This document shows positions 1-64,000 of a stretch of 64,000 bases of DNA, in pieces. The notes beneath the pieces are model-generated. The model was not told the origin of the DNA. It saw nothing but the letters and a program-made list of their open reading frames with translations, and made no database searches. The position numbers and the translations under genes were made by a program. Origin of the DNA: Rhabditophanes sp. KR3021 (taxonomy: Eukaryota; Nematoda; Chromadorea; Rhabditida; Alloionematidae). Position 1 is the first letter of the stretch. Each line of letters opens with the position of its first letter. Where the stretch lies: NCBI GenBank assembly GCA_963281155.1, contig CAUJLY010000001.1, forward strand, positions 1,550,001 through 1,614,000, written 5' to 3'.

Positions 1-518
1 TGTTCATTTGTGTAGCAAGTATAATTTACGTCAAAGGAGATGATGCAAATTTCAAGTGAGTAAACGATGGAGTAAAAATGGCCTTGTTAAGGACAAAAAC
101 ACAATTTATTTAAAATAAGAGTTGATCACATGATAAAAAGTTTATATAATATGATTCTGAGTAAAGATTATTGTACGAATTTAAAAGTGACTTTAGAACA
201 AAATGCGTGTTCAGAAGGACGCAAAATGCCGAATCTTGACTTTATGCTGGGTAATTTAGTATAGTAGTCTTTTTAAAATCAACAGATCTGTTAAAACCAA
301 TTTATTAAACGACATCTTTTAATAACACATAAATAATAATTAAATTTAAAAAATAATAATTGTCTTTCCTCATCAAAATGATTTTTTGTCTTTACCGGTC
401 TCACAATGTGTGAATTCTTTTGACAGAATAAACGTGTAGTATATATTCACCAAATTGTTGTTTTTTCTTGATAAGTAATTATGGGGGCTTTTAAATTGGT
501 AACCAATTTTGTACAACT
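1..518. other. Non-coding 3' flank of the SLCO gene
   Basis: This AT-rich stretch lies downstream of the stop codon of the leftward transporter gene. No open frame of useful length, no RNA gene and no clear repeat was seen in it. It presumably holds the 3' UTR and polyadenylation region of that gene. Confidence 0.5.
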
Positions 519-3500
519 TTAACATTTTTCCTCTAACATAGGAACATTTTCTGGTATTTGCTTCTTTTCATCTGGTTCGAGGATAAGAGAGGGAATGTCG
601 GTTTGACTGTTGTTGGGATCTACTGGTTCAGGATCGTCGCGCATGGAGCCGGCGAAAAATAGTAATACTATTACTAAGAGGATAATAGTTATTAATTGGC
701 CGACCACGGAAAAGACGAAGAAGAGATCTGCTAGGAGTTTATTTTGATACAGCATACAACTTCCCTTCTCACCTGAACATGGATCTGAATTTTGTCTGGT
801 GCAGGAAACGTCGAATATCCACCCAAAGATAACTGGGGCTGGAATTGTTCCCACAACTCGAACGATAATCCACTGAATTCCCAAAGCAAATGACCTTTCA
901 GCATAATCAACTGTTCTCAAAACAACTGAAATCAATGGAACTCCAACAGCAAATGTAAACAGACAGAATGGGGCAAAGAATGCCAGAAAGGCAAATAATC
1001 CCGTGCATTTAGATTCGCAATATCCCTTCTTGATCCTTTTTACTCCCTCCGGCACACAACTGCAATTATTATAAATCTTCCTCAAAGGATCATATTTATC
1101 TTGGCATCCAGCGAAACAAGGTGAATAAAAAGGTATTTGGGTATCATCTTTCATTTCCGCGCAAATCGGATAATATTCGGCATCCAAACATTGGCAGTGT
1201 CCATTGCATTGAGCATGTAAAGTAGGTAAATTGACAATTGAGTCAAAGGTAACTTTAACATTTGATGTTGAATTAAAGAAAAGTTCCTTAGATTGCTCTC
1301 CAACTGGATAAGGCACTTCCACTCCTGCCAAATTGTCATGGTCGCAATAAATGAAAAACATTGGTGACAAACATAGCGAAAAGATAAGTAAAGCTATGCA
1401 AAATCTTAATGATTTGACACAATTGAAACGATACTTCTGCAAGATATACCCAGAGGCCAGCGTTCCAAGACCAGCCATCGGAACCATGATACATCCTATC
1501 AACATATTAGCTTTTGAAGGTGCTACAGAAAATTGACCTTCAAGATATTTTGACATAAAAGTTGAGGCGCCGGCAATTACCATTCCTACAAAAAAGAAAC
1601 AGATTAACATTTCATTTAAATTAAGATTGATGTACAGTCATTTAGATACATTTAATTATTTTTATACAAAACAATTTGAATTAACATAACGTTTCCTCTT
1701 TAAATGTTTCAATCTATCATCATTTCCAATAAAAAAGAACGAGAGAGTTTGTCTTTTTGCTCTGGGTGGAGGATATATAAATTTTAATGACTAGTGGAGT
1801 TAAAAAATATCCACCGCCATTGATGATAATAATAATTCGTTAGACAAGATAATGTTTTGGGAAAAATGGTTGTTTCTGGGAAGTTTATTAAATTGTTTTT
1901 TATTTTTGCTTTGCTAATTGGTGGTTGTCAAGCTGTGGAAGGTGAGTTAATTATTTTGACTTTGTAATTTATATCCTTTTAGAGCCTAATGAATTGGAAT
2001 TAATTTCCAAGTATATTATTTTTGGATGGGGAAATTACGGAATTATGGAAAGATCTTATTTGCGTAAGGTCTTACCAGCTAAAACTCGCACAAAAAGACA
2101 AGCTTCAGAACCATCTACAGAGGAGCCATTTCCGGACTTTGACGATTACTAATTACCCTGTTTTCAAATTAAATAAATCCGTTTAACAGAGTCGACTCTT
2201 AATAATTATCCCCATTTTATAAACTTTTGTAATATCCAAGACTAACCATCAACAGCCATAGCCAAGGTAATCAACATATAACTCCCATTACTTAAAATTC
2301 TATAAATAGCTATCGGAATATGCCTAACGTCCAACCACAGTTGATACCAAATAGGCCCTGACTTTGCTTTTAACCCAGGCATTTGTTCTGCCAAAACATT
2401 CGAAGCAGCTGTTTCATCTAAATTTATGAGTGAGCCAAAGGCAACGGCTGTCTTGCCAGAGGAAGGAACACCACAACATTCAGGAGTTCGTTTTCTTTGG
2501 CCTCCCGTTAGAGCTTCTTCTTGTAATCTGTTCTTATGCCAGTTAAGGGATTCGGGGAGTACTTTAGGTAGCATCATTATTGGAAAGACTGCTAGTAGGG
2601 CTAGGAAAGAGGTTATTTGAAAGCCTATCCACCATGCTCCAACCCACTTCGCATCTGATTCGTCCAGATTCTTTATCGCAAACGCCTGTTCAGGTCCTAT
2701 CAAAAATTATGATTATGATGAGCGTGGAAGCAAATATAAATTTTTCATCCCATCTATCTTAAAATAAATTTGTTTCTTTATAACATCTCCATTAATTATA
2801 TGGCAAATATAGCTCCTTCCAAAGGAATGACTATTAATCCTTAATCGCCCTTCTTATAATCATTCCTCTGATTATAAACTGTAAACTCAAACTGTCCCGC
2901 CTCTAGACACTATACATACTTTTGTACACATACTAAATCAGTTGTCGGCAAACTCATATCTTTGATACTTCATATTAATAAAGACTACTGCTATAATATG
3001 GAACTAGCACACGTAACTGTGTGACAAAACTTGTAACGATGTTTTTGAGTAATTAACAGATAAATGTTCTATTTTTAGTGAACCTCTCGCTTACATAATT
3101 TACTTTCTTTACATTTAAATTGGCTTTGTCATACTTTTTACTAATCTAAGATTCGAACAATGTTATTGCTTTACGTATAGCATAATTACTTTATTTTATA
3201 TTCTTAAGAGTTTTTGTAATATTTTGCATCGGTTTTTAATTATTTTGTGTTATTTAAACAATTAAGGGTAATTTATAATAAAACCGGTTAGTTCACATGA
3301 TTAAACAAATTAGATTAATAAGTAATGATAAATTAAAGGAGATCCTTAATTCTAAATAAACCATTCCTATATATTCCTCAATTTTATCTTTTCTATAGTA
3401 CTATTACTAAAAGTGGCTAGTTTATGACTTATTTCAAGCGTCTTAAAGTCGAAATGAACTGCCAGATATTGTGCTCCCTTACTTACCTTTTAAAAAATCG

Positions 3501-4682
3501 GTATGGTACTTAAGAAAGGTAGATGACGTTATAAAGCCGAACGCCGGTCCAAATATAGCAAATGAATAAAATATTCCAACATACAAAGAGGAAAGGGATG
3601 TTCCTACATTTTCATCGATATAACTAACTCCGATTGTAAACAGTGGAGTCGCTCCAATTCCATGCAAGAAATGAGCAAAACAAAACAAGAATACATACTT
3701 CGAATTGGTAGGTTGATTTTCGGGTGAAGGGCATGATTTTAGAGCTTCAGCTGATCGAAAACCATTAATCGTCATGTTGCTAACTTCACTAAAGTTACCA
3801 CTCATCAAATTCGAATAAGTTCCGTCTGCATAGCATTTCGAAACAGCACCATCATCAGTATTGAACATCGACGCATAAGCATCTGTAATCAGATGAGGAG
3901 TCGAGAAGATAAAAGATCCAACAGCCATACATAGCAACCCGATCGCTAGAACCGTTGGTTTTGAATGCCTTCCTCCAAAATAGGAAACGGGAATACAAAA
4001 TAGAACATAACCAAAATCATAAAATTGCATTATTCTACCGATTGTACTCGTATTCATTTGGAATCGCCGTTCAATTGTGGAGACGGCGGAAGGGATCAGA
4101 CCGTTGACTAGCATGCCTTGTACGGTGCAAAACCAGCATAGTAAAATTAACATGACGTTACGGTTGGCAAATCTTTCCAACCATACAGGCCTCCAATCTT
4201 TTATTCCACATTGAGCTTCTTTGGTTATATTGTTGAATTGGTTTTCAATTAATTGGATTTGCTGCACCTTTTTTTGTTGTTCTTCACTCGACAGCCAAGG
4301 AGCACCTCGACGTGGTGTGGTGGGAAAAGGGGGTCCGGATGCGAATCCATTTTCTCTAGTTCCTCTATAGTGACCTTTTGGCCTTGGAGTAGAAGTCCCA
4401 GTAGGGGGCAAATGTGAGTTCCCATAATCACTACCTCTAGGTGGAATGTTATGGTTTGATAAGATTGGATGTCCTAGAGGAAAGTCTATTGGGTCTCTAA
4501 AAATATATTACAAAATAATATTTGACTAGATTTGACTAGATACTTTACCTTGATGATGATGAAGGCAAATTAGCCAGATCCCCTGGTGCTGAGCGTGTTT
4601 CCGTGGAAGGTGACTGTCCATCTACGTAATCCTCCTCCTCCTTAATAGTACTTTTTTGTCTTGGAGTGACATGATTATCCAT
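519..4682 (-). CDS. Organic anion transporter polypeptide (OATP/SLCO family)
   Basis: This is a 12-TM solute carrier of the OATP type, a plasma-membrane uptake carrier for amphipathic organic anions. Four exons read in frame on the minus strand: 4549-4682, 3487-4496, 2247-2696 and 519-1585, giving 886 residues. The long cytoplasmic N-terminus is Pro/Ser/Gly rich. TM1 starts near residue 157. Exon 3 opens with the OATP-typical WVGAWWIGF segment at the start of TM5. An extracellular Cys-rich Kazal-like loop lies at about residues 658-708, with CNGHCQC and about ten cysteines, where family members carry it between TM9 and TM10. The exon joins restore conserved sequence (FLK|GPEQ and AVD|GMVIAG). 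The start codon is the first ATG of the open frame. The substrate cannot be read from sequence. Intron 3 hosts a separate small gene on the other strand. Confidence 0.93.
1774..1781 (+). promoter_or_regulatory. TATA box of the nested peptide gene
   Basis: TATATAAA lies about 85 nt upstream of the peptide gene's ATG, inside the transporter intron. It supports an independent promoter for the nested gene. Confidence 0.5.
1866..2152 (+). CDS. Small secreted peptide precursor nested in an SLCO intron
   Basis: Two exons, 1866-1941 and 1983-2152, join through a 41-nt GTGAG..TTTTAG intron to give 81 residues. The first 23 or so residues form a classical signal peptide with a hydrophobic core rich in Leu, Phe and Ile, ending GCQAVE. 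The mature part has an aromatic, Gly-rich middle (FGWGNYGIM), then a TRTKRQ site that looks like a dibasic prohormone cleavage, then an acidic tail ending DFDDY. A TATATAAA box lies at 1774-1781, about 85 nt before the ATG, and an AATAAA follows the stop. The gene lies wholly within the last intron of the transporter gene, on the opposite strand. I do not recognise the family. It could be a neuropeptide-like or cuticular secreted peptide. Confidence 0.7.
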
Positions 4683-7600
4683 AAATAATTATACTAGAAT
4701 AAGGGCAGAAAATGGATTAGCTAGGATATATCTATTTAACGTATATATGGCGTAAAATGCCATCGAACAGTCATGGTCCCCGACCTTTTCTCGGCGCGAC
4801 CAAGCAGGGGAGGCTTGGAATGATGGTCTGTTTTTTAGTTTAGAAGCAATTGTTTTGTATCTTGATAAGGAGGCAATATATAAAATATGCTCAAAGATTA
4901 GTTAGTTTAATCAAATTGTGTGCCGTGGTTAGTAAGTGTAAAAATTGTTTATTTATAGAAAAAAGCTTATTTATTGTAATCTTTGATCAGTAACAATCAA
5001 CAAAAAACAACTTGACGTAAAAGAAAAAAGTACAGTGAACTTTTTTGATTTATTTACCTACACAAATTAGTTTTCAATTGATGGTGTGTTTTTTTAACTT
5101 GAGTAGAAATTGATCTGCATTTATAAATAAATTCAGCCGACTAATTTTACCCTACATAAAAAGTAGGATATGACGAAAGAATATAAATGAATGATTAAAT
5201 ATAAGTTGCAGAATTATATTTTGGATAAAGTTTTAATCTTTTTTGGTAAGTTGAATAATTAGTTACAACAGATAATGCAAAAATAAATATGCATTTTAAT
5301 AAAAGTAAGAGAACAAATAAAGCTGTTTACTTTTTTAGATCGCAATATAGTAAGTGGGATATATATTTTAATTTAAGTGGTATATACATTTATTTATTAT
5401 TATGTAATGGCCACAAACTATTATCTTGCATATATAATTTAATTAGGCATTTAATGTTGGCGGAATTTACGGGGGATAATAAATATTTTGAAGTTCAATC
5501 ATTTTAATGTTCTTTCTTAGGTATTAGTCCTAAAAGGTTAAGTGAATCATCGCACATTTAAAAAAATAATGTTTGCTAATCTTCTAGGTGATTATGTCAT
5601 TTTGTTGCTAGTGATATGTGTTTAATGACTAAATACTATGAAATATATAGGAATGTCCAAAAAAGGTCCCAACAATGACTAATAATGAAAACCAAATGAA
5701 ACCCAGCAAATAAATATATTTTACATGCAGAAGGTCTATCACATTTTTTGCCTTCAATTCACTTGCAATGAGACGACATTATACTATACTATGTATAAAT
5801 ATATGTATATAATATAATATTGAAAGCCATATAGTCAAAAAGTGTGGTGCAAAAGTCTCCCTCTCTTAGAAGAAAATGATGTGTAGTATATGTGTATGTG
5901 CCTTTGTTACTTTTAACGAGTTGTGTCACATATTATCATCTGAAAAGTGAAGAAGTTTGGGGTATGACCTTTTTTTGTGGTGGATATTTAAATATTTTTG
6001 ATATGGCAAATTGAATAAAAGTTTATTGTTACAAAGTACGTGTTTAATGGAGCAACAAGTATGTAAATTGGCATACTAAATTAAAAATAACGACTATCAA
6101 TAAAGGACAATAGTTATGATAGTGGGACGTGCAAAAAAGACACGACAACTAATCTAAAGTAGCTTCAATATTACATAAGTATCTAATATTTGTGTCATAA
6201 TAAACTTCCAAATAATTTCAAAGTGTCTTGACTTCAAAACAAAATACAAGTCTACAACAATTAAATAACATTTAAATAACAGAACAAATTTGTTTTAACT
6301 AAATAGAAGGTGTACATATATAATTGTATGAGACTATTTTATTTATAACTACCAGCAAAAATCTTTCCTTAAATGGTATTGTTTTGGATTTGTCAAAAAG
6401 TATGAAAAGCACATTTTTGTGTGTGGCAGAGCTTTCTTTTTATTGTTTACAAGAAGTTTATTTTAAAATTAGGTTTTTTGAAAAAGAAACTTTTAATGGA
6501 ATAGAAAAGTGGGAGAAGTTTAAATTGATATATTTGTTGAGGGAGTTAAATTGGTGGTGGTACAAAGAGAGTTTTTTGTAGTCTAAATTGACCCAAGAAA
6601 AGGCTTCCCCCCTCGAACAAATATTCCCAACTCATTTGATTATATTTATGATGTCTTTATGGTATATTAGAAATATGATAAATTGAGAAAAAGACAAAAA
6701 AATGTATAATGCAGTTTTGTTACTCATTAAATGTATGTGTATATGAGTAAGGTCGGATTTTGTGGTTACAAATAAATGACTTGTTTGTGTGGAATATTAA
6801 ATATATTAGGTTGAAGCAATCATAATTTTGTGTATAATCAATCACTAAACATTGCCTACTTGATGCGAGTATATAACCAAGTTCTTTTTTGGTCGTTGTC
6901 AAGGTTGTGAAATTAAAAATTAATTTTAGTTATTGGGATATACTAAATTTATTTGTTATGGTTACAGTTATTTATGATAAGATATATTGATGGATATTTT
7001 GGTGGCAAAAAAAGATGAAACTAATGTAGCTAAGAAAAGTCTAAATGTATCAACATGACTAAATAAGTAAATATTGTTATGCGTGAAATGTTTGCAACAA
7101 AATATATTGAGATCTTTACCAGTTTTAAAGGAAATAAACAAATATATTCATTGCATCTTGAAATTCACATATCAGCTAAAATATAAGCTAAAGGAATTTC
7201 GTTTATAAAAATCATGTATGTATTTAAAATATTTTTTGGTGAGGCAACAATAACGTATGGTGAAGGATATATCGTTGTCTTGAACTTTTTAATTTTCTTT
7301 GTCTGGGTGGAAATGAATGCAAAGAGAAAGGGGATTGTACATGAGTTTTGTTTTAAAACGATTTGATAAGACACTTAGCAACAAGCAATGGTATTTTGAC
7401 AAATATAAAGTTTCTTTTATATTCACATGAAAAGAGAGGTAGTGAAGAATTTATTAGTATATATTTTGGCAAAAAAAATTATTATTATTATGTTATATAA
7501 AAGGCACAAGAAATGTATACATATTTTACGATGCATAAAAGTCTTTGAAAATACGCTTTTTCCCTCAATATGTATTTATATCAATTTATATTAATTTATA

Positions 7601-10600
7601 CTTAATTGGTCTCAATTTATACTTTCAACGTTACAGCAATATTTTGCCACAAGTAAGTATTCAAATGGATATGTACATATTATGACATTCAAATAGGCAT
7701 GCCAAAAAGGAATACAAATTCTTTTTATGAGAAGCTTGGTTTTTGGAAAAAGTCATTTACTAACTTGTTTTAATTGATACAATTTAAGCTAGAATTTAGT
7801 TTTGACATCTTTAGATGAGGGAAGATAATAATAAATTAATAAAGTATTATTGTATTTAGTTGTTATTGAAAAAAACTAGAACCAAATCTAATTCAGTTCT
7901 CAAAAACGCAATAATTTTTGACGTTTAGGTATACTGACCAAATAGAGCAACATTTTAGGCAGATTAAGAAATGAGTGGTATTGGACAGAACAAACTAATA
8001 CTGACATTGACATTGATGTTTTAATTCACTTTTCGCTGTGTAAAGTTATTTTTGGTTGACTAAATCAGGATTTTGGTAGGATAAGACAACTGTAAATATA
8101 ATAAATTTGTATTAAATTATATTATATATATTCATTTTTGAGACTAAAGCTGGTTTAGATCGAAGATAATAAATTAGTAAAATGAATTTTTTTTCATTAC
8201 ATGTGTCACAAACATTCATCTACTTTCTGAATTATAATTTTTATTAATTATATACGAAATCTTAATTGTAATATGACTTTTAATAAGTAAATGAAACAAG
8301 TCGAAAGATCAACTTTTTGCAATTGCTATAGTTATTAGGATTAGAATATGAAAGAATAGTATATAAATGCTTTAATAAAAATACATTCAGTGTCAAAAAA
8401 AGGCCCCATTTACTTAAAAGATTAAACGCCAACATTCTTGTGATATCAATTTTGTTGCGTGGTAGATGTTGGAAAATTTTTAAGAAAGACAGATGTTCGT
8501 TTGTTTTGAACTTTGTTCACAGTTACAACCAAAATAATTGGGTATCATTAAAATGAACAAATAAATACACTTAATTCTCAAAATACATTGGTTCGTCAAA
8601 GTGGACATCTGTAGCGTTGTAGATTCTTATATGACCATGGATCTTTTCTAAATTGGCGCAACCCAACCTTAATGATGCCCATTTGAGAAAAGATATGTAA
8701 GTGATTTTTTTAAAAGGAAATGTGCAAATGAATTAATTTAGGTTTAATGGATGCATACAAGATGTTAACTTTTCTTCGCATTGTTAAAAAGACATCTTTC
8801 CGTTGATGGCGTGTTTAAAATCTTAACCAAAATATAAAATAAATCAATGTGGTGTTTAAATATTAATATGAACATTAAAAAACAGTTATTTAACAAAAAA
8901 TATTTATCTTGAACTTGCTATCAAAAATGTCATCTATTAGATAAATGATGGCTAATATTTGACTCAAAATAAAAGAGGAGTCAATAACAGATGGTGGTGG
9001 CGTTTAGATATTTAGAAATGTATTCTATATCCAACCTCAGAATGAACTAATCTACATATATAATAATAAAATGTTTATTGTTGCAAATGAATGGGGTGAT
9101 ATTTTTTTGGTGATAGTTGTTGCAAATTAAAAGCTTTCACCATACAACTGATACTATCTTTACCTTCTTTTATGAAAGGTGGCAACAAAATCAAGATGAC
9201 ACTTTGTTTATTTGTTTTTACTTAGGTAGTATAAAAATGTGTTAGGCGGAAAGTGGTGATAAGACGTGAACAGGTGCAGAATAAAAGGTTTTTTAAAGTG
9301 TGCTTACCAAAGTGTTTTAATCTAAATTGGTTTAAAAGAAATTGAAATGCGATTTATATTATTTTTTGTGATTTATGTTATTCAATGATTCATATTATTT
9401 GATTTTGAGTAATAACGTCACAACTTGACATTATGCATACAACAATTTATATCTTAAATGACAAATTTCAAAAGAATAAATTATTACTTGTAATATGATC
9501 TTTTTTTATCGCGAAACGAAGAACTGCATAATAATAAAAATTGTTTTCCTACTTAAATTTTATTATCATTAATGGCATTCATAAAAAATAAATTATTACG
9601 TATTTGAGCAATAATCTTGTTTATACGATCGTATTATTATTTAGAAGATAATATTAACATGCATTAAAAGGATACTTGACGTAATCATGATAAAAATTCT
9701 AATTTGCCAAATATATTACTACATTCAAATTTAGATAGATAAATAAAATAAGCTTGTTGGAAAATGATGGATTATATGGTAGAATATGAATAGAATATGA
9801 CTGAAATAGGTTGTGGCAACAGTTAATTCCAAAATATTATTCCGAAAAGGTTAATATTAAAAAGTAGGTAACACTTTGAACACTTAAAAGGAGTTCAGAG
9901 TTTATTGACGACAAGCACTTACAATTGTATCAATCCTATCCTATTTTGTTGGTCAACTTAAAGTGTTAGAAACTGATAAAGAAAGTTGTCACACTCAAGT
10001 ACATATACATAAATATAAAATTGATTTTTTAGTGATGTCTTGAGTGAGCTTTTTTTGTTATCAAACACATAAATAAATGAATTGAAATATACTTAATGGT
10101 ATCAATTTTATGAAGTGTAAACATAATTAATTTGCATTAGAAATAGCGTGGTAACAAATAACACCAAATTTAATTAAATTTGCCTTATCAGTATATTGCT
10201 TTAGGTGTGTACATAATTTTAATCAGTTGAAATATTTTTTTGTTTATTTGATTTAGAATGAAGTTGTTTAGTGATATACTTTTAGGCTATCCCCAAAATA
10301 AATAAAAAATAAAAAGTGTCTCTCAGATGAGAGTCTCGGAGACAAGATAAACCTTCGGTATAAAAATAAATTGTTTATTGTACAATCACCCAACTACATA
10401 CATACAATCTATCAAGCTCTTTTATTTGCCTTGCAAACATTAAAATCATTTACAACTATTGTATATAAAAATATAAGTAAGTGCATATAGAATGGGGAAA
10501 TAAAAGCTTTTTATTACATATGATTATATTTGTAAAAATCGGATGTTAACAATGGGCTTTATTTGTTGATGATGGAGGGATATATAACATCTCTTTCATA

Positions 10601-11261
10601 CATTAAATAAAGCGGGTGGTGTGCATTTTATTAATTATTTTTAATCAGCTTTTTAATTAGTAATTTAAATGGTTAATCCATTGGTTTGGGTGTTTATGTA
10701 GTTGTGGGAACATTTTTTCGAAGACCTCTGTAGACAGAGATGATGACAATGAAGGGCTTTGAAGTTCACACATCATCTTTTATAATTAGGGAGCTTTGTG
10801 TTTGTTTGTGTAATTTAGCAAGCTACTTTTTGTCGAGGATTTAATTAATGTATGGAGCATATGGGGATCTCGTTTAGCAGTTAATGTCAAATTGGTGATA
10901 AGATTTTAAATAAACGATTTCAGATGAGAATTTGTCATTACTTGACATGATTCTAGTCAATATTGATAATATTCAATAATTTGCATACAATATGTTAGAC
11001 TTTATGAATTCAAATTTAAACCTTATATAACATCCCCAATTACAAACCTCACCTATTAGACGTTCCATCATACCATTTTAACCTCAAATAAAATAAAGTT
11101 TATTTAATTCCTTCTTTCTAATAATAAACATAATTTAATTAAGCAAATTTTTGACCACAAAAAATAAAAATTATATAACAAAAATATTCCATTTGTAACA
11201 ATTTATTTATTTTGAGGGAATCGGGAAATGTTCACCATTTGAATTTGAGAGAGAGAAATGA
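4683..11261. other. 6.6 kb AT-rich intergenic region
   Basis: This lies between the 5' end of the leftward transporter gene and the 3' end of the leftward BICRA-like gene. It contains many TATA-like and poly-A/T runs and only short open frames with no protein-like composition. The right end holds the 3' flank of the BICRA-like gene, and the left end holds the transporter promoter. No tRNA, hairpin RNA or transposon was recognised. Its size suggests a large regulatory region or unannotated non-coding RNA. Confidence 0.5.
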
Positions 11262-14200
11262 TTATTTAGACCTAATAAGGTGACCCGACTTGTTGAGGGA
11301 GCTTGATTCTTTGGTGGTGGATTTTTCTGGACGAGGAAGAACCAGTTTTGGAATGATTGGGGCAGTGGAGGATGGATCACTTGTCTTTTTTAGTTTGAGT
11401 TTGGGAAGGGGAGTGAGATCGACTGGAGGAACGATGGCTCCTTTGGAGATTCTGATTTTTAAGGCTTCTTGGGGTGGAGGAGTTAATAAAGGGGTGGAGA
11501 GAAGGCGGCTGGCTTCTTTTCTTTCTTTGCGTTCTTTCTTCTCGAGTTTGTGCTTTTCCTTCTTTTCACGTTTCTTTGAGGCTTTTTCTTCGTCTGTTGT
11601 TGGATTGACTAGTTTTTTAATTTTGAGTGATGGAACTTTCGTCTCTTTTTCTGGAATTGGTGCAATCTTAATTGAAGAAACCTTCTTCTCGGTTTCTGGA
11701 ATTGGTGCAATCTTAATTGGAGGAAGCTTCATCTTCTCAATTTTCGGAATCTTCATTTTCTCAATTTCCGGAATTGGTGCAATCTTAATTGAAGGAAGCT
11801 TCGTCTTCTCAATCTCTGGGATTGGTTTAATCTTAATTGAAGGAAGCTTCGTCTTCTCAATCTCTGGGATTGGTTTAATCTTAATTGAAGGAATTTTCCT
11901 CTTCTCAATTTCTGGAATTGGCGCCATTTTAATTGAATGTACTTTCTTTTCAATTTGAGTAGGCTCACTCATAATAACTGGAGGAACACAAATAGGCAAA
12001 GGAAGAAAATGCGGTGGTTGCATTTCATTGTTCTCAACCTTCTTATTTTTCTTGATATCAGCTTTATTAATCTTAAGAACAATTCTTTCACAACTATGTG
12101 CTTCCTTCTTGATTACAAGTGAAGGGATCTTTTCGATCATAGGTGATGGAATAGCTACTTCAGGAATTGAATAAGGTGATGGAATCATTTCAGGGAGTAA
12201 AGCTCCCTTTTTTAGTAACTTGAGTCTTTTGCGTTCGATTTTATCGAGTTTGATTTTAGGCAAAGGAGTTTCAGTAATTTGCGTCTTGGGAGTTTCGATA
12301 TATTCTGTTTTGGGAATTATCTCCGCAACGGGTCTTTTCCTTTTCTCTATTTTAATAACAACTGGAGCAATCTTCTCAACGACTGGCTCAGCAACAGGAA
12401 CAACTTTTAGTGGAACAGCCATTTCGGGAACGACTTCAGTAACCTTTTCCACAACACTTTCCTTCTTCAGCAACTTAAGCCTCTTCCTTTCCTTCTTTTC
12501 CTCCTTCCTAGCAGCTTTTTCCATTCTTTTCTGTTCCTTAGCCGCTTTCTTTTCCTCAGTCATTGAAGACGAAACATCTGGATTGAAAAGTGGCATTACT
12601 CCATTGAATAATGAACTACTATTTTTGTTGACTATTTCTTTATCCATATTCAGACTCATGAAATGATCCATACTGTCATCTACATCCATTGTATCTGATG
12701 CTGGAGAAAATTCTATTTTAGTTGGATTGAAGTTTTGACAGGAGGCTGTGAATGGATTCAAGACTTGGAAATCGAAGTTGGCTTCAAGTGGTTTGAAGAT
12801 TATGTCTGGTTCAGTTATTAGAGGAACGGAAGTTGGTGGTTGGGCTAAAGGTGGGATAAATGTTGGTGGTTGCACAACAGACGGAATGAATGTTGATGGT
12901 TGCACAATAGACGGAATAAAAGTTGATGCTTGAACAACAGAAGGAATAAAAGTTGATGGCTGCGGTGGTGGTGAAAACATTAATTTAGTTGGTGGTTTAA
13001 CTTGAGTTGCTTCCTCAACCTTAATCGGTAAATCTTCATAAATCTCAACTTCTGGAACAGCATTTTCTTCCACATCAACCTCATCATCATCAAAAACAGT
13101 ATATTCTGGTGTCTTCCACCCCTCCTCAATCTTTCCTTTACTCAAGAAAAATTCGTGATCAACTTCAGGCAAGTCATACGAAAATTGGCATTCATAATTA
13201 AACAATTGGTCCTTTTCAGCTCTCCTTAGCCGATGTCTCATTTCACTGATCTTGGAAGATTTCATTCCGTAAACTAGATCATGATCAATGACAGAACCTA
13301 TTTCCAGTGTATTTTCTAGTTTCCTTTCTTTTGCCATCCTACGCCTCTCGTACTCAACATCCATATGCAAGAATTGTAGATGGTCAATCTTGAATTGACT
13401 TGGTTCAATGGCTTCATTGTAGAATTTGGAATGTAATTTGGATTTGAAAGCATTTATCGCTGAATCTTGGTGATTTTTTATCCTTAACAATTCATGATCA
13501 AATTGGTGATTATGTTGTTCTGAAAAGTCTGGTTCACAGTACACGGAATAACAAATTAAACGTTTGAAGGCGTCTTCTTTGTTTGCAAAAGGTGTCGAAA
13601 TGTCTACTTCCTCAATTTGCTTTTCGAATTGCTTGCGGAGACCATTCATTTTAGCCATCCTTTCTGCTCTTTTCCGATCAATCATCGAAATTTGTTGCAA
13701 TTTAGAAGTAATCGGAGGTGGTGGAGGCTCATACTTCTGTACGACTGGTGCAGCCATTGTGCGAGTAACTTTTCTGATAGGTTGTGTTGTGTATGAAGGC
13801 ACAGCTGGAGCAACATGTTGTTCTTCAAATGTTGGAACCTGCACTGGAGTAGATACTGGAGCAGGTTTAGGTGCAATATCGACAACTGTGTTCTTAGCAT
13901 TAGCTCTAGGTTTCCTTTGTCTCTTAACAGGAGTCTGGACTAGAGGTACTGCAACCGGTGGTTTGGAAATCACATTTTTTTTGGGAATCCTTCTCTGATA
14001 AGTAACTTGCGCTCCTGATTGAGCAGGAGCATTAGCCGGTGTCGACGTCGCATTAACTTTGTTCTTTGCTTGCCCACCCTTAGCCTTAGAATTATTAGCA
14101 GGAGTGGTCTGTTTTCCATTATTTCCAGCATTACTATTATGTTGCAAATTAGGAAACAATTGTTTAAACAAAAACTCTGCTTGACCCGGACATTGTTCAA

Positions 14201-15941
14201 TCAAAGCTTTTGAGAATATATCTGAAGTGATCTTCTCCCAAGCTAAAATCTCACTTGCCATTGAACGACCCGTTTCTTGTTCGATTTTTTTGTACTGATT
14301 CATCTTGTCTTTGTATTCAGCTAACATTTCCATTTGACGGGGAGTTACTGTCACGGATAGAGAATTATCAGGAATAACCGTCTTTGGTTTGGGAGCTACA
14401 TTTTGAACTACATTTAGGCCTATATTTTGGGCTGCATTTGAACCTGTATTTTGAACTGCATTCTTATTCTGACCCGCAACTCTTCCCTTTTTCTTCAATT
14501 GAGGTTGTGGAGTAACAAGTTGCTGCTGAACCTCAACACTTTTTCTTTTCAAATTGCCATTAACATACCTGGTCTGTTGAACCATACTCCCACCACTTTG
14601 CTGAATGACCTGCACCAACTGGGGCTGTTGCTGGAATCCTTCTAGCTGATTCATCGTCACATACTGAACCTGCTGATTACTAGCCAATCTGAAAGGCTGC
14701 TGTCCATTACTATTTCCATTACTCTGAATGAAATTAGGTGAAGCTACCACGTAACCTGCTGATGTTTGTTGGCCGTTGAGGATAATAGCTTGCTGGGAAA
14801 TTCCGTCAGCTCCCCTGACCATTGTAGTTCGAGCAGTGTTTTGGCCATTGATGTTGATAACGTTCATTGGTTGTTGTTGGAGTAAAGCTTGCTGCGAGTC
14901 GTCGAAATATACTACTTGAGTCATATTCTCGATGTTGAAACCATCGTTGGAGTTGATGTTCACGTAGGAGGCTTCATTGGCAAAGTTGTTGGTGGTTCTG
15001 ATGACTTGGACATTATTTAGATTTTCTTGTGCAAATGATTCGGCTGCATTAATGTTATTAGTAAAGTTATTAGAGCCCTGACTCATTGCAAATTGTTCAT
15101 TAAAGTTTTGACTTGTAAATTGAGGATTGTTACTTCCCGGACCTTGGATCGTCACAAATTGTTGATTACTATTACTTCCCGGACCTTGACTGACAAAGGT
15201 TTGTTGTCGCTGTTCAAAATTAGCATTATTTGATTTAGGTTTTTGATTGAACCCATTCGAATCATTACTACCAAACGAAATATTATTGTCACTCTTATAC
15301 CCTCCAAACGATGTATTATCATTATAAGTTTGAGATCCTTGAATAAATAACGTGCCATTATCAATTTGTTGCCCATACGTTTGCACAAGCATTCCTGTTG
15401 AATTCAAATTTTGCTGAGTCTCATTAAATGGAGTAGCTACTACCGGTTGTTGATTTGAAGTAAAATTTGTCGACGAGGGCACATTACTTTCCAATGCATA
15501 TTGTTCTTGACTGAAATCTTGTGCAAGAAAAGACCCATTAGATTGGGTTGAATATGTCTGACCAGTCCACTGATTATTTCCATCATCAACTTGTTGGTAA
15601 GCAGTATTTTCAAAATCAAATTCATCTGTTGTATTAAATATTTGCTGCTGCGAGAAAGAAGCTGTGGTACCTGCATTTTGCTGTCCGAAATTGAGATTTA
15701 TCTCTGGCTCTAACAAATTTTCAGTTGGCTCCATGAAATCATCGTGGGACTGACTTGGCTGCGATACCGGATTCGATTCTGCGCAATTTATGTCTTGATT
15801 CTGGTAATAATTATAAGTTGGGTCTTGCAATGAATTTAATGTACTTTCTAGGTCCATCAAGATAGAATCTTCCATCATGATGGATGCATCATCCCTAAAT
15901 TAATATTTTAATAAATAAACTAATTGATTTTGAACTTACAT
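11262..15941 (-). CDS. GLTSCR1/BICRA-like SWI/SNF (ncBAF) subunit
   Basis: One large exon (11262-15894) encodes about 1540 residues. The first 440 or so are a low-complexity Gln/Asn/Ser-rich, prion-like region. A central segment near residues 760-865 (STPFANKEDAFKRLICYSVY and following) matches the GLTSCR1 conserved region of BICRA/BICRAL (PFxxxEDAxxRLLxYxVY, then a helical segment). That domain defines the non-canonical BAF remodelling complex. The C-terminal third is Lys/Glu/Pro rich with tandem repeats. Codons reading MDDASIMM can be made by joining AT at 15940-15941, next to a GTAAGT donor, to the G at 15894 after a TTTAG acceptor, so the start codon would be split by a 45-nt intron. Otherwise translation begins at the in-frame ATG at 15878. 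Family assignment rests on the domain; the rest is species-specific. Confidence 0.78.
11640..11960 (-). repeat. 48-bp in-frame tandem repeat (about 6-7 copies)
   Basis: A 48-bp unit encodes 16 residues of the form IPEIEKTKLPSIKIKP. The two central copies are essentially identical and the outer copies diverge. The array lies in the C-terminal region of the BICRA-like gene, and the unit length keeps the reading frame. Confidence 0.85.
12830..12965 (-). repeat. 30-bp in-frame tandem repeat (4-5 copies)
   Basis: A 30-bp unit encodes QPSTFIPSVV-like decapeptides in the BICRA-like protein. The copies differ by a few substitutions, so the array is likely to vary in length between individuals. Confidence 0.75.
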
Positions 15942-18900
15942 TATAACTGTATTTTGAGTAAATGCTTATTTTGATTATATAAACAATCAAGCAAAATAAA
16001 ATAAAGGGGTATAAACGAATATATAGAATGAGAAAGAACTCTTGTAATATAGTGAACTTCTAACTGAAAATAGTTGAGAATTAACGATTGGGCGCACAAT
16101 TTTTTACACCAAATAGAGTCATATACAAAAATTAGGATCAATTAAAGTGCGATATACGTTTAAGAATCAAACAATATCTTGAGTTTTATATGTGATGGTT
16201 AATCTATTTAAGACAAGCTAACAGATTAAAATACTTATAAAATGCTAATATTGAATACCTACAAAAAATAGATTAAAACGGCATTTTGGTCAATCAAAGA
16301 ACTATGTTAGTGTGGTTAATCTTACCACGCGTCAACTGGACTAGACAATATATCTATTTAAATCTATATACAACTGCATAAAGTTTTGTAGTAAGTAGTA
16401 AAAAACTTTCTCAGACTAAGAGTTATCCCAGCCGGGTCTGAACGCCACTTCTATTTTGGAACATACTAACTACATATACTTGTTGTATAAAGGAATTAAA
16501 TGGTCCAAATAGTATAATTAAATATTTCTAATAGTCTTAACAAAACTAATTTAACCAAAAAGAGCTTTGTTTTGTTGGTATCTACAGAACTATCAATAGA
16601 TAAATTATGATTAAATTTACGCAAACTTATAATAATAAATTCAGTCAGATTGCATGTGATAATTAATTAATTACTGACAAAAAGATAAAAACTTGTGTGT
16701 TGATATCAAAAGTAACTTCTTCTACTAACATATTTTAGTAATTCATCAACAACCATTAAAATATACATTATTAGTTGTCAAATATCAATAACAAAAAAAG
16801 GTGAATATGTATATAGGGATGAACTTTTGGAGATAGGTAAAAATGAAGTTCATTGCATTATTATTTTTTTATAAAAACATCATCTATTTTTCAAAATAAT
16901 AACAACGTATAAATATCGGAACTCAAATTAATAAAAAATTTGTTTTGGGGATATCTTCTTTTTTGAATAACATGTGTTTTTAAATATCAGATAAATATAT
17001 ACTTACAAATTGAAAAAAGATTGCCGTTTATTAAGATGGATGGGGGCAAAAAAGAAGGGAGATAAATGAAATGTCAAAGATTATGAGAACAAAAACATGC
17101 TTTACTATTGTGAAAAGACTGTACTAGTTAGTGGATATATAGTTGCGACATCAAGTGTAAAGATTGGGATTTATATGTGAGTTAGTTATAAATATGTGAG
17201 TGTCGTTTACCAAATTAAATGTGCCTTTTTCTTCTTTTTTGGAATATGTTATTTGAAAGGTATGTAAGAGTGTGTGAACTCGCTCTATTGCGGACATATT
17301 TTCTAATATAACTTTTGACGCCAATAACAAATAGATGATATGGTTAAAGTTTTGAAGATATCCTTGCGAACGCAACTAATAACAAATTTATTATTATCCA
17401 ACATTCATTAAATTAATTATGATTGGCCTAGACATAATAAACAAAGTTTAGGTTGTTCAGGAGGTTTGTTAGTTAAAGTTGGATGTTTTTATCTTTTTCG
17501 AGTAAATTATTTCTTAATTATCAAATCTTTATTTACATTCATAAATAAATTTTTTTATCTATAATTAATTTAATATTCGACTTGACACTAATGACTGCTA
17601 ATCGAAAAAACAAATTTGCATTCTAATTATATAATTTACTGCACAAATCATACTAACCAAAACGTCCATCCCCAATAACCACATACATACCCACAAATAC
17701 ATACTAATCTTAAAAAGAGGACGGATTTTTTGTTATTAGTCTCATACCCAAAAAATATAAAATTCAATAGTTTGTGGTGTGGGCAAAGGCAATTAAAAAA
17801 AGAGGCGTTTTCTATCAAGGATGGATTAAATAAATATATATAGAAGAGAAGGAACATTTATATAAGTTTGTCTTTATGTGATGGATAGATATATGTATAT
17901 TCATTTAAAGTATTCTATCTCTCTTCTTTCAGGGTAACTGACAAACTTTACTCTTTTTACATTTTTTACTATTCGGTAAGATTACGTTTTTTGGCTATTT
18001 TAAATGTTATTTCTATATTTTATTCCCCAAGTACATGTCACCTTTAAAAGTGATAAGTTCAAACAAAATTTATAAATTAGTTAGAATAAAAAAAGTCCGG
18101 GGTAGTACTGATAAAGAGGAGAAGTGTAAAAATATTGGTCTAACTAATTGTTATAATCATATAGGTGTAATCAATTTTGCTTGTGATTAAGAATGTATAC
18201 ATATAAATCTTTACACTATTGAATAGGTCTTCGTCATTACCATGTTGTATGACACACAGAATTGTAATACACTAAAAAAAGTCTTTTTACTGCCAGTAGT
18301 TTGTCATCTAGTGTTTTGTCATCTATTCGTTTTTGTTGGTGATGTCGTCACTTTACATCATCATAGAGCCGCGCCATTACACCACTATTAAATGATGGTG
18401 AAGCGGTAAATAAATGTATCCATACCAATTTCCCTTATACTAAATAAAAAACAAAATATATGTGTCGTATAAACGTGGTGTGGTAAGAGGAGGTGAAGAT
18501 TAAGAATATTTATATACAATTAGACCGTTTCCTCTGTCTCTTACAAAAAATTAAGACATATTTGATGTAATTGTGTTGAAATATTTTTATTGTAAAATAG
18601 AGAACATAATAAATAATACATACACTTTATGAGATGGAATGTTGTTGATGTGAATCAGAAAACATATAGTTTATGGAAATGTTTAAAAGTGACAAAAAGT
18701 ACTGGTGATATCTATTTAATAGATAACAACACAATAATATCCTATCCAGAACTATTTTGATAACTTCTTAGAAAAACAAAAAATTAAATATGAACCAATA
18801 CCGAAAGAGTATTTATGTAAATGCTTTCTATTATTTACCAAACAAGAAATAAGTTTACGTAGAGGATATAAAATAATAGATAGTTATAAAGGAAACATCT

Positions 18901-20364
18901 AATGGTTTAGGTTGATATGCCGTACAATCATACGTAAATAATAATAAAAATATGTAATAGAATTTGTACGAATAATATGTATTATATCTAAATATTTGCC
19001 TCGATGCGACGGTGTCAAAAGACGACATAAATTTTTTAACTTTTCTATTATATCATCTTCGTCAGTCACATTTTTTGTCTAAAAAAGTTATAAATGTAAG
19101 ATGCTTTTTCCCAAAATTACGGAAGTGAATTGCGTTATGGTGAGGAACACTGAACATATATTGTCTTGATCTCTCTATACTACATCCCAACACCATCTAA
19201 CCAAATAAAGAAAAGTGCACAGACAATAAAGTATGTACACATGTAGTTCCAATAAATATTCAGAAATAATTTCATGTTGTTTCAAAAATTAATTAATTCA
19301 CACCACTGATGCTTCCTTTTATATACTACTTTTATTAATATAGAAAAAATAGTATAACATCGTGGGAAAACGGTGAACCTAAATAGTACATTTACACATT
19401 TTATTTATATGGCAAAAGACACTACACTTAATTTGCTTAATTTATAGTTATATCATGTCGCTGATTAAATTAATTTGGCTGAATACTATTTTTGATGTCT
19501 ATTTAATAATTAATAAAGTGATGGAAGTAAAGAGGAATAAGAACAAAATTCATTATTATTTTGAAATTGGTTTTTTGGAATATTTTTTGGTGGAAGATGC
19601 ACTCTTTAGAAAAAGAGCAGTAAACTAAATTGGGTCGTAAATGTGGGAAGCATTTATTCCATTTTGATATATCCACACTAAAGTATAGTGTTACATAATA
19701 GTCATACAAAAAGAAGACACAAAGCCAATTAGGTTTTTGGTTTGGTATAAAGTTGATTTATGTTTGATTTGGAGATATACAATGTTGTGTGCTTATTATT
19801 ACGAGCAGCAACTTTAATTTAGTATATTATGAATAAATACTTGCTTCAATTTGCATTATCATCAACAAATGATTAGATTGGTGTGTATTATTTGGAACCA
19901 ATAAAAAGTAATGAAGATAGTAATAAAATAATACACTTGTATCAAAACACAAAATAAATATGTCTATATCTGACTTTATTATAAAAAAGTTTATGCCGAG
20001 TATGACGTCAAGTACTTAAGATGCACTAGACTTCAACAGCACACATATTAAAGTCCTTTTAACACAATTTAAACCGTAATTGAAAGTCCCTGAATTTTAA
20101 TTGAAGAAAATAGATACCAAAATATGCAATTACTTATTTGCTCTTTGGATGAATTATTATTTATGACTAGGAACCAACAATCAATTAAAAAATATATAAT
20201 TAGATTGAATATTTCTTTCAATATTTTATAATCAACTGACTGGTGACTTTTCGAAACAAGGAATAAACTTATTACCAACCACAATCATCTATAAAGTACC
20301 TTCAATATCATAGTCATTTTTTATCCTATAAAAACACCTACTCTTGACGACCCCCAAAAAAGCA
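15942..20364. other. 4.4 kb divergent intergenic region
   Basis: This lies between the 5' end of the leftward BICRA-like gene and the rightward holocarboxylase synthetase gene, so it should contain both promoters. It is AT-rich with scattered short open frames that lack coding character. A TATAAAA at 20327-20333 lies 32 nt before the synthetase ATG. No RNA gene or mobile element was recognised. Confidence 0.5.
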
Positions 20365-22083
20365 ATGATCTCACCTTGCCGACAACTCAAGCAAACTTCC
20401 TTTTTATTTTGGTACATTCATCACAATTATGATATCGATCAGCTCTGTTTTCTACACAGTCAAGGTGATTTGAATCTTGCACATCATTACAAAAGCAAAG
20501 CTTTTCTACGTGGAACCTCCTCATTTCCATTTGCCATCAATTTAAGTCGGGTTAAGGAGGAGAAACACAATCTATTTAAGAGGGATTTGGTTGAAGGCAA
20601 ATCATTATTTGATATTTCTCGCCAGCACACTATGGCTTGCTCTTATACTCAAAACAAGGCTTTCAAGCCACCCACTGTATTAGTCTATTGTGGTGATGGG
20701 GGGAGTAAGGAATGTGGTAGTAAGTTCCAGGAGTTTACCAAAACTTTGAAGGATGGCGTTCCAGAGGATGTATGCACGACAGTTTTGCTCTCGAACAACA
20801 CTCTGAATAAAGGCAATTGGCTTTCGAATGAGAATGAATGTCTAGTCGTTTATGGGAATGATGGTTTGGATGAGAAGGGATTGAAGCAATTGGAGGCTTT
20901 TAGAGTTCAAGGTGGAAAAGTCTTAACGATTGGTGAAGACAATGGAAACGTTTCAAAAGACGACATTTACCCTGACGCCAAGGCTGCTACCAAAAAAATC
21001 ATGGATATTTTGAATGTCACTGAATTGGACGCAAAACGTAAGGAGGTCCATGATCTCACTCGCTGCAATCTACTATTCAAAAAAGATATTGATGTTATCG
21101 ATGTTGCCGGACTAGAGTATAATGTCTTAATCGGGCAAAGTCCAAAGATAATATACAAAAAGATGAAAATGATGGAGACGGATGATATGCCCGAATCAAC
21201 GGGAGAAACCGTTGTCGTCAAGGTGGGAAGAAGAGACCAAGTCAAATGTGATGACTTTGACCATGAGGCTTACTTCAATCATCTCAAAACGGATGCCATC
21301 GGACACTCCTTGATGCATACTGATGTTTGCACTTCGACTATGGATCTCACCACTTCTTTCATCAGAGGCCTTCATGACAACAAAAAACCGGTGACAGTTG
21401 TAGCTAACTATCAAACTAAAGGAGTTGGCAGATCTGGAAATCAATGGCTTTCTCCAAAGGGATGTTGCATGTTTTCGTTCTCATGTAACTTGGACAAGGA
21501 TTCATATGCTGGCAAACACTTGACTTTGATGCAACACTTGCTTTCTGTATCAGTTGTTGATGCCATCAAATCACTTATTCATATGCCTGAGTTTCCTCTT
21601 CAAATTAAATGGCCAAACGACATCTATTACAACAAGCAGTTTAAAATGGGTGGAATTATTGCTAATGTAAATGATGGCGGGCATATTTTCAAACTTGTCT
21701 TTGGAGTTGGGTTGAATGTGTCAAATGATAAGCCAACTGTTTGCATCAATGAATTATTGCCTGAAGGAATGGAGAAACTTGATAAGGCTGTTATAATCGC
21801 GGAGGTTATGAATAAATTCGAGGAACATTTAAAGACTTTTGAGACTAGGGGAGTCGAGGTGTTCTATCAAACTTATTACAAGCATTGGATTCATTCTGGG
21901 GATGAAGTTCAAATCGAAGCCGAGTCTGGAAAGGTTGAAGATCGCGAGAAATGTGTCATCAAAGGTCTAGGTGAACACGGCTACCTTAGAGTGATGAATC
22001 TTCAAACAAAGAAGATCTTCGATGTCTCTGATGATGGGAATTCATTTGATATGCTCAAAGGCTTGATCAGAACTAAGTTTTAA
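20365..22083 (+). CDS. Holocarboxylase synthetase (biotin-protein ligase)
   Basis: This enzyme activates biotin as biotinyl-5'-AMP and attaches it to a lysine in carboxylases (pyruvate, propionyl-CoA, methylcrotonyl-CoA and acetyl-CoA carboxylase). A single open frame of 572 residues has the eukaryotic layout. A glutamine-amidotransferase-like N-terminal domain (VLVYCGDGGSKE and following) is followed by the BPL/LplA catalytic domain. The nucleotide-binding loop GVGRSGNQW is near residue 353 and KWPNDIYYN, with the catalytic lysine, near residue 415. A small C-terminal domain ends the protein. The start is the first ATG after a TATA box only 32 nt upstream, implying a very short leader. An upstream in-frame TTG was rejected. 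Unlike its neighbours the gene has no intron in the coding region. Confidence 0.95.
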   Translation: MISPCRQLKQTSFLFWYIHHNYDIDQLCFLHSQGDLNLAHHYKSKAFLRGTSSFPFAINLSRVKEEKHNLFKRDLVEGKSLFDISRQHTMACSYTQNKAFKPPTVLVYCGDGGSKECGSKFQEFTKTLKDGVPEDVCTTVLLSNNTLNKGNWLSNENECLVVYGNDGLDEKGLKQLEAFRVQGGKVLTIGEDNGNVSKDDIYPDAKAATKKIMDILNVTELDAKRKEVHDLTRCNLLFKKDIDVIDVAGLEYNVLIGQSPKIIYKKMKMMETDDMPESTGETVVVKVGRRDQVKCDDFDHEAYFNHLKTDAIGHSLMHTDVCTSTMDLTTSFIRGLHDNKKPVTVVANYQTKGVGRSGNQWLSPKGCCMFSFSCNLDKDSYAGKHLTLMQHLLSVSVVDAIKSLIHMPEFPLQIKWPNDIYYNKQFKMGGIIANVNDGGHIFKLVFGVGLNVSNDKPTVCINELLPEGMEKLDKAVIIAEVMNKFEEHLKTFETRGVEVFYQTYYKHWIHSGDEVQIEAESGKVEDREKCVIKGLGEHGYLRVMNLQTKKIFDVSDDGNSFDMLKGLIRTKF

Positions 22084-22589
22084 GATGTTTTATAGAATAC
22101 ATTTTATTTATTTCTAAGAATTCTTTGTATCATATTCACCTGTATCATTTATTACCTTATAAAATAAATTTATCACTAAGCTTTGTTGTTTTAAATTCAA
22201 ATTTGCTACATAACTTTTTTTGTTTTAAATTCAAATTCGGTTTTGGAAACGTGGTCTATTTTTGTCGCGTCAAGATGAATCCCAATTTTTGAGACATTCC
22301 TACTGCTGGGAGAGACACACAGAACGAGAGCTCATTTCGTCATCTCTTATAATGTGAAATTTAGTTAAAAATGTTCAATAAATATTTATCATAGTTACCT
22401 TCTCTTGCTTTTGATCTTTGTTATAGAATAACATCAATACAATTTGTTTTTTCCACACTAATAGTAACTAAATTTGAGTTGTTTAAAAAAAGAGAAAGCT
22501 TACGTGTCGTTTTGAATGTGCCCATAAATGTTCTTTCATCCCCGAGTATACTAACTTTATCCCATTCTAGATCGAAACAACTCACAACC
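22084..22589. other. Intergenic: HCS 3' flank and cytochrome c promoter
   Basis: The stretch has a 19-nt direct repeat of a TTTTAAATTCAAATT-like sequence around 22186-22240. Near 22570 a CCCATTCTAG acceptor precedes the cytochrome c ATG by about 20 nt, suggesting either trans-splicing or a 5' UTR intron. Confidence 0.45.
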
Positions 22590-22922
22590 ATGTCATTGTC
22601 TGAAGGAGATTACGAGAAAGGAAAGAAAGTGTTCAAGGCAAGATGCCTCCAATGCCACGTCGTAGACTCCCAAGCTACCAAGACCGGACCAACTCTGAAC
22701 GGAATCATGGGCCGCAAATCCGGAACTGTCGCAGGATACGACTACTCAGCCGCCAACAAGAATAAGGGAGTGACCTGGACTAGAGAAACCTTGTTCGAAT
22801 ATCTCTTGAACCCCAAAAAATACATTCCTGGAACCAAGATGGTCTTTGCCGGTCTCAAGAAAGCTGATGAAAGATCTGATCTTATCAAATATATCGAAGT
22901 CGAGTCTGCCAAGACTGCTTAA
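22590..22922 (+). CDS. Cytochrome c, somatic
   Basis: This is the mobile electron carrier between complexes III and IV in the mitochondrial intermembrane space, also relevant to apoptosis. The 110-residue intronless frame has the haem attachment motif CLQCH at residues 19-23, the GPTLNG and GYDYSAANK blocks, and the YIPGTKMVF segment carrying the axial Met at about residue 84. The ATG chosen gives the usual short N-terminus ([16 protein letters not shown]). The frame is open for another 37 codons upstream, but that part crosses a probable splice acceptor and has no family match. Codon use is biased to C-ending codons, as in highly expressed genes. Confidence 0.97.
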
Positions 22923-23402
22923 GATCTCTTTGGTTACAGTCAATCAGCTCTTTCAATCTGGTGGTCTAATCATCTTTCTCTAGTTAGGAGTACTTTCTAA
23001 TAAATTTTATGGAATTTCAATAGTGTATTATTTTATGGATGTGAAATAATAAAAGATTTATATACTGATTTTGTTTAAATATTGTATCAAGTTTGACTTA
23101 AAATATTGCATCGACTCCGATAGTACAGAGAAGACGTCATTTTAAAGTATTCCGAAATTATTTGTATGTTCTTTGCTTTCGTAAGTAGGTAAAGACGTCA
23201 ACCATTCTTCTTTTATTTTTAATGGAATGATTGTTTGAAGGGGTGAGGGGTTACTTCCGATTACATTGATTCAACTTCACCCTTGACATGTCTCTGTATG
23301 ACTCTCACTACATTTTCAATTGGAAGGACGTATATAAACATCAAAAAGAAGAACAGAGATATTTTAAAATATTTTGTGTTATTGTACGTATTAAACTAAA
23401 AG
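22923..23402. other. Intergenic between cytochrome c and the ZNF593-like gene
   Basis: An AATAAA near 22999 fits the cytochrome c polyadenylation signal. A TATATAAA lies near 23330, about 70 nt before the next ATG. Nothing else was seen. Confidence 0.45.
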
Positions 23403-23804
23403 ATGCCTTCCAAACATACTCTTCAAAACAAGCAACGTAAGCGTAAAAATTTAGATGACGATCAGATCCAAGAAAATTTGCTGCCTGAAAAGAGAGAAAA
23501 GTTAGAAAATCAACCGTTTGATGAGGATTTACCTGGTGGGGGGCAGTTTTATTGTGTTTCATGCGATAGACATTTGGCTTCCGAGAAGGATAGAGTCAAT
23601 CATAAGAAGGGAAAATGTAAGTTATAATTGTTTGGATTACTTTTTATGGTTTTAGCGCATAAGCAAAAGGTTAAGGAACTAGCTAAAGGACCTGCGTTTA
23701 CTGTTAAAGAAGCTGAGATGGCTGGAGGTTTAGGTGGTTATGAAGAGTTGAAGGTTGAAGTTAAGGTTGTGGGTATGGAAACTAGCGTGAAAGCAACTAA
23801 GTAA
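23403..23804 (+). CDS. ZNF593/Bud20-like C2H2 zinc-finger protein
   Basis: Exons 23403-23616 and 23656-23804, with a 39-nt intron, give 120 residues. A basic N-terminus (KHTLQNKQRKRK) leads to an acidic linker. The GGGQFYC..C..H....H finger near residues 47-75 is completed across the splice (KGK|SHKQKVKEL). A tail with KEAEMAGGLG corresponds to the AEEAAGMG element of ZNF593. Family members (yeast Bud20) are shuttling pre-60S ribosome export factors. The family call is firm; the ribosomal role is inferred from homology. Confidence 0.88.
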
Positions 23805-24268
23805 TTCAACTTTTCTATTTGTTTGTTTTTAATTGTTAATTTGATCTGTTTTATTTTTGTTATCAATAAAAGATTGTTCAGTCCGGTCAATTTGATTTTC
23901 AACCACAATGATAACTAATGCAATAACGAATTGGTTACAGGTTAATATAAATATTTTAATTACAAAGTGATAAGGAGAATATGCTATCAACTTATATCAA
24001 CCCTTTGATCAGTGCATTAGTTTAATGTTATTTATCGTTAAAGATTGGGATGACATAATTCAGGTACAAGCGATTACAACATCACATGTCTTTTGACATA
24101 ACTTTCTGATTATTCGGATGTTTTTTTGCTTTCGGTTGCAAACAAACAGGCTGGTAATTTGTTTATAATATGAATAAAATAAATTTTTTGGTTATTTACA
24201 GCCACGTGGTGATTATGTGCTTTTGGATATTTAATGTTTAATCGTTGTTTTATAGATCAATACAAGAA
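23805..24268. other. Intergenic upstream of the choline/ethanolamine kinase gene
   Basis: AT-rich, with an AATAAA near 23866. A TTTTATAG acceptor at about 24255 lies 14 nt before the kinase ATG, compatible with SL trans-splicing. No gene was seen. Confidence 0.45.
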
Positions 24269-25400
24269 ATGGTTGCCACAAACAATAAGGAAATTCCTTT
24301 TTTCAACTACGAATTGCCCCTTGATGATCAGTCCAAACTAGATGAAATGGCCATCACTTTAACAGACCAAATCTTCCCTGAATGGGCATGTGAAGAGAAG
24401 AACGTATCTTACTTTACCAATGGAATAACCAATAAGATCCTGAAAGTTGAAACATCAAATGCAACCGACCAAATGCATCGTGTTATCATCAGAGTTTTTG
24501 GCAAGAATACTGAAAACTACATTGACAGAGACGAAGAATTAAAGAACTTTCTCTTATTGCATTCAGTTGGGTTGTCATCGGCTGTGTATGGTACCTTTAA
24601 GAATGGCCTAGTTGTTGGTTTTTTGCATGGGGATACTTTGAATGTGAATAGTATCAGAGATGCCGGTATCAGTAAAAAGGTGGGCAAAGCTGTTGCTAAT
24701 TTGCACCAAATTAAAGATTCAAACAATGGTAAAGAGGCTATGATCTTTGATAAGATTAAAGATTATTTCAAGATAGTTAGTTATGATTTTGGTTGTGTCA
24801 AAAAACAAAAGTGTTTTGATGATTATTTTGGGAAGATTGATTTGAAAAAGGACTTTGAAGAATTAAAGGTACTGATTAAAGAGAACCCGGATGATTTGGT
24901 CTTTTGCCATAATGATCTGCTTTGTGGGAACATTCTATTCGATCAAAAGAAAGGTAATAATCAATTTGACAACTTTTAGTTGATAACTTTATAGATGCAA
25001 TTCATTTAATCGACTATGAGTATGCGGGTGTTAACTTTCGCCTTTTTGATATCGGTAATCATTTTAACGAATGGGCAGGTGTAGATGAAGTAGATTATAG
25101 CTTATTACCGTTAAAAGATGAGAAAATGAATTTTTTAAAAAGTTACTTAGATGAGTTGTATCAAAGTGAAGATGCAAAAGAGGGAAAGATTGATGAAATG
25201 CTGACAAAATTGCCGCTTTACGAAGCTGTAAGTCATTTAATTTGTTATTTAAGTGTTTTTTGCAGGCATCTCACTACTTTTGGGCATTATGGGCAGTTGT
25301 TCAGGCTACCAATTCAGTTATAGATTTTGATTATGTCAAATATGCCGTATTAAGACATTCAATGTTCAGAAAGACTTTGAACGAATTTATTGAGAAGTGA
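24269..25400 (+). CDS. Ethanolamine/choline kinase
   Basis: The enzyme phosphorylates ethanolamine (or choline) in the first step of the CDP-ethanolamine/choline (Kennedy) pathway in the cytosol. Exons 24269-24953, 24995-25227 and 25266-25400 join in frame to 350 residues. Visible motifs are the N-lobe FTNGITNKIL, the Brenner-type catalytic loop CHNDLLCGNILFD near residue 213, and the metal-binding IDYEYAGVNFRLFDIGNHFNEW directly after intron 1. The C-terminal ASHYFWALWA..Q helix is restored across intron 2. The short GI..K N-terminus and the RLFDIGNHF context fit the ethanolamine kinase branch slightly better than choline kinase. The start is the ATG after a splice acceptor. Confidence 0.92.
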
Positions 25401-26653
25401 TTTGTAAAATAAATGTTCATGTTTCTTCAAATAACTGTATTTGTTCGTATAAGTTATTATTAATAAAGAACATTAAGAACAGAAGTTGGAATAAGTATTT
25501 ATTTGAAAGGATTATTATTTTATTTTAAATTATACATATAAATTTGATATGTCAAACATTAAAAGAAAACAAATTTTTAAGCTTCATAACTTAAAGATGA
25601 GCCAATTGTATATTATGACCAGAATCCTAAAATCAAAAAGAATGTCAAAGTTAGATTCTAGGAATGAATCACAAAGTCATTTGTGTAATCACAAGTAGTG
25701 TGAAGATCTAAGTTTTAGCCTAGACGACATTAGATGATCAAAGAATCTGTATCTTAAAATATGGAATTAAATGAACTAGCAATTTTTAAAGATATCCAAT
25801 CCGGTAAAATTCCAATAGAGTAGTATAAAGCTCTACAAATGCCTTAATTGAACTTTTACATCATATTGATATGAAAAGACTTAAACGTGTTCAAAGAGGA
25901 GCAGTGACGCTGTCATACCATTTTATAATTTCGACTTTTAAATAATGTGCATATGTAGCGATTTAAAGTAAGCATTTATTTGAAAAGATTAGATATATTA
26001 TATCGTAGATCATATTTAGATAATATGTATAGCAAGAAAGCTAAAATTAAATTAAGAAGTAGTTTTTTTAAACTATATTATTAAAAGAAGCTCTCTGATT
26101 TGATGGATGCCGAATAGTTTCACCATAAAAACACATTCTTAATTGAGCAATTTGGTGTAAGTGGGCCTTGCATGAGTTCGTTTGTTACGAAGTAATTTAG
26201 AAGCTCAAACCAATTCATCTAAAGTTAAATGAAAGGACTAATTTTCTAAACTTACATTATTATTGGTGTTTAAATAGATTGAATAAAACACAATAAATGA
26301 ATTTGTAAATTTGATCTTGCCATTTACAGCATCTATATATGCCTCAAGTAGTTTTGTTTACCTAAGCGGAAACGTTGTCAATATCTTGGCACGTTCACCA
26401 CGTATGAATTCGTTATATTCACATTTCAAATCTTCCTGAAGAACTCACAGCGAAATTAGGTAGACGTTTGCCCATATTGTTTTGGGGGTAAAACAGCATC
26501 TAAATTTGTGGTGAACATCGCATCGATTCAACTTTTAAAATTACACAACTTTGTCATCCTATATATTTTAAACTTCATTTATTTATTTCTCTCTTAAAAA
26601 CGATCTTATTTTTATCTTTTATCTCATTTTCATCTGCATTTCAGTGCAAAAAG
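25401..26653. other. Intergenic upstream of the RNR small-subunit gene
   Basis: AT-rich. A CATTTCAG acceptor at about 26636-26643 lies 10 nt before the RNR small-subunit ATG, so the leader is trans-spliced or carries a 5' intron. No coding feature was seen. Confidence 0.45.
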
Positions 26654-27751
26654 ATGGCTGACACAAATAGTAAAGAAAACATCTGTGTTGACAACACTAA
26701 TGTCCAAAACATTACTAAAAATGTCAGCAAAATCGAAATGAAAGGCGAAGTTTTGCTGACTGACTCCACTGAACGAATGGATCTTCTCCAGGTAAGGAAT
26801 CAAGAAGTATGGGGGTTTTACCAAAGAGCGGCCGCAGCTGTATGGTTTACAGAAGAGGTAATATTATTACTTATTTGGTTTAAATTAATACTTGTATTTA
26901 AGGTTGACTTGTCAAAGGATCGTACTGATTGGGACAAACTAAACGACGGAGAACGCAAATTCCTGTCACATGTATTGGCTTTTTTTGCTGCATCAGATGG
27001 CATAGTCAACGCCAATTTGCTAGAACGCTTCATGGATGAAGTTAAAATGCCCGAGGCTCTCTATTTTTACCGGTTCCAAATCTTTATTGAAAACATCCAT
27101 TCTGAGATGTATTCGAAGCTGATTGAGGCTTACATTACTGATGCAAAGGAAAAGGATAAGTTGTTTAATGCTTTGGAGAACTACCCATGTATCAAGAAAA
27201 AGGCTGACTGGGCTTTGAAATGGATTAATGACAAGGATGCTCCTTTCGGGGAGCGATGCATTGCTTTTGCAGCCGTAGAGGGGATTTTCTTTTCCGGATC
27301 ATTTGCTTCTATCTTCTGGATGAAGAGCAAAGGCAAATTACATGGTTTATGTCAATCCAATGAGTTGATTTCAAGAGACGAAGGCCTCCATCGTGATTTT
27401 GCCTGTCTCATGTATCGCCTTCTAGATGACAAACCAACTCCCGCCAAGATATACCAAATTATTGGCGAAGCCGTTGAAATCGAAAAGGAATTTTTGACGG
27501 AGTCTCTACCATGCTCTCTTCTCGGAATGAATCACGACCTTATGTCTCAATACATCGAATACGTTGCCGATCATCTACTCATGACCTTGGAACTACCCAA
27601 AAAATACAACACTAAAAATCCTTTTGAGTTTATGGAAAATATCTCCTTGCAAGGGAAAACTAATTTCTTCGAAAGAAGAGTAACTGAATATCAACAAGCC
27701 GGTGTCCTTCACAATACTGATGAAGACTTTGAAATTCACGAAGATTTCTAA
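26654..27751 (+). CDS. rnr-2: Ribonucleotide reductase small subunit (R2, class Ia)
   Basis: R2 holds the diiron-tyrosyl radical that starts ribonucleotide reduction in the R1 partner. Exons 26654-26857 and 26903-27751 give 350 residues. Iron-ligand segments are [24 protein letters not shown] (with the radical Tyr) and [13 protein letters not shown]. The C-terminal tail ends EDFEIHEDF, the acidic and aromatic peptide that docks to R1. The 45-nt intron has no stop and keeps the frame, so retention would insert 15 residues (see findings). The N-terminal region before the WGFYQRA helix is short and lacks the usual RFVLFPI segment. The position 5' of the large-subunit gene, same strand, suggests co-regulation. 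Confidence 0.95.
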
Positions 27752-28426
27752 ACTGTGCTCATTTAACTTTATCCTTTTTATTCAAAATAAATCATTTTAA
27801 ATATTCAAAGTGTTTATGTTGATTTTCACTTTTAAATAAATTGCATAAACATGTTGTTGACACAATGAGGTTATGAAGTGTTCTATATTTTGATTTAGAT
27901 AAAAATCAGTCCTTTCCATAAAGATGTTATTTTTTAGATTTATCTTTGGCAAAACATTTGCTTTCACAAACAGACTTTTGATGTACATATTTTCCTTTAT
28001 TGTGTATTTCTTTTTATTGTCGTTTACAATAGTTTTATTGGAAGTGCAATTTGAATGCCGATGTGTGTAGTAATTGTGATTTACTCATTGACACGCTATT
28101 ATTAGTTTGAGGAGAATTAGTTTTTGTTTTGAAAATGATTATCACGTTACTTTTGATTGGTATTATTAAGTTTTTATAGTGTATTCGTTTGAGGCACAAA
28201 CCTAGCGCATATTGCAAACATTTTAAGATTAAAAGGAGAGGACTCTCATTCGCACTATTTCTTATTATACCATTAAGCTTTTATTATTGTTTAAGGCATA
28301 GATCTAAGTCTAAAATATTTCCCCCTAAAATTAACTATTCCCTTATAAATCTACGCATCTAGATAGTGGATAAAAAGAACCTTTCCTCTCCTCCGTTACA
28401 ATATTCTTTAACTACTTAAAAGATTT

Positions 28427-28434
28427 TTTGGCGC
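28427..28434 (+). promoter_or_regulatory. E2F-type site upstream of rnr-1
   Basis: TTTGGCGC is an exact match to the E2F consensus TTTSSCGC. It lies 121 nt before the RNR large-subunit ATG and 60 nt before its TATA box. RNR genes are classic E2F targets at G1/S, so the position is meaningful. Binding is inferred. Confidence 0.55.
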
Positions 28435-28486
28435 TCATAAAGGTTAATCATCACACGCATTTGCATTTCGGTCTAGACTTGGTGCA

Positions 28487-28494
28487 TATAAAAG
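28487..28494 (+). promoter_or_regulatory. TATA box of rnr-1
   Basis: TATAAAAG lies 68 nt before the ATG, in the expected orientation and distance for the start of the large-subunit transcript. Confidence 0.55.
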
Positions 28495-28554
28495 CATCTT
28501 TTTTATCTTTGCAAATCATTTAATAAATACCCAATCTATTTATAGTTTACCAAA

Positions 28555-30944
28555 ATGAAGAGAGCTACCCAATCTTATGTCATCAAAAGAGATGGACGTG
28601 AAGAACGTGTCCATTTCGACAAAATAACTGCCAGAATTAACAAATTATGTTACAATCTTAACATGGATTACGTAGATCCGGTAAGTTTACCCTTTATTGA
28701 AGTGTTATGTATCCTTTGTAGGCCTCGATTACGATGAAACTGATCAATGGTATCTATCCAGGAGTAACGACAGTCGAATTAGATGACTTAGCAGCCGAAA
28801 TCGCAGCTGGCCAATGTACTGCTCATCCTGATTATGGGACTTTGGCAGGAAGAATTGTGATCTCTAATATGCACAAGCAAACCAAAAAGCAATTCTCCGA
28901 AGTTATGAATGATTTACATACATATTATGATGAAAAGACACAGAAGTTGTGTCCCATGATTAGTCAAGAAGTTAATCAAATCATCCAAGCAAATGCCGAT
29001 CGTCTTAACTCGGCTATTGTTTCAGACAGAGACTTGGGATACACTTATTTCGGTTTCAAGACATTGGAAAAATCTTACTTATTCAAGATTAATGGAAAAG
29101 TGGTAGAAAGGCCTGGACATATGATTATGCGTGTTGCCGTTGGCATTCACAAGGATGACATCAATGGCGCTATCGAAACCTACAATTTGATGTCTGAGAA
29201 ATGGTTTACTCACGCCACTCCCACTCTTTTCAACGCCGGAACATGTACACCTCAACTGTCTTCATGCTTTTTGCTGACTATGTCTTCTGATTCGATTAAA
29301 GGAATTTTCGACACCTTGTCTCAATGTGCATTGATTTCAAAATCTGCAGGTGGAATTGGCTTGAATGTCCATTGTATCAGAGCTAAGGGGTCAGCTATTA
29401 ATGGAACTAATGGAATTTCAAATGGACTTGTCCCTATGTTGCAGGTCTTCAATAATACCGCTAAGTATGTTGATCAAGGAGGCAACAAAAGACCTGGTGC
29501 TTTTGCCATTTATCTAGAACCTTGGCATGCTGATATCTTCGATTTCTTAGAGTTACGAAAAAATGATGGAACTGAATCTAATCGTGCACGTGATTTGTTT
29601 TATGGGCTATGGATTCCTGACCTTTTTATGAAAAGAGCCAAATCCGACGACATGTGGTCCCTTATGTGTCCTAATGAATGCCCTGGCTTGGCCGATTGCT
29701 GGGGACAAGAATTCGAAGCCTTATACGTTAAATATGAACTCGAAAAGAAATATCGAGTTCAAGTCAGAGCAAGAGCTCTTTTGAAGAAGATAGCCGAAAG
29801 TCAAATTGAAACAGGAAACCCCTACATTCTTTACAAAGATGCTTGCAACAGAAAAAGTAACCAACAAAATCTTGGAACTATCAAATGCTCTAATTTGTGC
29901 ACTGAAATTGTTCAGTACTCTTCTCCTGATGAAGTCGCAGTTTGTAATTTAGCTTCAATTGCCTTGAACAAATTTGTTAATGATAAAGATGCAAAAAGAA
30001 CAATGGATTATCCCAAGCTTCATCAAGTTGCTAAGGTTATTACGAAGAATTTGAACAAAGTTATTGATGTCAATTATTACCCTGTTCCTGAAGCTAGAAA
30101 CTCAAATATGAGACATAGGCCTATTGGCTTGGGGGTCCAAGGATTAGCTGATGCTTTCATGTTGTTGAGACTACCATTCACTTCTGATGCTGCTAAAGAT
30201 GTCAACAAAAAGATCTTTGAGACTATTTACCATGGTGCTTTGGAAGCTTCTTGTGAACTAGCTGAAAAAGATGGACCCTATTCAACTTACGAAGGATCAC
30301 CGGTTTCAAAGGGAATTTTGCAATACGATATGTGGAATGTCACTCCGTCTGAACTGTGGGACTGGGCTGCACTCAAGGAAAAGATTGCTAAACATGGAGT
30401 AAGAAATTCATTACTCTTAGCTCCAATGCCAACCGCCTCGACTGCTCAAATTTTGGGAAACAACGAAAGCATTGAACCATACACTTCGAATATGTACTCT
30501 CGTCGTGTATCATCAGGAGATTTCCAAATTGTGAACTCTCACCTGCTTAAGGATTTAATAGATTTGAATTTGTGGTCTGTAGAGATGAAGAAAAAGATAA
30601 TTTCCGAAAATGGTTCAATCCAAAAGATTGACGGCATTCCTTCAGACATCAAAGAACTTTACAAGACAGTGTATGAAATGAGTCAAAAAGAACTAATGCT
30701 GATGGCAGCTGATCGTGGAGCTTTCATTGACCAATCTCAATCCATGAATTTATTCATTGAACGTCCAAGCATCACTGTTATCTGTTCCGTTTTTATCAAA
30801 GGTTGGGAACTTGGCTTGAAGACTGGAATTTATTATCTTAGGACTAAACCATCCATTGATCCAGTCAAATTTACTGTTGACAATGAGGAAAAGAAAGTTG
30901 CTGTTGTGGAAGAAGAACCTGCCTGTATTTCTTGCAGTGGATAA
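28555..30944 (+). CDS. rnr-1: Ribonucleotide reductase large subunit (R1, class Ia)
   Basis: R1 is the catalytic and allosteric subunit that reduces ribonucleoside diphosphates for DNA synthesis. Exons 28555-28680 and 28722-30944, with a 41-nt intron, give 782 residues. The N-terminal ATP-cone begins [17 protein letters not shown], completing over the splice (VDP|ASITMK). The redox-active cysteines lie in [12 protein letters not shown] and ..[34 protein letters not shown] is the conserved finger-loop region, and the tail ends CISCSG with the shuttle thiols. Length matches the family. It sits 803 bp downstream of the small-subunit gene on the same strand. Confidence 0.97.
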
Positions 30945-32445
30945 GTTGACTCTGATTTGTAAAACTAATAATTAAAATGTTTGGCTTTCTTCATTGCATA
31001 TTTTAACCATTTACTATGTTTATCTTTTTTAAGTTGAATAAAGTTTTTAAAGTATTTATTGTTTAATAGTTTGTATGTTTACGCATCATCATAACATATT
31101 TACCTTATATAAAGTATATAGTAGACGATGCCTTTAAACAGTCTCTTTAGTTCATAGTCATCCATAAGTAGTATAATTATTTTTTGCTGCACTTTAACTT
31201 TACTATTTGATAACGCAACAAATCATCAATTTTATATTTGTCCCAAGTTCATTGACATTTGTTAGATTGAGTAGTTGTTTGAACCTAATTTAAGTATATC
31301 ATAATGTCATTATGTTTGAGATTAACTCTATTGCCTTTGTGGATCATGACTAGTAATAGTTTAAGTCAAGTAAATAGTATCTTTATAATGAATGTAATCT
31401 CAATTGTAATGATTTATCTCAATTCTCAGGATATGTGTTACATATATCGATAATGTACTTCGTTCACTATCGTATTATCACTATTTTACACATATATAAG
31501 CATTTATTATAGCTAAATAAAACCACTTCTCTAAGAATATGGATTCAACAAATTCAGCAAGTATTGAAAGTGCTAATGGGGATAACATCCGGAGTGTAAA
31601 CGGGGAACTAATCAAACAGTTAAGAAAAAAATGGTTTATCAATTAAGAAATATGAAAAGTCAAAGGAAAGTTATCACTCTTTTCCTAATAGCTTGGGGCG
31701 AGGCGGAGTTATTCATACAATTTAAAGGTAGCTATGGTATGCAATCTAAAAAACGATATGCAATGGCTGTGATTTTGGGCGAGTAACGTTCAATTGAGGA
31801 GGTGCAAAACGAAATCACTTCTCGGCCAAAAAATCTATTGAGGAGTTTAAGGTAATTGGTGATCTTCAAAATATAAACAAAATATGAAATGAGTACTTGA
31901 AGACAAAGGCTTCATATATTCATGGAACAAGGATCTCAACATCAACGTATAGATATTATATAGACTCCGGAACAGATGATATCAAGTAAAAGGTTACTTT
32001 TTATACAACAAAATTAACTTATAAAGAACATTTTATTTACCATTTAATTATTGTAACATAATTTCATTTTTTACTATACCTGTTTATGTAATTTTTTGTA
32101 AATATATTTGTATCTTAGGTTGTGCTTAGTCAATAATTTGATTGTTTTTATCTGTCTTGTCATTGGTACAACGAAATGTAGATATTTCTGTTGAAATATT
32201 TCACTTGATCTAAGGTGTAATTATGCTTAGTTAAAGGTGGGCTGATTTTGCAGATAATTTGATGGCAAATATAGCCTCTTTCAAAGAAGTGTCCAACCCA
32301 ATCACTTTCATTCATTTTCTTCCTGACCATATTCTTTTACTCTTGATAAATAAAAATAAACTTTATATTATTTTTTTTAATTTAATATTATTAAACAGAC
32401 TGATATATTAAAATTGAAGAATAATTAAAGTTTTAAATATTTAAT
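30945..32445. other. Intergenic downstream of rnr-1
   Basis: Apart from the decayed frame at 31539-31851 and an AATAAA near 31038, this AT-rich stretch shows nothing codable. A 14-nt block ATGGCAAATATAGC at 32263-32276 also occurs at 2800-2813. Confidence 0.45.
31539..31851 (+). pseudogene. Decayed protein-coding gene of unknown family
   Basis: A TATATAAG about 50 nt upstream precedes an ATG (MDSTNSASIES) whose frame stops after 35 codons. The +1 frame continues from within the last codons as MVYQLRNMKSQRKVI, then meets a TAA after ILGE. The same frame resumes (RSIEEVQNEITSRPKN) up to an AG|GTAATT donor-like site. One frameshift and one nonsense codon thus interrupt an otherwise coding-like stretch. 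I do not recognise the family. It could instead be two chance short frames. Confidence 0.35.
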
Positions 32446-33929
32446 CTACTTTCGCGTATTATAGCCACTAATATAACCTGCAGAGTCATACATTGAATTA
32501 ATATTTCCGCAAATGACATACAAGACGTAATTGCCTTGATTTTCAAATGTGTGAATTCCATACCCTTTGACTGAAACAATAAATTGTGAATATTGGTTGT
32601 TAAACATTTTCATTTGAACCTTATCATATGCCAATTTACTTAAAGGAACTCCATCAATTTGGATCAAATCCGGGTTGCTTCCCTTCTGATCTGCATAAAA
32701 TTCGATTTGACAGTCCTTAGCTAATGTATAAAATTGATTTTTTCCATTAAGCCATTCTTCAGTGCTTGGAACGTAATGCCCAAAGTGACCATGGGCGTCT
32801 ACGCGATTGTTGGGATTTTTTAAAATTGAACCAAATCTGTATGAAGGTTTGACACCGGTATAACTTGAAAAGGCAGCTTGTGAATTAGTTATCAGGGAAA
32901 TATTTGTAGGTTGATTGATGTTAAAATTTATATCCATTCCTTTGAAATTAGTATCGTCATCATAAATAGTCATTTGAGAAAGTGGAGTGCATTCAAAATT
33001 TGCTGATGAAACATAAAGTCTAGTCGTAAAATTATTTGTTATCATTCGTTGATCGGCTTTTGTCAAGATAACGCCACATTGTTGAGGACTCTGAACTGGG
33101 AAATATGAGACATAATCTTTTTGGCATGATAATGTTGGTGTATCACATGGATAGTCATGATCAGTTGAGGAGGCAAATGGAGACACAAATGTAAGCATGA
33201 TGGGCGAACTGGCAGAAATTTCTATTGTCATATTACTATCATGTTCAATCACAGCAATATAATATTGATTAGAACCGAATAAAGTATTGTATTGAACATT
33301 CTTATTGAACACTTGAACTCCGTCTTTATACGCATTGATGGCTATAGTAATAAGGCCTGATTGCTGGGTTACAGGTAAAATAGTGACGATTCCGGTTCCA
33401 AGAGCTGATGTAGTTATAGTATCAATGAAGTAATAGGTTCCAGCTGTCTTAATTGAAGGAACAAGATAAAGTTCACTCATAGAAAGAAACGGATCAGAAA
33501 AACGAGCAATAAGCTTGACTTCATCCTTGCAATTTGCAAATATTCTATATTCTTTAAAGCTATTTGCGTAAGTAGCGCCAAATTGTATCGGAACTTTGAA
33601 AAACACCTCTTTCATTGGCAGCATAACCTTAATAAGTGTTTTTAAAATGACTAAATTATGTAATTACTTACTTCATTCGTTTTTCCGTAACTTGCATTAG
33701 TTTCCATTGTAACAGTTTTATTGTCTGAATTTTGATTATACGTAATAGTACATTTGGTATCTTTTGTAGAAGGAATAATTATGATAGATGTAATTGTTGT
33801 GAGGGAAAGATATTCATCAGCAAAGTTAGAAAATGATAAAACAAAATCGGTGCCATCAGTGTCTGCAGTATTTAACGGAGACGCTAATAAACCAACGAAA
33901 ATAAAAGCTGTAACAATTGAATGAACCAT
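32446..33929 (-). CDS. Secreted IgGFc-binding-domain-like protein
   Basis: Exons 33672-33929 and 32446-33627, with a 44-nt intron, give 479 residues. A signal peptide (MVHSIVTAFIFVGLLASPLNTA) is followed by DTDGTDFVLSFSNF, the opening of the nematode IgGFc-binding N-terminal domain family. Its beta-rich body includes CGVILTKADQR, GHFGHYVPSTEEWLNGKNQF and a C-terminal VYVICG-type strand. Related worm proteins are secreted or cuticle/mucus-associated and often expanded. The upstream in-frame ATG at 33959 lies in a 36-bp direct repeat, so the second ATG is preferred. A broken tandem copy lies just upstream and a full paralogue begins at 62957. Confidence 0.7.
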
Positions 33930-33935
33930 TTTCGT

Positions 33936-34007
33936 TTTGTTTGAATATCTTCTTTTCATTCCATTTTATACTTTGTTTGAATATTTTCTTTTCATTCCAT
34001 TTTACAC
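33936..34007. repeat. 36-bp direct repeat (2 copies)
   Basis: Two near-identical 36-bp copies (TTTGTTTGAATAT..TTTTCATTCCATTTTA) lie head to tail at the 5' end of the IgGFc-binding-like gene. The first copy supplies the ATG at 33959, so that codon is probably not the natural start. Confidence 0.75.
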
Positions 34008-34269
34008 CCTGTTTGTTATCAGAATAAGACTTTGTTACTAAAATGATAGAAATAAGTCTGATTAATCAAGTGCAATATAGTGTCACATTCTAAGCACTCC
34101 TATTTTTACTAAAAGTAGATTATTTAGTGCATTTAATCAAAGAAGTAGTGATATCACTAAGTGGTATCCCGAATTCTCGACACTAAAAAAAGATTAACAT
34201 AATACATATATTAATCACGTAGAACTCTTTTTAATATTATAATACCTTTTTTTATGCTAATTTTAGATA

Positions 34270-34760
34270 TATGTATGAAATTGTGCTTTCCCACTTACTC
34301 ATTCTTCAGTACTGGGAAGGTAATGACCAAAATGACCTAACGAAAATCCAGCTGAGTCAGAGTGTTTAGTAATAGAAGCAGCCAAATCTGTAGGTTGGAA
34401 CAAATCCATTGGAACCATAAAATGCAGTTTGAGTGTTTGATTCTAAAGATAAATTTGTTGGATTCATATTGTCTAAAATAACGTTAACTCCTGCAAAATT
34501 ATTTTTGTCGTTATAATTCGAATTGGACATTTTCACTATAGTTCTCGACATTCAATTTTTTACGATAATTTTGAATCTTTTATCGGCCCTTCACCTGAAT
34601 AGGTAAAATTAAACATTCTGTTTTCCCTTGTGCTGTTTGTCATTACAAGGTCGGAATCATCATTTGTAATTTTGAATACTTTATAATTGTACTGATAAAC
34701 ATCAATTTTCAGTTTCACTCTTGGTCACATTAAAATTGGTACAATTTACTGTATTCTTTA
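34270..34760 (-). pseudogene. Broken tandem copy of the IgGFc-binding-like gene
   Basis: The frame at 34366-34551 (NFAGVNVILDNMNPTNLSLE, then FVPTYRFG) is clearly homologous to the neighbouring gene's NFKGMDINFNINQPTNISLI..KPSYRFG. Downstream, in another frame, GHFGHYLPSTEE matches its GHFGHYVPSTEEW, followed by a stop. Upstream, fragments such as KIDVYQYNYKVFKITND resemble the N-terminal half. Frameshifts and stops separate the pieces, so the copy is non-functional. Confidence 0.65.
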
Positions 34761-36290
34761 CATGTCATTGTGATAACTTTTGACAAAAATCAAATTTTTT
34801 AAATATATAATTTTAAGTAATTTTGCAATTAGCATAACATCAATTCAAATGCATCAGATATATCGCAAGAGTTATTTTGTGTTAATCCTGAGATTATTGA
34901 ATTTATTTGATTAACTCTTGATTTAGCAGTCGTTTTAAGCTAATTTTATAAGGATGTAATCAATGTGATATGATTTAAGGTATATGAATTGTCCATTAAA
35001 TTGCAAAATTATCTTCGAAAATGAATATTTAAAGGAACAAATTTTATTAACTGATACAATAATATTTGTGACATTTTTTATAACACTTTACCAACGCATT
35101 TATACCATAAATAGGGTATTTTTTAATTGTTAAATGTTAGCTGATAAAATATACTATTTTTTATTAATACTCAAGCTCAAAATATTTATCAGTAATGCCA
35201 AATGTTTCCGAAAATTCATTTGGAAAGTGCTTTTTTCATATTGCTAATCTTTGATTCTTCTATAATTAATGAGTAAAAAATATGTATGAAACTTAAAGTT
35301 TCAAAGACCAAAACAACAAGGTTAATCTTCTTGCAATAATACCAGCTACATTTATTTGAATCTTAAAAACAATTTTAAATCTTGTAATTGAACTGTATTT
35401 AACAGCATATTAAAGTTTTTAAAAATAGTACTTGTTTTTAATATTCTGTACACTCAAATATATTATTTTTGCAATAATAAAATTAATATGTCCATAAAAT
35501 CCATTCTCATAAATTAATAAATTATAAATGGATCTTGAAAATATCTTTAAAAATAAATTGTTATAGTTGATTCGTATTCTTGCATCAAAAAACAATTTTT
35601 AAAACCATAGATTATCCTTTTCATATCAAAGTTATTCCCTATATTCCCAAAGTTCAAATAACACATTCCCATCAAACTAATCTTTGATTATCCACAAAAA
35701 AATGACAATCTATTTATAACAAACACACGTATTTACACAAAACACTCCAATACCTTGATTACAAAATATCCACCCAAATCAACAATAAAAATAACTGTTT
35801 ATTCGAAAAAAAGACGATAAAGCTTATACTGAATACTTAATGTTTACTAAAATCTCATCACATGTCCCATTGAATAACAAAAGGACATCAAAATATTTAC
35901 ACCTACATATGGCTATAAAAGACCCCTCTAAGTGTGCCCAATATCATTCTTTGTTTATTTATTTATTTATTTTTGTTACTTCTGCAAAATCATCATGTGT
36001 CTATCAAATGGAATCCTTCCATTTAAAATGAAAGGTACACTATCTTTGACATATATTTGAATCATTTTTAAAGGGGTATATCATACGGGTATGAAAAAAT
36101 ATAAATATTCACTAGTCAAAGATTAAAAGCAAAAAAATTCTTTTGATAAACATGTTGATTTGCACTTTTTGTTATTTATTTGCTTTATTTTGAAATTTCC
36201 GTATATAAGGAAAATTTTTGTTAGATTCATTTAGTTTAGGCTATTATTTTTTGTATTTTACTGCTATAATCTACAACAACATTGCCCGCG
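34761..36290. other. Intergenic AT-rich region
   Basis: No coding or RNA feature was seen apart from a TATATAAGG at about 36202-36210, some 85 nt before the next ATG. Confidence 0.45.
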
Positions 36291-36518
36291 ATGAAGAAAA
36301 ATCTTAAGAAAGCTGACAAGCATGAGGCTGATAAGGCCCCTAAGGCTGACGAACCTTCAAAAGCTAAAGGCAAGGCTTCCGCAAAAAAGGGAGACAAAAA
36401 AGCTCCTGCCGCTCCAAAAGAAGCTAGCAGCAGTAAAAAAGGTGCTGGTGGAGGTGGCTTGGCTAAAGAAGGTATCAAAGAAGGAGCTAAAGGTGGCAAG
36501 GACGTCTTACATCATTAA
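36291..36518 (+). CDS. Small Lys/Ala/Gly-rich basic protein
   Basis: A 75-residue intronless frame begins MKKNLKKADKHEADKAPKAD, runs through KGKASAKKGDKKAPAAPKE, and ends with a Gly-rich stretch (KKGAGGGGLAKEG) and DVLHH. Composition resembles histone H1 tails or other small disordered basic proteins, but there is no globular H1 domain. A TATA box lies about 85 nt upstream and an AATAAA follows. G+C is clearly higher than in the flanks, which supports true coding. A C-rich antisense frame was rejected as its shadow. Function unknown. Confidence 0.7.
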   Translation: MKKNLKKADKHEADKAPKADEPSKAKGKASAKKGDKKAPAAPKEASSSKKGAGGGGLAKEGIKEGAKGGKDVLHH

Positions 36519-36821
36519 CAGCTTTTTGTATATAATATTTTTAAAACGATAATAAAAATGTTTTTGATTTTTGTTTATGCAAACTTTGATGTTTACGGTT
36601 GGAGATTAGTTGAACTCATTCTGCGAAAAATATGAAATTGTCTGCTTCCTTTAAAACTGATCTTTATTATTTGTTTGGATAATAAAACAAAATGTATTGT
36701 ACATGCTAAGTTAAAATAATTTATTGAATACAAAAAGGATGTTTTGTATCATCATGATTTCCGTCTTTATGCCTATAAAAGCATGTAATGTCTACTACTT
36801 ACACAATCATAACTTAAGAGT

Positions 36822-37914
36822 ATGGTCTTTCTCGGCACAATAATCAGTGACGTAATATTTGGAGCATCTGTAATTGGAAATTTACTCGCCTTAAGTCTTT
36901 ACAACAATTATAAGGAAAATAATAAAGCCAATGGGTAAGTTACACATTTAAAACATCATAAAAACACTTTCAGCTACATCCTCCTGCTATTCTTTCAATT
37001 TTTCTTCGACATAATATTTTCCTTAACGTCTTACTTGCTTCGCATTGAAATTGTGGTAGTTTCCAAGTACTTAGTGTACCATCTTGTATATTCAGATTCC
37101 TTTTCCATAGCATTCGAGTGGTACCGTCTTATCGTTTCTTTCTATTTTGTGATATTTTACAGCAACATTACTTTTGTCACAGCGACCGTAGTGGGAAGAT
37201 TTTTGCAGGTTACTAATACATTGAGATTGAAAGTTAAACACTTTTTTGGGGCTGTTTTTCTAACAATAATTCCAAATGTTTTGCTGGCTATCAATTTGTG
37301 TACCGTCTTTGATGAGAATACACCGATGAATATAGTTTACCTAAATAACAAAGCGGATAGAATTGTTGACCCGATGTTTACAGAAAAAACAAGGAGTGTT
37401 CCTGTTATTTATGTTCGTTGGAAGTTCTTTTGACTTTAATTTATTTTTAATATAGACTTATTGGAGATCTTATTTGATGGTTTCAAGTTATTGCCTGTTT
37501 CTTTGTATCAATTATGTAGTAATTTTTGTAGTTTACAAAAAATATGCTTCATACTTACAAATTTATTCCAAGTCAATGTCACCCACAACAAATAGAATGA
37601 ATAATGAATTCGTAAAAATTATGTTACTTCAATCAGCTGCTCCTTTAATTCTTTCTGGATTGCCTTTATTAACTTTTATTGGAAGTTTACTTTTGAGTAT
37701 TGAGTTCAGGAATGGAGGAACTTTTGTATTGACGCTTAATGCGTGTTGTCCGATGATTAATAGCTTTTTGTTTATTTTTTTATTAACAAAAAATAGGAGG
37801 ATTTTCGTTAGAAGAGTTAAGAAGATTTGTGGGTTCATGTCTACTACTCCTGTAATTGACACGGTTGCGGTGTCAAGAGTAAATGCTACGAATACAGTGA
37901 ATGAAAGATCATAA
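36822..37914 (+). CDS. Nematode 7TM chemoreceptor-like protein
   Basis: Exons 36822-36934, 36974-37412 and 37456-37914 give 336 residues with about seven hydrophobic segments. These begin at the N-terminus (DVIFGASVIGNLLALSLYNN), followed by a YILLLFFQFFFDIIF segment and a VGRF segment that may correspond to the intracellular end of TM3. Late helices are PLILSGLPLLTFIGSLLLSI and CCPMINSFLFIFLLTKNRR. The last intron has a weak donor (GTTCGT). Family-typical proteins are neuronal or epidermal GPCRs. I cannot assign a subfamily with confidence. A TATAAAAG at 36774 precedes it, and a broken tandem copy follows. Confidence 0.7.
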
Positions 37915-38191
37915 CAATTGATCAAATTAGAATGAAGGAAACTGAGTTTAATTTCAATCATAATATTAAAAATATCATTCAATTTCTGTATCCGGCATGT
38001 GTATCGTTTTGTCAATCCCTTCACTTTCCATTACAAAACAAATTTTCCTTTTGTTTTCTAAAACAATAAACATACGTCTGGTAAATAACATTAACCTTTT
38101 TATGTAAATGGATGTTATTCATAAAGATGAGATCATTTGCAATTATACAAAGGAAGTGTAATAAGTCGAATCATTTACTCAAACTTCAAAA

Positions 38192-39197
38192 ATGGTTTTT
38201 GTTAGCACAATAATTAGTAATATTATTTTTGCTTTATTATGATTGGCAGTATTCTAAATTTGAGTTTGTACAATCAAAAAACAAAGCCAATTGGTAGGTA
38301 CATCAAATCAACGTATCAAATTTAAATCATTTAGGTACATTTTCTTTTGGCCTAATATTCTCTCTAACTCCATTTTTCTTAAGAATAGACATAATAGTAA
38401 TCTCCAAATTCAGGATGTATCATCTTGCAAATTAAAATTATTTTTCATTCTTCTTTCAAGTTTATTGCTTGGTGGCGTGCATATATTTTGGAGTTTTTTG
38501 TAGTAACATTACTTTTCTCACTTCAGCTGTTGTTGGAAGGTATTTGATGGTTACTGGAACTTTGAATTATAAAAAAGACATTTTTAATTGCTGTATCTTT
38601 GGCTTTATTGCCAAATTTTATATTAACTGTTTATTTGTACACGGTTTCTGATGAAAGTCTTCCAAGAAGTATTGTGCATTTACAAAATATAAAGGATGGA
38701 ATTGTTGATTTGCAATTTGCTGAGAAATCCCTCAGTCTGCCTGTTATTTACGTTAGTTTAGCCTTGATTTAATTTAATCTACCAAATTTAGATTTATTGG
38801 AGAACGTACATGATGATAGCAAGTTTTTGCTCTTTTATAACTATTTACTACATAATCATTATATTAATTTACAAAAAATGCCTCGTATTTAAAATTGTAA
38901 TCAAACAGAATGTCTGAAACCACAAAAAAATGAACACTGAATTTGTTAGAACAATGTTTCTTCAATCAGTGGCTTCTTTGATATTATCTGGTCTTCCGTT
39001 ATTAACATTTATTGGAATTTTACTAGTTGAAATTGAATTTAGAAACGGAGGTTCTTATGTATTAACTTTACACCTGTTGTCCGATAATTAATATCTTTTG
39101 TTTATTTTTTTATTAACAAAAAACAGGACGATTTTTGCAAAGAGATTTCGCAAGCTGTTTTGCCTTTCTTCTTCTACTAATGCTTTATTATTGTGAA
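38192..39197 (+). pseudogene. Tandem pseudogene of the 7TM receptor
   Basis: The sequence starts MVFVSTIISNIIFA like the upstream receptor, then frameshifts. NLSLYNQKTKPIG, SNITFLTSAVVGRYLMVTGT, PVIYV and a block like TYWRTYMMIAS follow in different frames, in the same order and with the same intron position as the intact gene. Several stops and frameshifts are present, so it is a decayed duplicate. Confidence 0.75.
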
Positions 39198-39648
39198 ATA
39201 AAAACATTCAAAAGTACATAAATAACAGTATAAAGAACAACAAAAAATGTATAAATAACAACATAAGACCATCTTGATTAAAAATAGAACGACTTGCTCT
39301 ATGTGTTGATATGTAAAGCATCAATTTGACAAAATGCCCAAACATTAGAGCTTTTTGTTTGGATTGAAATTGTTGTAAATTTGCTATAATCCAGTATCTT
39401 AGCAAATGGCAACAAAAGGATTAATAACTCATAGACTACTGATTTGTTGTTATTACTAGTAATCATAAAAGACCTAACCTATATAAAAGTGGTCGATTAG
39501 ATGTATTCGGTTAAAATTTGTGACCAAATAAAAATAACAAATTATTGGATACAAAAATATACACAAGTTTTGAAACCTTTATTGAAACTAAAGTGGTAGT
39601 AGTATGATATAGTAGATTAGGGAAGAAACAACAACTTATTATCAAAAA
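39198..39648. other. Intergenic, 3' flank of the orphan secreted gene
   Basis: AT-rich. A TATATAAAAG lies near 39481. No gene was recognised. Confidence 0.4.
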
Positions 39649-40269
39649 TTAATAATCCTCCGGCTTGAGGCGATAAAAGTAAGTTTCATACTCGTTCAAG
39701 CTTTCATTTAATTTGTATTGTTTGTAGACAAATTTACCATGCTTATTAGTATATAGATCCCAATGAGCCAGATTAACAGTATCGGAAATGGGATCATACC
39801 AGCCGTTGTCCAGAAAAGTAGTTTTATTAGAGTTTATTTCTTTGCTTGTAACCATCACACGCCGATCCGATTGAAAATACTTGGCAGAATCAAAGTCAGG
39901 AATCCCACTGTATTGGACTATATTGAAGTAGTCGCGTGTATATACAGAATATTGCTCGCAATTCCAATGTAGACTCATGAAATGCGCATAATACACGCAA
40001 TAACGACCTTCCTTCCTGTTATAATCATCAAATATAAAGGTTCCGAAAAAGTGCTGTCCGTTTTCTTTGACTAAACCCATGGATGTCTTGATCGCCCCAT
40101 CAACGAATGCGCCTGGGTTATAATTAGTAGGAATTTGGCCTATGTTTTTATAAGAATCATCTCCTTCCACGTCAAACCATAGTCTTCCAAAACTTTGTGC
40201 ACCATATAGTGATGAATAAAAAGATAGCAGCAATAGCAATAAAGATAGCTTCATCATCGCCTTAAACAA
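39649..40269 (-). CDS. Orphan secreted protein
   Basis: An intronless frame of 206 residues (202 from a second ATG at 40257) starts with a strong signal peptide (MMKLSLLLLLLSFYSSLYG). The mature part is rich in Tyr, Asp and Asn with only two cysteines (GRYCVYYAHF and HWNCEQY), likely one disulfide, plus NKT and NES glycosylation sequons. It has no transmembrane segment. I do not recognise the family, and no neighbour explains it. Confidence 0.65.
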   Translation of the reverse strand: MFKAMMKLSLLLLLLSFYSSLYGAQSFGRLWFDVEGDDSYKNIGQIPTNYNPGAFVDGAIKTSMGLVKENGQHFFGTFIFDDYNRKEGRYCVYYAHFMSLHWNCEQYSVYTRDYFNIVQYSGIPDFDSAKYFQSDRRVMVTSKEINSNKTTFLDNGWYDPISDTVNLAHWDLYTNKHGKFVYKQYKLNESLNEYETYFYRLKPEDY

Positions 40270-40432
40270 ATATTAAATAATGTGACGTAGAGTGATGTAT
40301 TTAACTAGCAAAAAGCAATCGTTATCCAATGACATATACATTCGTTAATAATATTCGAAAAGATGCGTTTAATTGATATTAAAATAATTTTATTAACAAC
40401 CTTAACAAGGACTAGTAAAATAACAGATAAAT

Positions 40433-42688
40433 CTAAGCTCTCCTTTTGCCTTTGCTTTTACTATGGATTGCATCTTCAGGAAAAGCCAGGGGTTTGACTT
40501 TGTACCCTTGAGTACCAGGTATTCTTGATCCTTTTAGGTTAATAGAACCAGGTAGTAATGGGTATTCTCTCAACCAAATTCCGTTGGCTGCAGGTGTTTT
40601 GACATTGATTTTATTAAGTTGCCTTTCTTTGCTTGAAATCATGATCCACCCTATGCTTGATAAAGCAATATCACAAACTCCTTCTTCTAATCCTTTTCCT
40701 GTAATTTGAAAATCTTTTCCCCCAAAATCAGGATACTCAGCCATTCTCTGTTCATTCCCACAAGGTGCAACCAAAATTGGAGTTCCTAAAAACTTCTTCA
40801 AAAAGTTGTCCACTTCGCTAGTTTCAATTATATTGATAGGGAGCTTTGGTGAACAGAAGACAGTCAAATACACGGTTGTTTCCATCGTAGCAATTTGGCT
40901 GATTCCACCGATTAACAGAGTTTGTCCAGCATTCAACAAAAAACTTCTTGGAGCCATTATTTCTTTTGGGAATATACTGATTAATTCCTTGAGGGTGAAG
41001 ATATTCATTAGTTGATCTTGATTGACTACTCCAGGAGTATCAAAGCACCAGAAACCTTTTGAAAAAGTTGGATCTTCTGGGTTGAAGGTACGTGGGCCTT
41101 TTTCTTCGTAATTCACAATTTTTGAGTTTTCTTCAAACCTCATACTTGTGTCAAAACCACTTTTGAGAACCCCGACCGGCATAGGTTGTGACTTTTCATC
41201 ATTTTCCTACAAATCAAATTAAAATACGTAATAAAAAATGACACCTACCTTGAAAGAACTTCCCACACTTCCCATCAAAGTAGCAAATCTAGCTTCGCCG
41301 GTATCTCTCAACATCATCCTAGCACTCCTACCTTCCTTCTGAGCCCACGCAGAAACCTTCAATAAACGCCTCTTTCTAATCTCTGTTTGATGGGACGTAG
41401 GATTCATAACCGGAAATTTCAACAAATTCATAGTTGTACCTGGCCATGGCGATGCAGCAGCTCTTTCAATCAAATCCATTGCTCTCATCTTGCATAAATC
41501 AGATTGCAAAAAAGCATTGAATAATGATGATTTACCGGCATTAGTTGAACCAATTAGATACATGTTATTTCTGATGCTGCCTTTAATATTGGACCATTTT
41601 AGGTAGATTTGCGTTATTAGATCTTCTATTCCATATCCTGTTTTGGCTGAGACAAGCGTTGTATGTAGAATGTTGAATTGATCTTTAAAGCCGATATCCT
41701 CCAATGTTTTGTACAAAACATTTCGAAAGTTCTTGAGGTAGCCTATCTGTGCATCCGGTGGCAATAAATCTATTTTGTTTCCAATCACTATCACTGGTTT
41801 TCTCTGGCCAATGATTTTCGGTAGTTGTTCGTAAATTGAAAAAGGCAGATCTGTCATGTCCACAACTAATAAAATTAAGGCTTCTTCTTTTTGTTTGAGA
41901 TGACCCATCATTGATTCATAATCAAGTGGTGAAACATTGACATTTAGTAGAAAGTTGTGTTCTTTTAGTAAATGACATCTCCTGCAAAGTGTATTACTGC
42001 AATTCGAATGTTTTGGTTTACCCAATTGAATAAAGTTAGTAAACGGCATAAATCCAGGAAGCGAAGTATGGTTACATTGAAAATTAGCTCCACATCCAGC
42101 ACAACTTTTATCACTTGGCGGTAAATCTGACTCCACTTTAGCATCTTCTTCCGATACTTCGACCGTGTTTCTTTCATCTCTAACGGCTTTTGCTTCATTT
42201 CTTTTGGCTGCTTGGCCCGGTAGCTGGAACTGAATGTTTTCCACGGCATTCGAACTTCCAAAAACTTCGATCTCCGGAGCCGTCATTTCATCTTGATCGA
42301 GCTCAGCTACTGTTCCAGCGGTATACTCACTAACAAAATTGCTTTCACCCATATGAAAGCCACGATCGTAGACATCTATTTTACTTGCAGACTTATATGA
42401 CTCATTTACATTTTCGGTGAACCCTATACTTGCAAACGTCGTCATTGGGAAGACTGGCTTTGAGTTGACGTCCTTTTCAATACCACTTTTATTCAAAACA
42501 TGCTTAGCATTCAATCTCTCATACAATTCGGGATCACTTGACTTCATAAACCTCTCAACAGCTATACTTTTAGTCTCCAATTCGTTCTTGACATTATCAG
42601 CTCCAGCCAACACATACTCTTTCTTATAATTTTCAAATCGCTTCAATATCTTCTCTTGCAACCTTCCATGGCTCTTATAAGTCCCCAT
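40433..42688 (-). CDS. NOA1-like circularly permuted mitochondrial GTPase
   Basis: Exons 41249-42688 and 40433-41206, with a 42-nt intron, give about 737 residues. A treble-clef zinc motif (CAGCGANFQCNH..C..C..L) precedes a GTPase domain whose motifs run in the permuted order: G4 NKID, G5 SAKTGYG, G1 GSTNAGKSSLFN, then DTPG after the intron. This order and the PWPGTTMNLLKFPV block identify NOA1/YqeH, a mitochondrial ribosome-assembly GTPase. The start at 42688 is the first ATG after a splice acceptor. An ATG at 42733 would overlap the upstream PIG-P coding end. A clear mitochondrial presequence is not obvious. Confidence 0.92.
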
Positions 42689-42704
42689 CTTGCTGGAGAC
42701 CTTC

Positions 42705-42716
42705 CTAACCTGCGAA
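42705..42716 (-). promoter_or_regulatory. Putative trans-splice acceptor at the PIG-P/NOA1 junction
   Basis: TTTCGCAG on the minus strand ends at 42710, three nucleotides upstream of the PIG-P TAG stop (42705-42707), and lies about 22 nt before the NOA1 ATG. The acceptor is inside the upstream coding sequence, so one pre-mRNA cannot yield both mature mRNAs by simple cleavage at this site. Confidence 0.45.
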
Positions 42717-43052
42717 ATCAACAAAATCATCACCCAATATCACAGGCTCTTCCTTCAATTGTTGAAAAGCTATAATATTATGAATAAATACTGCACCAAT
42801 ATATAGGATAATAATGACGGGAATGAGTAAAGGCAGTAGGATGACCCAAAATTTAGATGGTAAGAAAGTCAAATTAAAGTGGATCAGAATTGAGTGGGGT
42901 GTGAAAGCCCAGACCAGATATAAGATGAATAAAGACCAGAAAAGAAGGTAGAAGGCAAAACCGTAGATAGCACGTTCTGGATTTGGTAATGGTGTTGGAA
43001 AATGACCTTCTTGGGTGATTTCTGAATGCGAATGGGATTCTTTTTTGAGCAT
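42705..43052 (-). CDS. PIG-P, GPI N-acetylglucosaminyltransferase subunit
   Basis: This small ER-membrane subunit belongs to the complex that transfers GlcNAc to phosphatidylinositol, the first step of GPI-anchor synthesis. The 115-residue frame shows the PIG-P hallmark PNPERAIYGFAFYL, then the first TM (LFILYLVWAF), FLPSKFWVILLPL and a second TM, and a tail ending DDFVDFAG. It starts at an ATG about 20 nt after a TTTCAG acceptor. Its stop codon overlaps the splice acceptor of the NOA1-like gene downstream on the same strand, so the two probably form an operon. Confidence 0.88.
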   Translation of the reverse strand: MLKKESHSHSEITQEGHFPTPLPNPERAIYGFAFYLLFWSLFILYLVWAFTPHSILIHFNLTFLPSKFWVILLPLLIPVIIILYIGAVFIHNIIAFQQLKEEPVILGDDFVDFAG

Positions 43053-44763
43053 TTGAAATGCGTAGTAAAGCTGCTGAAAGCATATGCGCGATGTTCCAAC
43101 TGTTCGTGCTGAGATGTGGGTTGTTTGAATTTTGATTTAAAAATTTACCACAGCGAGCCATTTTAATATGCTATTAAGTTGATCAATCATTGTTAATCAC
43201 ATTCTTAAACGAGTCTTAATATAGTACCATGCCATTCTTATCAAATTATTCAAACTCAACAACTCAAGCTGTATCATCCATCTATCGCCAGGTCAAATGA
43301 AACTGGTAAGAACATTAATCTTGGTACAATTAGCAACAATAATGTTTCAAAATATATGTAAATTAAATAAATGATCCAATTATTTATGAGTTCAATTAGT
43401 ATTTGAATAAACCATGGTTGAATATTGTGATACAGATTAATCTATTTTGAAGCACTACTTAGTAATTCAAGTTTCATTGGGTTATAAAGAAATATACAAC
43501 TAATAGATATTAAACTGCAACTCATTATAATCAAATGTGAGTTCTAATTTAAAGAAGCAAACTGATACCGAATTTTGCAATTATCAAATATGTTACTTGC
43601 CTAGGTATACGAAAATATCGTATTCAATATAGATTCTGCGATTTAACAAAAGTGTGTACAAATTAAACCATGTAATTTATATCTGTATAATTAGTTCTGT
43701 TGATTTTGAGAAGATTGTATGGCGAAATCAATGGCAACAAATTTATATTTTTTTCGTGTTTCGTTACACAACTTGACTATATTTTAGAAACAAATACATT
43801 CAAAAACAGTTTACCTGCTATTTTAAAAGAAATAGTTGCAATAGTTATGAACTTAAGGAGTTATTTGACTCTTATTTCCTCATATTTTTTTGGAGTTTAT
43901 TCATAATATTTGCGATTCCATTTCTTATATTAAATAATTGGATTTGCTTGTGATTTATGCATAATCAACATATTTATACCAATTCATTTGCTTATGATAA
44001 ATAAGAAGTAGATAAACTAACTTTATTTCAATATTACATGGTTATATGCATTAATAGACTAACATAATATAAATACTCAATATGCATATTTCCTTAACGT
44101 GTGTTACTATCAAATATATAAATCATATCACTTTCTTTTAAATAATTATTAGCAATAAAGACTGTAATATAGACTGTGCTGGTAAGAAAAGTATTTTATA
44201 TAATACTTTTAAAATATTATTCTTACTCTTATCTTTTTAATACAATAGTTCTTAATTAGAGTAATATATTTTGATAAGCTGGAAATAATTATATATAAAT
44301 ATATGTAGCTCTATTTTCACATTAACATATCATTACATTTCCCAGAACAATCTCTTGAAAAAGCAAAACGTGAATCACGATTCGAAACAAGTGCAATTAT
44401 TAGGCATAATATAATAAAGTTGAGGTTAATTATTATATTGCCTGTTTTAATAGCTGTTCTGCCTATTGGTTGTAGTGTGTTTCTGGCTTTTATTTCACCA
44501 TCTTTTATGTCAAAGAAGCTTAAAGATTGTATTGTCAATTATATGACTCCATTATGTTTGACGTATTCCTTGATATCACCGTTTCAAGCTTTGTATCACA
44601 CCTTTTGTGGGAGACCTTAGAAAGTAAAAACTAATATGACTACTTTAGCAAATAGAAAACCACGCGTGCAAGCAAAATTTAAATAAATATAGAAATTATG
44701 GAAAAAATAGTTTATTTAGAATAATGTAAATATATGTACTTCCATGCCGAATGCAATTATTAG
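43053..44763. other. Intergenic AT-rich region with one receptor-like fragment
   Basis: This contains the PIG-P 5' region at its left end and the SKP1-like 3' flank at its right end. The only protein-like piece is the fragment at 44324-44620. The rest is AT-rich without recognisable features. Confidence 0.45.
44324..44620 (+). pseudogene. Orphan 7TM receptor-like C-terminal fragment
   Basis: An open frame reads SLEKAKRESRFETSAIIRHN, then a hydrophobic helix (LRLIIILPVLIAVLPIGCSV) and a second helix (YMTPLCLTYSLISPFQALYH) before the stop. The layout resembles an intracellular loop 3 plus TM6-TM7 of a worm chemoreceptor. No upstream TM exons are visible, so it is probably a gene relic. It could be a two-TM small protein. 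Confidence 0.35.
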
Positions 44764-45365
44764 TTAATCCATGATCCAGTCGTTTTCATGATCAATCTAT
44801 AAAATTAAATTATAAAGAAGATAAAATTATACTCACATGGTATCTTTCTTCTTCCGTGAAATCATCTTTGATATCAAATTTTTCACGTAATTCCTCAGTG
44901 CTAAGACCAGCCATATTCTTAGCGACAACAGAACATCCTGTTTCAAGGAGAATTGGAATATCAAGGTAATTTCCAACAAGAATAGCCTTGAAGATAGTTT
45001 GGGGATCATCCTTGATCGGGAAAGCAGTACTTAAGTAATTAATTCTTGACGCATTAGCTTCGTCTTTTTGAATGTTGGTTAAGCTTTCTCCAGTAAGATT
45101 ATCGCTGAAGCTGAGGAAGCCTATTACTTTATCAAGGACTTCTTTCTCGCAATAATCACCAAGTATACATGGTTCGCCGGTTTGAGGGGGTCCATTTTCT
45201 GTTAAATCCAGACCAAGTTCTAAAAAGGATTACATACTTTTAATATTGACTCAAATACTAACCTTCGATCATGTTCATTATAAATTTAGAATGTTTGTAA
45301 AAAGAATATGGCAATTTCATTGAAACTTTATCACAAGACAGAACTTCAAAAGGTTGCATAGTCAT
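44764..45365 (-). CDS. SKP1-related protein
   Basis: SKP1 proteins link F-box substrate receptors to cullin-1 in SCF ubiquitin ligases. Exons 45263-45365, 44837-45219 and 44764-44796, with 43-nt and 40-nt introns, give 172 residues. The frame starts MTMQPFEVLSCDKVSMKLPY, a degenerate BTB/POZ N-terminus. It then has YLDIPILLETGCSVVAKNMAG, matching the YLDIKGLLDVTCKTVANMI element, and a tail with FDIKDDFTEEERY..ENDWIMD matching the SKP1 C-terminal F-box-binding helices. It is divergent, like the expanded worm skr paralogues, rather than the canonical SKP1. An F-box gene lies 9.6 kb away. Confidence 0.88.
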
Positions 45366-46006
45366 TTTGTTGAAGGAATATTAAATCGGTTTCTCAATAA
45401 ATCGAGTACTAAAAATAATTCAACAGATATGTATATGTATGTTGAAGCGATAGGCTAACAAGCTCCTTGGTAAAAAGATCATTCGCGAGTTTATTGGTAC
45501 AGAGTAATGTATGTTTTGTATCGCCAAAATGTGTAATTTTAAGAAAAAGTATTAACAATAATTAAATAAATAGTATGAGAAGGAAATATTATATATTTAT
45601 TGAATGGTGATGTCTAAATGAGTCATGCTGATTTTTGGTTTTTGAATGGATATATAAATAACTTCCATATGTAATTGGTTGATTCATTACACCATCTTAT
45701 TTTGTCTCAATAAACGTTAATTTCATCACAGCAAATGCAACATATGCAAATATCGCTTATTTCATCACAACAAACATATCAATATAACGAAATAAATTAC
45801 ATGGAAAGGTGAATGACGTATTAAAGATCCAAATACCGTTGGTCAATACTATTTTGTGGGCAATATTGTGATTTATTAGGACAATCTATAAAATTAAATC
45901 AAATAAGACACAGTGTGGTTAGTTTGTCACAAGGAAAAGTTTGCAGATTGATAAGCTCTTGGTTATAAAAGTAAAATAAAGGATAATTTTTTATTCACAA
46001 GTAAAA
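45366..46006. other. Divergent intergenic region, SKP1-like / UGT
   Basis: This contains the promoters of both flanking genes. TATAAAA at 45964-45970 lies 37 nt before the UGT ATG. Nothing else was seen. Confidence 0.5.
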
Positions 46007-47753
46007 ATGAGCAATATTAGTGGTATTTCTTATTGTTGTCTACTGCTTTTGACATGTCTGTTGACAGGCACTCAATCGGCAAAGATTTTGTTTATTGTAA
46101 GTAATATACATATTTAAATTAAAAAACAATGCGAATTGTTGTAGGTACCACAATTAGGAAAGTCCCATATGACCTTTATGGGAAAATCAGCGGGTATGTA
46201 TTTACAAGCACAACAATGTATATGACTCACTTTCAGATATCCTAGTAAAAGCCGGAAATGATGTAACTTATTTGGTTTTGCCGATGGATCATGAACTTAC
46301 AACAATCGGCACAAAATTATCAAAAGTAATCACATTAGAATACTCACCTGAAACTCTAGAATATTCCGAACAAATGGGCGAATTAAAGTCAAGTTTATGG
46401 GTCAAAGATTTTAGTAATCCAACTAAAATATTAGCTCTATCAAGATTGTTCAAAAATTTTGCACGTTCCACACTCAAACATGTCTTAGCAAATGAAACGC
46501 TTATTGAATTGATTAAAGCTGAAAAATTCGATCTAGGAGTTACTGAATCTTTTGATATGTCTGCTTTTGGCTTATTTAAAGTTTTTGATATTCCTGCACA
46601 TGTTAGTATGTTTGCCGGCGGCCTATTTTCATCGCATTATAAGTATTTTGGAATGACTTATCCAGTATCTCAAGTTCCAACATTGCATGCTAGTTTTGCA
46701 GACACTGAAATGACCTTTGTTAGTCGATTCAAGAATTTTATAAGTTTTTGGGCCATTGACATGTTTACTAGTTTTAATCTTGACAATTTACAAGATATTT
46801 TCAATCAAAAGTATGGAAATGGCTTTGTAGACATTCCAGATCAAGTTAGAAAATCATCCTTCCATATTTCAAATGCTGATCCTTATTTAGACTTCACAAC
46901 ACCTGCTATAGCAAAAATTGTCCAGCTTGGTGGTTTTTCGATTCCAAAACCAAATCTTTTAGACAAAAAATGGTCCGATATTTTAAATAAACGCAAACGC
47001 AATGTTCTTGTATCTTTCGGAACAAATTGCAAGTCTACAGACATGCCTTTGCCAATAAGAAATGCTTTTCTTGAAACTTTTGCTAAATTCCCCGACGTAA
47101 CCTTTATTTGGAAGTATGAATCAGCGAAAGATGGTACTGCAAAGGATTTACCCAATGTATTTTTGTCTGAATGGTTACCTCAGACGGATATTTTGGCTGA
47201 CTCACGTCTCAGCGGCTTTGTTACACACGGAGGTAAACGATATTTAAAATATAGGTAAACTAATTGCTTTTTAGGATTAAATTCAATTTCCGAAGCTGCA
47301 CATACTGGAACAAAAGTTTTAGTTATACCGCTTTTCGCAGATCAATACCGAAACAGCAAAATAGCTGAAAAAATAGGTTTCGGCACAATCTTGAAAAAAG
47401 AAGACATAGTTCCTCATAAATTATCTGCTGCTCTTAGAAAACTATTGGAAGATGAAAGTGAGCTCACTCGCAATGCTCAAAGAATCGGAGAGATGATCAA
47501 AAACCGACCCTACAACACAACCGAACTTTTTATTAAACACATTGAGTTTGCATCCAAATTCAAACAACTTCCTCACCTTAATATGGAAAGTCACGACACC
47601 TACTTCTTCCAATACCTCATGCTTGATGTCATAGGAGCTATCCTCTTAGCATTAATCCTTATTTTAAGTCTTATTACCCTTTGTATTTGCACGATGTATA
47701 AAAAATGTTGTAGAAAGACAAATATTGTCTCTGATCCTAAAAAACACGATTAA
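46007..47753 (+). CDS. UDP-glycosyltransferase (UGT), paralogue 1
   Basis: This enzyme conjugates lipophilic compounds with sugar from a UDP donor in the ER lumen. Exons 46007-46096, 46145-46193, 46237-47232 and 47275-47753 give 537 residues. A signal peptide is followed by the AKILFIVPQLGKSHMTFMGK start. The UDP-binding signature appears as FVTHGGLNSISEAAHTGTK and VIPLFADQYRNS, restored across the last intron. A single C-terminal TM (LLALILILSLITLCIC) precedes a short cytosolic tail ending KKHD, a dilysine ER-retrieval signal. The structure is shared with the paralogue at 52592. Substrate unknown. Confidence 0.94.
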
Positions 47754-47759
47754 TTTTTT

Positions 47760-47808
47760 AATAAATCTTTTTGATATTTGTTCACATTTTATCGTCATTT
47801 CTTGACAG
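47760..47808 (+). promoter_or_regulatory. Operon-like junction: poly(A) signal then acceptor
   Basis: An AATAAA at 47760-47765 follows the UGT stop by 6 nt. A CTTGACAG acceptor ends at 47808, 14 nt before the next ATG. The spacing of about 45 nt between signal and acceptor fits a nematode operon with trans-splicing of the downstream gene. Confidence 0.45.
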
Positions 47809-47822
47809 ATATTGGTGTGGAA

Positions 47823-48074
47823 ATGTTGCTTGATGTTTATTTATTTGCGGCGATCATTTATTTGGCTCAGATTATTAGTATTTCGGCTATTTTTAGTACC
47901 TTTTCGGATTTTACTTCCTATGTTAAATGTGAAAAGATTTGTTTTCAAAAAATTCCGTACCAAACGAAAGCTGATTGCGATACTGAATGCAGAAAGATTC
48001 AATGGAAAGAAAGAACGGATAAAGTTAATTTATGCACGAATGATTGTATTCAAGCAAAATTACATTCAGTATAA
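47823..48074 (+). CDS. Small six-cysteine secreted peptide
   Basis: The 83-residue frame from the first ATG has a hydrophobic signal-like N-terminus (MLLDVYLFAAIIYLAQIISI). The mature region has six cysteines arranged as three CxxxC pairs (CEKIC, CDTEC, CTNDC), spaced 11 and 13 residues apart. The regular CxxxC pairs suggest a helical hairpin fold held by three disulfides. It starts only 70 nt after the UGT stop on the same strand, so it may be the second gene of an operon. Family not recognised. Start codon chosen after the splice acceptor. Confidence 0.6.
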   Translation: MLLDVYLFAAIIYLAQIISISAIFSTFSDFTSYVKCEKICFQKIPYQTKADCDTECRKIQWKERTDKVNLCTNDCIQAKLHSV

Positions 48075-48102
48075 AGTATTACTTAAATAAAAATATGCAT
48101 CA

Positions 48103-49180
48103 TTAATTTAATCGAATAGATTGTGTAATAGTGCTTTTCTTAGGTTTGACATAGCTAATTTTAGCTCTAGTCATTCTAAGGATCGACAAGAGTTCCTTGT
48201 AACATGGTTTCAAAAAAATAATTGAAGCTATTGGATTAAGCAAAGTAACCCATATAAACAACAAATAACATAAATTTCCAAATCCATCTAAATTGATGTC
48301 GAGCACTGCACATCCAAACAATATTGAGACAGGAATAACTGAACTTACTAGTGACGAAACAGCATTAAATATCATTAGCATGTTTAATTGACTTTGCAGT
48401 TGACGTGTTTTTAGAGTCATTATACTTAAATTCGATTCAAGATGTTTCCTGATTCCAATGAACATGTATAATTGGCCAGAGAAGTTGAAACCGACACTTA
48501 TACTACATATTAGTACTGCTAAAATTCCGGAATATTTAAAGCAGTTTAGGGAAAACATTTTGATTAGGTAACCGTCAGTTCGGTAGAAAAATTCTGGCGG
48601 GAGATTATTTCTGATTTGCAAAACATCTTCAGGGGTTGTAGATGTCAAATCTACGATCCAAAAAACAACTCCGATAAAATTTACAATCATGTTTATCAAA
48701 ATCATTACGAAGAAATTGAAGAAGGATAACTTTCTGTCTCTAAAAATGTCATAAAATAGGATGAATGACAACTTACAGAACCAAAATGGAATACCGAAAA
48801 TAAAAAACCAAGAAATTATTAGATTGAGTCACCATGAAAATCCAACAATTAAAAATACATATGAAAAGTGCAACCCCATCAGGCACAGATTTTAGATAGG
48901 AATTCAAATACACAAATACAACAAGTTTGCGAACTCTTGGCTCGAACAAATTTGACCCACCATGACTTGATATAAGGAACAAGAAATCTGTGAAAATAGC
49001 TAGACGAATAATTCGTTTATACACAACAAATTCAGCATCCTTAATTCTTGAGCAAATCCACAGGAGCAGCAGATTTACACAAACTCCGGCTATAAAAGTA
49101 GCATTCATACTATAATGAATCACATTTCTTATCAAATAAATAGTCGTGTTTGAATAATCTACAAGACTAACAGCTTCCAT
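48103..49180 (-). CDS. 7TM receptor, paralogue A
   Basis: Exons 48777-49180 and 48103-48739, with a 37-nt intron, give 346 residues and seven hydrophobic segments. The start was set by alignment to paralogue B (MEAVSLVDYSNTTIYLIRNV against MELYTLNNYSDTTIYFIRKS). Conserved features include an FYFRYSI element before the intron, TDGYLI in the second extracellular loop, KTRQLQSQLNMLMIFNA in the third intracellular loop/TM6, and NPIASIIFLKPCYKELL at TM7. It belongs to a nematode-specific chemoreceptor-like class whose subfamily I cannot name. Confidence 0.75.
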
Positions 49181-49348
49181 CACAAATTCGAGAACCCAAA
49201 ATGACTGTCTACGCCAAAAAGGTTTCATGAAACAAAATAGTACAAACCCAAAAAAATGAAATGGCATCTTCCATAACATGTTTTTGATTATCTAATTAAA
49301 CACCTCATTTTGTTTTGTCAATTAGCATATACTCACACCCAAATGCCG

Positions 49349-50393
49349 TCATTTTGTGGAAGCAGAAATTCGAAACTTTTCCTTTCTAAAAAGTAAAAAC
49401 AATTCTCTGTAACAAGGTTTGACAAATAACAAGCAAGCAAGAGGATTTAGCACGGCTATCCATACGAATAAGATTGAAAAATAATTGGAATATCCATTCA
49501 GATTTATTTTAAACAAAGTGCAAATAAGGAGTGTTGTTGATGGAAGGACACAACTTGTTAAATTAGTTGATGCATTAAAAATCATCATTACATTGAGTTG
49601 ATGGTGCATTTGCCTGGTTTTTGATTGCATTATGTAGGAGACTGATACTAGTTTATACCAAATTTTGTAGAAAATATAAATTTCGGAGACGAGGATTATT
49701 TGGATTGTTAGAACCATGTGGATAATTCCCAGGAGACCTCCTAGAGAATAGACGTCGGAAACGTAGTATCTTATGAGGTAACCGTCCGTTGTGTAGAAAT
49801 ATTGTTTCGGCAAGTCAGATTCAATTAATTTAATATCTGCTTCGGTCGTTTGTTTGTAACCTATCAACCAAAGACCAGCATTGATGGAACTCCAAATAAT
49901 ATTTATACATATCAAGCCAAGGAATTGGCGGATGGAAAGCTTATCTTGTCTAAAGAATAAATTTTTAATTAATCACCTAATTAACTTACAAAACTATAAT
50001 TGAATATCTGAAATAAAAAACGATCAGACTGTTACACTGAGTAATCATATAAGTAAATATATTAACCAAGCAAATAAACATAGTCATTGCATCAGAAGCC
50101 GTTTTCAAGTAATCATTTATATAGACAAACGTTAATAAGCGATAAACTCTTGCTTCCATCAGATTGTTTCCTACTTTAGTAATAAGTAGCAAACAGATAT
50201 CTGTGAAGATAGATATTAAAATAAGATTCTTATAAGGATTGAATTCTTTGCATTTGATTCTTAGGCAAAGAACAAAGACAAGAGAATTCAAAAATAGCCC
50301 ACTATAAACAAGTACATTTGTACTTAAATCAAGCGATTTTCGAATGAAATAAATTGTGGTATCTGAGTAGTTGTTTAGAGTGTATAGTTCCAT
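49349..50393 (-). CDS. 7TM receptor, paralogue B
   Basis: Exons 49990-50393 and 49349-49949, with a 40-nt intron, give 334 residues. Exon 1 is 404 nt, the same length as in paralogue A, and the intron sits at the same codon, so the two are a tandem duplication. Shared motifs are FYFRYSI, YFYTTDGYLIRY, KTRQMHHQLNVMMIFNA and NPLACLLFVKPCYREL. Both copies look intact. The ligand is unknown. Confidence 0.77.
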
Positions 50394-50872
50394 TTTAAAA
50401 ATAATAAATTATGAACAAATATATTTTTTCAGATGAGTTAACTGACGGAATATTTTTCAAAGTTTTGTTGGACTTTTTGGTATGAAAACATAAATGAATC
50501 ATTATATTTATTACGTTTTTAATGGCAGTAAGTTAATTGAAGTGGTAAAAATCATTAGACTTATAAATAAATTAAATGTTGATTGGCATTAATGCACAAT
50601 GGTAAAAAGTGAGACATTTGTAGGTATTTCGAATTGCATAAAAACTGAATAAGAATAATCTATTGAGAGTTGATTTTATTCGATTTTATATAAATGGCTT
50701 TCGCAACAATGTTTTTTAATCCCAAATACCATTGTTTTACCATAAATAGATATTCCATGATTATTATTTATTGCCGGTCCCTTCACGTTCCCAAAAATAT
50801 GAAATATATCAGTTATATCAATTACATAAAATTTATTGAATAACAACCAATTAAAGTAAATTAAAACCACTA
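50394..50872. other. Intergenic between receptor B and the Cys/His protein gene
   Basis: AT-rich. It holds the receptor promoter and the 3' flank of the next minus-strand gene. No coding feature was recognised. Confidence 0.45.
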
Positions 50873-51914
50873 TCAATCATCAACCTGTTTCTTTTTATAC
50901 CTTGACGAAGAAGTAGAAAAGCAATTTTTACCCTTTTCATATTTTTTATACTCCTTCAACACATCATCCCAATCCCATTCAAGCATCTTTGCTACTGTTT
51001 GGAATGTTTTTAGATTGGAATGATAATTAGAGATTGGTTTAGGAGCTGGGGAACGAGTATCTCTCAAGGCTGATTTCATTAAATGATAACCGATGGCATT
51101 TGACAGGGTTATGTGCCGGCAAGCTTCGTGATGGATACTTGATTTGACAATTGCTTCACTTTCTTTTACTATTATTTGAGCGTAGACTGCTTTGCCTAGT
51201 GCTTTTTCGCTTAGTGCACGACAGGACTTGCAATTGTAATATGTTGCGTCACGTTTTTTTGATCTTGACGTGTAGAAGTTTCCGGTTGGATTGTTTGTGT
51301 TTGCGGTTAAATTGCTTTTTACAAAAATAGCATCACTGCTTCTTTCGGAGCGCAGACCTCGAAGGAAGTTACCTTCGTCTCTGACACCTGGAAGAAGGTT
51401 TTCCGCTATTTGGTTGAATATTCCATTGTTACTTTGGTGTCTATGAATAGTTTGACCAACTGAAGTTGAGGGAATGTCATCTGTGTCTGAAACTTCGTCA
51501 TCCGTTGTCATAATAAATGGAATCAAGCGTTCTAATGGTTGTTCACTATCCATAGAATCCATCGAACTATCTATGTTTGCCACATGTCTTTCTAATGACA
51601 ATATATTAGTTGAAAATAAATTAAATGGTACAGAATTAATTAGATTTGAGGTTGGCGGTGCTAAAACTAAATTGAAAGTATCAATTAGTGTTGTTAAGTA
51701 TTCTATTGCCTCCTCAATATCCTCCATTGTATTCAGGACAGTCACAAAGTTATTAAAACTTTTATCATAACTCTCAGTGCCTATAATCTTAATACATTCA
51801 TTGCGGGTTTATTTACTTACGATTTTTTTTCATTTTATTAAACTTCCTCACGAATTCACTATATTTGAGGGAGAAATCAAAGTTATGAAGATGATTAGCA
51901 AAGTAGCTGCCCAT
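50873..51914 (-). CDS. Unknown protein with a Cys/His zinc-binding-like segment
   Basis: A 94-nt first exon (51821-51914, MGSYFANHLHNFDFSLKYSE) joins through a 40-nt intron to 50873-51780, giving 333 residues. An acidic, Ser-rich middle is followed by a compact block at about residues 215-265 (TYYNCKSCRALSEKALGK, ending IHHEACRHI). The C-x2-C..H-x3-C/H spacing is reminiscent of FLYWCH-type or similar zinc modules found in DNA-binding proteins. The tail is basic. I do not recognise the family, and the zinc assignment is inference. No signal peptide or TM is present, so an intracellular, perhaps nuclear, protein is likely. Confidence 0.6.
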
Positions 51915-52591
51915 TTTCTTTAATGTTCAAATGGATTTATTATAATTACCACATGCATGTATTTGACTCGTTTCATACTTGCTGTCCCAATAATCGTGCC
52001 AAGATTGTATCTAAGAACAAAAACAATATTTAATCTTACATTATAAACGTAGTTTGATTAAAAACAGATTCATTTGAACAATCTAATTTAAAAGATAATA
52101 GCCTAAATAATACACAAAAAATATTCACATACAAATGTTAATATGCAAATTGATCCTACAAAATTGTGTCAAATATCTGTTACCTTCCAAAAATAGATAA
52201 CAAAATTAAAATAAATGTTGTTGATATTTGACATTATTCCACCAATACGACATTTCATCATATTCTCGTAGGTAAAACATAGCCTTTCCACAACAACTAA
52301 ACGCAAGCTCTCTGAATTACCTATCTTTAACCTTATCACTAAATAAACTACCTGCTTTCACAATAAAACATTATCAAACTTTGATCGCAAAAGAACGAAA
52401 AACTTCGTTTACACACACTTAGTGAACAAATAAACTACATTTTGTCATTCAATTTTTATAAAATTTCACATAATTGTCTCCCAGCCATGATAATGCATAG
52501 TTTGCTTTCGGTACGAGCACGTTTTATCACTAACTGATTGGGTCGGTCTATATAAATAGGAAGTTGAATTTTTATTTTGTATTTCAGAACG
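51915..52591. other. Divergent intergenic region upstream of UGT paralogue 2
   Basis: TATATAAA at 52549-52556 and a TATTTCAG acceptor ending at 52587 precede the UGT ATG. No other feature was seen. Confidence 0.5.
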
Positions 52592-54354
52592 ATGAAAAGT
52601 TTCTTTTTACTTGCTTTGTTGGTAGTGAATGTGGTGGAATCCGTTAAGGTTTTGGTTTATTTGCCAGAATTTGGACGGTCACATATGAAGCATATGGTAG
52701 GAATATTTTCCGCTTTTGAAATGACATTAATTTGCTATTTTAGGGAAAGCTTGCTGATATATTAGCTCAAAGTGGAAATGACGTAACTGTACTTGTTTCA
52801 CCTTTTGATCCAGTTGAAAAAGATCAGCATGGCATTAAATTGGCTAAAATTATCAGAGGAAAAATTAATCCTAATTTACAAGAACAGTCAGGGCCTCAAA
52901 AAGAGCAATTTTCCAAAATGATTTGGGATACAAATATGGAATCCCCTATTGGCATTTTATTCATGACTACATTTGTTGCCAAAGCATGGACTACTCATTG
53001 TCAAGGACTTATTGATAATGATGAACTAACAGCTCAAATCAAGGCTGAAAACTTTGACATTGCTATTGGTGAAGGTTTTGATTCATGTATATTCGGTCTC
53101 TACACACAATACGGAATCAAAAATCATATTATTGTATCATCAGGTCTCTTCTTTTCCCCACATTATGAATTACTTGGACTGCAATATCCATCCACCCAAG
53201 TTCCCGAATTATTTGCTGATTTCGGAAGTAAGGGAGTCTCTATGTGGGAAAGAGCTAAGAACCAATACTTTGGCATTGCAGCTTATCTTTTCCTTAAAAG
53301 ACCTATGATAATGGAACAAGCCTTGTTTGACCAAAAGTTCGGAAATGGGGTCGTCGACATGAGAAAGACTTTCAGGGAATGTGCCTATTATATGACAAAT
53401 GGAGATCCATTAATTGACTTCGCAAAACCAATTACCTCAAAAGTAATTGAGATCGGAGGCTTTTCTATTCCTAAAGCTAAGCTATTAGATGCCCATTATG
53501 ACAAAGTAATGAATTTAAGGACAAGGAATGTTTTGATTTCATTCGGATCAAATGCAAAATCCTCAATGATGCCTGATAATTACAAACAAAATTTAAGAAA
53601 AGTTATAAAGTCATTCCCCGACGTTACCTTCATCTGGAAGTATGAGGTAATTTTGTTTTTTCCTTTTCTTTTAATAATTTTAGGTTGACAATGACGGTAT
53701 TGCTGAGGGACTTGACAACTTGATTATTGGAAAATGGCTTCCACAAACTGACATTTTGGCTGATAAAAGACTCAGTGGCTTTATAACTCATGTAAATTTT
53801 TTATTTTATTTAAGAACGTATTAATATTCATTTTAGGGTGGATTAAATTCGTTAACTGAAGCTTCTCAAGTCGGAGTACCCCTTATACTTATTGGTTTAT
53901 TCGGTAAGTTGGGAAAAACTAAGTTAATCAAATATTGTCTTTAGGTGATCAAAAACGTAACACTCAAGTTGCTGAAAGAATCCAATTCGGAAAAGGAATC
54001 ACCAAGTTCCAATTAGCAGATTATGATATCGTCAGAAACTCTATTGACGAGGTATTTTTCCAATCGGATAAATATAAGAAAGCTGCTATTAAGTTAATGG
54101 ATAGTATCAAAAACAAACCCTTCAACTCAACAGAAGTCTTTGTAAAATATGTTGAGTACGCTGCTAAGTACGGAGCCCAGCCGATGTTTAACATGTTAGG
54201 TGAAGACCAATGCTTCTTTGCCAGAAATAATATTGATCTCTTTGCTATTCTTATTACCCTTTTATTTTTACTCAGTTTCGTTATATGTAAAAGTATCAAA
54301 TATTGCTGTTGTAGAAAAAAGATTGTAGTTGAATCAGCGAAAAAATCAAATTAA
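52592..54354 (+). CDS. UDP-glycosyltransferase (UGT), paralogue 2
   Basis: Exons 52592-52696, 52744-53646, 53684-53791, 53837-53903 and 53945-54354 give 530 residues. The signal peptide leads into VKVLVYLPEFGRSHMKHMGK, parallel to paralogue 1. The donor-binding region reads FITHGGLNSLTEASQVGV and GLFGDQKRNTQVAE. One C-terminal TM is followed by a tail ending KKSN, again a dilysine ER-retrieval signal. It has one more intron in the signature region than paralogue 1. The short leader after a TTTCAG acceptor suggests trans-splicing. Confidence 0.94.
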
Positions 54355-54926
54355 ATATTTGTACATTTTATGATGTGTAATAAATAAAAAATTATAAAGA
54401 ATCATTCTTTGACCTTGCTATTTTCTTTTGATAAGATGTCGTCTCATTGAGCCCACGAGATTATTGTTCGTTTAACTTTTTAATTAGTAATGAATTTTAT
54501 CAACTTAGATCATCTTTAAAGTGGAAATGTTTTATTGTGCATTAAACAAATTACTGAAGGAGTCATCTAAAATCTATTGTAGTTTAGATACAAGATGTTT
54601 CAAAACAGACGACATTAAATGAATGACAAATCTTTCTAATTCTTTTTTTAGTTTGAAGATATTTGGAATGAACAAGCAGTAATGCTACATGAACAAAATC
54701 ATGGGTATGAACTGATTATACGTAAAGTGACATAAGTCCAAAAGGAATATGCAATGTCTGTATTTATTAGCAAACTCTTGTAGTATATTAGTGCCAGTCG
54801 TTTTAATATATATGCCGATCATTTTAAATTTGTATATGACACACAACGTAAATCATATATAAGCATACCAGTTACGTTAATTCATTTGTACCAATTTAAC
54901 GGGTGTCGTCTTTACATTTCGCAATA
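54355..54926. other. Intergenic upstream of the F-box gene
   Basis: AATAAA near 54379 serves the UGT, and TATATAAG at 54856-54863 precedes the F-box ATG by 64 nt. No other feature was seen. Confidence 0.5.
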
Positions 54927-55929
54927 ATGGAAAAGGCCACAAAGAACTATTTTAACACACTGCCAACTGAAGTTGTGGAGATTATCTTAACTCAGACAAG
55001 TTGTATGGACAAAAGTGCAATTGCAAGGACGTGCAGTAGATTCAACAATATCATTGCCAAGAGGGGCCGTAGTATGAACCGTGCAAAAGTTCTAACTCTC
55101 AGCATCAGGATCATTATGGATATTGGTGATAATGGGAGATTTTTTGCTATTTGTACGCTAGAAACAAATGATCCAAAAAATATAAGAAAACCATTAAAGA
55201 TTAAGAGAGAGGTAGACCTGCTATTTGTATCGTTATTATTATATTTTCTTTCAGTTTAAACTCCGCAACTATTTGTTGTACAACCTTGAATCCCTATGTC
55301 TTAAGGAAAATGTTAGCAAAGTAGTTGTTTCGTTTAAAAAACTAACTAGATTTACAAGACATTTCCAAGAACTGATCTCTACTTGGCCTCAAATTGACTC
55401 TATGGAATTTCGTTATGATAACCGGGATACTGAACAGTTGGGGTTGCCTAAGTTCTTTAAAACAGTGGCCAATAGATCAAACATGGTTGTAATAAGAACA
55501 AGGGCAAGCTTCAAGGATCTCATCACTACTAGTGATGGAAATGTGATTACCTTAAAGAATAAATTTAGTTTGCATCTTCGGTTTGATGGAAATGGGGAGG
55601 GATGTACTATAGAAGATTGGACTAAATTTTTTGCCAAAAATGAACTGAAAAATGTCTTTTTTAAAAGTGATGAAACTGTACCGATTGGTGAGCTTATAGC
55701 TTTCATAAGATTCCTGATCGAAGTAATGAAAATGGATAAAATAGTGAAATTCCACATTCAATTGAATCAAATGGACTATAGTTGGAACCAAAGAGATATG
55801 TTATGCGTACTTACAGCAGAAAATGTTGACACTTTGGACCATACTAACGTCTATCAAGACTTTGAAGTTCGCTACACTGTCACCAAAAATAATGGAGAGA
55901 TTGGAATTATTGGAGTGGAATTGTTCTAA
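54927..55929 (+). CDS. F-box protein, nematode type
   Basis: Exons 54927-55211 and 55255-55929, with a 43-nt intron, give 319 residues. An N-terminal F-box (FNTLPTEVVEIILTQTSCMD, then SAIARTCSRFNNII) is followed by about 250 residues of alternating helix/strand sequence such as WPQIDSMEFRY. This resembles the substrate-binding C-terminal halves of the expanded worm F-box families. It should bind SKP1-type adaptors and recruit an unknown target to an SCF ligase. Confidence 0.82.
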
Positions 55930-57496
55930 AAATGAAATCATTCCTTCTTTATCTCAACTATTAGTTAAATTATTATTTTCATTATATTATCATTTTTTTA
56001 ATTAATTATTATGTTCCTAAATAAAATCATTAAAATGACCTTAATTTCTTATCATTAACATACAACAGGAAACCATAAAAGTATTCTAAATATAAAATCA
56101 TACTTATCACCAAATATAATACGACGTTAAAGCGATTAAATTTTTCAAATATCTATAATTTTACTTATCAACAATCAGCCTCGCAATAAAAACGACAGTC
56201 AAAGAGAATATTCCGCCATAAGATAGATAGTACATCATATCAAATGTTTAGTTATAAAGTTTGTTCCTATTCCTTTTTGCCAGGCGTCATTCCTTTGTAT
56301 AAGAAGCTAGCGTCTTGTCGTATTTTATTTATGTTGGGGCTTATTTATTTAGACTACTACATTTTATGCAGACAGTTTGTAAAGACTACTGCAAACACAT
56401 TTAGTTGCTTAAATTTGACGGAACTAAAACTTTTATTCACTCAAAACTGAGTTCGGGTTACAAGTACCTTACTTAAAGTATACCATTAAAACCATATTGA
56501 TTATAGGCTTTTGAGCTTTATATACAATATTATACTTTACCAACACCGTACTATGTAATTTATTTGGCGAAATTAGATGTTTACTAAGCTTTAAAGAGTA
56601 TCCTACTTTATTTTTTTGAATCTACCTTAGCAATTACTCTATTTTAGTTAGAAAAGTCCAAACGCATTGTAGGATGATTATTGTATTATCACATTCCTTC
56701 GCCCAATTTTTCACTACTTTGCATTTATTATTCTATTTTCTTGTCCCATTTCTGTTTACATTAATTTACAAAGACATCTCTTTTCATGCAATATCACACA
56801 AGCTCTATCGTCAAAACACATCTTGGCACATACACTTTTAATAACATTTCCACCACAGCATCCAAATGCTATCAGCAAAACATACAAATGTTATCTTTCT
56901 ACGTAAAGGCCCAAACATAAAATGTCTTTTTCTCTCGTACTAACCTATAGACCTGCATAAAATATATATTTATACATTCATACATAAATATATTTATGCA
57001 ATAGGCCTCATTCGAAACAGAGAGCACATTTTATATATTCAGTACATTTTCATCTACACACTCTCTCTAATGCATCTCTAAAATCTATTTTTATACAAAA
57101 AATGTCCTACCCCAAACCAAAAGGGAGGGAAGCCTGTGTAGAATGTTCATATTTACAAATATATAAATTTATACAAACGTATACCATCCCACAAATTTTA
57201 TTCCATCAGTCATTCTTTCTACAAAGACCCAATACGTGACGTAGTAGTCCTTGCCTAGAGTTGAGAGAGTTAGTATGAGAGAGGCTTCTATTGATGAGAG
57301 AATGCAAATGTTTTTGGGCAACTTCTACATATTTACTGACGTTTTCTCTCCCTTCTAAGCTCATTTCTTTACTCTTTTAAACGCATTTCAGCTTACTCTT
57401 TTAAACTGATTCTATCATACTTTTTGCGAATTCGTTAAATGTGTACTCTTTTTAAAACTAATTCTCATTCTTACTTTTTAGTCCTTTTCGCTGATT
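55930..57496. other. Intergenic region and promoter of the Na+/K+-ATPase gene
   Basis: A 1.57 kb stretch without a convincing gene. It has CT-rich runs (56990-57090) and GA-rich runs (57260-57300) near the ATPase, and a TTTTTAG acceptor at about 57475-57481 that implies a trans-spliced or spliced leader. A 23-codon minus-strand frame with one TM-like segment (SYGGIFSLTVVFIARLIVDK) ends at about 56168. I cannot decide whether it is real. Confidence 0.4.
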
Positions 57497-60400
57497 ATGG
57501 TGAAAAAGAACCAAGAATTAGATGACCTGAAACAGGAAGTCAAGATGGATGAACATCAAATCCCTCTTGCCGACCTGGTTACACGTTATGGATCTTCTAC
57601 CGAGGTTGGTCTTACCACCGCTAAAGCCGCTGAAGTCATGGCTCGTGATGGACCCAATGCATTGACCCCACCAAAGACCACTCCCGAATGGATCAAGTTC
57701 TGCAAGAATCTTTTCGGAGGGTTCGCTTTGTTACTTTGGGTTGGAGCTATTTTGTGTTACATCGCTTTCGGAGTAGATTACTTCACAATTGAACATCCTA
57801 CTAATGACAATCTGTATCTCGGAATTGTATTGATGTCCGTCGTCATCATCACTGGAGTTTTTCAATATTACCAGGAAAATAAGTAAGTTTACCCACCCCA
57901 ATCTTCAATCACTCACAACAGCCAAAAATGTACAAGAGAGACGTATTGTTCACACAATTTTAGTAACATATCTACATTGAGCAACTTAGACTGTTGTAAT
58001 TGACATTAACAACGAGCTTTATCAAAGCGTCTAAAGGTCTAGTAACTTCCCATTTATACTAGTCTTTTCGGCTCGAATAATAGCAGCCTTGTCCAGAGAG
58101 GTGGCTTTATAGCTTTTGCTTGTTTGAAGGTGGCAGCTAAGCATGTACATTTAAATAGGATTGCCAATTTTGAATTCCTAATAAATGCTTTGGAACCAAA
58201 TTGGTTAACTCTTCCATAAAAGGTTGGGAATAGTTTTATTTACTCCCAAAAACTAAATCTGCGAAGCCTGCTATTATTAGTATATAAAATGTTAGGTATA
58301 GTTTTATAAGGAACTGAATCCTAGTATCTTAAATAATAACATATAGTTTGGCCAGTTACCTAAATTTATCAAAAAGCTGAAACTTCAATTTTTTGAAATG
58401 ATATTAATGTTTCCATTTTATGTCTTCGAAGATCATGGAGTCTTTCAAGTCAATGGTCCCAACTTACGCCCTTGTGTTCAGAAACGGAGAAAAGATTCAA
58501 ATCAGGGCTGACCAACTTGTTGTCGGAGATGTCGTTGAGGTTAAAGGCGGAGACAGAGTCCCTGCTGATATCCGTGTCATTCAAGCTTTCGGATTCAAAG
58601 TCGATAACTCTTCTTTGACCGGAGAATCTGAACCACAGTCCAGAAACGGAGAATGCACCAACGAAAATCCCTTGGAGACCAAAAATCTCGCTTTCTTCTC
58701 TACCAACGCCGTCGAAGGAACCTGCAAAGGAATCGTCGTCTACACCGGAGACCGTACCGTCATGGGAAGAATCGCTCATTTGGCTTCTGGACTTGACACC
58801 GGCATGACCCCAATCGCCAAGGAAATCGAACATTTCATCCATTTGATCACTGGAGTCGCCGTATTCTTGGGAGTCACTTTCTTCATCATCGCCTTCGTCC
58901 TCGGATACCATTGGTTGACTGCCGTAGTCTTCCTTATCGGAATCATCGTCGCCAACGTCCCAGAAGGTTTGATCGCCACCGTGACGGTCTGTTTGACTTT
59001 GACTGCCAAGAGAATGGCCTCCAAGAATTGCTTGGTGAAGAACTTGGAAGCTGTAGAAACCCTCGGATCTACCTCCACCATCTGCAGTGACAAAACCGGA
59101 ACCTTGACCCAAAACAGAATGACAGTCGCCCACACCTGGTACGACCAAAAGATCGAGTCCTGTGACACCACCGAAGATCAATCTGCCTCCAAGAAGGAAG
59201 CTGCCGCCAAGTCCGACACTTTCTCATCTCTTGTTCGCGTCGCCACTCTCTGCAACAGAGCTGAATTCAAACCTAACCAAAAAGACGTCCCGATCCTGAG
59301 AAGAGACTGCACCGGAGATGCCTCCGAGATCGCCCTGTTGAAGTTCACCGAAATCATCAACGGAAACGTCGTCAAATACAGACAAGACAACAAGAAGGTC
59401 GCCGAAATTCCATTCAACTCCACCAACAAATTCCAAGTCTCTGTTCACGAAACGCAGGATGGAGATGACCGTTTCCTACTAGTCATGAAGGGAGCCCCAG
59501 AGAGAATCCTCGAAAAATGCGCCACCATCATGATCAACGGAGAAGAAAAGGCTCTCGATGAAAAACTCAGAGGGGAATTCGAAAATGCCTACCTTGAATT
59601 AGGAGGTATGGGAGAAAGAGTTCTCGGCTTCTGTGACTTCAGACTCGAAACCGCCAAATACCCCAAGAACTTCGTCTTCGACACCGAAGACCCCAACTTC
59701 ACCCTCGATGGACTTAGATTCGTCGGACTCATCTCCATGATCGATCCACCACGTGCCGCCGTCCCCAATGCCGTCGCCAAGTGCAGATCTGCTGGAATCA
59801 AGGTCGTCATGGTCACTGGAGACCACCAAATTACCGTAAGTTGAAACAGTAGATAGCATTGGTTAATGATAAAACAAAAATAAATGATATTGCTAAATAA
59901 CTATTTTACCTAGGCTAAAGCTATCGCTAAATCCGTAGGAATCATCTCGGAAGGAACTGAAACCGTCGAAGATATCGCCCTCAGAAGAGGATGCCAAGTC
60001 AAGGATGTCAACCCGAGAGACGCCAAGGCCGCCGTCGTCCACGGATCCGACTTGAGAGACATGACTGAAGATGAACTCGCCGATGTCATCTCCAACCACA
60101 CAGGTACGTTAGCCTACGCTCGCATTACTAATTAATTTCAGAAATCGTATTCGCCCGTACCTCCCCCCAACAGAAGCTGATGATCGTAGAAGGATTCCAA
60201 AAGCAAGGCCAAATCGTAGCCGTGACCGGAGATGGTGTCAACGACTCCCCAGCCCTGAAGAAAGCCGACATCGGTATCGCCATGGGAATCGCCGGGTCCG
60301 ACGTATCCAAGCAAGCCGCGGACATGATCCTGCTCGACGACAACTTCGCCTCCATCGTAGTAGGAGTCGAAGAAGGAAGACTCATCTTTGACAACCTCAA

Positions 60401-62391
60401 GAAGTCCATCGCGTACACCCTCACCAGTAACATCCCCGAGATCTCCCCCTTCCTGACCTACATCCTCTTCGGCATCCCACTCCCACTGGGCACAGTCACC
60501 ATCCTCTGCATCGACCTCGGAACCGACATGGTCCCCGCTATCTCACTCGCCTACGAAGAAGCCGAGTCTGACATCATGAAAAGAGCCCCAAGAGACTCCG
60601 AAAGAGACAAGCTCGTAAACGAAAGACTGATCTCGTTAGCTTACGGCCAAATCGGCATGATACAAGCTTCCGCCGGGTTCTTCACGTATTTCTGGATTAT
60701 GTATGTGCCCACGAGCTTTATTGCTACCAAAAATATTACGAAATATCGAAAAAATTAGAAATTTTTTAAAAACATCGAAATTCATACTAAATACTGCCAT
60801 TCGTAGCCCAGATAGGTCCTTCTTGACTGCGTTTAGGTGGTTGATTTGAGCCTTCGACAGTCCTTTGATTGTGACGGAGGTAGAGGGTGGGGCACTTCGT
60901 GATGCTCGGATAGACTTCAGGATACGCAGTCGAGTCCAGGCTAGCGAGCTTTATTGGAGATCCCTCGTTGTTCAACTGCGTGGCAGTGGTCACAAAATTA
61001 GGACATAAGACTTTTGAATGTGGGCATCTAGAACATTACATAAAGCTTTGCGGTATTAGACTTACCCAGGAGCGTAGACATTGATCAGTCTGGTGTCGTT
61101 GTAGTTTTCCTGAAATGGTCGTAAATGTGTATTGTTTGGTTTACTTACCGCAGTCAAAATAAGGACATTATCTTGAACAGTCACCTCGGTAGAATAGTTC
61201 GTGTATCTACGTACAAGTTATTGGCATAAGAATGTAGACGATTCTCACGCTGTGTCACCCACTCCAAGTTTGCAGCTCTGTTGTTCTGCACATCTCCATC
61301 TATGTGGCTCACACAGCAATGGTAGTCCGGAGCTTCTGTCACGGGTCTCCAGATTTCGCCATTTACTTTGTTGGGATCGGGAACATTGTGCGGTACAACT
61401 TTACCACACTACCGGAAAACCGAGTTTTCAGATCCTGATTGCGCATACTAGTAGGCCCGTTTTCATCAACCGTTAGGGTGAACTTTGGCTTCTTCCGCAT
61501 GACTGTCCCATGAGAACTAATTTGGTAGTTAGGGAAGCCTGGCACAGTCAGCCAATAAAGTAGTCGAGACAAATCAAGATTCAACTTACCTTCTCTGAAA
61601 TGCATGTGCCTCCTTCTGGATCAGGGAAGATCGATTCCCATAAGAGTTGGCGTACTCTGTAATCATTTACGGTGTTGTCATATTATTTGTATCCTTTATT
61701 AAAGCAGCAGTCGAAAATGGTTCAAAAGATAAATTAACCTTTAGAAAAAACTGAAAAAACATTTTACAAAAGTCTTTTAATTTATATTGATGATATTTAT
61801 TAATTGTATTATTTCTTTTTCAGGGCTGACAATGGATTCTTGCCATGGGATTTGGTACAAATCAGAGCCCAATGGGATTCAAGAGCCTTTAACAATGTCC
61901 AAGATTCATACGGACAAGAATGGACTTACGCCAACAGAAAAATCTTAGAATACACCTGCCAAACGGCTTATTTCGTCTCCATCGTTGTTGTGCAATGGGC
62001 TGATTTGATCATCTCCAAGACCAGAAGAAACTCCTTGGTCCAACAAGGAATGGGAAATTGGACTCTTAACTTCGGATTAGTCTTCGAAACTGCCCTTGCA
62101 GTATTTTTGTGCTACTGTCCCGGCCTCGACAAGGGATTGAGAATGTATGGATTAAGATTTTCATGGTGGTTCCCAGCACTTCCATTCTCCATCCTCATCT
62201 TCATTTACGACGAAGCCAGAAGATACTGCATCAGAAGATGGCCCGGCGGTTGGGTTGAGAGAAACGTAAATTTTTGCTTGTCTGCCATCTAACCTTCGTT
62301 TTATTTTCAGATATTACTAAAGGATTCGCCGAGATTATTCAGAATGGTTTTGTTTCAGTGCATTTCGTTTCGAATAAATATCTTGAAATAA
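57497..62391 (+). CDS. eat-6: Na+/K+-ATPase catalytic alpha subunit
   Basis: This P2C-type pump exports 3 Na+ and imports 2 K+ per ATP at the plasma membrane. Exons 57497-57882, 58422-59835, 59914-60103, 60142-60700 and 61824-62265 give 997 residues before the last exon, the normal family length. The TGES loop (SLTGESEP), the phosphorylated Asp in [11 protein letters not shown] near residue 352, [29 protein letters not shown] and the TM5-TM10 helices are all present. Codon use is strongly C-ending, as in highly expressed genes. Oddities are a first intron that does not end in AG at the position the protein needs, and a last splice that gives [10 protein letters not shown].. instead of the conserved Tyr-Tyr end. 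The 60701-61823 intron contains antisense coding sequence. Confidence 0.95.
60787..61189 (-). pseudogene. Degenerate PDI-type thioredoxin domain in the ATPase intron
   Basis: Three exons on the antisense strand (about 61149-61189, 61066-61109 and 60787-61027) join through 39-nt and 38-nt introns, both GTAAGT..AG. The product reads [17 protein letters not shown], then [19 protein letters not shown] and [17 protein letters not shown], ending [14 protein letters not shown]. This follows a protein-disulfide-isomerase a domain strand by strand. The active-site CGHC is CPHS, so one redox cysteine is lost. The C-terminal helix is replaced by unrelated sequence. No start codon is visible in frame. 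It is a relic or an inactive domain of a larger nested gene. Confidence 0.65.
61181..61605 (-). CDS. NUMOD4-HNH homing-endonuclease-like gene nested in the ATPase intron
   Basis: Antisense to the pump, the frame from the ATG at 61605 contains [20 protein letters not shown], which fits the NUMOD4 DNA-binding motif (W..VPGF.NYEIS..G.V). After a frame change the next frame (61411-61181) reads [20 protein letters not shown], then [20 protein letters not shown]. This is the H-N-H core: His in HIDGD, Asn in NNR, Asn in NLEW. A 50-nt GTATGC..AAAG intron at 61399-61448 would join the two frames; a frameshift is the alternative. An in-frame open stretch upstream of 61605 (to about 61680) lacks an ATG. 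Such modules are typical of phage and organelle homing nucleases. Whether this copy is intact or active is unknown. Confidence 0.6.
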
Positions 62392-62956
62392 ATCTAAATT
62401 TGTTAATCATCTACAATTAAATTTATGTTGCATAGACGATTCGCTTCCTGAGAGACATCTTTGTGAAGTAAAAGACACAAGTTAATAACCACATTGCCTA
62501 ATACAGGATTGGCTTCTCCTTGGGCTTTCCATTGTTCTTGGCCATCGCATGAGTACTTATTTTTTAAGGGGAATAAGTTAAACTGAGCATTATCCCAATC
62601 ACAACGGTAAAACCTTTAGTTTCTTGTTTTATAGTAAACCGTTGGTTACTGGAAAACATGAATAAATGTTCATATAACTTAGAAGAATTTATGATGGAAG
62701 TGTATTCCTAATCTGGTATCTTTTAATCATCACATTGTAATCACCAACTAAGGGGACCACGTTGTAGGGGTCTGTGTTAAATATTTAAGGTTATTTAAAT
62801 AAAGTTAAGTCTATCTATCGTGATAAGCAGCTATTGATGAATATGTCATTAATGACGTATGGCACAGAGTAAGAATTATTTTGTGAATGAAACGTGCTAT
62901 AGATAACATTTAATTCCATATAAGCATGCATTTTATGTACTCCCAAAGTCATTAAA
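62392..62956. other. Intergenic between the ATPase and the terminal gene
   Basis: Besides the receptor-like fragment at 62408-62607, this stretch has the promoter of the rightward gene at 62957. No other feature was recognised. Confidence 0.45.
62408..62607 (-). pseudogene. Relic of an Srt-type chemoreceptor N-terminus
   Basis: The minus-strand frame reads YRCDWDNAQFNLFPLKNK, then YSCDGQEQWKAQGEANPVLG and VVINLCLLLH, ending in a stop after LCNINLNCR. The Y.C....EW...G...PVLG pattern resembles the N-terminal region of nematode Srt serpentine receptors, which then enter TM1. The remaining six helices are absent, so it is a relic or a single detached exon. Confidence 0.4.
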
Positions 62957-64000
62957 ATGTTCAAACAATTAGTTTCTTTACTTCTCCTAGCATCTACTTG
63001 CTACTCAGCTGACACTGATGGGACTTATTTCATTACTAGTTTCAATCACTTTCGCGTAGACAATCCAAATGATTATGCCATTGATTTGACTTTAGTACCG
63101 ATTGGAACTGAAAAGTTGAGGGCTTCTGTTAAATCATGGTCTATTAAGGATCGAGCTGTTAAATATGTTACTATCGATGTACTTCCCAACCAAATAAATT
63201 CAGTTGGTTTATTATTCAGTGATGTTGTAAATGACCAAGTCCAATATACAGGAAGAGTAGCTACAGTTCCTGAACCTCGCGTTATCATTAATTCGACTGC
63301 ACCAATTAAAGTTATTGCTAAGTTATTTAATACTAAGACTGGTAGTGGAGATATGTGGATGGTGCCCGATTTTAAAATGTTCGCCAGTGAATATGTTATC
63401 AGATTACCTGTCAGCAAAGACGGTTCGGCTCAGATGATTTCAATGATGACTGATGAAACTACTGATATGAAACTTAATGTCAAGGAATTCATTGGGGGTA
63501 AATTACAACAAGAAAGTGATTTTATTAGTTATGCTCAATATGGAACAACTCAAACTTCAATTATTTCTGCTGGAGATGATTTGGAAAGAACTTTTCTTGT
63601 GACTGCTCCTCGTCCAATTTACGTAGTAGCTGTTTCTACTTGCATCGATATATTTGCTAATTCAGGAGACCAAACTATGCATACCTATGACAAATGCGAT
63701 TATGGAGCTTTCCATCCTTTGCATATAATTAACTTTAATTGTGGTACTACATTCCATGGTGTTTCAGATTTGAGAATGACTAATACTTACTTTTCAAAGT
63801 CCATTTTCGTTTCACCATCCAAAATTCAATGTGGAAGTCAGAATCAAACACCTATTCTTAAATTTAATGATGCTTTTCCTAACGGGCAGCAGCTTAATAT
63901 AACTACAGATGCATCTACAAGATACGATATCAACTCTGTTATATATACTGAATTTGGAATAGAAGCTGATCACGTTATTACTCCCTGGGCAAGATTGGGT
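62957..64000 (+). CDS. Secreted IgGFc-binding-like protein (3' end outside the window)
   Basis: The frame is open from the ATG to the end of the window (348 codons, no stop, no intron seen). A signal peptide (MFKQLVSLLLLASTCYS) is followed by ADTDGTYFITSFNHF, closely matching ADTDGTDFVLSFSNF of the gene at 32446-33929. The beta-rich body with about six cysteines, including STCIDIF, KCDYGAFHPL, FNCGTTFHG and KIQCGS, continues the similarity. It is a paralogue, about 29 kb from the other and on the opposite strand. It is probably secreted or cuticle-associated. Confidence 0.75.
   Translation, partial: MFKQLVSLLLLASTCYSADTDGTYFITSFNHFRVDNPNDYAIDLTLVPIGTEKLRASVKSWSIKDRAVKYVTIDVLPNQINSVGLLFSDVVNDQVQYTGRVATVPEPRVIINSTAPIKVIAKLFNTKTGSGDMWMVPDFKMFASEYVIRLPVSKDGSAQMISMMTDETTDMKLNVKEFIGGKLQQESDFISYAQYGTTQTSIISAGDDLERTFLVTAPRPIYVVAVSTCIDIFANSGDQTMHTYDKCDYGAFHPLHIINFNCGTTFHGVSDLRMTNTYFSKSIFVSPSKIQCGSQNQTPILKFNDAFPNGQQLNITTDASTRYDINSVIYTEFGIEADHVITPWARLG

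Follow-up and report, generated by a model that had tools for sequence, protein, structure and literature searches.

Results

An antisense NUMOD4/HNH segment in an intron of the Na+/K+-ATPase gene

The stretch of DNA analysed here (hereafter the window) comprises 64,000 nucleotides of a contig of Rhabditophanes sp. KR3021, a free-living nematode belonging to the Alloionematidae, and carries a Na+/K+-ATPase gene. On the opposite strand of one intron of this gene, a NUMOD4 motif is followed by an HNH_3 core, then by a thioredoxin/PDI-like domain and finally by the C-terminal end of a nuclease (Table 1). The HNH_3 match lies above its Pfam cut-off, that of NUMOD4 falls just below its own (21.3 versus 23.4 bits), and the thioredoxin/PDI-like domain also scores below its cut-off.

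Table 1. Features of the Na+/K+-ATPase intron and its flanks, in window coordinates.
Feature	Position	Strand	Evidence and remarks
Na+/K+-ATPase gene intron	60701..61823	+	GT...AG, 1123 bp; the entire intron appears to be the mobile element
ATPase exon 5' of the intron	60142..60700	+	Cation_ATPase_C profile 1-74; exon prediction
ATPase exon 3' of the intron	61824..62265	+	Cation_ATPase_C profile 80-174; exon prediction
Noncoding conserved block, 5' end of the element, beside the host 3' splice site	61682..61798	-	76-80% identity to L047, L048, L049, L050 and L053; alignments
Degenerate coding piece, perhaps the end of a first NUMOD4-like module	61581..61682	-	Open frame; similar piece in L068; module assigned by eye
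NUMOD4 motif	61489..61554	-	Pfam PF07463, E 3.2e-4, residues 23-44 of frame 61363-61620
HNH_3 core, H..N..N	61238..61315	-	Pfam PF13392, E 4.6e-9, residues 32-57 of frame 61181-61408
Thioredoxin/PDI-like domain, CPHS	60847..61029	-	Pfam PF00085, E 7e-4
Last codons and stop of the nuclease gene (GYEWQYLV*)	60782..60808	-	Aligned with the ends of L045, L046 and L048
3' end of the element, conserved, reaching the host 5' splice site	60701..60823	-	Alignment; hidden Markov scan match 60740-60823

An initial annotation, made from the letters of the window, had proposed antisense NUMOD4 and HNH segments in this intron and suggested that they are either a captured homing element or a nested gene family. 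Both translations were recovered and matched in the Pfam profile search, and these matches, together with the antisense position in the ATPase intron, bear out a nested element of homing type. The claim that the HNH core has every key residue holds for the H and for the N at +12 and +21, but not for the residue preceding the H, which is S here and D in I-HmuI. Likewise, the surroundings are AT-rich as claimed (GC of 0.27 and 0.21 at the ends versus 0.45 in the middle), but they mostly match the ends of other copies of the element and not unrelated intron sequence.

Since the NUMOD4 and HNH parts lie in different frames, the window copy is broken. A second HNH module that is present in relatives such as L045 is absent from it. 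As judged by eye against intact relatives, the two parts seem to be what is left of separate modules in a multi-module protein, the intervening stretch having been deleted. Further upstream in the ATPase gene, at window positions 57883-58430, all GT-AG pairs in the small range tested for another intron break the frame, which could reflect a non-standard acceptor, a further exon or an error in the sequence.

A family of related loci throughout the genome

The genome, which spans 44.8 Mb in six contigs, yielded 15 matches to the intron DNA, 8 to the HNH peptide, 28 to Pfam HNH_3, 3 to Pfam NUMOD4 and 77 to a 466-aa member of the family; a search for NUMOD1 returned no match in the genome, and its control was silent too. 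Grouping of the matches by hand, with weak ones (E up to 0.01) counted, gave 69 loci, and addition of L067, L070 and the ATPase paralog L056 brought the family to about 72. Copies reside on all six contigs and show many degrees of divergence, and one of them is 98% identical over 90% to a public Rhabditophanes sp. KR3021 protein. Some are short and internally deleted (L067, 401 bp; L056, 439 bp). Contig C6, the largest (11.2 of 44.8 Mb), holds only one of the approximately 72 HNH loci, a strong shortage (binomial P = 6e-8).

In the best-kept copies, the ends of the element coincide with the splice sites

Read in the direction of the host gene, well-kept copies share a common start at the 5' splice site (GTTAGTTTAAAAAATATTTATTAAA...) and a common run into the 3' splice site (...AAATTACATCAATTTTATTTTCAG). 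In the ten pairs formed by five hand-chosen, best-kept copies, mean identity rises from 0.24-0.26 across the final 30 bases of the exon to 0.79-0.92 across intron bases 3 to 20, a stretch over which 600 pairs of control introns reach 0.28-0.34. On the donor side, 14 of the 21 pairs among seven copies gave alignments scoring at least 50; four begin at base 1 of both introns and eight between bases 3 and 39, the exceptions being one that begins 2 nt and one that begins 17 nt inside the exon. Acceptor-side alignments were obtained for 8 of 21 pairs and terminate from 1 nt inside the exon to 10 nt short of it, except on the L050 side (71-72 nt), where the end of the copy is tandemly repeated. These repeats at the 3' end of the element, host direction (L050:2230-2395), measure approximately 30-36 bp each. 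The introns of L048 and L050 lie in unrelated genes, a VWA-like gene and a PPTC7-like phosphatase gene, both named by eye with Pfam silent on L050; they are 84% identical over 844 aligned positions in a gapped, full-length alignment that includes 25-nt exon flanks.

With up to two mismatches allowed, 10 of the 25 element introns have the donor-end motif AATATTTATTAAA, versus 2 of 86 control introns and 1.8 in shuffles of the 25, an enrichment that is partly circular because the motif was taken from the same data; one of the two control introns bearing it contains a GIY-YIG-like piece (see below). None of the nine best-kept copies has a target duplication longer than 1 nt. In 16 older copies, in which the conserved ends are scarcely or not retained, junction matches reach 6 nt in L037, 4 nt in L023 and L031 and at most 3 nt in the others, and the longer ones may be due to chance or to likeness of splice sites. 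No target-site consensus was apparent by eye. All but one of the 25 tabulated introns are GT-AG (24 GT-AG, one GC-AG), which is a matter of consistency and not an independent test since GT or GC and AG were required when picking the junctions. Rfam models of group I and II introns had no match at gathering score in the window and seven further loci. There is good support for regarding these introns as copies of a single mobile unit, and element and intron are very probably one and the same.

Orientation and host genes

Host genes were sought at 48 of the 69 loci using a home-made exon finder that combines codon usage and splice-site weights on both strands. A nuclease was called antisense when exons scoring above 5 were found on both sides, on the strand opposite to it, and outscored those of the other strand. 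By this automatic test, 34 of the 48 loci have antisense host exons on both flanks; this number includes L025, L030, L034 and L085, whose flanks are not demonstrably one gene and, for L085, are apparently two. Inspection added L045, L048, L075 and L086, as well as L050, L018 and L083, for which the automatic call of sense was overruled by antisense host exons on both sides, for a total of 41 loci (the other seven being L013, L017, L027, L028, L032, L079 and L082). No case of a sense-nested nuclease was confirmed among the 48.

Twenty joined host proteins, picked from the recognisable ones, were scanned with Pfam, the remaining host gene names being assigned by eye. In 13 of the 20, a single domain spans the junction: S10 peptidase, DEAH-helicase OB fold, glutamate receptor channel, SepSecS, TMEM120, M14 peptidase, glycogen phosphorylase, metallophosphatase, ubiquitin-conjugating enzyme, myosin tail, DAGK_cat, C1 peptidase and ABC transporter. 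Three others have successive domains on either side, namely FERM (L031), Dynamin_N/DUF5600 (L049) and FMRP-type KH domains (L051), and for L042, L044, L050 and L083 Pfam was silent, one-sided or ambiguous. From this continuity of exons and domains, we infer that the element would be removed from host transcripts by the spliceosome. Not all copies appear to be introns, since L017 (C5:532271-535408), which has the most intact frame (466 aa), sits in no recognised intron and shows no host exons within approximately 0.9 kb on either side. Near L017, on the opposite strand, lies a frame that by eye resembles a Tc1-type transposase.

Occupied and empty sites in paralogous genes

The ATPase site is the only one found occupied in more than one gene: three paralogs on contig C1 carry the element (window, 1123 bp; L046, 861 bp; L056, 439 bp), while a paralog on C6 (75% identity) and another on C4 are contiguous there, without an intron. 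At the myosin site of L080, all five other myosin-like matches cross the junction ungapped in one open frame, and so do all six other matches at the ABC-transporter site of L067. With only 26-55% identity, these myosin and ABC paralogs are distant enough for intron loss to be possible in each; gain in the two host genes would be the simpler reading.

Between the window and L046, pS in the PDI region of the element is 0.72 over 62 codons and that of the flanking exons is 0.66 over 185. The similarity of the two values indicates that the ATPase element is probably older than the gene duplication. In the same region, L045 and L048 are nearer to L046 (pS of 0.40 over 83 codons and 0.50 over 33, respectively), and the L046 lineage of the element has probably spread since. 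As the element of L046 looks nearer to that of L045 than to that of the window, we also considered that the ATPase paralogs had each been re-homed separately; this was rejected, since the pS values are alike and duplication followed by spread of the L046 lineage suffices. The identical stretch beside the intron in the window and L046, approximately 25 nt, is too short for a claim of co-conversion.

The nuclease and its thioredoxin/PDI-like domain

Pfam identifies HNH_3, NUMOD4 and weak NUMOD1 domains in the nuclease family, with several modules per protein. Compared with the PDB, the 466-aa protein of L017 has a single match at E up to 0.1, 1u3e (E 9e-9), the homing endonuclease I-HmuI. In eight aligned copies, selected from those with a readable last module, H171, N183 and N192 are invariant (8/8) and agree with the aligned letters of 1u3e. 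For the last module, dN/dS has a median of 0.50 over 56 pairs and lies between 0.74 and 0.90 in the three youngest pairs, which show no clear selection at the tips. This pattern would seem to reflect decay of copies after insertion and constraint on the lineages that spread.

At least six copies have a PDI-like block fused next to their HNH modules (the window, at 60847-61217, and L041, L045, L046, L048 and L052). In L045, the thioredoxin domain scores above the Pfam cut-off (E 3.4e-5). The active site of PDI is CGHC; the blocks have CPNS or CPHS at this position, suggesting that the active site has probably been lost, the cysteine pair being apparently absent. Searches with the PDI-HNH piece and an alignment of copies returned no thioredoxin-domain protein among the matches listed.

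A second, GIY-YIG-like set

Another nuclease-like sequence (L052:3259-3651, minus strand) was found antisense within an intron whose host gene is SLC6-like by eye. It matches Pfam GIY-YIG just below the cut-off (E 4.5e-4), has a LEM-3-like match (E 0.003) and, with about half of the candidates scored, has at least 151 matching places in the genome; among the matches listed only two lie on contig C6, again a shortage. A relative of the L052 piece (L046:1704-1805, plus strand) lies antisense in another intron of the L046 ATPase gene, and these two introns, whose genes are unrelated, show homology that sets in at base 7-8. By eye, with Pfam silent, further pieces were recognised at L041:550-714, L045:3095-3573, L053:4035-4456 and L068:2-389 (all minus strand), so that one piece carries the Pfam support for the GIY-YIG assignment. 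Those of L041, L045 and L053 are antisense in predicted introns and that of L068 lies near phosphorylase exons; the intron ends there are too diverged for comparison. Judging from the few introns examined, this set may behave like the HNH set.

Discussion

Origin and spread of the element

The block in the ATPase intron is, in our judgement, likely to be one copy, old and decayed, of a mobile spliceosomal intron with an antisense nuclease gene of the I-HmuI type. The long residence suggested by the initial annotation agrees with the same-site element in three C1 ATPase paralogs, in two of which element and exon pS are alike. Its picture of a gene inside an ordinary intron had to be given up: the element is coextensive with the intron, copies of it make up introns of numerous unrelated genes, and the one in the window is a relic.

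In the mechanism that we propose, the unit would extend from the host 5' splice site to the host 3' splice site and carry on its opposite strand a multi-module NUMOD4/HNH/NUMOD1 nuclease gene of the I-HmuI type. Removal of the intron by the host spliceosome would make insertion into a coding exon nearly harmless, and because splice signals work one way only, the survivors would be those insertions in which the nuclease is antisense. The nuclease would nick or cut intron-less DNA and repair would copy the intron in, leading to homing into alleles and, rarely, into new genes. Inserted copies would then decay and leave plain introns.

We lean towards the nuclease as the driver of this spread, with some reserve. 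Alternatively, the introns could spread through RNA, by reverse splicing and reverse transcription, or as a DNA transposon, and take the nuclease along as a passenger. This alternative, which we hold to be rather unlikely, contests the driver only and not the identity of element and intron, and its probability overlaps with that of the favoured explanation. Reverse splicing would account equally well for the exact intron ends and missing target duplications of the best-kept copies, and the near-neutral dN/dS of the youngest copies and the existence of short, internally deleted copies such as L067 and L056 also speak for this alternative. However, the deeper dN/dS of about 0.5 and the invariant catalytic residues argue against a passenger, and the similar arrangement of the GIY-YIG-like set, of which few introns were examined, would have to be a coincidence.

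It is improbable that nuclease genes entered pre-existing introns and that antisense copies persisted because selection acts against premature polyadenylation or mis-splicing. Genes and transposons nested in introns often have an antisense bias, so that orientation is as this scenario predicts, and in L045, L050 and the window approximately 25-70 nt separate the element block from the 3' splice site. Yet the homology of well-kept copies runs from base 1 to between 1 nt inside and 10 nt before the 3' exon, which leaves no space for an older intron, and there are paralogs without an intron at the site. Finally, an assembly artefact or contamination, for which no evidence was found, is barely conceivable given the variously diverged copies on six of six contigs and the 98% match to a public Rhabditophanes protein.

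If the favoured reading is extended to both sets, the genome of this animal would harbour at least two families (HNH and GIY-YIG-like) of self-propagating spliceosomal introns, in which homing-type nucleases create introns genome-wide in conserved genes and old copies decay to ordinary introns. We advance this broader proposal tentatively and stop short of favouring it.

Comparison with known systems

Endonucleases of the NUMOD4-HNH-NUMOD1 type such as I-HmuI belong to phage group I introns. The Rhabditophanes nuclease resembles them in domain order and in the catalytic H-N-N, and differs by its multiple modules, the thioredoxin-like domain of some copies, its location in an animal genome and the fact that no group I ribozyme was found. 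We know of no natural nuclear homing elements described in animals. Known introners are short or derive from DNA transposons with target duplications. Unlike these, the Rhabditophanes copies carry a homing-type nuclease gene, and the nine best-kept are without the target-site duplication that marks DNA-transposon-type introners. They are like introners, as defined in PMC12768974, in being similar introns at non-homologous sites whose similarity stops at the exons. The words nematode, homing and endonuclease have no mention in the main text of a study of introners (PMC9860276).

The closest parallel is provided by the spliceosomal homing introns ('shintrons') of mirusviruses, which are spliceosomal introns containing HNH or GIY-YIG genes and, according to their description, apparently lack equivalents in eukaryotes (PMC12768974). 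As represented there, shintrons share with the Rhabditophanes elements GT-AG ends, the absence of a group I or II signature and an HNH or GIY-YIG-type gene within. In contrast to shintrons, which mainly occupy a few viral target genes (PMC12768974), our elements occur in dozens of unrelated hosts of an animal nuclear genome, are constantly antisense at the assigned loci and include a PDI-like fusion. The preference for few target genes is a reported tendency of shintrons and is not definitional (PMC12768974); in Rhabditophanes, hosts are many and unrelated. On the sequence features compared, the elements look like a eukaryotic equivalent of mirusvirus shintrons that has spread across many genes in the manner of introners.

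Group I introns of nuclear rDNA also harbour homing endonuclease genes in sense or antisense orientation (PMC9548176). The Rhabditophanes elements resemble them as nuclear introns with homing endonuclease genes, and depart from these self-splicing introns by residing in protein genes and by having no Rfam match. In the open PMC literature, which leaves most subscription papers and bioRxiv outside, we found no earlier report of nuclease-bearing Rhabditophanes introns, in keeping with the initial suggestion of a family without earlier description.

The origin of spliceosomal introns is a long-standing question, and the Rhabditophanes family points to a possible route of gain in animals. If our reading is correct, it would represent nuclease-driven intron gain in a cellular genome and supply a cellular counterpart to mirusvirus shintrons, and both intron gain and nuclear homing would become testable in a nematode whose copies differ widely in age. 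Exchange between viruses and animals, or a common source, would then arise as a question. In a quick tree of nuclease copies, which did not reveal the source of the family, 21 nematode copies cluster together with a support of 0.84, and L017, L076, L078 and L038 fall outside this cluster.
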